Shown here piece after piece: positions 1 through 30,028 of a stretch of 30,028 nt of DNA. Numbering within the stretch: position 1 is the first letter of the stretch; the number at the start of each line of letters is the position of its first letter. The stretch spans positions 1-30,028 of IMG/VR virus record IMGVR_UViG_3300044941_000017; one strand, given 5' to 3'. The DNA comes from a virus. The notes beneath the pieces are model-generated. The model was not told the origin of the DNA, made no database searches, and saw nothing but the letters and a program-made list of their open reading frames with translations. The position numbers and the translations under genes were made by a program.

Positions 1-41
1 CCTGCTACTTCAATTCCACCGCCGACACTGTATGTTGCCAT
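1..41 (-). CDS. First codons of the 117-aa tail-region gene (duplicate copy across the circle junction)
   Basis: The ATG of the 117-aa protein lies at 41-39 and the gene runs off the left edge. It is the same gene as the complete one at 29589-29942, seen twice because of the 127-base end overlap. It should not be counted as an extra gene. Confidence 0.9.
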   Translation of the reverse strand, partial: MATYSVGGGIEVA

Positions 42-127
42 CTTACACCCTCACCCATCTGGCGATAGTCGCCGAATAATAAACCTCGACGCTTGCACCT
101 ACTGCGAGCGTCATTCCAAAATTAAAC
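1..127. repeat. Terminal direct repeat, left copy (assembly circularisation overlap)
   Basis: Bases 1-127 are identical to bases 29902-30028. An exact 127-base overlap at the two ends of a contig is what a de Bruijn assembler with k=127 leaves on a circular or circularly permuted molecule. It is therefore best read as one locus seen twice, giving a 29,901-bp unit. It contains the start of the 117-aa gene and the end of the 335-aa gene. A true short terminal repeat of the virion DNA is possible but less likely, because the ends fall inside genes. Confidence 0.95.
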
Positions 128-1050
128 CTATCCGCACCATCCCTAGTCGTATCCTCTTCTATAATATCAAAAGCATTATCGGCCAAATTTACAATCACAA
201 TCCTAGTGCCATTCGATAGCGCGCTCATGGCTCCAAGAGTTGTTAGATCGCCAGTGATCTCGTGAATTGATGCTTGAGCATTCGCAAGTGCGCTTGTCCC
301 TGTTAGCTCCTCAGTCGATACTCCTGAAATTAAAACTTCTGCGCTCATCTCCTCCGTTTGAAATTGCGTTGATTCTAAAACTGAGATTGAACCGGATGGT
401 GCATTAACGCCATCCATTGATTTAATTCCGCTCCAAGTTTGATCCACTGTGTTTACAAGTCCCCGATTCGACGAGGTAGCGTCAGGAATGTCCTGAAGCG
501 GAAAATCGCTAAAATACTCGTTTATAAAATCATAAGTCAATCGGCCTTGTCCTAGCGTTACTACGGGATACCAAAAGTCTAAAAGTACAGTTCCAAAAAT
601 TGTAGCTTCCTCTTCTACGTTTGAAACTCTACGTTTTAAAGTTAAAACGTAATCAGTACCGTCATGCGTAAGCCTACCAAACACTACGCGACCGCTTGAA
701 TCAATAAGAAGGCCACCAAGTGCTTGCCTTAATAAGCACAAGTTCTGTGTCCCTACCATTGCACCTGCTACATTAAGCGCATTCGTAGGGGATTCAGTAA
801 TCGTAAAACTTGGCAGCGTTGTAACAGTTTGTGAAACATTTATTTGCGTTTTTTTAAATGAAAAAAAGAAGCGATTCAAAGTTCCTACTGTATCAAGCAG
901 TGAATTGATCGAATCCTGAACGCTTAAAACTTGCGCGCTTGATGTGTTTGAAAGTGTAAGCGTCCCCCCCAAATTATTATTCTCGCTTTTTGACGCATAG
1001 GCCGCATTCAAGTCTTCGATTGTGAAACGATCACCAGATTGTAAACTCAT
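43..1050 (-). CDS. Putative tail-tip or receptor-binding structural protein (335 aa)
   Basis: I do not recognise a named family. The protein is rich in Ser, Thr, Asn and Gly with alternating hydrophobic residues, as in beta-rich tail fibre or tail-tip proteins. No signal peptide or membrane segment is visible. The ATG at 1050 overlaps the end of the preceding 292-aa gene by 4 bases, so translation is probably coupled. It is the second gene after the tape measure, a position that in siphophages holds distal-tail, hub or fibre proteins. The C-terminal part (about residues 250-335) resembles the small beta-sandwich tails of fibre-like proteins. Its last 85 bases are repeated at 29944-30028. The structural role is inferred from position and composition only. 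Confidence 0.6.
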   Translation of the reverse strand: MSLQSGDRFTIEDLNAAYASKSENNNLGGTLTLSNTSSAQVLSVQDSINSLLDTVGTLNRFFFSFKKTQINVSQTVTTLPSFTITESPTNALNVAGAMVGTQNLCLLRQALGGLLIDSSGRVVFGRLTHDGTDYVLTLKRRVSNVEEEATIFGTVLLDFWYPVVTLGQGRLTYDFINEYFSDFPLQDIPDATSSNRGLVNTVDQTWSGIKSMDGVNAPSGSISVLESTQFQTEEMSAEVLISGVSTEELTGTSALANAQASIHEITGDLTTLGAMSALSNGTRIVIVNLADNAFDIIEEDTTRDGADRFNFGMTLAVGASVEVYYSATIARWVRV

Positions 1051-1925
1051 AGAAGTATCCCACCGCCATTTTCTTGTAGAATCAAGTCAGAGTTTTCCTG
1101 AAGAAGTCTAGCAATTTCATCTGGTGAGGTATCAGCTAACGGACTAAACGTTGCAATGTCATACTGTAAAGGATCTATTGAATAAAATCCCTGCAATCCT
1201 TCCCCCACCATTTCGTTTAATTCAATAACTGTGAATGAAGCATTCCCTAAATTTCTTCTAATAATATCGTCAGGCTCAAAATCGAAAGTATTAGAAATTT
1301 TAGTTCGATCTAAAATGAGATCAATCGTGGATAGCTTTAAAACGTGCTCAAGAAATGAGCGCGCCTGATTTACTGCTTGCGTGTTTGTTTTAATATAGCT
1401 AGAGCCATCTAAGACTTTGTCAGTAATGTATCTAGTACCGAATCGGTAAAATCTACGCTCTCCAAAAGATACGACTTCGCTCCTACCGCTAACTGATTCC
1501 TGAAACCTTCCACCTAGTAGTTCAAGCGTGTTTACTTTGTCTTGAAAAGGATTGAGTACAAAGTTTGGCGAAAATTTTAAAGATGCTTGCGAAGTTCCTG
1601 TAAATTGAGTTCCAGTCTGGTCAATCGTATCAAAACCTAAAACTGGCAAAATTGATACTCCTGCATTCGGCCCAGTCGCTCCAAGTATTTCGACAGTCGA
1701 GTCAAAGTCTAATCTGTATCTACGAGTTGAGTAATTAAAACTGACAATGCAAGCGATTCCACTTTGAGCAAGTATGTTTGTTTCCAAAACCGCTCGCATG
1801 GCTTTAGGAGACCACCTTCCATAGGGAACACGAATTGAATAGATTACCGAAGCCGCTTCAAAATCTAAAACAAAAGCTTGATCCGTGACGCGAGTTCCAA
1901 AGTAGAAATCAGCATACCGAATCAT
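1047..1925 (-). CDS. Putative distal tail protein (292 aa)
   Basis: This is the first gene downstream of the tape measure, overlapping it by 4 bases (ATGA type) and overlapping the next gene by 4 bases. That position usually holds a distal tail (Dit-like) or minor tail protein, which would connect the tail tube to the tip complex. The N-terminal half is beta-rich. The C-terminus ends in a short repeated pattern, LLQENSDLILQENGGGILL, closely matching the end of the 124-aa protein at 10298-10672. Such ILQENG/LLENG repeats are seen at the ends of phage structural proteins. No catalytic motif is visible. The exact family is not recognised, so the Dit assignment is positional. Confidence 0.55.
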   Translation of the reverse strand: MIRYADFYFGTRVTDQAFVLDFEAASVIYSIRVPYGRWSPKAMRAVLETNILAQSGIACIVSFNYSTRRYRLDFDSTVEILGATGPNAGVSILPVLGFDTIDQTGTQFTGTSQASLKFSPNFVLNPFQDKVNTLELLGGRFQESVSGRSEVVSFGERRFYRFGTRYITDKVLDGSSYIKTNTQAVNQARSFLEHVLKLSTIDLILDRTKISNTFDFEPDDIIRRNLGNASFTVIELNEMVGEGLQGFYSIDPLQYDIATFSPLADTSPDEIARLLQENSDLILQENGGGILL

Positions 1926-3988
1926 ACGACAGCCCCTTGCCTGATCGTTAATCCTTGCCGATCGAATGCGTTGTTAATTATTTGCACAATCCGAATTCCA
2001 GTTTCATCCGTATCGCTTATTAGCCCCTCAATGTTTACCGTAATTTGCGTGCCTGCTTCATTCGGTCGTCTTGCAGTGTCATCTAGGCGCGAAATTTGAT
2101 CCGAAATATTTAAAGATGGCTCCACGATAGTTTGCTGACCAATTATGCCAGTAGATGAAACAGTCGGCTGTGTGATGTTACTTGCCGCGGCTCCTGCAAT
2201 AGCTTTAAGAGCTCCGCCTGCAATAATTAACCCAGCACCGATTGCAAAACCCGCAGGCCCGCCAGTGATAGGACCTAAAATAGGTATCGCACTTCCTACC
2301 GTTGCTGCTGCAATTGCTGCATTTCCTAAAGTAATGAGAATGTCTCCAACTATTCCTAGCGTAGCTTTTCCAAAGTTCTCAAATAATGATTGCCCCTTAG
2401 CTAGGTTTGTTCCTAAGTTTTCTAGTTCTTTCCCTACGGATTGAAAGAAACCGACTTTAATTAATTGCGCAGCATTTTGTAGCGTTTTTACTGCGTTATT
2501 AATAAAAGCACCAAAAGTGCTCCCAAATTGTTGCACATTGTTTAATGTATTAGCTTGCGAAGCTGCAACCTCATCATTAGCCGTTTTTAAATTTGCGGCA
2601 GTGTTGTTTCTAATTTGTTGCAATCTATTTCCTAGTTCTTCTTCAGAAGAAATGACTCCTTCATTGAAAAGACGGATGGCCTCAAGCTCTAGTTTTTTTG
2701 ATTCTTCAAGTATTCGCTTATTTTCTAATGCTGCAAGTTCTTTGTTTAACGTTATCGCTCGATCAGCGTCAGTCTCAACTTGGATTCTTTGCTGTATTGC
2801 TTGAATCTGACCTTGCAAGATAGCCTGATCTAATGCCGCTAGTTTTGGTATCTGTGCAGATATTTGCTCTTCTCGCTTTTTTAACGCTTCAGTCTGTTCA
2901 TTAATCTTTTGAGTTATTTTTGAACTTGTTTCTAACTGCTCTAGTTGATTTCTCTTGTTTATTAAATTTGTAAGCTCAAGTGAAAGATCCCTAAGTTCAA
3001 CAATATCGAAAACATTAATTTTATCACCTTTTGCAGTCAGATTTGATTGCAAAGTCTCAAGCTTCTTTGAAACTACATCAATTTGTGACTCTAAAGTTCC
3101 ATCACCAAATTTTGACTTGAAGAAATTACCAAGCGCGTTTGTTGCTCTGGTAGCTAAGCGAATAACAGTTTCAACCGCTGGACCAAAAATCTGACTAACA
3201 CCTTGAGAAAAATTCTCAAATAAGTCATTGGCTGATTGTTTAAATTGAGCAAGTGCTCCTGTAACTCCTCCAACGTCAGCCGTGATTCCTTCGTAAGACT
3301 GTCGTGCAGCTTCTAGCACCGCATTCGTGCGCGCCTGAATTATTTGTTGCTCGGTAAGTAAATTTTTTGAAATCCCTAAACTCTTAGCGTACTCATCGAC
3401 GGCCTTATTCAAGTCTAGTTGAATTCCAACTTGTCGCAGTGTTCTACTGTTACCACTTTGAATTGCACCAACAAAATCTTGAAACCTTCCAATAGCGTCC
3501 CCACCAAAGGCATTTGCAGCTTTTCTTGCTTGCTCAAAGATTGCTGGAATTTGAGCTCCACTAGACCCAAGTCGTATCAGTGCCTGATTCGCAGCACTTA
3601 CAGCGTCATTAATATCTACAACGCCACCGCTTACTTCAGACAATCCGCTTCTGATCGCTTGACCGCTAACTCCTGCCCTTGCAGCTAATTGGTCAAATTG
3701 TGAGTTGACTTTTTGAATGCCCTCAGCCTTTAAGATTGTATCGATCGCGCCTTCAGCGGCACCTTTTAAAAGCGCGAAGCCTTTACCAGCAAGCGAAAGT
3801 GCCGAGTTTAATTCTGTAAAAGCAGGAAATCCTCGCCCATTTACTCCGCTAAATATATTAGAAAATGCGCTCGTAAGGCCCTTAGAAGTTTCCTCGCCTT
3901 CTTTTCCTACTCGAGCGAAGGCTTTCTTGACTGTGCCGTCATCTAAGACTAACTCAATCTCTACTTGTGGCCTTGTATCATCTGCCAC
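1922..3988 (-). CDS. Tail tape measure protein (688 aa)
   Basis: The tape measure sets tail length and occupies the tail lumen before DNA ejection. Supporting features are the large size, long alpha-helical stretches rich in Gln, Ala, Asn and Lys (coiled coil about residues 330-500), and a strongly hydrophobic Gly/Ala-rich segment near residues 550-615. It also lies directly after a G/GT chaperone pair. With the usual 0.15 nm per residue the tail would be roughly 100 nm, which is a prediction. The start is a GTG at 3988 overlapping the stop of the GT frame by 11 bases. No lytic transglycosylase or peptidase motif is obvious. The assignment is firm from context and composition. Confidence 0.9.
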   Translation of the reverse strand: MADDTRPQVEIELVLDDGTVKKAFARVGKEGEETSKGLTSAFSNIFSGVNGRGFPAFTELNSALSLAGKGFALLKGAAEGAIDTILKAEGIQKVNSQFDQLAARAGVSGQAIRSGLSEVSGGVVDINDAVSAANQALIRLGSSGAQIPAIFEQARKAANAFGGDAIGRFQDFVGAIQSGNSRTLRQVGIQLDLNKAVDEYAKSLGISKNLLTEQQIIQARTNAVLEAARQSYEGITADVGGVTGALAQFKQSANDLFENFSQGVSQIFGPAVETVIRLATRATNALGNFFKSKFGDGTLESQIDVVSKKLETLQSNLTAKGDKINVFDIVELRDLSLELTNLINKRNQLEQLETSSKITQKINEQTEALKKREEQISAQIPKLAALDQAILQGQIQAIQQRIQVETDADRAITLNKELAALENKRILEESKKLELEAIRLFNEGVISSEEELGNRLQQIRNNTAANLKTANDEVAASQANTLNNVQQFGSTFGAFINNAVKTLQNAAQLIKVGFFQSVGKELENLGTNLAKGQSLFENFGKATLGIVGDILITLGNAAIAAATVGSAIPILGPITGGPAGFAIGAGLIIAGGALKAIAGAAASNITQPTVSSTGIIGQQTIVEPSLNISDQISRLDDTARRPNEAGTQITVNIEGLISDTDETGIRIVQIINNAFDRQGLTIRQGAVV

Positions 3989-4552
3989 TGTTTAGTCTCG
4001 CAATCTCTTTGGTTAAATCCTCATTTGTAGGATAGCTAGTATCTTGTCCAAAGTAAGTTTTCAGTGCTTTAGTTTTTTGAGATAGAATGTCTTTAATTAC
4101 GTTTTGCTTAAAATGGGGAATCTGCTCAATTAGAATCTTTTCTTGAAAATCCTCGTAGTCTATTATTTTCATCATTCCGTGCAGCTTTTGAAATCTCTCG
4201 AAGTCCATTTCGAGCACCTCTTCAAATTTGTATCCAAAAAACTTTGAAACTCGTGCAGCCTCAAGTTCTAGGATGCTTGGTCGTTTTCTTTTTTTTTCTC
4301 ATTACCAAGTAATAATGCAGCCAAGTCCGAAATCTCGTTAGCTTGTAATTCCTCTTTAATAATATCAAGAGGAAGACCTAGCTTCTCAAACATTTTGAAA
4401 TAGGCTTCAATGACTTTACGATAGTCGTCCTTTGCAGCCTTGACCTCATCAATCACGTCAATCTGAAGCATTACAGAAGGCATCTTTGCTTCGTAGACTG
4501 TGCCATTGATCGTGAGTTGAAATTTCTTTGAGTTAAAACTTAGTTGATTCAT
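3978..4552 (-). CDS. Tail assembly chaperone GT, made by -1 frameshift (about 191 aa)
   Basis: The 94-aa G frame and the frame that ends at 3978 join without a stop if the ribosome slips -1 on a run of nine A (minus strand 4297-4289). In the -1 frame, reading continues AGA AAA CGA and stays open to the TGA at 3980-3978, giving 88 plus 103 residues. The T part has no convincing start of its own: the GTG at 4217 lies well inside the open frame and lacks a clear ribosome site. A G/GT pair with -1 slippage directly upstream of the tape measure is the standard layout in siphophages such as lambda, where GT holds the tape measure while tail tube subunits assemble. Transcriptional slippage on the A run would yield the same product. 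Confidence 0.85.
4268..4552 (-). CDS. Tail assembly chaperone G (94 aa, unshifted product)
   Basis: This is the shorter chaperone product, terminating at TAG just after the slippery A run. It is a small acidic helical protein between the tail tube gene and the tape measure, as expected for a gpG-like protein. It begins at ATG 4552 after a 62-base gap that contains a strong hairpin. The C-terminus is Lys/Glu-rich because the slippery run encodes three consecutive Lys codons. The role comes from gene order and the frameshift arrangement, since these chaperones vary widely in sequence. Confidence 0.82.
   Translation of the reverse strand: MNQLSFNSKKFQLTINGTVYEAKMPSVMLQIDVIDEVKAAKDDYRKVIEAYFKMFEKLGLPLDIIKEELQANEISDLAALLLGNEKKKENDQAS
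4289..4297 (-). other. Slippery A9 run for -1 frameshifting
   Basis: The minus strand reads GAG AAA AAA AAA GAA in the G frame. Tandem A AAA AAA allows both P-site and A-site tRNA-Lys to re-pair after a -1 slip, giving AGA AAA CGA and then the GT frame. The two reading frames are complementary around this point, which makes the site functionally likely. Confidence 0.85.
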
Positions 4553-4563
4553 GTTTTTAATTT

Positions 4564-4599
4564 ATGGGAGAGGCCCATACAAAAGCAAGCCTCTCCCAT
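4564..4599 (-). other. Strong hairpin between tail tube and G/GT genes
   Basis: ATGGGAGAGGC (4564-4574) and GCCTCTCCCAT (4589-4599) form a perfect 11-bp stem with a 14-base loop. On the transcribed minus strand it lies just after the tail tube stop codon and is followed by AAATTAAAAAC rather than a U tract. It is therefore not a typical intrinsic terminator. It may stabilise the 3' end of the abundant tail tube message or reduce read-through. Confidence 0.7.
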
Positions 4600-4614
4600 C
4601 TTATCGTCAGTGCG

Positions 4615-5553
4615 TTAGGCGATAAACTTAGAAAGCGGTCCCTGATTAAAGAAATCAATAGACTTCGAGGCAGCAGTCTCATCCAGATACGCGGTAGCAG
4701 TGACTGGAAGAACTAACTCGCTCTCAGCCGTGAAAGTTAACTCATTCAATTGCAGCTTCGCTTTCATTAGATGAAAATCCTTCGATTCATCTCCACTGGG
4801 ATCTCTAAAACTTAAGACCGTTGCTGAATCAAGTGAAGACGTAAATAGCTTGTTCGATCCTTGCGTGATTAGAACTTGAGCGTCAGTATCATCCGAAACA
4901 TACGCGTCCCCATCAAAGGATAGAACACGAACTAATGAAGCCTTTGAGGTGTCCTTAAGACCAAAGGACGCCGTAGCAGTCTGCCCCCTTCTAAGCTGAT
5001 CTAGGACATAAGCGCCTGTCTGTGGCGAGGTAATGTCTAAAGTCTCCATCGTCTTTGAAAGCGTAATATCCCCGTCAGTAGGCCCAAGGTTCGTAGGAAC
5101 CCATCCTTGTCTTACTTTTACAAACGTAAAACCAGTCTGAGAAGTCGGCCTTGCAATTGGATCAGCGTCACGGAATCCGTAAGCAAACCCGAATGCGTCA
5201 AGTTCCACCTCAATATGTGTTCCATCATCTGGAGAAATAGTAGCAGTAAATCCGCTTACTGCATTGATTGCAGTTTGAAGTGCCGTTGCTACTGCACCAG
5301 CAGTTGCATTGCTTGCAATGTCTACTTCATGCAATACTACACTTACAGGAAAGCCAGTTGGAGCCGTTCCGGTGTTATCTACATCAAACCAAAAAACGTG
5401 CTTAACTCCCGTGGTCAAGTGCCCTACTATGAACTTATTATTCAAACTTCCAGCAACGTCAGCCTTGCATAAAATGCAATACTTTTGCTTTGTATTTACT
5501 CCAATCCAAACGTCTCTGATTCCTAATTGAAATTTGCTTACTTCACAGCTCAT
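4615..5553 (-). CDS. Major tail tube protein (312 aa)
   Basis: It should polymerise into the tail tube around the tape measure. The segment around residues 155-185 (GDITLSKTMETLDITS followed by QTGAYVLDQLRRGQ) resembles the conserved region of siphophage tail tube proteins. Residues about 40-125 look like an inserted domain of the kind with a KHVFWFDV start and an ATAGAVATALQTAI helix, seen decorating many phage structural proteins. The start ATG at 5553 overlaps the upstream stop by 4 bases. It is followed by a strong hairpin, consistent with a highly expressed gene whose message is protected. Order (tail terminator, tube, G/GT, tape measure) supports the call. Confidence 0.8.
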   Translation of the reverse strand: MSCEVSKFQLGIRDVWIGVNTKQKYCILCKADVAGSLNNKFIVGHLTTGVKHVFWFDVDNTGTAPTGFPVSVVLHEVDIASNATAGAVATALQTAINAVSGFTATISPDDGTHIEVELDAFGFAYGFRDADPIARPTSQTGFTFVKVRQGWVPTNLGPTDGDITLSKTMETLDITSPQTGAYVLDQLRRGQTATASFGLKDTSKASLVRVLSFDGDAYVSDDTDAQVLITQGSNKLFTSSLDSATVLSFRDPSGDESKDFHLMKAKLQLNELTFTAESELVLPVTATAYLDETAASKSIDFFNQGPLSKFIA

Positions 5554-6002
5554 GGTGTTACCTCCTCAGGTATTGTTTCAGGCTCAACTAAACATAGCTC
5601 ATGCCTGACGTTATAGTTTATCCTCGCTACAAGAAAGTTGTCATTTTTGTCTGTACTTAAAGCCTCATAGTCCACGCGATCTAATGTCACCGACATGATC
5701 CCGCTTTCTGATTCTGGATTCAATCCATTAACAAGAAATCTTTCAACTCTTTGAAGAAGTTTATCAAAAGCTTTTGAGACATCTTTGAATCCTTTCTGAT
5801 AAATCGTGAAAACGACAGAAGAGTTGTATGTGTAGCTTTGATTATTCCTAGCAACCCCCCCAGTGTTTTCTAAAAATACATGGTAAAGCGTATCAGCCTT
5901 CGTAAATGGTACTTCAAGCGATCCGAAGGGATCAGACAAGTAAGCAAGCCCAGCCTCTCGTCCTACGCGCTCAAAGTATTGCTTAACGAATACGAGTGAC
6001 AT
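5550..6002 (-). CDS. Putative tail terminator protein (150 aa)
   Basis: The length and position immediately upstream of the tail tube gene fit tail terminator proteins, which cap the growing tube and later contact the head connector. The C-terminal half contains the pattern of these proteins, a GIMSVTLDRVDYEAL strand followed by a VARINYNVRHELC strand. There is no membrane segment. It overlaps the connector-like gene upstream by 20 bases and the tail tube gene by 4 bases (ATGA), so the three are probably translated together. A head-closure role cannot be excluded. Confidence 0.6.
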   Translation of the reverse strand: MSLVFVKQYFERVGREAGLAYLSDPFGSLEVPFTKADTLYHVFLENTGGVARNNQSYTYNSSVVFTIYQKGFKDVSKAFDKLLQRVERFLVNGLNPESESGIMSVTLDRVDYEALSTDKNDNFLVARINYNVRHELCLVEPETIPEEVTP

Positions 6003-6732
6003 TGTTCCCTCGCTTCATTGTTAGACTTCCAGTCTCTACGTACCTTGGAGAACCGTCCTCATTTTCTTCAGTGATCTCTGTTTGTCGCAAAGTTAAAAGA
6101 GTAATTGATTGCTGCTTCTCGCGTAGAGTTTTATAGACGTTTGATTTTTGAAAAAAATGGTCGTCATTTTTATTCGATAGATTTTTATAAATCCACTCCA
6201 GTGTCCAGTATCTTGCTAGTTCTTTTACTTCTAAAATGTTCGCAATGTCCTGAGCTTGATAATACTGCCCAGGCCTCTTCCATACTCGCGATAGCATGAG
6301 CCAGTTTATGACTAGACTCCTAATACCTCGATGCGCATAGTTGTAATTGTTATTTGAATCTGGAAGGTAACCTAAAATCTCAGGTTCTAATTCTTGAAGT
6401 TCAAGGTCAGAACAAAAATGAATGTCAGCGTCAGCATCTACGACTTGTATTTCTCGAACAATGCTTACTGTATTACTTGCAGCGTCAGTAATTTGTAGCT
6501 GTATTTCATAATCGGCCTCAAGAGCGAAAGCATAATCTAAGAACCATTTTGTTCTATCTTCATTGAAGATTTCAAAAGATGGACCGCCAGCTCCACAAGT
6601 AACAATCACAGAGTTGACTTCATTCGTTCCAACAGGAAATGGCAAAATGGGGGGGATTACTGAGCCACTAGCGTCAATCCTAAACTTCTCATTAGCTCGC
6701 ACAATTAATGGGAACAATAAGTTTGGGATCAT
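5983..6732 (-). CDS. Putative head-tail connector/adaptor protein (249 aa)
   Basis: The N-terminal 105 residues look like a beta-sandwich (PKD/Ig-like: FRIDASGSVIP, then YEIQLQITDAASNTVSIVREIQV). The C-terminal part is helical, with QAQDIANILEVKELARYWTLEW. Lying between the lysis genes and the tail terminator, it is a candidate connector or neck protein that joins portal and tail. Translation starts at an ATG overlapping the spanin stop TGA by 4 bases. The family is not firmly recognised. The two-part architecture is visible directly in the translation, while the connector role is inferred from position. Confidence 0.5.
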   Translation of the reverse strand: MIPNLLFPLIVRANEKFRIDASGSVIPPILPFPVGTNEVNSVIVTCGAGGPSFEIFNEDRTKWFLDYAFALEADYEIQLQITDAASNTVSIVREIQVVDADADIHFCSDLELQELEPEILGYLPDSNNNYNYAHRGIRSLVINWLMLSRVWKRPGQYYQAQDIANILEVKELARYWTLEWIYKNLSNKNDDHFFQKSNVYKTLREKQQSITLLTLRQTEITEENEDGSPRYVETGSLTMKRGNNVTRIR

Positions 6733-6989
6733 TTAATTACCTCCGTGACGCCTTCCGTGGCGTCCGGATAGCACGATTTTAAACGAACATAGTCCGTAGA
6801 ATCCATTGCTACCCAGTTCATCAATTCCTTGATGTCACGGTCTTTTAGGCGTTTTCCATCGCGATAGCAAATCGCGGTTTTATGTTTTGAGTGAATCGTG
6901 CATAGCTCAATCGAAGGTGATTGCGGAAGTGGGACGCTTGCGCAACCGCTACTTAGTAAGATCAGAAAGAGCCTGCTCACGTTCTTCAT
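6729..6989 (-). CDS. Outer-membrane spanin lipoprotein (Rz1-like, 86 aa)
   Basis: The o-spanin pairs across the periplasm with an i-spanin and fuses inner and outer membranes at lysis. The start chosen is ATG 6989, giving MKNVSRLFLILLSSGCAS: a short basic n-region, a hydrophobic core and a clear lipobox with the acylated Cys at residue 16. After the Cys there is a short Pro/Ser-rich linker (VPLPQSPS). An earlier in-frame ATG at 7049 would add 20 charged residues before the signal and spoil it. The first 41 bases lie inside the 58-aa gene in another frame, the classic Rz/Rz1 nesting. Its stop overlaps the connector gene by 4 bases. A lipobox spanin implies a Gram-negative host. Confidence 0.8.
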   Translation of the reverse strand: MKNVSRLFLILLSSGCASVPLPQSPSIELCTIHSKHKTAICYRDGKRLKDRDIKELMNWVAMDSTDYVRLKSCYPDATEGVTEVIK

Positions 6990-7125
6990 CTGTTTTTGCC
7001 TCTTTAAGTTTGTTTGCAACTTGCTCAAGCTGTGCTTTTTTAATTGCACTCTGAATCTTAAACCACACAGAGATCAATTGCGGAGCGTAGGCCACAAGTT
7101 GCACAACCCATTTAAGCCAGCTCAT
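6949..7125 (-). CDS. Putative inner-membrane spanin (58 aa)
   Basis: ATG 7125 overlaps the TGA of the upstream gene in an ATGA junction, and the frame ends at TAG 6951-6949. The product starts MSWLKWVVQLVAYAPQLISV, a hydrophobic N-terminal segment. It continues as a highly charged helix rich in Lys, Glu, Gln and Ala with heptad-like spacing, ending EREQALSDLTK. This N-terminal anchor plus coiled coil, with an outer-spanin gene starting inside its 3' end in another frame, matches Rz/Rz1 organisation. It is much shorter than lambda Rz. The upstream 74-aa protein also has an N-terminal anchor and coil and is the alternative i-spanin. Confidence 0.65.
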   Translation of the reverse strand: MSWLKWVVQLVAYAPQLISVWFKIQSAIKKAQLEQVANKLKEAKTDEEREQALSDLTK

Positions 7126-7421
7126 GCTTTCACCCCTTCGCTACGGATGGCTTCAACTAAAAAGAAAAACTCAGGCGCGACCTCTCCTAGTAGCTTAATG
7201 ATGTCGATTGCTCCCGCTGATTTTACTTCGCTAGGAACTTTCTCTAAGTCATTATAAGCGTCGATAAGTGCTTGCTTGATAGGATCTTCCTTTAGCTTAG
7301 CTAGAATCTGCTCTAGGTCGTCGGTAGTTTTTCCGTCCTTAAACTCCTGAACAAGTAAAATCGAAATCATGAGCATGGCTTTTACAAGTTGCGCTGTATT
7401 TTTCATTTCCGTTTCACTCAT
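7122..7421 (-). CDS. Helical protein of the lysis cassette, function unknown (99 aa)
   Basis: The family is not recognised. The protein is predicted to be almost entirely alpha-helical. Residues about 10-28 (QLVKAMLMISILLVQEF) are hydrophobic but interrupted by charges, more like an amphipathic or peripheral helix than a clean membrane span. It sits between a single-span membrane protein and the spanin genes and overlaps both (8 bases upstream, 4 bases downstream). A role in lysis, such as an accessory holin or antiholin component, is suggested by position only. Confidence 0.6.
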   Translation of the reverse strand: MSETEMKNTAQLVKAMLMISILLVQEFKDGKTTDDLEQILAKLKEDPIKQALIDAYNDLEKVPSEVKSAGAIDIIKLLGEVAPEFFFLVEAIRSEGVKA

Positions 7422-7638
7422 CTTCTTTGACCGTCACTTTCTCGATTCTGCTTACCTTGTACTTTATTAGTTTAATATCGCTTTGTATCTCGTGAATCTT
7501 ATCAATCTTGTCACTCATCTTTTCGATGGCTTTCGAGTTCATCTTAGTCTCAAAGGTAGAGTAAGCCGCTCCTAGTAGAGCTCCGGAGACTCCAAGAAGA
7601 ATCTTAAGACTAATTTTGGTCTCCTCGTTAATCGTCAC
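7414..7638 (-). CDS. Single-span membrane protein with coiled coil, holin or spanin candidate (74 aa)
   Basis: The N-terminal stretch from about residue 10 to 28 (SLKILLGVSGALLGAAYST) is a plausible transmembrane helix. The rest is charged with heptad-like spacing (KMSDKIDKIHEIQ). Small proteins of this form act as holins or as inner-membrane spanins. The start is a GTG at 7638 that overlaps the TGA of the 44-aa gene in a GTGA junction. It belongs to a run of five overlapping small genes ending in the spanin lipoprotein. Which of holin or i-spanin is right cannot be settled by eye. Confidence 0.65.
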   Translation of the reverse strand: MTINEETKISLKILLGVSGALLGAAYSTFETKMNSKAIEKMSDKIDKIHEIQSDIKLIKYKVSRIEKVTVKEDE

Positions 7639-7769
7639 TCTTTCTTGTCCTCCTCAATTTTTTTCAATTGAGAAAGTTCTAAAGCTAATTGCACGGCACC
7701 TTTTACAGCGGCTTCATTAAGTAGCTGCAAAATCTTCATGACTTGTTGCTGCGAGATTTCAAACTTCAC
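7635..7769 (-). CDS. Micro-gene, 44-aa helical protein of unknown function
   Basis: The frame reads MKFEISQQQVMKILQLLN and continues to a Lys/Glu-rich end and TGA at 7637-7635. It is one long predicted amphipathic helix without a membrane span. The GTG start at 7769 is preferred because AGGGAG lies 6 bases upstream. An ATG two codons earlier (7775) touches that ribosome site directly. The same AGGGAG-ATGAAA arrangement precedes the scaffold gene. It overlaps the upstream coiled-coil gene by 11 bases and the next gene by 4 (GTGA), which supports it being real despite its size. Confidence 0.6.
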   Translation of the reverse strand: MKFEISQQQVMKILQLLNEAAVKGAVQLALELSQLKKIEEDKKE

Positions 7770-8052
7770 TTTCATCTCCCTGCGCAGTTAAAGAATTAAT
7801 TTGAGCAATATGTTGTTCAATCTCCAATAGCTTATCTGTTATGTTATTTTTTAAAGAACTAATTTGTGATGATATATCAGCAGTAGACTCTGCTAGTAAT
7901 TGATCCTTTTGTGGTCCTTCAAGCATTACTAAAATTTGACCATGCCGCATTAGCTTTTCTTGAATTTCCGACATATTTATAGATACTGTCCTAAAATTAT
8001 GTATCAACGAGTTATTTAAAGTTACTGCTTGTTCTATTTGTTGTTGAGTCAT
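7759..8052 (-). CDS. Coiled-coil protein, paralogue of the neighbouring 94-aa protein (97 aa)
   Basis: The function is unknown. It begins MTQQQIEQAVTLNNSL and shares with the adjacent upstream product (MSQTPIQQAKALNDNL) the pattern I-Q-A-LN near the start, an HGQI/HTKI step near residue 35-40 and a long helical second half, so the two look like a tandem duplication. The sequence is rich in Gln, Ile, Leu and Ser with heptad spacing. It follows the upstream stop TAA directly (TAAATG) and uses GGAGGAA inside that stop region as its ribosome site. It lies between the fibre-like gene and the lysis cassette. Confidence 0.7.
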   Translation of the reverse strand: MTQQQIEQAVTLNNSLIHNFRTVSINMSEIQEKLMRHGQILVMLEGPQKDQLLAESTADISSQISSLKNNITDKLLEIEQHIAQINSLTAQGDESEV

Positions 8053-8337
8053 TTATTCCTCCATTGCCGCAATAATTGCGTCAATTTGTGCGGTAATAGT
8101 GCCAGCCTCTGCTAGTGCCGCCTGCCCTACTGCTTTTAATGCTCTTAGGTTTTGAAGCACCTTTGCACTAGCTTGCGCTAGAGCCGCAGTCTTTACAGGG
8201 CTGTCTGGCATATTTGCAATTTTAGTGTGTTTTGCAATCTCGCCATGCAAGCCACTAATTTCTTGCATGATCGAGCGCATGATTACATTTAAATTATCGT
8301 TTAATGCTTTAGCTTGTTGAATTGGTGTTTGACTCAT
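8053..8337 (-). CDS. Coiled-coil protein, first of two tandem paralogues (94 aa)
   Basis: An all-helical Ala-rich protein beginning MSQTPIQQAKALNDNL, with the same layout as the 97-aa protein downstream. It has no signal peptide or membrane span. AGGAG lies at a good distance from ATG 8337. It directly follows the large fibre-like gene, so a role as a fibre-associated trimeric coiled-coil or chaperone is conceivable. Nothing in the sequence proves this, and the family is not recognised. Confidence 0.7.
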   Translation of the reverse strand: MSQTPIQQAKALNDNLNVIMRSIMQEISGLHGEIAKHTKIANMPDSPVKTAALAQASAKVLQNLRALKAVGQAALAEAGTITAQIDAIIAAMEE

Positions 8338-8347
8338 TACATTCTCC

Positions 8348-10294
8348 TTATGGGTTTAGTAATTCTAAAAGGTAAGTTGATCCATTAACTACAATTTGCA
8401 GATACTGACCAGAGGTCCCGCTACTATTTAAGGGTAAAGTTTGTTCCGAAATTGTAAAAAGATTATCTGCCGCTCTCATGCCTAAAACTGCGTTACCAAG
8501 TTCATCATTAAATACAAATCTGTATGTTGCACTCCCGCACAACTGAAACCTTGGGAATCCTTCGCTGATAAAACCAAAACCCCACCCTCTAGTTGAGTCA
8601 CTATCTGAAAAGTATTCCATGCTAAAAACAGTACCGTTGAAACTTCCTAATATTGTGTCGGCTGAATCTTGGTAGGACCAGACAGAGTACGCTTCAGATT
8701 CACTGTTTTGATAAAATCCAATAGAGTAATTTGAGGGAGAGTTAGACGTTGGAATCATTACAGACAAGGCTCTTTTTGTGGGTAATTGTTGAGCCGCGTC
8801 CATATTTATCAAAACCCAAGAATCAATAATTTGTGGAAAGGTATCCCCAATGCCTATTGGTGTAATGCTGTGAATTGCGGGCAATGAGCCTACAAAATTT
8901 GTCCCTGAAAAATCAAAAACTGCAAATCCGTTTGATTCATACAAAATACTATTTTCAAAATCAGCAGCTATTGAAGAACTGGCGCGCGAAATTGCTCTGG
9001 CTTGAATATCGTATGAATAAACCCCATCTATTGATAATAGCTGACTAGACCAAACATAAGATGTGCCGTTAAAGGTAATCACATCGCCCCTATTTGCAGC
9101 ATCTCCTTTAATAAAGTTTTGATCGTTTACCCATTTTCTACTTACCAGGCTATTATCAACAAAATTGCTTGAAAAGTCGTTGCTATATTCAAGCCCTTGA
9201 AAATTAGCGCCACCTTGTACAGATATGAAGCCGTTTCCAAAAATTATCGAAACTGGATCAAGCCCGTCATCCCTTGTGATGTTTATTCCAGTTTGTTCAA
9301 TTGATATTAAGCTAGATGCAGAATTGTTCGTGTTTTGTTGTCTTAAACGTAAACCTGCTTGATCTAGTGATGGAAAACTAGTCAGAAAATCAATCCTAGC
9401 TTCAGATGAATCTGTTCCAATAATGTTGGCGAATGTAAAATTAGGTCCTGAATTTTGTATTTGAATTGTTCCGCTTAATTTTGTCGTGCTGGTTCCTGTG
9501 ATCGGAATAGCGTTCACAATAGGATTAATGGGATCGGTGTTGTTAACAGATTCGCCAGTAACAGACAAAACCCCCCCGCTTGAACCAAGCGAAACTAATG
9601 GATTGCCTGGAGTTCCATCGCCGACGATCGAAGTTCCGTCTACCGAAATTCTTACAACCGGATTAAGCGGATCAGTGTTGTCCGTGTCTAATCCTGTTAC
9701 GGACTCGACTCCACCACCGCCACCGCCAGTAGCGACTAGTGGATTTCCAGGAGTACCATCTCCAGTTATTGATGTACCGTCTACTGAGATTCTGACAATA
9801 GGATTAAGAGGATCGGTGTTGTCAGTATTTAGCCCCGTAACTGATTCTACTCCACCTTCGCCTCCTGAAGCGGAAATAATCAAGTCATCACCGTTGTTTG
9901 TAATAGTTACGTTGACTCCTGCAATTAGGCTTTTAACTAATACGTTCGTGCCACTTGTTCCGTTAGCTAGACCTTGTCCATTGCCAGAGTTATCTATTCC
10001 AGTGATTGATCCCAAATTAGTAGCAGTTAAAGGATTCGCCGTGCTACCGTCCCCTGTGATTGTTACACCATCAACAGAAATTCCTAAGACTGGATTGGAA
10101 GGATCAGTATTGTCAACGATCGGACCAGTAACGCTTTCGACTGCGCTAAGGCTATCTTGAACGTAATCTTTAACTTGTCCAAAAGTGATTTTTTTTGTCT
10201 CAACTTCAGTAGAATCAACGATCGCAAATAAATCCGCATCGTTTAAATTTTCAGGCACAATTGGGTTCAGCTCTGTGATCTTTTTATCTGCCAT
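8348..10294 (-). CDS. Fibre-like structural protein with internal repeats (648 aa)
   Basis: The N-terminus MADKKITELNPI followed by DADLFAIVDSTEVETKKITF is a head typical of phage fibre or appendage proteins. Residues about 53-263 carry four repeats built on SVTG...DNTDP.NP...SVDG..I.GDGTPGNPL, separated by Gly-rich linkers (TGGGGGG, GEGG, GSSGG). The C-terminal 350 residues are beta-rich and would form the distal domain. It may decorate the head or neck or bind receptors. It is unusual in lying between capsid and lysis genes rather than with the tail-tip genes. GGAGGG 6 bases upstream supports ATG 10294. Confidence 0.7.
   Translation of the reverse strand: MADKKITELNPIVPENLNDADLFAIVDSTEVETKKITFGQVKDYVQDSLSAVESVTGPIVDNTDPSNPVLGISVDGVTITGDGSTANPLTATNLGSITGIDNSGNGQGLANGTSGTNVLVKSLIAGVNVTITNNGDDLIISASGGEGGVESVTGLNTDNTDPLNPIVRISVDGTSITGDGTPGNPLVATGGGGGGVESVTGLDTDNTDPLNPVVRISVDGTSIVGDGTPGNPLVSLGSSGGVLSVTGESVNNTDPINPIVNAIPITGTSTTKLSGTIQIQNSGPNFTFANIIGTDSSEARIDFLTSFPSLDQAGLRLRQQNTNNSASSLISIEQTGINITRDDGLDPVSIIFGNGFISVQGGANFQGLEYSNDFSSNFVDNSLVSRKWVNDQNFIKGDAANRGDVITFNGTSYVWSSQLLSIDGVYSYDIQARAISRASSSIAADFENSILYESNGFAVFDFSGTNFVGSLPAIHSITPIGIGDTFPQIIDSWVLINMDAAQQLPTKRALSVMIPTSNSPSNYSIGFYQNSESEAYSVWSYQDSADTILGSFNGTVFSMEYFSDSDSTRGWGFGFISEGFPRFQLCGSATYRFVFNDELGNAVLGMRAADNLFTISEQTLPLNSSGTSGQYLQIVVNGSTYLLELLNP
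9505..10140 (-). repeat. Imperfect tandem repeats in the fibre-like gene
   Basis: Four copies of an approximately 40-codon unit occur in this gene, with the second and third most alike. They encode SVTG..TDNTDPLNP and ISVDGTSI.GDGTPGNPL, separated by Gly-rich spacers of varying length. The DNA copies have diverged at synonymous sites, so the array is old or kept by selection on the protein. Copy number could change by recombination. Confidence 0.85.
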
Positions 10295-10297
10295 TTT

Positions 10298-10672
10298 CTA
10301 CCCTCCAATGTCCTGAAGTAGATCATCCCCGTTTTCTAGTAGAATTGAAAAACCGTTTTCTTGCAAGATTCGGAATTCTTCCTCTGGAAAGACTCCGTTC
10401 GGGTTTATTATATAACCCGCTTCGGTTTTAATCACAGAGATTGTGCGCTCTATCTCATCATTATTGATGACGTTATAGTAATGACCTGAAGTGAAATCGA
10501 AAAACTCAATCGTGCGAGTAGCTAACTCATTGTTCGTATAAATCTGCTTTAAAAGAACCGTCAGAATACCATAGTAATTTGCTGAATCTACAATTCTAAC
10601 GGTAGTGCTGCCTCTTAGATTCTGTCTGAACTTATCAAACTCTCGATCTCTGATCTCATTCGAGAACGGCAT
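10298..10672 (-). CDS. Small structural-module protein with ILQENG tail (124 aa)
   Basis: The function is not recognised. The body is beta-rich (SANYYGILTVLLKQIY, then TIEFFDFTSGHYYNVI). The last 25 residues hold a short repeat, ILQENGFSILLENGDDLLQ, nearly the same motif that ends the 292-aa tail protein at 1047-1925. It overlaps the 78-aa gene upstream by 17 bases and lies just before the fibre-like gene. A virion component is likely from its place between the capsid and fibre genes. Confidence 0.6.
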   Translation of the reverse strand: MPFSNEIRDREFDKFRQNLRGSTTVRIVDSANYYGILTVLLKQIYTNNELATRTIEFFDFTSGHYYNVINNDEIERTISVIKTEAGYIINPNGVFPEEEFRILQENGFSILLENGDDLLQDIGG

Positions 10673-10892
10673 TTTCGTCCTCTAATGACTCAAGAGTAAT
10701 TCTCTCATAGAACCAAGCGCACCAGAGTTTTTTTCCGTTTTCTTCAATCTGCTGAATGTCTTGAAAAATAACGCGTCCATCTTGCTCTTGATTAATTTTT
10801 AGCATTGCAAGGCGCAATCCACCACGAGTTGAACTTGTCACACTCTGTGGAACCGTCAAACTGTCGTGATGAATTGCGCGCTTGCTTTGCAT
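10656..10892 (-). CDS. Small protein downstream of the capsid gene, unknown (78 aa)
   Basis: It follows the major capsid gene after 9 bases. Visible features are a basic N-terminus (MQSKRAIHHDSL), a middle part with KLWCAWFYERITL and an acidic C-terminus. It has no membrane segment. Genes in this position often encode head-completion or decoration proteins, but no known family is evident here. Confidence 0.6.
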   Translation of the reverse strand: MQSKRAIHHDSLTVPQSVTSSTRGGLRLAMLKINQEQDGRVIFQDIQQIEENGKKLWCAWFYERITLESLEDENAVLE

Positions 10893-10901
10893 TTTAATTA
10901 A

Positions 10902-11765
10902 TTAAGTCAAAAGCCCAATTCGTGCAATGAGAGGAGACCTTCCAGCGGCTACACCATTGACGCCTTGCTGAAGTTGCTCAATCCCATAGACTTGATCGAG
11001 CGCGGCCCGCACTGCTTTAGTGCCATACTCGATCTCAGGCTGTTCGGCGTAGTTCGGCGATTGTTGGAATGCAATGCCTACGCCTTCTCTGTCATACATA
11101 AAGCCGACAGAACCACCTACGCTTGGAAGCGCACTAAATGCGTTTGTGATGATTACTGGAATTCCAAAAATAAAACCCACAGGCCTTAAGTTTGGAATCG
11201 TAGGCACACCATACACGTCAGCGCGTTTAAACTCATCTACTTTGATAAGTGCGTTAAACATTGGAGCCGATACCGCTAGAGTCATTTGATCTTCTTTCGC
11301 ATTATTTGCAAGAAGTCCCGTCCACATATTGACTAGAGCGTTGTAGCTGAATGCGGCAGGAGTGTTGTAGTATCCATCTTGCAGAGTCGTTGCAATGTCC
11401 AAGTCGATTGCACGAGCGTGAGCCTGCGCAGCCTTTTGAATGTACGCAGCCTGAAGATCAGGACTTACCTGATACAAGTCATAAGAGTCAATCAACCAAC
11501 TGACATACATATTTCGATTGAGAGTGATTTCATCCACTGCACCAGTAGGAGCTTGCAGTGGCCCAGCCTCTTCCGAAGCGCGGTTAGCTGCTGCGAACTC
11601 AGTGAAGCGAGGGAGCCTTACGGACCGCGCTCCTTTAACTGCTAGTGGTGACCAATCCGAAACCGTAGGCAAGAGCTTTGCAGTAAAACCAAGTTCACGC
11701 TGTACGATTGCGGCAACGATGTCCGCTTTGACGTTTGCTAGTTCTGTATTACCTGAAACTGACAT
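10902..11765 (-). CDS. Major capsid protein (287 aa)
   Basis: It forms the icosahedral shell and is probably of the HK97 fold. It directly follows the scaffold-like gene and lies downstream of TerL and portal, the usual order. The N-terminal region (residues about 25-95) contains the loop pattern seen in small HK97-like capsids, with SVRLPRF and a LNRNMYVSWLIDSYDLYQ strand-helix region. The central part has the helix ARAIDLDIATTLQDGYYNTP. The C-terminal half has GFIFGIPVIITNAF and EYGTKAVRAALDQVYGIEQL, as in P-domain/A-domain sequences. GGAGG upstream gives a strong ribosome site. No protease domain is fused or adjacent. Confidence 0.85.
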   Translation of the reverse strand: MSVSGNTELANVKADIVAAIVQRELGFTAKLLPTVSDWSPLAVKGARSVRLPRFTEFAAANRASEEAGPLQAPTGAVDEITLNRNMYVSWLIDSYDLYQVSPDLQAAYIQKAAQAHARAIDLDIATTLQDGYYNTPAAFSYNALVNMWTGLLANNAKEDQMTLAVSAPMFNALIKVDEFKRADVYGVPTIPNLRPVGFIFGIPVIITNAFSALPSVGGSVGFMYDREGVGIAFQQSPNYAEQPEIEYGTKAVRAALDQVYGIEQLQQGVNGVAAGRSPLIARIGLLT

Positions 11766-11768
11766 AAT

Positions 11769-12407
11769 TTATCCTCCGAGTTTTAATTGAGAAACTCCTC
11801 CGGCTTGTTTTAAAGCCTTGACGAGTTCATCATTATTCATTTCCTTGAAAGACTTCCCAGAAGTCCCTTGTGCTTTTGTGAAAGTTACATCTTTGATCTG
11901 TCCACCAGACTTTGCGAAAAAATAGGGCTTATCTTTTGATAAGCGCGCAATCTTTTCCTCAATCGTTTCTTCATTAGGACTCAGATTGTCGTCAATCTCT
12001 ACATCGTCCCAAGATTCCACTTTCAAAATGTCATCGACAGCATTGGGATTCGCTCCATGTTTCAATGCAATGTCTTTGACTTTATTGTGAACGAATAGCT
12101 TTCGCGTAGAAAGTGCAAGGCTTTTATACTTGTTTCGCTCTTCAGCTAGTGCCTCTTGGAGTTTTCTTGTAGCTTCCTCATAACTCCCTTTGGCTTCTAA
12201 CTCTTTGCGTTCGTACTCCTGAAGTTTTGCTTCGAGCTCCTTAGACCTCTCGGCTTCCTTAGAAATACGAGCAAGTTTTTCCTGCATTTTCTTTTTTTCC
12301 CCGATCGCTCTCTGATACGATTCGTAGGAAAGTGTTTTTTCTTCGTTCGATGGGCCACTAGCCTCTTGGTTTAGATCGCCACTAGCGTTCTGAATTTCTG
12401 CACTCAT
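11769..12407 (-). CDS. Scaffolding protein (about 212 aa)
   Basis: It guides capsid shell assembly and is then lost. It is highly charged and helical with a long coiled coil (about residues 20-105, rich in Glu, Lys, Arg and Ala). A small C-terminal domain with a final SQLKLGG contains a conserved-looking NNDELVKALKQAGG segment. It lies immediately upstream of the capsid gene, 3 bases apart. I prefer the second ATG (12407, MSAEIQNASG) because the AGGGAG ribosome site is 6 bases from it and touches the first ATG at 12413. No protease domain is apparent. Confidence 0.8.
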   Translation of the reverse strand: MSAEIQNASGDLNQEASGPSNEEKTLSYESYQRAIGEKKKMQEKLARISKEAERSKELEAKLQEYERKELEAKGSYEEATRKLQEALAEERNKYKSLALSTRKLFVHNKVKDIALKHGANPNAVDDILKVESWDDVEIDDNLSPNEETIEEKIARLSKDKPYFFAKSGGQIKDVTFTKAQGTSGKSFKEMNNDELVKALKQAGGVSQLKLGG

Positions 12408-12431
12408 TTTCATCTCCCTTTCGGTTTGTTG

Positions 12432-12995
12432 TCAAATTTTCCCAAGTCTCTTGGAAAAAAACTGTCTGATTTTAATTAAAATGTTTCTACGAACTTTGTC
12501 TCGAAAGCCTATGAATGGTCTTCCTTGCTCCGAGACATACTCACTTAGTTCTGCGTTATCTACTGATGACTCAATAGTTTTTGTGATTTTAGTTTTCTTG
12601 CCATTCACTTTTTTTTCAATCGTGTATTGGTAAGGAGTGCGCTCTCCATCGGCAAATATACGAATGACTTTTCCAATACTGAATCTTACTGAGTCAATGA
12701 GTTGACCGCTTAGTGATAAGTTAGACCGTTTTGGTGAATACACCTCAGAGATTCTTTGCCCAGGTGTCGCCTTAATCTGTTTTCTTTTTTCTACCCATTC
12801 ATTAGTCAGCGGCTTAAACTTCGCATTCCGAACTATTGAAAATCCTTTTCTAGTTTGCAACTTAATGTCATCGACGACTAGTTGTCCGATTGTAGTTTGA
12901 AGTTCTGGATCCTGCTTCAGATTATTAAGAATTTTAGTAGTCTCGTCCTTAGCTTTTTTTACATCCTCTAGTTTTAGTTTAAAATTAATCGCCAT
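12432..12995 (-). CDS. Virion morphogenesis-like protein (187 aa)
   Basis: The pattern FKPLTNEWVEKRK, then PKRSNLSLSGQLIDSVRF, and near the end SEQGRPFIGFRDKV, resembles the Mu gpG-like virion morphogenesis family (PF05069). Members of that family act in head-tail joining or tail-tip completion. The C-terminus is very basic. The ATG at 12995 is chosen because GAGGA lies about 8 bases upstream. An alternative ATG at 13019 would lengthen the overlap with the preceding gene from 11 to 35 bases. The preceding 201-aa protein looks like a distant relative, making a pair. Confidence 0.55.
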   Translation of the reverse strand: MAINFKLKLEDVKKAKDETTKILNNLKQDPELQTTIGQLVVDDIKLQTRKGFSIVRNAKFKPLTNEWVEKRKQIKATPGQRISEVYSPKRSNLSLSGQLIDSVRFSIGKVIRIFADGERTPYQYTIEKKVNGKKTKITKTIESSVDNAELSEYVSEQGRPFIGFRDKVRRNILIKIRQFFSKRLGKI

Positions 12996-13590
12996 TTTGA
13001 TTGTCCTCTTCAACTTCAATCATTTCTCGAAGTTTTTTGAGTAAATCTAGTTGCGCTTTTGACGCTTCAATTACGCGCTTGCCAGCTTCCACTGCGATTA
13101 ATTCAGACTTAAAAGCGCGCAAAATATTATTTTTTAAATCAGATTGCGTAACACCAAAAAAGACGCGCTTCTTGACCTTGCCTTCAAGGTTAGGATTGCC
13201 CTTCATTCCAGTCATGTGACCATACGCTTTTGCGTTCTCAAGTTCATCTCTGAATCCTATCTTGAGCGTGCTTCCATCGTCTTCAAGTAGGTCCATTGAG
13301 TTTATCATGTCGCCAGACAAGTAAAGATTCACAGGATTAGACTTCCCAGCAGCTATGAAATCGAGCGACTTTTTGTAGGACTCGGAATAGTTTCCTAAGG
13401 TTCCACCAAAAACGCTCTCGCCCTTCTCTGTGCGACTTTGTATCGTTTCAATTATTGCCGTAGCTATGCGCTCCTTTAGCGCAGTCTCATCACTTAGATC
13501 GACGCCAGTGATTTCTTCGAGATCAATTGTTTGACTAACCTCGAAGCTACCGCCTGAATCTTTTAGATTAAGCCCTTTGATTTTCGGCAA
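12985..13590 (-). CDS. Virion morphogenesis-like protein, first of a pair (201 aa)
   Basis: It contains YSESYKKSLDFIAAGK followed by VNLYLSGDMINSM and GFRDELENAKAYGHMTG, resembling Mu gpG-like or related minor head proteins. The C-terminal 60 residues form a charged helix. It begins with a TTG (13590) inside the end of the portal gene, overlapping it by 23 bases, with GAGGAGG about 12 bases upstream, so the start is only moderately certain. It overlaps the next gene by 11 bases. The order portal, this pair, scaffold and capsid suggests head-associated proteins. Confidence 0.55.
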   Translation of the reverse strand: MPKIKGLNLKDSGGSFEVSQTIDLEEITGVDLSDETALKERIATAIIETIQSRTEKGESVFGGTLGNYSESYKKSLDFIAAGKSNPVNLYLSGDMINSMDLLEDDGSTLKIGFRDELENAKAYGHMTGMKGNPNLEGKVKKRVFFGVTQSDLKNNILRAFKSELIAVEAGKRVIEASKAQLDLLKKLREMIEVEEDNQNGD

Positions 13591-14959
13591 GGAATTTCTG
13601 CGCCTCCTCGAAAGTCATATCTCTGTATTTCATGACGGCTTCTACTTGAGAGATAAGCCCAAGGCTTAACTCGCGCTCAATTACATCAAGCGTTTCAGCC
13701 TTACTCATAATGTGCTCAGGTTTAAAATACTCAATTGCCACGTCTACATCATCGGGAATCGTTCCTACATTATCCAATTCCCATCCTTCTACGCCGCCGT
13801 AGACATTTAAGTATCGACCGACTAATCGCACAAGCCTAGTCTCGGTTTCTTTAAATAGAGTCTCGTCCTTCTCACTAGGCTGGAATGCTTCAATCATTGA
13901 AAGCATTCTCTCGAATCCGCTTGTAAATGTTTTTGATGCGTTTTTGAAACTCACCTCATTCGGATCAATGTCCGCGCAAGTTAGAAATAGCGAAAGAAGA
14001 GAACTATCAAAGTTTACAAGCGCGTCGAGATTGACGTTCGGGTTTGTGAATCCTATCTCCGCGTCACGTCCGTCATGCGTCCTAGGTAGCTTGTAGAGTT
14101 TATTAGGGCCAAAAGTGAATTCGTTTTTTAACTGCTCAGGATCTCCCTTTACCCATCCAATTGGCAATCCTTGAAATCTTTTAGCTTGTCCAGCGTCAGA
14201 AATTGAAGCGTTAAACTGGATCGTAAAGTCTGCAAAAGATTCTGTCGCGGTTTTAAAGTAATCGCCATATTTTGAGCCAGCAACTTCGATGATCGGAACC
14301 ATATTAAGAGGGTTTTCTAAATCATCAGACAAAATGAAGCCTCTAACGTCAGCTATGAAATTATAGTCCTTTGACCAAACAGAAACGAGCCGTTCTTTGC
14401 CGCTAGTAGATTGCACTTCCGTTTCACCGCTTGATTGAATCCGAAAAACGCGCACTTCGCTTGCACCAATAGCGTATGCTTCGGCCTTCTCTTGATCTAC
14501 TAGCGACTCCACTACATCTACATGATCCGAAGGTAAAAGCCGCATTCCTAAAGTTTTAGCCCCACTCACAGACAGCGTGGGCATTACTTGAAAATGAATC
14601 TGATTCGATAGCTTATAGATTTGATTCACCTTGAGCATCATTTGATTCACTTTCATCATTTGATAAAGTTGCTCAAGGTATTCTGCTTGCGTTTCCGTGC
14701 AATTTATAAACCTGCGTTTAGGTTCTTTTGAATAAAGCCTAGCAAGATTCTCGACTGCTTTTTTGCAGATATTTGCAAAACTTAAAACGATGAAATCATC
14801 GTCTTGAACGTAGAACCTTCTAAGTTGCTGGCGCACGTAAGGCTCAATTGCTCCCAGCATAACGTCTAGCTGAAATCTCGCCCTTCGTTTTCTTTCGATG
14901 TTTTCTTGATTATCAATGTTTGTTCTAAGTCTTTCTAAAATTTCTTCAGGTGTTAGCAT
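13568..14959 (-). CDS. Portal protein (463 aa)
   Basis: The portal is the dodecameric DNA gate at one head vertex, bound by terminase during packaging and by the connector afterwards. The length fits the 430-550 aa range. The first 90 residues contain RRARFQLDVMLGAIEPYVRQ and FIVLSFANICKKAVENLARL, typical of portal N-termini. The middle has FADFTIQFNASISDAGQAKRFQG, a clip/stem-type region. The C-terminus has SLGLISQVEAVMKYRDMTFEEAQ, the characteristic ending of many portals. It sits 9 bases after TerL with an AAGGA site upstream of ATG 14959. Confidence 0.88.
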   Translation of the reverse strand: MLTPEEILERLRTNIDNQENIERKRRARFQLDVMLGAIEPYVRQQLRRFYVQDDDFIVLSFANICKKAVENLARLYSKEPKRRFINCTETQAEYLEQLYQMMKVNQMMLKVNQIYKLSNQIHFQVMPTLSVSGAKTLGMRLLPSDHVDVVESLVDQEKAEAYAIGASEVRVFRIQSSGETEVQSTSGKERLVSVWSKDYNFIADVRGFILSDDLENPLNMVPIIEVAGSKYGDYFKTATESFADFTIQFNASISDAGQAKRFQGLPIGWVKGDPEQLKNEFTFGPNKLYKLPRTHDGRDAEIGFTNPNVNLDALVNFDSSLLSLFLTCADIDPNEVSFKNASKTFTSGFERMLSMIEAFQPSEKDETLFKETETRLVRLVGRYLNVYGGVEGWELDNVGTIPDDVDVAIEYFKPEHIMSKAETLDVIERELSLGLISQVEAVMKYRDMTFEEAQKFLAENQRA

Positions 14960-14968
14960 TTTGTTCCT

Positions 14969-16333
14969 TTATCTAAACGTGATCGGTGCGCCCTTAATAG
15001 TAGCAGCGCACAAGCCATATCCAAGTGCTGAAACAACGTGTTGCGCGTGAAACGAATCATCCTCCTGATACGTTGATCCCCTTCTTACTTTTGTACCATT
15101 TAATCCCTCGTCAACAAGTTTAGCGTCTTTATAAATGAAAAGTCTATGATTACCCGTTCCATCTATACATAAAGAGTTCACTACGTTTTGTCTTACTCTG
15201 ACTTCAGGGTTAGACCTAGGCACTTTCATTTCGTAGTTAGAAGTCAAGTTTGAGATTTCTTTTTTTACAATATCCCAGTCAGAATTAGGTCCTCGCGTGT
15301 CCCTTGATGCGCCTGTAGCGTCACCGCATATTATGATCTTTCTGTTTTGATTTTTAAATAGGCCGAATTGTTTCCAGGCGTCGATCGCGTCCGCAGTGCG
15401 TGCGCTATCAATCCCAAAAGACTTAAAAACGTGAAACGTACCATTTGGCTCCTCGATGAAAGCGCACGAGCTCATCGGCTTATCTCGACCTATGTTAAAG
15501 TCAAAACATAGATAAATGGGAAGGCTTGAAAACTGCCAGTCATAGGATACGTTTTTAAAGTTCTTTTGCGTATCGTAGCCGTAATAAACACGCTCACCTT
15601 GCAGCGTAACCCATCGACCGTAGATGAGCCTCTCTGCAAGTTTTGGGTGCATATCCTTTTTAAGTTGCTCAATATAGTCCTTCGGCAAGAAAGGATTCTG
15701 AAGCGTGTTTGAGTAAAACACGAATCGAGAGGTCTCAGGATCGCCAATAAAATAGCGATAAACCCAGTGCTCAGGGCCGTCGGGATTAGTCGCTGCAATT
15801 ATAAACTTCTCAGGAACGTGCAATATGCGACCGATCCGTGCCTTTATTTCATAGAAGGCCATCTTGTCGTCCTCATCGTTCTCTGTGATTTCTTCAAATA
15901 TTGCAGCAGAGAGTGGAACTGATCTGATTCGAGTGAAACGGTTATCGCTCCAAAATAGCGGCTCGATGATTGATCCATTTCTAAACTCAATCTCAGCGTT
16001 TACGTGTCTTACTTTGTAGTCTTTATCGGGCTTGAGCTCCTGACAGTCTAAATGCTCTACGATCGTTTGAAAGATTGTGCGCTTAATATCAGGAAGAGCT
16101 CGACGGCATATCGCAAGCCTAGCTCCTGCGTATTTTATGCAATGTTTTACAGCAATGTGAGCGGCAAGAATTGACTTTGCTGATCCTACTGACCCAGAGA
16201 GTAGAATTTCAGGGTAGCCCTTCTTGTAATCATACTCCTCAACAAGATCAATTACTTCAGAGTGAAAAGGAATGTGCAGTGGGGAGAACTCAAAAAAGCT
16301 AGGAGTAGTTCTTAAAGCCCCCCCCATTGTCAT
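14969..16333 (-). CDS. terL: Terminase large subunit (454 aa)
   Basis: This is the packaging motor and headful or site-specific nuclease. Walker A is GSVGSAKS at residues 47-54. The Walker B strand AAIFEEI is at about 143-149 with the catalytic Glu pair. The coupling-type motif AATNPDG is at 180-186, and the RNase H-like nuclease begins at YLCFDFN near 274-280. Further acidic positions are IICGDATG near 335 and the DDSFHAQHVVSALGYG C-terminal segment. The length is near the family norm. ATG 16333 overlaps the small-subunit stop by 4 bases (ATGA). All motif groups are intact, so the protein should be functional. Confidence 0.93.
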   Translation of the reverse strand: MTMGGALRTTPSFFEFSPLHIPFHSEVIDLVEEYDYKKGYPEILLSGSVGSAKSILAAHIAVKHCIKYAGARLAICRRALPDIKRTIFQTIVEHLDCQELKPDKDYKVRHVNAEIEFRNGSIIEPLFWSDNRFTRIRSVPLSAAIFEEITENDEDDKMAFYEIKARIGRILHVPEKFIIAATNPDGPEHWVYRYFIGDPETSRFVFYSNTLQNPFLPKDYIEQLKKDMHPKLAERLIYGRWVTLQGERVYYGYDTQKNFKNVSYDWQFSSLPIYLCFDFNIGRDKPMSSCAFIEEPNGTFHVFKSFGIDSARTADAIDAWKQFGLFKNQNRKIIICGDATGASRDTRGPNSDWDIVKKEISNLTSNYEMKVPRSNPEVRVRQNVVNSLCIDGTGNHRLFIYKDAKLVDEGLNGTKVRRGSTYQEDDSFHAQHVVSALGYGLCAATIKGAPITFR

Positions 16334-16770
16334 TGGACTATTTTTTGCCCTTCTTCGCGGGTTTCTTCATTGCTGGCATCTTTTTTGGTTTCGATCCTTT
16401 CATGATTATTCCCTCCTTTCACATCTTGAATAAACTTCTTAACGTCTTCCTTAGTGTACGCAAGTTTGAATGTCGTTTGCCCTACTTGCTCTGTTTCAAC
16501 TTTGTCCGTGTAACCAAGAATGTTTTTTGACAGCCATATCTGCATTGTAGTGTTCTCTTCAGTAAGAGCTTTTTTCCACATTGCGCGCTTAAGGCTCATT
16601 TTTCCTTCACGTTCTGCATTTTTAATGATCTTGCTAAATCTACGCCGAAGCGTATCTGGCGAACATTTGACGATTGACCCAATTTCTTCAAGCGTGCAAT
16701 GAATGCGCGCTAGTTGCTCGACGAGCTCCTTAGAGATCGAGAGTTTTTTGCGCCCCACTCCGTTCTTCAT
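16330..16770 (-). CDS. terS: Terminase small subunit-like DNA-binding protein (146 aa)
   Basis: It contains a helix-turn-helix-like segment (residues about 18-45, ELVEQLARIHCTLEEIGSIV and CSPDTLRRRF). It is followed by KRAMWKKALTEENTTMQIWL and LGYTDK, a combination seen in many small terminase subunits upstream of terL. It would recognise the packaging site and pass DNA to TerL. The C-terminal 35 residues are low-complexity and charged. It begins with an ATG overlapping the upstream stop by 4 bases. Confidence 0.8.
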   Translation of the reverse strand: MKNGVGRKKLSISKELVEQLARIHCTLEEIGSIVKCSPDTLRRRFSKIIKNAEREGKMSLKRAMWKKALTEENTTMQIWLSKNILGYTDKVETEQVGQTTFKLAYTKEDVKKFIQDVKGGNNHERIETKKDASNEETREEGQKIVQ

Positions 16771-17012
16771 TTATCTTTTTCGGCGCGTTTTCTAGTATTT
16801 TGATGATCGTTTAGAAAATAATGCAAAAATCTCTCAAAACATTTATCAGGGATCACGAATCGGTCGTTTTCTGCGGCTATAATTTTGATATAATCAGCGG
16901 CGTCCTTTGCAGCTTGCTTCTTCGTGTCATAGACGCCTAGGCAATCTTGCCCGAAATTGAGCTGGATTTTAGAAGTTTGTGGGAGACTTTTGATACTAAT
17001 CTGATATTCCAT
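16767..17012 (-). CDS. Hypothetical protein (81 aa)
   Basis: The family is not recognised. It starts with a beta-rich part (MEYQISIKSLPQTSKIQLNF), then an Ala/Lys-rich helix (KKQAAKDAADYIKIIAAEND) and a basic C-terminus. It lies between RusA and TerS, overlaps TerS by 4 bases and is preceded by a 26-base gap with only a weak ribosome site. It might belong to the packaging operon or be the last early gene. Confidence 0.6.
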   Translation of the reverse strand: MEYQISIKSLPQTSKIQLNFGQDCLGVYDTKKQAAKDAADYIKIIAAENDRFVIPDKCFERFLHYFLNDHQNTRKRAEKDK

Positions 17013-17038
17013 GTCATTTTATTCAGGCATGGAAAAGC

Positions 17039-17503
17039 TTACTTTGTCAATGGTGTAGCGATAGCGGTGCAGTAGTTTTGCCCATCTTCGGCAGTTACTT
17101 TTTCAATAAAATGCGCGAAAAAGTATTTGTCGTCTATTTCTAAAATTTTAGAAACCGCATCAATGACGCTTTTGATGCGATTGTTTACGTCCATTCGCTT
17201 CACGTCTTTAGGTTTTTTTTTGGTGCCCTTAGTGTAGAGCTTGTTCTCAGCGAAGTGAAATGTGAGATCAACTCGAAGCGTAAAACCAGCTTTTACCCAT
17301 GATTTGCAGACTGTACGCATTGTGTGAATGTCATCGGAAGCCTTAAGCATCCATGTTTCAATTTGTGAGTCAAACGATCGAGCGTCGTTTGTTTTAATTA
17401 GCCTAGCGTATCTTCCACGCTTTACGGGCATAAGTTGCCTATTTGCCGTGGGGGGGATCGGTAGTTTTTGCATGATGACTGCGCCAAAAGGATATGATGA
17501 CAC
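17039..17503 (-). CDS. rusA: RusA-like Holliday junction resolvase (154 aa)
   Basis: RusA enzymes cut four-way junctions and help resolve branched DNA before packaging. The N-terminal LPIPPTANRQ strand, the acidic DVNNRIKSVIDAVSK segment and the LEIDDKYFFAHFIEK segment match the family's layout of conserved Asp residues, needed for metal binding. The GTG at 17503 is favoured as the start because GGGAGGA lies about 7 bases upstream. A TTG at 17569 in the same frame would add 22 residues but overlaps a separate small membrane ORF and lacks a site. It completes a recombination set with the exonuclease and annealing genes. Confidence 0.85.
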   Translation of the reverse strand: MSSYPFGAVIMQKLPIPPTANRQLMPVKRGRYARLIKTNDARSFDSQIETWMLKASDDIHTMRTVCKSWVKAGFTLRVDLTFHFAENKLYTKGTKKKPKDVKRMDVNNRIKSVIDAVSKILEIDDKYFFAHFIEKVTAEDGQNYCTAIATPLTK

Positions 17504-17505
17504 GC

Positions 17506-17586
17506 TTACTTCCTCCCAGACATTGCTACTAGGGATAAAAGCATGAAAAACAGAAAGACGCCCCCCCAAGTTTGCTCATTATTCAT
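17506..17586 (-). CDS. Micro-gene, 26-aa membrane peptide
   Basis: ATG 17586 lies inside the end of the upstream gene (8-base overlap) and the frame ends at TAA 17508-17506, 2 bases before the RusA start. The product MNNEQTWGGVFLFFMLLSLV continues AMSGRK, a single hydrophobic span with a basic C-terminal tail. The RusA ribosome site lies within its last codons. No strong ribosome site of its own is visible, so translation would depend on coupling. It may be a real membrane peptide or a chance frame. Confidence 0.4.
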   Translation of the reverse strand: MNNEQTWGGVFLFFMLLSLVAMSGRK

Positions 17587-17806
17587 TTTCGATCTTGTAC
17601 TTCACGCATAGCGTTTTAGCCGTCATTCTAATATGTGTCTGATGCTCAATGTTAAATCTACCGCTGGAAGTGGCAATGCGAGCAACGAAACTTCGAAGGG
17701 CTTTAAGCTCCTCAATGATTTCAGACATATCATGAGATAGTTTGTAGCTTTCTTGAATTGACCAGTTATCGAATGTTTCCATTTTGTAATCGTGCCCTTG
17801 ATTCAT
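17579..17806 (-). CDS. Hypothetical protein (75 aa)
   Basis: No family is recognised. It is a small helical protein with a heptad-like middle (YKLSHDMSEIIEELKALRSF) and no membrane span or metal motif. It is separated from the preceding gene by 2 bases and sits in the run of small genes between the methyltransferase and RusA. Confidence 0.6.
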   Translation of the reverse strand: MNQGHDYKMETFDNWSIQESYKLSHDMSEIIEELKALRSFVARIATSSGRFNIEHQTHIRMTAKTLCVKYKIENE

Positions 17807-17808
17807 AA

Positions 17809-18042
17809 TTATGCAAAAGTCTTTTTTTCAAACTCGCTTCTTTTTTTTGCGTAAAGTCTCATGATAAGCCGATCGGCTTTTTTTTGCTCTCTAATATCCA
17901 TCTGGCAGAAATAGTTCTCATTATAAAGCATAGCTAGATCAATAGCCTTTCGAAGTGTGATTGTGTATGCGAGGACCTTTGCGGCCTCATTTTTGCCCCG
18001 AATAATTACTCGATATTTAGGACGCCTTCTAATTTTTTTCAT
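17809..18042 (-). CDS. Hypothetical basic protein (77 aa)
   Basis: No family is recognised. It is strongly basic, with MKKIRRRPKYRVIIRGKNEA at the start and further Lys/Arg clusters to the end. That would suit nucleic-acid binding, but no known fold is evident. AAGGATTAGC upstream gives a good ribosome site for ATG 18042. It follows the methyltransferase stop after 1 base. Confidence 0.6.
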   Translation of the reverse strand: MKKIRRRPKYRVIIRGKNEAAKVLAYTITLRKAIDLAMLYNENYFCQMDIREQKKADRLIMRLYAKKRSEFEKKTFA

Positions 18043-18043
18043 G

Positions 18044-18850
18044 CTAATCCTTACCCATGGTCATAAGTTTTTTTATTGCCTTTTCGACTGCGACTGGAAC
18101 CACTGAGTTGCCAAGGCATCTAATTCGGTCCATCCTATTTCGTACCCCATGAGCTCCTCGCAAAACGTGGGGTTGAGAGGTCCACCTACCGTACTCGCAA
18201 GGCTTTGGGAGTTTCGTTCTTTCGCGCTCGGCTCCGTCCCATTGTCCTTCCAATCCCTCGCGCAAAGTGTCGGAAGCATTCCTTTGCTTGCTAGTTGCGC
18301 AAGCCCTAGCCTCTTGTTCGTGCTGTTCGGACTGCAATTTGATCCTTCTATGCTCGCTGTTAAGGTGGGCAAGTAGGAACCACCTTTTTCTAAGATGGCA
18401 GGCTCCAACTTCTGCGGCTGAAACAATCGTCCATCTTGAATCATACCCGATTGAAGTGAGTTCCAAGAGAACTCGGTCAATCCCTCGAACAGAGATAGCT
18501 GGAACATTTTCCAAGAAAATGAACTTTGGTCGAAGATCGCAAGCGAGTCTTGCAATTTCAAAGAATAATCTGCTATGCTCTCCATCCAAGCCTTTTCCAT
18601 TTCCTGCAAAGCTAATATTTTGGCATGGGAAACCACCGCTGATGATGTCGATTCTTGGCAAGTGCTCTTTCGTGAGCGTTCGCACATCGTCCCAGATTGG
18701 AGCGGTATCAATTTGACCTGATCGCATTCTCGACAGTAAGACGCCTTGAGCGTATCTGTCAGATTCGCAATAGGCGACTGTTCTGACTCCGAATTGCTTG
18801 AGAGCGATTGAGATTCCTCCAATTCCTGAAAATAAATCCAAGCCATTCAT
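18044..18850 (-). CDS. DNA (cytosine-5) methyltransferase (268 aa)
   Basis: It transfers a methyl group from S-adenosylmethionine to C5 of cytosine, probably to shield phage DNA from host restriction. Motif I is LDLFSGIGGIS (residues 4-14). The catalytic PCQ loop is GGFPCQNISFAG (72-83, Cys76). Motif VI is FLENV (112-116). Motif VIII is RKRWFLLA (154-161). The final motifs RMDRIRCLGNSVVP and VAVEKAIKKL are at 239-262. The target-recognition part (about 165-238) is short. ATG 18850 with GGGGAA upstream is preferred over a GTG at 18874, since the protein then begins right at motif I as usual. A second protein is encoded in another frame over almost its whole length. Confidence 0.92.
   Translation of the reverse strand: MNGLDLFSGIGGISIALKQFGVRTVAYCESDRYAQGVLLSRMRSGQIDTAPIWDDVRTLTKEHLPRIDIISGGFPCQNISFAGNGKGLDGEHSRLFFEIARLACDLRPKFIFLENVPAISVRGIDRVLLELTSIGYDSRWTIVSAAEVGACHLRKRWFLLAHLNSEHRRIKLQSEQHEQEARACATSKQRNASDTLREGLEGQWDGAERERTKLPKPCEYGRWTSQPHVLRGAHGVRNRMDRIRCLGNSVVPVAVEKAIKKLMTMGKD
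18073..18846 (-). CDS. Alternative-frame protein overlapping the cytosine methyltransferase (257 aa)
   Basis: A 257-codon open frame starts at ATG 18846, 4 bases after the methyltransferase ATG, so both can share one ribosome site. It is not a random shadow. Its translation shows SGMIQDGRLFQPQ (133-145), LPTLTAS (159-165), LPTLCARDWK (191-200), GGPLNP (221-226) and LMGYEIGWTELD (232-243). From memory, this string of LPT..A, DWK and NP...LMG...GWT blocks recurs in annotated proteins that overlap or adjoin phage C5-methyltransferases. The GWT block and the methyltransferase's last motif come from the same DNA in two frames. Whether the product is made and what it does are unknown. Confidence 0.55.
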   Translation of the reverse strand: MAWIYFQELEESQSLSSNSESEQSPIANLTDTLKASYCRECDQVKLIPLQSGTMCERSRKSTCQESTSSAVVSHAKILALQEMEKAWMESIADYSLKLQDSLAIFDQSSFSWKMFQLSLFEGLTEFSWNSLQSGMIQDGRLFQPQKLEPAILEKGGSYLPTLTASIEGSNCSPNSTNKRLGLAQLASKGMLPTLCARDWKDNGTEPSAKERNSQSLASTVGGPLNPTFCEELMGYEIGWTELDALATQWFQSQSKRQ

Positions 18851-18864
18851 ATTTCCCCAAAGTG

Positions 18865-18972
18865 CTAAAGACACACTCCTCGAATGATAGCAAAGACAAG
18901 CAATCCCATCGTGGCTATAATCGTAGCGAAGGCAAAAGACGCCAGCATGAATTCAAAGTTTTGTTTGTTCAT
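18865..18972 (-). CDS. Micro-gene, 35-aa membrane protein
   Basis: ATG 18972 overlaps the upstream TGA in an ATGA junction, and the frame ends at TAG 18867-18865, 14 bases before the methyltransferase ATG. The product has a short polar start (MNKQNFEFM), one hydrophobic span (residues about 9-30, LASFAFATIIATMGLLVFAI) and a basic tail RGVCL. A single-span membrane peptide could be a superinfection or lysis-inhibition factor, but nothing specific identifies it. Confidence 0.6.
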   Translation of the reverse strand: MNKQNFEFMLASFAFATIIATMGLLVFAIIRGVCL

Positions 18973-19166
18973 TTCTTTTTCACCTTCTTAGGCTTAATTT
19001 CCTCAACTTCGATCAGTTCGGCACAAATAAGGTCATCTTTTGGCATTTCATCCTCTTTAATCACACAATGAAACTGTTCTCGTGCGTCTTCCTCGTCGTA
19101 GGCTTCTACGTCTTTATAGTGATTAATTGTAGCTTCCCAATGAAGTCTAAATTTTTTTAGTTTCAT
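18969..19166 (-). CDS. Hypothetical protein (65 aa)
   Basis: No family is recognised. It has a mixed beta/alpha N-terminus (KKFRLHWEATINHYKDVEAY), then DEEDAREQFHCVI, and a Lys-rich end. The pattern of two strands, a short acidic helix and another strand recurs in small phage proteins of unknown role. GGGAGCAAA precedes ATG 19166, and ATGA overlaps link it to genes on both sides. Confidence 0.65.
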   Translation of the reverse strand: MKLKKFRLHWEATINHYKDVEAYDEEDAREQFHCVIKEDEMPKDDLICAELIEVEEIKPKKVKKK

Positions 19167-19414
19167 TTTGCTCCCACAGAGTTTTTAAATTCAAATTTAT
19201 AATCGCCCATCTCCAAACTTGCAAAAATCATATTCCCATCAAACACGCGGCATTTGCATTCGCTGCATAAATCGAGCTTAAATTGATCAAGATAAGGTTC
19301 TACTTTTTCTTGACTTGTTTCTGTTGTAACAATCACTGAAACATAAACATTGTAGTTAGACTCTATTTCCGTTTTGCATACATCACAAAAAAAATGCTCT
19401 TTAATTATTTTCAC
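19163..19414 (-). CDS. Small zinc-ribbon-like protein (83 aa)
   Basis: It contains two cysteine pairs, CDVC at residues 10-13 and CSEC near 50-53 followed by another Cys, separated by a beta-rich stretch. This spacing suits a zinc ribbon. The specific family and partner are unknown. It begins with GTG 19414, preceded by AAAGGAG and overlapping the end of the 24-aa zinc-knuckle micro-gene in a GTGA junction. Its own stop overlaps the next gene by 4 bases. Confidence 0.65.
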   Translation of the reverse strand: MKIIKEHFFCDVCKTEIESNYNVYVSVIVTTETSQEKVEPYLDQFKLDLCSECKCRVFDGNMIFASLEMGDYKFEFKNSVGAK

Positions 19415-19485
19415 TTAAAATCTCCTTTGCACCTACAAGGATAAAATCCCGTAGAATCGTAGCCATTACAGTTTGAGCACGTCAT
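19411..19485 (-). CDS. Micro-gene, 24-aa zinc-knuckle-like peptide
   Basis: The ATG at 19485 overlaps the upstream TGA (ATGA) and the TGA at 19413-19411 overlaps the next GTG (GTGA), so the tiny frame exactly fills the space between two genes. The product begins MTCSNCNGYDSTGFYPCRC and ends KGDFK. The four Cys (CxxC...CxC) could bind one zinc ion and recall a single DnaJ-type CxxCxG unit. A shorter relative lies at 19728-19757. Confidence 0.55.
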   Translation of the reverse strand: MTCSNCNGYDSTGFYPCRCKGDFK

Positions 19486-19700
19486 TTCTTATTATCCTGC
19501 TCATACCAGTCAGCCCATTTATTGATCCAGTTAGCTATCTTCCTTGCCAATCTCGGCTTATCAATTAAAAACAAGCTAATTTTACAATACTCAAACACTA
19601 ATGCTTTTCGATCATCACAATGAAATAATTTAAGCACTACAATTCGAGGCTTACCCCACCCCATTGCTAATAAATTGGGCTTTCTTTTTTTTGTCCTCAT
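19482..19700 (-). CDS. Hypothetical basic protein (72 aa)
   Basis: No family is recognised. It has a basic start (MRTKKRKPNLLAMGWGKPRI), a beta-strand-like centre (KALVFEYCKISLFLI) and an amphipathic Trp-rich end (RKIANWINKWADWYEQ). Its leader, the 20 bases ending at the ATG, is identical to the leader of the pentapeptide-repeat gene at 20536, suggesting that the leader or whole cassette was duplicated. Confidence 0.6.
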   Translation of the reverse strand: MRTKKRKPNLLAMGWGKPRIVVLKLFHCDDRKALVFEYCKISLFLIDKPRLARKIANWINKWADWYEQDNKK

Positions 19701-19740
19701 ACTCTAATCCTGAACCTTTCTCGTAATTTAATAGCCGCTA
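19698..19740 (-). repeat. Duplicated gene leader, copy 2
   Basis: On the minus strand, CGGCTATTAA is followed 15 bases later by AGGTTCAGGATTAGAGTATG. The last 20 bases, up to and including the ATG, are identical to those before the pentapeptide-repeat gene. A related version (AAAGGTTTAGGATTA) is at 21179-21195. It probably marks shuffled gene cassettes and includes the translation-start region. Confidence 0.8.
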
Positions 19741-19757
19741 CAGTTTTGGCAACTCAT
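19728..19757 (-). pseudogene. Nine-codon remnant related to the 24-aa zinc-knuckle micro-gene
   Basis: ATG 19757 overlaps the stop of the pentapeptide gene (ATGA). The frame reads MSCQNCSGY and then TAA. It aligns with the start of the 24-aa peptide (MTCSNCNGYD), and the DNA stays similar for a few bases beyond the stop. I read it as a truncated duplicate, though it might still be translated as a leader peptide. Confidence 0.4.
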
Positions 19758-20536
19758 TTAAAAACCTCGGGATATTCCACACTCGAAACAAGTTTGTAGG
19801 ACGGAAGCGGGATTTGTTTAGACTTACAAAACTCCTCAATCCATTCACAAGTGATTTTGCTGATTTGATTATTTTGTGGCGTATCGCCTTTTGCTATTGC
19901 TAAAAACCATCTCTCCGCCGGTCGACTTGCGTCGGGTTTTAAATTCACTGTGAGTGCTTCGTAATGCTCTTTGCGCTGATTTGCAATAGTCCCAACTAAA
20001 CACGCACACTCGCCTGAGTACTGTGTGCCGTCTACTTGTCCTCTCATAAGGGCGTCATAAAGTCCTAGTATCTCCATTGGTACAATCTCAATCACCCTAT
20101 AAAAGTCATCTTTTATAAAGCTGAGATTGGCAGTGTGAAGATTGGTATTGCGGAGATTGGCATTGCGGAGATTGGCATTGAGGAGATCAGCATTGCGGAG
20201 ATCGGCAGAGCCGAGATTGGCATTGCGGAGATCGGTATAGCTGAGATTGGCATTGAGGAGATCGGCATTCCGGAGATCGGCATTGCGGAGATCGGCAGTG
20301 TTAAGATTGGCACTGCGGAGATCGGCAGAGTTGAGATCAGCAAAACTGAGATTGGCAAAACTGAGATCAGCATTGTTGAGATCAGCATTGCTGAGATCGG
20401 TATAGCTGAGATTGACATTGCAAAGATTGGCATAGCTGAGATCGGCAGAGCTGAGATCGGCTTTACTTCCACCTTCCTGCCCCATAACCCATTTTTTATG
20501 CATTTCTAAAACATTTTTTAGTTCTTGTGATTTCAT
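19754..20536 (-). CDS. Pentapeptide-repeat protein with C-terminal domain (260 aa)
   Basis: Residues about 25-142 are tandem A(D/N)LxxA pentapeptides (for example ADLSSADLSYANL), which fold into a right-handed square beta-helix that can mimic DNA shape. About 23 consecutive repeats are present. The C-terminal 115 residues form a separate domain (IVPMEILGLYDALMRGQVDG, CACLVGTIANQ, PAERWFLAIAKGDTP) that recurs after such repeats in phage proteins. Possible roles include binding gyrase or another DNA-handling host protein, but none can be assigned. The leader is shared with the gene at 19700. Upstream are a Gly/Tyr-rich protein and a DUF6948-like protein, a combination that recurs in phage genomes. 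Confidence 0.85.
   Translation of the reverse strand: MKSQELKNVLEMHKKWVMGQEGGSKADLSSADLSYANLCNVNLSYTDLSNADLNNADLSFANLSFADLNSADLRSANLNTADLRNADLRNADLLNANLSYTDLRNANLGSADLRNADLLNANLRNANLRNTNLHTANLSFIKDDFYRVIEIVPMEILGLYDALMRGQVDGTQYSGECACLVGTIANQRKEHYEALTVNLKPDASRPAERWFLAIAKGDTPQNNQISKITCEWIEEFCKSKQIPLPSYKLVSSVEYPEVFK
20110..20461 (-). repeat. 15-bp tandem repeats encoding pentapeptides
   Basis: The DNA repeats with a 15-base period (GCCGATCTCCGCAAT-like on the minus strand), about 23 copies. They are less diverged than the protein alone requires, so copies have probably been exchanged or gained recently. The array makes long open frames on other strands and frames that are not genes. Confidence 0.9.
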
Positions 20537-20578
20537 ACTCTAATCCTGAACCTCTTTATTGACTTATCTCAATAGCCG
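20534..20578 (-). repeat. Duplicated gene leader, copy 1
   Basis: The minus strand reads CGGCTATTGA, a 15-17 base spacer, then AGGTTCAGGATTAGAGTATG ending at the start codon of the pentapeptide gene. It matches 19698-19740 in both blocks. The first block also encodes the last codons of the preceding Gly/Tyr-rich protein, so the duplicated unit spanned a gene end. Confidence 0.75.
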
Positions 20579-20853
20579 TATCCGTCTCCATTGCCGTCGT
20601 CGTTGCCGCAGCCGTATCCGTATCCGTCTCCATTGCCGTTGCCGTTGCCGTTGTCATTGCCGCATCCGTATCCGCATCCGTATCCGTATCCGTCTCCGTA
20701 TCCGTTGCCGAATCCGTATCCGTATCCGAATCCGTATCCGTTTCCGTAGCCGTTTTCGTATCCGTATCCGTTTCCGTAGCCGTTGCAGTTTCTATTGCCG
20801 TGGCCCGCTATTACAGAGTGCGAATCCTCTCCCTTTACAATTTGCCTAACCAT
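20569..20853 (-). CDS. Gly/Tyr/Asn-rich low-complexity protein (94 aa)
   Basis: After a normal 22-residue N-terminus (MVRQIVKGEDSHSVIAGHGN) the protein is almost only Gly with Tyr, Asn, Asp and a few Cys and Phe, arranged as NGYG and GYGYG units. Such sequences are flexible and can self-associate, and similar proteins are known as unnamed products in many phages. ATG 20853 is preferred because AAGGA lies 7 bases upstream. An ATG at 20868 adds five residues but has no site. It overlaps the DUF6948-like gene by 19 bases. The function is unknown. Confidence 0.7.
   Translation of the reverse strand: MVRQIVKGEDSHSVIAGHGNRNCNGYGNGYGYENGYGNGYGFGYGYGFGNGYGDGYGYGCGYGCGNDNGNGNGNGDGYGYGCGNDDGNGDGYGY
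20572..20775 (-). repeat. Hexanucleotide repeats encoding Gly-Tyr units
   Basis: The tract is built from units of TCCGTA, TGCCGT and TCTCCG on the plus strand, so the coding strand repeats (GGNTAC) hexamers. It is prone to slippage, and copy number may vary between isolates or be collapsed by assembly. Confidence 0.9.
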
Positions 20854-21167
20854 TTTTCGTCCTTGCATTTAATTGAAAAAATTTCTGTTAGGATATGAAA
20901 ACGAATCTCAGGAGACTCATCTAGCTTCGTATCAGGTAACGGACCCTTAAAAGCCAATTCTGGTAAACCCTCAGTCGTTCCCCATCTGCGAATAATCGCA
21001 GCGTTCGTAAGAGTCACATACTCGCCAGTCTGAACATAACGTCCGACAGCAACCCAGCCTCGTTGCAAGACTACAATTTTCACTCCAAAATCTTGCGGAA
21101 CCACTGACTTCTTCGCTTTAGGTTTATTTAGCAACTGAACAATTTCTACTACGTCTTTCATTTCCAT
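20835..21167 (-). CDS. DUF6948-like protein (110 aa)
   Basis: The central block RGWVAVGRYVQTGEYVTLTN and AAIIRRWGTTEGLPELAFKG with PLPDTKLD is what I recall as the DUF6948 family, found in phages and often next to Gly/Tyr-rich repeat proteins. The fold appears beta-rich and no catalytic residues are known to me. AAGGAG precedes ATG 21167 at good spacing. It overlaps the Gly/Tyr-rich gene by 19 bases. Confidence 0.75.
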   Translation of the reverse strand: MEMKDVVEIVQLLNKPKAKKSVVPQDFGVKIVVLQRGWVAVGRYVQTGEYVTLTNAAIIRRWGTTEGLPELAFKGPLPDTKLDESPEIRFHILTEIFSIKCKDEKWLGKL

Positions 21168-21183
21168 ATTTTTCTCCTTAATC

Positions 21184-21339
21184 CTAAACCTTTCGTTTAT
21201 CTTTCTTCGACTTGATCTCTATTTCATGAGTCAAAAGTAAATCAACAATTTGAACCCAAGTGAGCCCAGTCTTTTTTTTCCAAGCCTGAATCTCGGCGTA
21301 TTTTTTTGGCTTTAACTTTATTTGTAGATTTAAAAACAT
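21184..21339 (-). CDS. Ribbon-helix-helix-like small protein (51 aa)
   Basis: The frame starts at ATG 21339 directly after the annealing-protein stop, with AGGAGG 10 bases upstream, and ends at TAG 21186-21184. The product has a short strand (NLQIKLKP), helix A (KKYAEIQAWKKKTG), a turn and helix B (TWVQIVDLLLTHEI), then a basic tail. This is the size and order of Arc/CopG-type ribbon-helix-helix proteins, which bind DNA as dimers. It is the only regulator-like protein I see in the early region. It could act on the palindromes at 23603-23630, but that is conjecture. Confidence 0.65.
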   Translation of the reverse strand: MFLNLQIKLKPKKYAEIQAWKKKTGLTWVQIVDLLLTHEIEIKSKKDKRKV

Positions 21340-22305
21340 TTAGAAATTCCTCCTCACAATTGCGATCAATTCAGCCATCGGAGCACTGACAGGCTTGCCA
21401 GATTCATGCGCATTCTTTTCAGCCCAAAGAACATAGCTTGAGAGATCGCTAGGCGATACTTCACCGACTCTCTTGCCCTTGAACTTCCCAATTTTAATCA
21501 CATAGTCGAGATCGGATTGATTCGACTCTTGAATAGCGTCACCAGGCTGATCCCATAAATTCTGAACGGAGTTCAATTCTTGAAATTCTGCTTGAACGTC
21601 CTCCACGCTTTTATTTCCAGCAATCATATCTTTCAGTGCCGCAGCCGGATTTTGAATCGGCTCAGGGTTTACAACTTCCACTTTTTTTTCTAATTGCTGC
21701 ACAGGCTTTGGCGCGTAAGCAGGAGCAGGTGGGACATCGACCTTTATAGTCTCAGGTCCAGAAGAATAGGCCTGTTCCATCTCCTCACTTGAGTAAACGC
21801 CCGAAAGATCGTTCGGAAATGCTTTACGAAGTGCTAACGCCTCTGCGACTTTTGCGATCATTAAAGCTGGCATCTTGTTCCACATATACGATAGCGAGCC
21901 ATCTTTTTTGCGCTGAGCGTACTCATTAAAAATAGCAATCGCGATCAAAGGCTCTCGAAATCCCTTCTTGTAAACTCCCACCTTGCAAGCAGCTGGCGGT
22001 TCATGTTTAAGCCAAACGTCCTTCCAAACACCATCAAGACCACACCAAAGTGGAGCAGTCTGCCCTTCGTAATTTCCCGACCTCTCAGCTACTAGCCTGA
22101 ATCCGTCGATCGAAGCTTGAATGTTTACTTTCCCGTCGTGCCCCTTAATGAAATAAATTTGCCGCGTGAAGGGATCAAGCCCCGTGCGCTTGCATTGATT
22201 CACAAAAAGACTTAGCTCATCGTGAGTCGCATCTTTCGCAATCGTGCGCTTAATTAATTCAATTTGTTCTGCTGAAAAATCGACTACTCTTGTGATCTCA
22301 TTCAT
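21340..22305 (-). CDS. bet: Bet/RecT-type single-strand annealing protein (321 aa)
   Basis: It anneals complementary single strands produced by the exonuclease upstream. Residues about 30-140 carry the family pattern: [40 protein letters not shown] and a later APALMIAK-like [20 protein letters not shown]. The C-terminal 55 residues ([20 protein letters not shown] and YVLWAEKN) look like a DUF3820-type domain, an addition often seen on phage annealing proteins. It overlaps the exonuclease gene by 8 bases and uses an AGGAGCTAAC ribosome site shared with other early genes. Confidence 0.88.
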
Positions 22306-23203
22306 GTGTTAGCTCCTTTGTTTGTTGTTCGTTTGTTTGCAATTGTCTTATATCAACCCGAATGCTTTTAGAATCTTTTTTTCTGTATTGTTCAAGATTC
22401 ACGCCCTTCAATTCCGGCACTTTTGAATAATCTATTGCTCCAGCGCGCGTTACGACTTGAATTGAAATTTGTGCGCTTTCAATTTTGCGCGCCTTGTATT
22501 TCTCGAGTAACGCGCTCGCAAGCGTGTCGTGCTCTTCTTTTAGTATCTTTAAAGCCTCATCTAGTTGTTTCATTTTAAGCTTTAGCTGATAGATGCGATC
22601 TGTTTCTAAAACGTCGATCTCTTTCACTTCAACTAAGCTCACACCTTCGCTTTTTAAAGAATCTAGATCACTTAAAAATCTTTCAGCCTCTAGCTTCATC
22701 TCTTCAAATTGCGATTGATCGAATTGAATCCACACGCTGTGCGATATTCCAGCATAGACTACGACTAACAAAGTAGATGACGCTTTTGAAATTGCGCAAT
22801 TCCACACGCATTGCGCTTTAAAATGGGGGGGTATATCGCCAGACCTTACAGATTCAAATGTCTCGCGACTCGTAGTGTATTTGACTTCTAAAACGTGCTC
22901 GCCACTTTCAGAAATTCCGTCAAGTGATGCTATGAGCCGATCGTTCTGATCGTGCACAAAGACAGCTGGCTCGAACTTCATCGCAATACTATTTCGGACC
23001 ATCTCCTCGACTTCGTGTCCCTTTTTAAAAAGATTTCGAGTGTAGTCTGTGAGTTGAGTCTCTTTGCCTAGCTTTTCTTGCATGAGAGCCGTCCTAGTCT
23101 TGTGCGGACTCACTCCCATGATCGCTGGAATGTCACTTCCTCCGATCTTGTCCTTGCGAAATTTAAACCACTCTTCCGATCCTTGCTCTAATTTGATCCT
23201 CAT
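22298..23203 (-). CDS. YqaJ/lambda Exo-type recombination exonuclease (301 aa)
   Basis: It degrades 5' strands at double-strand ends to give substrates for the annealing protein. Conserved positions are [11 protein letters not shown] (20-30), KKGHEVEE with Glu64, the catalytic Asp95 in SLDG and the E106-V-K108 pair in LEVKY. Then come PPHFKAQ (Gln at about 131) and a C-terminal coiled-coil region of about 80 residues. The core fold ends near residue 170. The gene is preceded by AGGAGCTAA and lies in an early operon with bet, as in Red-like systems. Confidence 0.88.
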
Positions 23204-23220
23204 TTATTAGCTCCTGTTTG

Positions 23221-23562
23221 TTACAACCACTCTAGTTCTTTTTTTACCCACTCTGAAACTCCCAAGCGAGCACCAGCCGCAATGCACTCATTTATTTCTT
23301 CTTCAGAATTGTAAATAATCGGGTAGGTATCGAAGAAACAAACGTCCCTATTTAGTATTTCTTCTGCGGCACGCAATCGATCCATAAAATGACTTCGGAT
23401 ACCGTCCCTTTCGTCTATTTTGTCGTCGACCGACTCATAATCTTCAGCAAGATCCTCAATCTCTGCGAGGCTCCTCATTTGTACATGAGTTGGGTACATC
23501 TTTTTATGATAAGGGGATGTGGTTCCAGAAATCGTTAGAATGTTTTTAATTTGTTTATCCAT
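23221..23562 (-). CDS. First gene after the early promoter, unknown (113 aa)
   Basis: No family is recognised. It is acidic, with a helical centre (SLAEIEDLAEDYESVDDKID and HFMDRLRAAEEILN) and a C-terminal part with VCFFDTYPIIYNSEEE and AGARLGVSEWVKKELEWL. AAAGGAGCTAAC precedes ATG 23562. Because it is first after a strong-looking promoter, it may be made early and in quantity, possibly as a host-takeover or anti-nuclease factor. That is inference from position. Confidence 0.65.
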   Translation of the reverse strand: MDKQIKNILTISGTTSPYHKKMYPTHVQMRSLAEIEDLAEDYESVDDKIDERDGIRSHFMDRLRAAEEILNRDVCFFDTYPIIYNSEEEINECIAAGARLGVSEWVKKELEWL

Positions 23563-23602
23563 TGTTAGCTCCTTTAGTTGGTTAGTTGTTAATCAATCAA
23601 TC

Positions 23603-23630
23603 AATACAAACATTGTATTCTATTTAGAAT
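23603..23630 (-). promoter_or_regulatory. Two overlapping palindromes at the early promoter (candidate operators)
   Basis: AATACAA-ACA-TTGTATT (23603-23619) is a perfect 7-3-7 inverted repeat covering the -10 of the downstream promoter. ATTCTA-TT-TAGAAT (23617-23630) is a perfect 6-2-6 inverted repeat filling most of the -35/-10 spacer. A protein bound here would block RNA polymerase. They are followed by four ATTG units in the untranslated leader. Confidence 0.6.
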
Positions 23631-23640
23631 CTAATTGCAA
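23612..23640 (-). promoter_or_regulatory. Sigma70-like early promoter
   Basis: On the minus strand, TTGCAA (23640-23635), 17 bases, then TACAAT (23617-23612). Transcription would begin near 23605 and first reach the 113-aa gene and the recombination genes. The A/T-rich sequence upstream could serve as an UP element. Confidence 0.65.
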
Positions 23641-23647
23641 CAAAAAA

Positions 23648-23676
23648 ATAATAAATAAATACAAGAATACTTTCAA
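23648..23676 (-). promoter_or_regulatory. Second, upstream sigma70-like promoter
   Basis: On the minus strand, TTGAAA (23676-23671), 17 bases, then TATTAT (23653-23648), just before a T run. It lies 36 bases upstream of the other promoter, giving a tandem pair. The A/T richness of the area raises the chance of a fortuitous match. Confidence 0.5.
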
Positions 23677-23680
23677 TGAC

Positions 23681-23952
23681 TTACGCGTTTAATGAGTCAA
23701 ATAGGTCGTTTTGATGGTCGTCAGCGTCCGCAATATTCTTGCAAGCGAGCTCAAAATAGCGCGTTTTTAGTTCAGTGCCCACTTCACTATGTGTTCTTGA
23801 AACGGGAATAAAGAATACTCTCCACGAGACAAATCGCTTACGATAATATCAAAAGAAAGCCCATGACTTTAGTCGTGGGAGTATGTCAGTTCAAATCCGT
23901 TTGATGAAACCCTTTTTTTCTTTCCAGAAATAAATTCTTGGTACGAGTTCAT
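23681..23952 (-). pseudogene. Remnant of a phage helicase-DNA methyltransferase fusion gene
   Basis: ATG 23952 overlaps the upstream TGA (ATGA), and the first 22 codons read MNSYQEFISGKKKRVSSNGF and EL. After an in-frame TAA (23871-23869) the same frame resumes with LFPFQEHIVKWAL and stops at 23769-23767. In a different frame the DNA then encodes VGTELKTRYFELACKNIADA, ending NDLFDSLNA at TAA 23683. The first two pieces match, from memory, the start of SNF2-helicase/methyltransferase proteins of phages (SGFEV, then LFPFQRxIVRWAL before Walker A). The last piece matches the C-terminus of N4/N6 DNA methyltransferases (GIELKxxYFxxAxxNL). Hundreds of codons between them are gone. Confidence 0.7.
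23856..23887 (+). mobile_element. IS200/IS605-type end-like palindrome (possible solo element)
   Basis: On the plus strand, AAAG-CCCATGAC-TTTA-GTCGTGGG-AGTATGTCA is an 8-bp stem (one G-T pair) with a 4-base loop. I recall this form, GCCC...TTTA...GGGAGTATGTCA, from ends of IS200/IS605/tnpB elements. No tnpA or tnpB remains nearby. It sits in the helicase-methyltransferase remnant where related proteins have about 14 fewer codons, and it brings the in-frame TAA. It could be a short palindrome-associated mobile element. Confidence 0.45.
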
Positions 23953-24353
23953 TTTTTGCCCCTCACGATCGCTATTTGTTCTAAGACTTGAACAAAACTA
24001 ACCCAGTTTGAATCCTGAATTTTTCCCACCATCCGCTCTCGAATAGTTCGGCATATAAGCTCTACCTCGGGCTGTGTAAGCCAATTCCAAGATGCTTCAG
24101 CCTCTCGTGTGTTTTTTGCTTTTTCGATTAAATAAAGGCGATCACGTTCGCGTGATGCGGCTTCTGAGAATTGTTTTGGAAGTGGAGCACGATCGCAGCT
24201 TGCGATCATTTCGGTGATTAAACTTTCAAACCAGCGATCGGTAAATTGATTCACCTCTCGCCAGATAATCTTTACTCGTTCTTCGCCTAAAGCTTTCGGC
24301 CCGTACTGGTTCGCAATACGCGCCAGCTGCGTTTCAAAAAAACCACGATCCAT
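23949..24353 (-). CDS. Putative helicase-loader-like replication protein (134 aa)
   Basis: It directly follows the replication initiator, 2 bases away, in the place of lambda P or a DnaC-type loader. The N-terminal half FFETQLARIANQYGPKALGE with VNQFTDRWFESLITEMIASC and APLPKQF resembles N-terminal regions of phage loaders of the lambda P/G39P kind. Those recruit the host replicative helicase to the origin. No Walker motif is present, so it is not a DnaC-type ATPase. The stop overlaps the start of the decayed helicase gene. The family is tentative. Confidence 0.5.
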   Translation of the reverse strand: MDRGFFETQLARIANQYGPKALGEERVKIIWREVNQFTDRWFESLITEMIASCDRAPLPKQFSEAASRERDRLYLIEKAKNTREAEASWNWLTQPEVELICRTIRERMVGKIQDSNWVSFVQVLEQIAIVRGKK

Positions 24354-24355
24354 AT

Positions 24356-25324
24356 TTAGCCCCCAAGTTCATTGCTTGAATCTTCAAACACACCCTCATC
24401 GATCACATGAGTTTCGGTGTTTGAATTTTTGCCGTCGATAAAATCCCAATTAACTTTGAATCCGCCGTTTGATTCAAAATCTTTTGAAACTTTACCAGCA
24501 TCAGGATCAAGCCAATCCCGCCAGCTAGTCGCCCAAGTCGAAAAATGCGGCAAAAATTTCGAGTCGGTGCGATTCGATCGGTGATACTCGCAAAAGCTGG
24601 CCAAGGCTTTTGCCATATCTGCAATTTGGGCCTCGCCACTCGCCAGCGTCCTAGCAAGTTTTTTCAGCCCATTTTGTTTTCCGACCTTGCGAGGATAATT
24701 CTTATAAATTTTTTCCTCGACTTGCAAACAAAAATTTTTCAGCACTTCGTTTTTTTTCTGACTCGGCGTCTCAATGTTTTCAGAAATTTTAGTTTCGCTC
24801 TCAGCGAGTTTCACGAGCGGTGTTTCTTGGATTTCCAAATTTTTGTTTTCCGCAATTTGTTCATTCGGCGAAAAACTCGAATTGAGCGATATATTATTTT
24901 TTTTATTATATTTATACTTTACCTTTTCTTTTAAATTAGACTTTACCTTTACCTTTAACTTTACCTTTTCTTTTTCCTTTAAGGCATTTTTTTTCTCGTA
25001 ATAATACGCGAACTTCACGCATCGTATTATGAGAATGTTTCCAGAATGTTCTGGTTTTGTTTTGATTTCAAAATGGTTTCTAAAATTTAAGAAACCAATT
25101 AGTTTCAAGAATGTTTTGGTTTTCATGCGACAGTTATTCGCCGCTTTTTTAAAATTTATTTCTACCCATCCGTCGTGACCGTGCGCGTTTTTTTTGCCCA
25201 ATTGCGATGCGTAAAGTTCCATCAAAACGAAATACGCGAAGTAACCATGGACCCCAAATTCGTCTAAAATCTCGGCCATCCAATGTTCGTTATGTGTGTT
25301 TGTAGCGTGTCCAAAGTAGTGCAT
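24356..25324 (-). CDS. Replication initiation protein (322 aa)
   Basis: The N-terminal 115 residues (MHYFGHATNTHNEHWMAEIL, then GVHGYFAYFVLMELYASQ) match the winged-helix start of phage replisome organiser/DnaD-like proteins. A Lys-rich linker follows (about 120-150, low complexity), and a C-terminal domain (YPRKVGKQNGLKKLARTL, LPHFSTWATSWRDWLD) resembles DnaT/DnaD-type ends that contact the helicase loader. The DNA encoding the linker has repeats next to an A/T-only tract, a likely origin, as in lambda O. The strong AAAGGGGGA ribosome site can pair with an upstream segment, so translation may be regulated. Confidence 0.75.
   Translation of the reverse strand: MHYFGHATNTHNEHWMAEILDEFGVHGYFAYFVLMELYASQLGKKNAHGHDGWVEINFKKAANNCRMKTKTFLKLIGFLNFRNHFEIKTKPEHSGNILIIRCVKFAYYYEKKNALKEKEKVKLKVKVKSNLKEKVKYKYNKKNNISLNSSFSPNEQIAENKNLEIQETPLVKLAESETKISENIETPSQKKNEVLKNFCLQVEEKIYKNYPRKVGKQNGLKKLARTLASGEAQIADMAKALASFCEYHRSNRTDSKFLPHFSTWATSWRDWLDPDAGKVSKDFESNGGFKVNWDFIDGKNSNTETHVIDEGVFEDSSNELGG
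24889..24965. other. Candidate replication origin inside the initiator gene
   Basis: Bases 24889-24916 are 28 consecutive A/T. They are followed by four copies of CTTTACC (24917-24923, 24941-24947, 24947-24953, 24959-24965). Short repeats beside a melting region within the initiator's own gene is the arrangement of the lambda origin in gene O. Part of the repeat pattern follows from repeated Lys-Val codons, which weakens the case. Confidence 0.45.
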
Positions 25325-25325
25325 T

Positions 25326-25366
25326 GTTCCCCCTTTAGTTGACTTTTTTTTCTTGCGAAGGGGAAC
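25326..25366 (-). promoter_or_regulatory. Hairpin covering the ribosome site of the replication initiator
   Basis: On the minus strand GTTCCCCTT (25366-25358) can pair with AAGGGGGAAC (25335-25326, one C/G bulge), which contains the ribosome site AAAGGGGG of ATG 25324. The loop is about 22 bases and A-rich. Folding would hide the site and lower initiator synthesis until opened. Confidence 0.5.
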
Positions 25367-25420
25367 GAATTAGGATGAAAATGACTGCATCTTATTAAGT
25401 CCCCAAGGCTTATATGAGTA

Positions 25421-25457
25421 CCCCTAGAATTATGGCCAATCAATGTGGTTCTAGGGG
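25421..25457. terminator. Hairpin A (CCCCTAGAA arms)
   Basis: CCCCTAGAA (25421-25429) pairs with TTCTAGGGG (25449-25457) around a 19-base loop. On the plus strand it is followed by TTTTCAATTTT, like a weak intrinsic terminator. On the minus strand no U tract follows. Its arms are the same as those of hairpin E. Confidence 0.6.
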
Positions 25458-25473
25458 TTTTCAATTTTAAAGA

Positions 25474-25494
25474 TTCTCAGTTAGCTCCTGAGAA
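25474..25494 (-). other. Hairpin B with a ribosome-site motif in its loop
   Basis: On the minus strand TTCTCAG (25494-25488), loop GAGCTAA, CTGAGAA (25480-25474), then TCTTTAAAATT. It could be a weak terminator. The loop region reads AGGAGCTAAC, the exact ribosome site used by the genes at 23562 and 22305, but no start codon follows at a usable distance. Confidence 0.55.
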
Positions 25495-25497
25495 CAG

Positions 25498-25540
25498 GGC
25501 GCGGCCAGTAATTATATGTTGGTAGATTGCTGGCCGCGTC
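25498..25540. other. Hairpin C (GCGGCCAG arms)
   Basis: CGCGGCCAG (25500-25508) pairs with CTGGCCGCG (25530-25538) around a 21-base A/T-rich loop. Two further pairs, one of them G-T, extend it to 11 bp. Confidence 0.7.
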
Positions 25541-25596
25541 TTATAAAATCTTAGACAGATTTTTGAAAACAATTCAGACTTAGAACTAGCAAGATG

Positions 25597-25638
25597 GCCG
25601 AATGCGTAACACACTGCTTGACACCTTGCGCATTCGGC
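25597..25638. other. Hairpin D (GCCGAATGCG arms)
   Basis: GCCGAATGCG (25597-25606) pairs perfectly with CGCATTCGGC (25629-25638) around a 22-base loop. Outside it, AGCAAGA (25588-25594) can pair with TCTTGCT (25649-25655), forming a larger interrupted stem. Confidence 0.7.
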
Positions 25639-25677
25639 TCGCCTACCTTCTTGCTTCATGCAGCTGCGACGCTGCCG

Positions 25678-25721
25678 CCCCTAGATCGCTCAGTCGGTCC
25701 CTCGCTGATTCGGTCTAGGGG
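25678..25721. other. Hairpin E (second CCCCTAGA pair)
   Basis: CCCCTAGA (25678-25685) pairs with TCTAGGGG (25714-25721) around a 28-base loop in which TCAG and CTGA can make an inner stem. The arms repeat those of hairpin A 257 bases away, so the outermost arms of A and E could also pair and enclose the whole region. Confidence 0.65.
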
Positions 25722-25765
25722 ATCTTAATCGGTAAAGATACTACTATCTACATGATTCGTATTTT

Positions 25766-25793
25766 ACGCGCCGCTAATTCAATCGTGGCGCGT
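25766..25793 (+). terminator. Hairpin F (ACGCGCC arms) next to the endolysin stop
   Basis: ACGCGCC (25766-25772) pairs with GGCGCGT (25787-25793), with a 14-base loop, and is followed on the plus strand by TTTA. It lies 7 bases beyond the endolysin stop. On the endolysin's own strand the stem is followed by AAAATACG, so it is not a standard terminator for that gene. Confidence 0.5.
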
Positions 25794-25799
25794 TTTAGC

Positions 25800-26276
25800 T
25801 TATCCGTGATTGTGGCCATTCAGTAGCTTCACGTCCGATTCGTGCGGCCAGCGATACCCGATCACGCTCGATGTGCGATAAGGCGCAATTGAAACTTTAT
25901 CCCCTTGATTCCCGCCGATAATAAAAATTCGATCATTCGCGTCGCACCATAAAAAACCGACGTGCGCAGCATTCGGATTCGTGTCGCTTGCCCTTGTCAC
26001 AATCGTAATTGCACCAAGTTTCGGCTCTGTTTTCTGCCCCCAATTTAGCCACGAGATTGCAGCCGCTGAACCTGTGCCCTTGATCTTGTTTTGATCTAGC
26101 ACCCAATTAGTAAACGACGAGCACCAAGGAGTCTCATCATCCGTGGCCTTGAGCGTAGTCAAAGAATGATACTCAATGATACGCTTATTGTGTTTCGCGC
26201 CCTTGATCTCACTTTGCCCAAGCTCTTTTAAAGCAGTCAAAAGCCACGAAGGAAACACCTGAATCATTTTACTCAT
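25800..26276 (-). CDS. Endolysin, CHAP-like amidase/peptidase of the TIGR02594 type (158 aa)
   Basis: It cleaves peptidoglycan at the end of infection. The catalytic Cys is in DETPWCSSFTNWVL (Cys about 52). The His is in NAAHVGFLW (about 109), followed by FIIGGNQGDKVSIAPY and VIGYRWP, which together are the signature blocks of TIGR02594 proteins. GTGSAAAISWLNWG also fits. No signal peptide or binding domain is present, so a holin is needed. It overlaps the preceding 189-aa gene by 8 bases. It is at the end of the late genes, far from the spanin cassette. Confidence 0.87.
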   Translation of the reverse strand: MSKMIQVFPSWLLTALKELGQSEIKGAKHNKRIIEYHSLTTLKATDDETPWCSSFTNWVLDQNKIKGTGSAAAISWLNWGQKTEPKLGAITIVTRASDTNPNAAHVGFLWCDANDRIFIIGGNQGDKVSIAPYRTSSVIGYRWPHESDVKLLNGHNHG

Positions 26277-26838
26277 TGATCGGCCTCAGTGTTACTTGAA
26301 CCCCACAATTTGCACCAAGCACTTGCTTCGTCACAAGCGTAAGGGTTAATGAGTCGCCCTTTTCAAGTCTTACTGGCGCATTTAAAACTGCAATCGTCGT
26401 CCCAGTGCTTTGAAATAACGTTTCGCTTGTCGCTCCTAGGTCCGTAAATCTTTGCGCTGTATATGCAAAAGGATTGTGGTCCGCAGTCTGCGGAATTGCT
26501 GGTCTCGTTGCAAATATGCTTACGCTAGGACCTCCATCCGCTCGATGAAGTATTAAATCAAATTGAGTCACTCCGCTTGTTCCTGGTGTGAAACTGTAAC
26601 AAGCGATCGCTCCAATTTCACAAGCACTTTCTGCTATGATTAATCCGTCTACTAATGTCTCAGGAGCGATTCCGTTATCATAGATGCCGTTTGCGCATAA
26701 CTGGCGAGGTCCTGAATAGAACTCATTCCAGAAATTTACACTTCCTGCAATTTTAGTCATTGTCCCTTCGCTTGCAGCCGCTTCCGCTTTTACGTCCTCA
26801 ACTTGCACGTTTTGTCTTGCAGGTATTACATTAGGCAT
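26269..26838 (-). CDS. Putative virion surface or tail protein (189 aa)
   Basis: The family is not recognised. The sequence is beta-rich with Thr, Ala and Gly (CYSFTPGTSGVTQFDLILHR, then TIAVLNAPVRLEKGDSLTLT), resembling jelly-roll structural proteins. It has a short Ala-rich N-terminus. AGGAGAAA precedes ATG 26838. It is located between the large tail-hub protein and the endolysin, suggesting a tail-tip or fibre part. Confidence 0.55.
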   Translation of the reverse strand: MPNVIPARQNVQVEDVKAEAAASEGTMTKIAGSVNFWNEFYSGPRQLCANGIYDNGIAPETLVDGLIIAESACEIGAIACYSFTPGTSGVTQFDLILHRADGGPSVSIFATRPAIPQTADHNPFAYTAQRFTDLGATSETLFQSTGTTIAVLNAPVRLEKGDSLTLTLVTKQVLGANCGVQVTLRPINE

Positions 26839-26853
26839 CTTTGTTTCTCCTGT

Positions 26854-29589
26854 TTAAGTCCAAGTGTATGGAGCTCCCCTATCGCTTGCAAATCCAACTA
26901 GATCAATAACGCATGAAGTATTCGCAAGCGGAAAGCTAGGGCTAATCGTTATTTGTGTACCTGTTTTTCCAATGACATTAATATCACCAGAATCAATTGA
27001 ATAATCCTCGTCATGAATGCGAATCAATGAGCCTACAAATATTTTTGAGAAATTAGTTCCAACGTCTAGCGTGTTAGAATTAATCACGTTCACAATTGGA
27101 ATCGTAGGAGTCCAAAAAACATATCGGCTTTTATAAGTCGCCATCAGTTGTGGCGTAATTGAAGGACCAGAATATCTAGGCAGTTGAATAATTGATTGAG
27201 CACTTGGAGTAAATGGCAATGAGGGCGCAATTGAAATTCCACCTTCGCCAGTAAAATCAAAACCCTGAATCACAACAACGGTATTTGTAGAAGTATCCCA
27301 ATCACCGCTTGAGCGCACAAGTAAGTGCTGGCCTAAGTAGTTTTGCCATTTCTCAACTTCTTTTTTTGTTACATCAGGAAAAAACTCTTTTCGTAGTTTC
27401 AAAAAACTAGACGTTGATCCTGTGTCACAAGCAGAAGTCGGGGAAAATAGCCCGAATCTTCTGTTGGCTCCGTAGGTCGTATCAATGACACGAAACTCAA
27501 CTTCGCACGTTCGCCAGTTTATCTTTTTGTCCACAATCTCATAAATTCGTGGACGCATTTCTTTTACTCCTCTTGTGCTGTCAATAATTGGAAAGCTAAG
27601 ATCCCCGATCAAAACAGCGTCTCCTACTTCCATTTGAGAACCAAACTGAAACAATACTCGAACGTTGAATGCTTCTGCTCCGAATCGGTAGCGATTAAAC
27701 AATCGATCAACATTTCGCTCGATTAGTTGAACCGTTGCGATATTGTCTCGCATTCCTTGTGACTCAATAGTGAGCGCTTTTGTAGGAGCCTTGATTCTTT
27801 CAAAACTCTCTGCGCTTGCTTTAATTGTTCCCCTTAAAAATTTATCTGTAATTGAATCTTGTTCAAACTTGTAAATAACCGTGTTGTAAAATAGCTTTCC
27901 AGTACCTCGCTCTATCACAATATTTTGAGGATTAATGATAGCCTCTTTATCCCAGATCCCAGCCTGACTCTCGAAAATTGCAGGCTCTGTAAATTGCGCT
28001 GAAATCTTTCCTTGTCGAGGGACTGAGTACATTCCGCTTGGAAAAAGCAATTCCTCGTCAATAAACTTCTTTACTTGCATCGTGTCTTTTAAAAAAAATT
28101 GATAGCGCGCAATGTTTACGCCTTGCCTCGTTTTGATCTGACTAAGTTTATTTAAATCAATCTGCGAAGGTAACACGCCAGCACCATCTGGAAGCGCGTT
28201 GTACTTGCTTTTAAACCTTGCTAGTGCAGTAGATGGCGACTCTGAAGTCAGCGTTGAATCAAGCTGCACGAACGTGCCATTTTCAAACTCTGTCACTTGC
28301 TCAATCTCATACACGCCATCATTCGATGGGTTTATAGCGTTAGAGATTTCTAGCGTATCTCCTACTTGTACTCCTTCAATTGATGAAAGAAATTTGTCTC
28401 GAAAAAATATCGCGTCAGGCTGAGACAGGCCACTAGGTAATGATGCTATGTCATTTATCGGAAATTCTTCAAGATACCACTCAGGGCCTTTGCTCATGAG
28501 TATGTATTTCATCAACTCAAGCGCGTCACTCTCGTCCCCTGTGGCATCCCCTAAAACATAAAATGTTTGCACAGTATCGTTTGCAGCGTGTCTTTTGCCG
28601 ATACTATTAAACAATGCGCGAGTGCATCCTGTGAGCTCATTGTTTACTGTATCAATTCCAGTGTACTCAATGATTTCATCATTAATCTTAACGCACGTTC
28701 TAAAAATTGGCGGCGCAGGAAGTAAAAATCCTTCCACATTATCCAATAGCAAAGAGGAATCACTTACTAAAGGTGTAGAGCTCTGTGAAAAGAAGGTCGC
28801 TGTGCGACTTCCCACCATTACAACGCTAACGAGATCCATGGCGTCCGAACTAGCATCAAGATTTCGTTTTACTTGCTGCCAAGTCGTGACGCCATTATTT
28901 CCAAAAATGCTAATCGTCCCACCGCTAACCGACACACTACCGGATGGCGGTCCTGAATTGATTAGAACAATATCAACAGGAGCGTCATAGTCCGATCGTC
29001 TAATAAACAGTAGGCTTCCAATAGTCGCAGAAAAAAAGTTTGCTGGCGCGACTAGCTTTGCCTCAACCTTTTTAAAAATCTCTGTGCGCTTAATCTCATC
29101 TGGATGCGAGATCGTTAAATCAACATAATCAGGGAATGATTTTATCGAAGTAATTACGCCAGAAAAAGTGAGATTGTAGTCTTTCGGAAAATAACCCTCA
29201 CTTAGTCCGATATAAAATTTAGCCTTACGGTAAAGAATATCTGATAACTCAAATTTAGGCGATACTAAGCGCGTAGCGTACTGATTCACGTCAATCAACC
29301 GAACATTGATCGAGCTTGTAGCTTGCCCACCAGACTTGTCAGGCTCAACTGTCTGCGAGATCGTGGCTGTAGTCCCGTCGATTGCAATAATCTTGCGCAC
29401 GTTTTCTTTTATTCGCGCGCTACCGAATACTGTGCCCACTGGAATTGGAACGCCATTGTCAAACGTGATAACTTCCAACACGTCACGAACTGACAAAAGA
29501 TTTTCTAACCCATCAATCTCTAGGATGACATTCGGATTTTTTTCTTGGTCATTTAAAAGATTAAAAAGGCGTTTTGTTGTTTGAAGCAC
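26854..29589 (-). CDS. Large tail hub/tip protein (911 aa)
   Basis: This is the largest protein, four genes after the tape measure, where siphophages encode the central hub or host-specificity protein. It is mixed beta with few helices. Visible blocks include an N-terminal SVRDVLEVITFDNGVPIPVG and an internal FSGVITSIKSFPDYVDLTIS typical of hub-like domains. TRALFNSIGKRHAANDTVQT followed by EWYLEEFPIND lies near residue 310-375, and EVGDAVLIGDL with VEFRVIDTTYG lies near 670-720. The start is a GTG at 29589 sharing one base with the preceding TAG. No enzymatic motif was recognised. Confidence 0.65.
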   Translation of the reverse strand: MLQTTKRLFNLLNDQEKNPNVILEIDGLENLLSVRDVLEVITFDNGVPIPVGTVFGSARIKENVRKIIAIDGTTATISQTVEPDKSGGQATSSINVRLIDVNQYATRLVSPKFELSDILYRKAKFYIGLSEGYFPKDYNLTFSGVITSIKSFPDYVDLTISHPDEIKRTEIFKKVEAKLVAPANFFSATIGSLLFIRRSDYDAPVDIVLINSGPPSGSVSVSGGTISIFGNNGVTTWQQVKRNLDASSDAMDLVSVVMVGSRTATFFSQSSTPLVSDSSLLLDNVEGFLLPAPPIFRTCVKINDEIIEYTGIDTVNNELTGCTRALFNSIGKRHAANDTVQTFYVLGDATGDESDALELMKYILMSKGPEWYLEEFPINDIASLPSGLSQPDAIFFRDKFLSSIEGVQVGDTLEISNAINPSNDGVYEIEQVTEFENGTFVQLDSTLTSESPSTALARFKSKYNALPDGAGVLPSQIDLNKLSQIKTRQGVNIARYQFFLKDTMQVKKFIDEELLFPSGMYSVPRQGKISAQFTEPAIFESQAGIWDKEAIINPQNIVIERGTGKLFYNTVIYKFEQDSITDKFLRGTIKASAESFERIKAPTKALTIESQGMRDNIATVQLIERNVDRLFNRYRFGAEAFNVRVLFQFGSQMEVGDAVLIGDLSFPIIDSTRGVKEMRPRIYEIVDKKINWRTCEVEFRVIDTTYGANRRFGLFSPTSACDTGSTSSFLKLRKEFFPDVTKKEVEKWQNYLGQHLLVRSSGDWDTSTNTVVVIQGFDFTGEGGISIAPSLPFTPSAQSIIQLPRYSGPSITPQLMATYKSRYVFWTPTIPIVNVINSNTLDVGTNFSKIFVGSLIRIHDEDYSIDSGDINVIGKTGTQITISPSFPLANTSCVIDLVGFASDRGAPYTWT

Positions 29590-29942
29590 TATTTATTCCT
29601 AAAAATTACACCAAAGAGAGCCGCAGTTGCCGTTGCAAAACTAGAATTGATGATAAAAATAGAAATATTAACGCCTGGACCAACTAACAAAGGACCAGAA
29701 GCAATAGGTCCAAAACTAGTTTCTGGTGCAGGATGATTTTTTCGAAAAAGGGTATTCCCACTAGTCTCAATTACAAAAGCATTGTTGGGGTTATTATTCG
29801 AAGTGAAATATCTGTAATTACTTAAAACAACAAAGTGACCAGCAGGAGGAAGATAACTTGAAGAAGTTGGACCAGAATTTGAAACAGTCAAAAGTAAAGA
29901 ACCTGCTACTTCAATTCCACCGCCGACACTGTATGTTGCCAT
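29589..29942 (-). CDS. Small tail-region protein (117 aa)
   Basis: The family is not recognised. It begins MATYSVGGGIEVAGSLLLTV and has alternating strands (HFVVLSNYRYFTS, NAFVIETSGNTLF, GVNISIFIINSSF), like a small beta-sandwich. ATG 29942 follows the stop of the 335-aa gene by one base once the circle is closed. Its first 41 bases are repeated at 1-41. A tail-tip or fibre-associated role fits its position. Confidence 0.6.
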   Translation of the reverse strand: MATYSVGGGIEVAGSLLLTVSNSGPTSSSYLPPAGHFVVLSNYRYFTSNNNPNNAFVIETSGNTLFRKNHPAPETSFGPIASGPLLVGPGVNISIFIINSSFATATAALFGVIFRNK

Positions 29943-30028
29943 CTTACACCCTCACCCATCTGGCGATAGTCGCCGAATAATAAACCTCGACGCTTGCACC
30001 TACTGCGAGCGTCATTCCAAAATTAAAC
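29902..30028. repeat. Terminal direct repeat, right copy
   Basis: Identical to bases 1-127; see the left copy. Removing one copy gives the 29,901-bp circle. Confidence 0.95.
29944..30028 (-). CDS. Last codons of the 335-aa tail-tip gene (duplicate copy)
   Basis: This is the 3' end of the gene at 43-1050, repeated because the contig ends overlap. It is not an extra gene. Confidence 0.9.
   Translation of the reverse strand, partial: FNFGMTLAVGASVEVYYSATIARWVRV

Follow-up and report, generated by a model that had tools for sequence, protein, structure and literature searches.

The two reading frames of the locus

The window analysed here is a stretch of 30,028 nt from a 30 kb virus record that contains phage genes for terminase, head, RecT-like and RecE-like proteins. 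Its minus strand carries two overlapping reading frames, alpha of 268 residues (18044-18850) and beta of 257 residues (18073-18846). Beta is in the +1 frame relative to alpha, is wholly nested within it and is open throughout. The two starts overlap as ATGAATGG, the ATG of beta following that of alpha by 4 nt; a GGGGA sequence precedes both, with a spacing of 3 nt to the alpha ATG and 7 nt to the beta ATG. The original prediction, of a 257-codon frame inside a 268-codon methyltransferase gene with ATGs 4 nt apart, was thus confirmed in its coordinates, on the minus strand, and all of the conserved blocks that it named were found in the two translations. It had also taken the GWT block of beta and the final methyltransferase motif of alpha to be the same DNA read twice. 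These are instead neighbours (the beta block LNPTFCEELMGYEIGW at 18130-18177 and the alpha motif CLGNSVVP at 18095-18118), and the beta residues overlying LGNSVVP read about ...ALATQWFQ. The features of the locus are as follows.

18854-18858, minus strand: GGGGA, Shine-Dalgarno-like by its sequence, with a presumed function
18044-18850, minus strand: alpha chain, C5-cytosine methyltransferase, 268 residues (PF00145, phrog_363, motif positions)
18815-18841, minus strand: alpha motif I, LDLFSGIGG, AdoMet binding (motif position)
18620-18637, minus strand: alpha motif IV, GGFPCQ, with the catalytic Cys (G, P, C and Q invariant in alignment A4)
18500-18517, minus strand: alpha motif VI, FLENVP (E and N invariant in alignment A4)
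18368-18394, minus strand: alpha motif VIII, LRKRWFLLA (motif position)
18095-18118, minus strand: alpha motif X, CLGNSVVP (motif position)
18073-18846, minus strand: beta chain, 257 residues, +1 frame (open and conserved in relatives; phrog_1008)
18430-18522, minus strand: beta core block, SFSWKMFQLSLFEGLTEFSWNSLQSGMIQDG (conserved in alignment A3; profile alignment to the C-terminus of split and single-chain forms)
18130-18177, minus strand: beta motif IX block, LNPTFCEELMGYEIGW (P226, M233 and G234 nearly invariant)

The alpha chain matches phrog_363 (E 5.7e-67) and PF00145 (E 4.9e-42), and contains motifs I, IV, VI, VIII and X, while motif IX is absent. A single-chain member of PF00145 has motifs I to X all in one chain, which is not the case for alpha: its match ends at profile position 196 of 324, versus 321 in the fused protein gp40 of phage Spartoi, where the match spans positions 3-321. 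The motif missing from alpha is encoded by beta, in which the pattern P-x5-[LI]MG[FYW] corresponds to motif IX in both sequence and position; the equivalent block of the single-chain Spartoi gp40 lies inside its PF00145 match. In addition, beta carries the segment by which motifs VIII and IX are separated in single-chain relatives. The small domain of C5-methyltransferases contains motif IX along with the variable region (PMC3404938).

The beta chain matches phrog_1008, labelled DNA methyltransferase (E 1.1e-15), and hhalign aligns its profile with that of the C-terminus of the split and single-chain forms (E 5.6e-28). No family corresponding to beta was found in Pfam or NCBIfam, and beta profiles gave no credible match among PDB sequences, i.e. 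no solved structure was recognised. Modelling of beta alone by AlphaFold2 (32 sequences) gave a mean pLDDT of 56.5. The model of a fused relative (L238) is confident in the catalytic domain only, so the structure comparison, which covers that domain only, is uninformative on the beta segment.

Elsewhere on the minus strand of the window, the adjacent genes for a RecT-like annealing protein (21340-22305) and a RecE-like exonuclease (22298-23203) match phrog_2780 (E 3.7e-71) and phrog_434 (E 5.2e-39), respectively. A 260-residue protein of ADLxxANL-type pentapeptide repeats is encoded at 19754-20536, also on the minus strand; this repeat region has long open frames on both strands, at 20113-20472 (minus) and 20135-20509 (plus).

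Conservation and distribution of the second frame

Relatives were collected as 108 viral-contig loci with PCQ and motif X in frame, seeded mostly by alpha queries, with about ten loci obtained via a beta query and a few from phage records. The +1 frame is open for 55% or more of the gene length in 107 of these 108 complete relatives, and the +2 frame in one. A canonical motif IX was found in the alpha frame of none of the 108, and a regular expression for the P..LMG block matched the beta frame in 101 of 108 loci, a count to which a few off-target hits contribute. Many relatives have a beta frame that is open and conserved already from the start of alpha, and not just after motif VIII. Cultured phages of Paenibacillus, Mycobacterium, Salmonella, Acinetobacter, Synechococcus and Vibrio also have the open, conserved +1 frame; in most genome records examined, only one of the two proteins is annotated.

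The original prediction had further suggested searching for the beta family where it occurs without methyltransferase overlap. A beta query against one genome per bacterial or archaeal species gave at least 80 loci; in 78 of the 80 matches listed alpha overlaps beta in another frame, in two it lies in the same frame, and none of the 80 listed has beta without alpha. The taxa among these listed matches range from Acinetobacter and Pseudomonas to Verrucomicrobia and archaeal bins.

To gauge chance, synonymous codons were permuted while the alpha protein and its codon usage were kept fixed. Between codon 60 and 30 codons before the gene end, stops in the +1 frame number zero in all 28 loci, versus null means of 2.4-8.6 per gene, and the +2 frame of the same loci has 3-19 stops, mostly near the null. 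Among 24 sequences, second-frame similarity exceeds the null with z values of 18, 37 and 44 in three successive regions, compared to 7, 19 and 11 for the third frame; a repeat with 37 other sequences (<75% identical) gave 43.8 and 42.3 for the second and 18.5 and 22.9 for the third frame. Part of the +1 excess over the null is ancestry, as the +2 frame reaches z 23 on the same test. This third-frame excess indicates that shuffling also removes shared ancestry, and only the difference between +1 and +2 is therefore credited.

Codon positions 1, 2 and 3 of alpha vary nearly equally in codons 166-252 (0.57, 0.45 and 0.53), as is expected where both frames are constrained; the corresponding values for codons 1-60 are 0.32, 0.22 and 0.55. 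In the C-terminal half, alpha itself is poorly conserved, yet second-frame conservation is far above the null. Both frames are under selection: the shuffling of synonymous codons revealed second-frame selection in two sets of relatives, and a check for second-frame stops in close relatives, named in the original prediction as the observation that would speak against dual coding, left the proposal standing.

The beta run has its first ATG at +4 relative to that of alpha in 49 of the 108 loci and at +7 in eight. In other groups it lies 130-184 nt inside alpha, so beta may be able to do without its N-terminal part. For alpha chains that start with Met-Asn, AAT, and not AAC, at codon 2 creates the beta ATG. 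AAT is used at this codon in 51 of 54 cases versus 405 of 944 in the whole gene, a bias that is partly a general start-proximal one; the fairer comparison is with start-proximal codons of the same kind (53 of 57 versus 64 of 87, p 0.002).

Rearranged relatives and the proposed two-chain enzyme

The distribution of motifs over the two frames differs between relatives. In five loci (L047, L051 and, from genomes, L199, L212 and L228) alpha stops directly behind motif VIII, with both IX and X in the beta frame. This arrangement is also that of Catdawg gp6/gp5 and ArV1 067a/067b, which are annotated as DNA methyltransferases. In WillSterrel gp71, Spartoi gp40 and L238, on the other hand, motifs I-VIII, PTPT-type blocks, IX and X are all present in one frame. 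A quick tree of the alpha N-terminal domain requires nine layout changes by parsimony, at least four of which are forced by well-supported branches. Several switches of motif X between frames are probable, as judged from these sequences. Their exact number is unsure, as the count depends on the support values of the quick tree and the label of one locus is doubtful: L193 was counted by script as having X in beta, and was discounted as it looks like an indel inside alpha. Another locus, L236, proved to be a frame-shifted fragment and not a clean fusion.

Two actinophage cases deserve separate mention. The single-chain methylase WillSterrel gp71 (L149 610-1785) contains an open beta-like +1 stretch ahead of the position from which the beta sequence continues in the main frame, as would result from a fusion of both frames by an indel; it can be compared to ShiLan gp70 (L148 1137-2306), likewise a single-chain actinophage methylase. 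In phage phiBT1 (L150 1008-2058), gp9.1 is annotated as 'DNA methylase may be inactive'; a beta-frame ORF in +1, which contains motifs IX and X and has no annotation, overlaps and follows gp9.1, and the phiBT1 enzyme may hence be complete.

The closest known counterpart is M.EcoHK31I, which is part of a restriction-modification system, whereas the gene in the window belongs to a phage, and no restriction enzyme was recognised next to it. Its small chain was reportedly described by Lee, Kam and Shaw in 1995 as encoded within the large gene, in another frame. Both polypeptides of M.EcoHK31I are needed for in vitro methylation, the sequence methylated is YGGCCR, and M.EaeI is grouped with it as a two-polypeptide C5-methyltransferase. 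The large chain has motifs I-VIII and X, and the small chain motif IX (PMC3404938). Likened by description, the window shows the same division, with I-VIII and X on alpha without IX, IX on beta, and a nested +1 gene. The target recognition domain (TRD) is located on the large chain of M.EcoHK31I (PMC3404938), whereas a TRD-like segment appears, from its sequence, to be on beta in the window.

M.AquI is similarly a split C5-methyltransferase with motif IX on the small chain. In this case the small chain has both IX and X, and the large chain extends past VIII only into part of the variable region, while in the window X stays on alpha (18095-18118); the AquI-like split is present in the five loci mentioned above and in several actinophages. 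The cluster O mycobacteriophages have a pair of +1-overlapping genes (Corndog 7/6, Catdawg 6/5) that jointly hold the parts of a C5-methylase, although here the overlap is partial and motif X is in the second gene. The overlap of these genes has coding potential and similar arrangements occur in other phages; their authors remained undecided between two products, a frameshift, a hop or an intron (PMC4351075). Paenibacillus phage Lily gp62/gp63 has an annotated internal +1 ORF ('g62 internal gene') ending in the IX block; in contrast to beta of the window, gp63 starts 184 nt inside alpha, lacks the N-terminal stretch and is annotated as hypothetical.

We propose that the two frames very probably encode two subunits, alpha and beta, of one split C5-cytosine methyltransferase, in view of the stop-free and conserved second frame, the division of motifs, the rearranged and fused relatives, the AAT preference at codon 2 and the precedent of M.EcoHK31I. 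Points against this proposal are the poor models of the beta segment, the PDB searches that yielded no credible match, the part of the +1 excess that is ancestry, and the location of the TRD of M.EcoHK31I on its large chain. In this enzyme alpha would provide the catalytic domain (AdoMet site, PCQ, ENV) together with motif X, and beta would supply motif IX and, probably, the greater part of the small domain that recognises the target. Both chains would be translated from one mRNA, starting at the two ATGs (4 nt apart) downstream of a single Shine-Dalgarno-like sequence, and would then associate; alpha without beta is expected to be inactive or poorly active. The complex would methylate DNA at a target site, most likely for protection of the phage DNA against host restriction.

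Three other readings have to be considered. Motif-rich DNA gives some similarity in other frames, as also shown by the +2 frame exceeding the shuffle null, and conserved methyltransferase DNA could by happenstance look conserved in a second frame. This hardly deserves credence, given the 28 loci free of +1 stops where 2.4-8.6 are expected, the many stops retained in +2, and second-frame conservation that is far above the null where alpha is poorly conserved. The 'remarkable frame artefact' offered as one option in the original prediction is accordingly rejected on stop counts, shuffling and the survey. Its other option, a 'widespread, uncharacterised dual-coded gene', holds for the widespread dual coding, which is strongly supported by the stops, the shuffling and the 107 of 108 relatives, and does not hold for 'uncharacterised': since the same motif division has been published for M.EcoHK31I, and overlapping cluster O genes have been discussed, the two-frame locus is not of an uncharacterised kind.

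Beta could also be a real protein without being a methyltransferase subunit, e.g. a regulator or an inhibitor of a host restriction enzyme, which would agree with its having no recognised solved structure or Pfam family. This we regard as very improbable, as single-chain enzymes contain the beta segment as an in-frame part of the chain, between VIII and X, motif X itself occurs in the beta frame of other relatives, and beta is never without alpha among the 80 beta-query matches listed. Less far-fetched, albeit still improbable, is a single long product, made by ribosomes that shift or hop from alpha to beta and back, or into beta to its end; a frameshift or hop has been raised for the cluster O methylase genes (PMC4351075), and single-chain relatives exist. 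The nested form has X in alpha, however, so that two opposite shifts around IX would be needed, and both the beta frame being open and conserved from the alpha start in many relatives and the position of its ATG (+4 in 49 and +7 in 8 of the 108 loci) argue against such a product.

Split C5-methyltransferases as such are known; what appears to be new is the breadth of the nested arrangement and the movement of motif X between frames. In a literature search, largely outside subscription journals, no publication was found that describes nesting as the usual form of phage C5-methyltransferases. It seems reasonably likely that a large branch of these enzymes is obligatorily two-chain, with the second chain nested in the first gene, the overlap kept across deep divergence, motif X repeatedly switching frames and the pair also fused into one chain. 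The usual annotation of such phage methyltransferases is the alpha frame alone, and many database entries would then list half the enzyme. If beta is required, cloning of alpha only would lead to the enzyme being scored as inactive, or to its specificity being missed. The locus also represents a well-sampled pair of nearly full-length overlapping-frame proteins kept over deep divergence, and the natural nested, split and fused states make the question posed by Corndog, two products or one recoded product, directly testable.

A stop codon within motif IV of other phage methylases

In 15 viral contigs (L136 at 948-971, L137-L147, L157, L158 and L159) the motif IV sequence GGFPCQ is split as GGF-CCN-stop-CCN-TGY-CAR, i.e. 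Pro-stop-Pro. The motif IV of the window itself is intact. The 15 contigs represent 14 clusters at <80% identity, and the reading frames on either side of the inserted stop are mostly intact. The stop is TGA in 12 contigs, TAG in two and TAA in one, and is never replaced by a sense codon; a scan in which both inserted codons were left free retrieved 14 contigs, all within the 15, and a scan for 3-nt inserts in motif IV yielded none. This Pro-stop-Pro arrangement is a candidate for a natural in-frame stop hop, with readthrough, decay or assembly error as other candidate explanations of the sequences. If tRNA-Pro hopped over the stop, the product would have exactly GGFPCQ again. According to a 2016 review (PMC5009743), no natural case of hopping over an in-frame stop was known, and the stop-interrupted GGFPCQ may be more novel than the two-frame locus.

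Three of these contigs (L143, L144 and L157) have an in-frame HNH-endonuclease-like segment of about 490 nt between motifs I and IV, and in L147 an HNH-like stretch is present in +1. An HNH-like segment by a stop-interrupted motif IV recalls T4 gene 60 and its neighbouring homing endonuclease. Directly 5' of the insert, the DNA sequence GGCGGGTTCCC is common to most of the 15 loci, the proteins of which are mostly 35-69% identical; this shared sequence could reflect co-conversion or a shared element.
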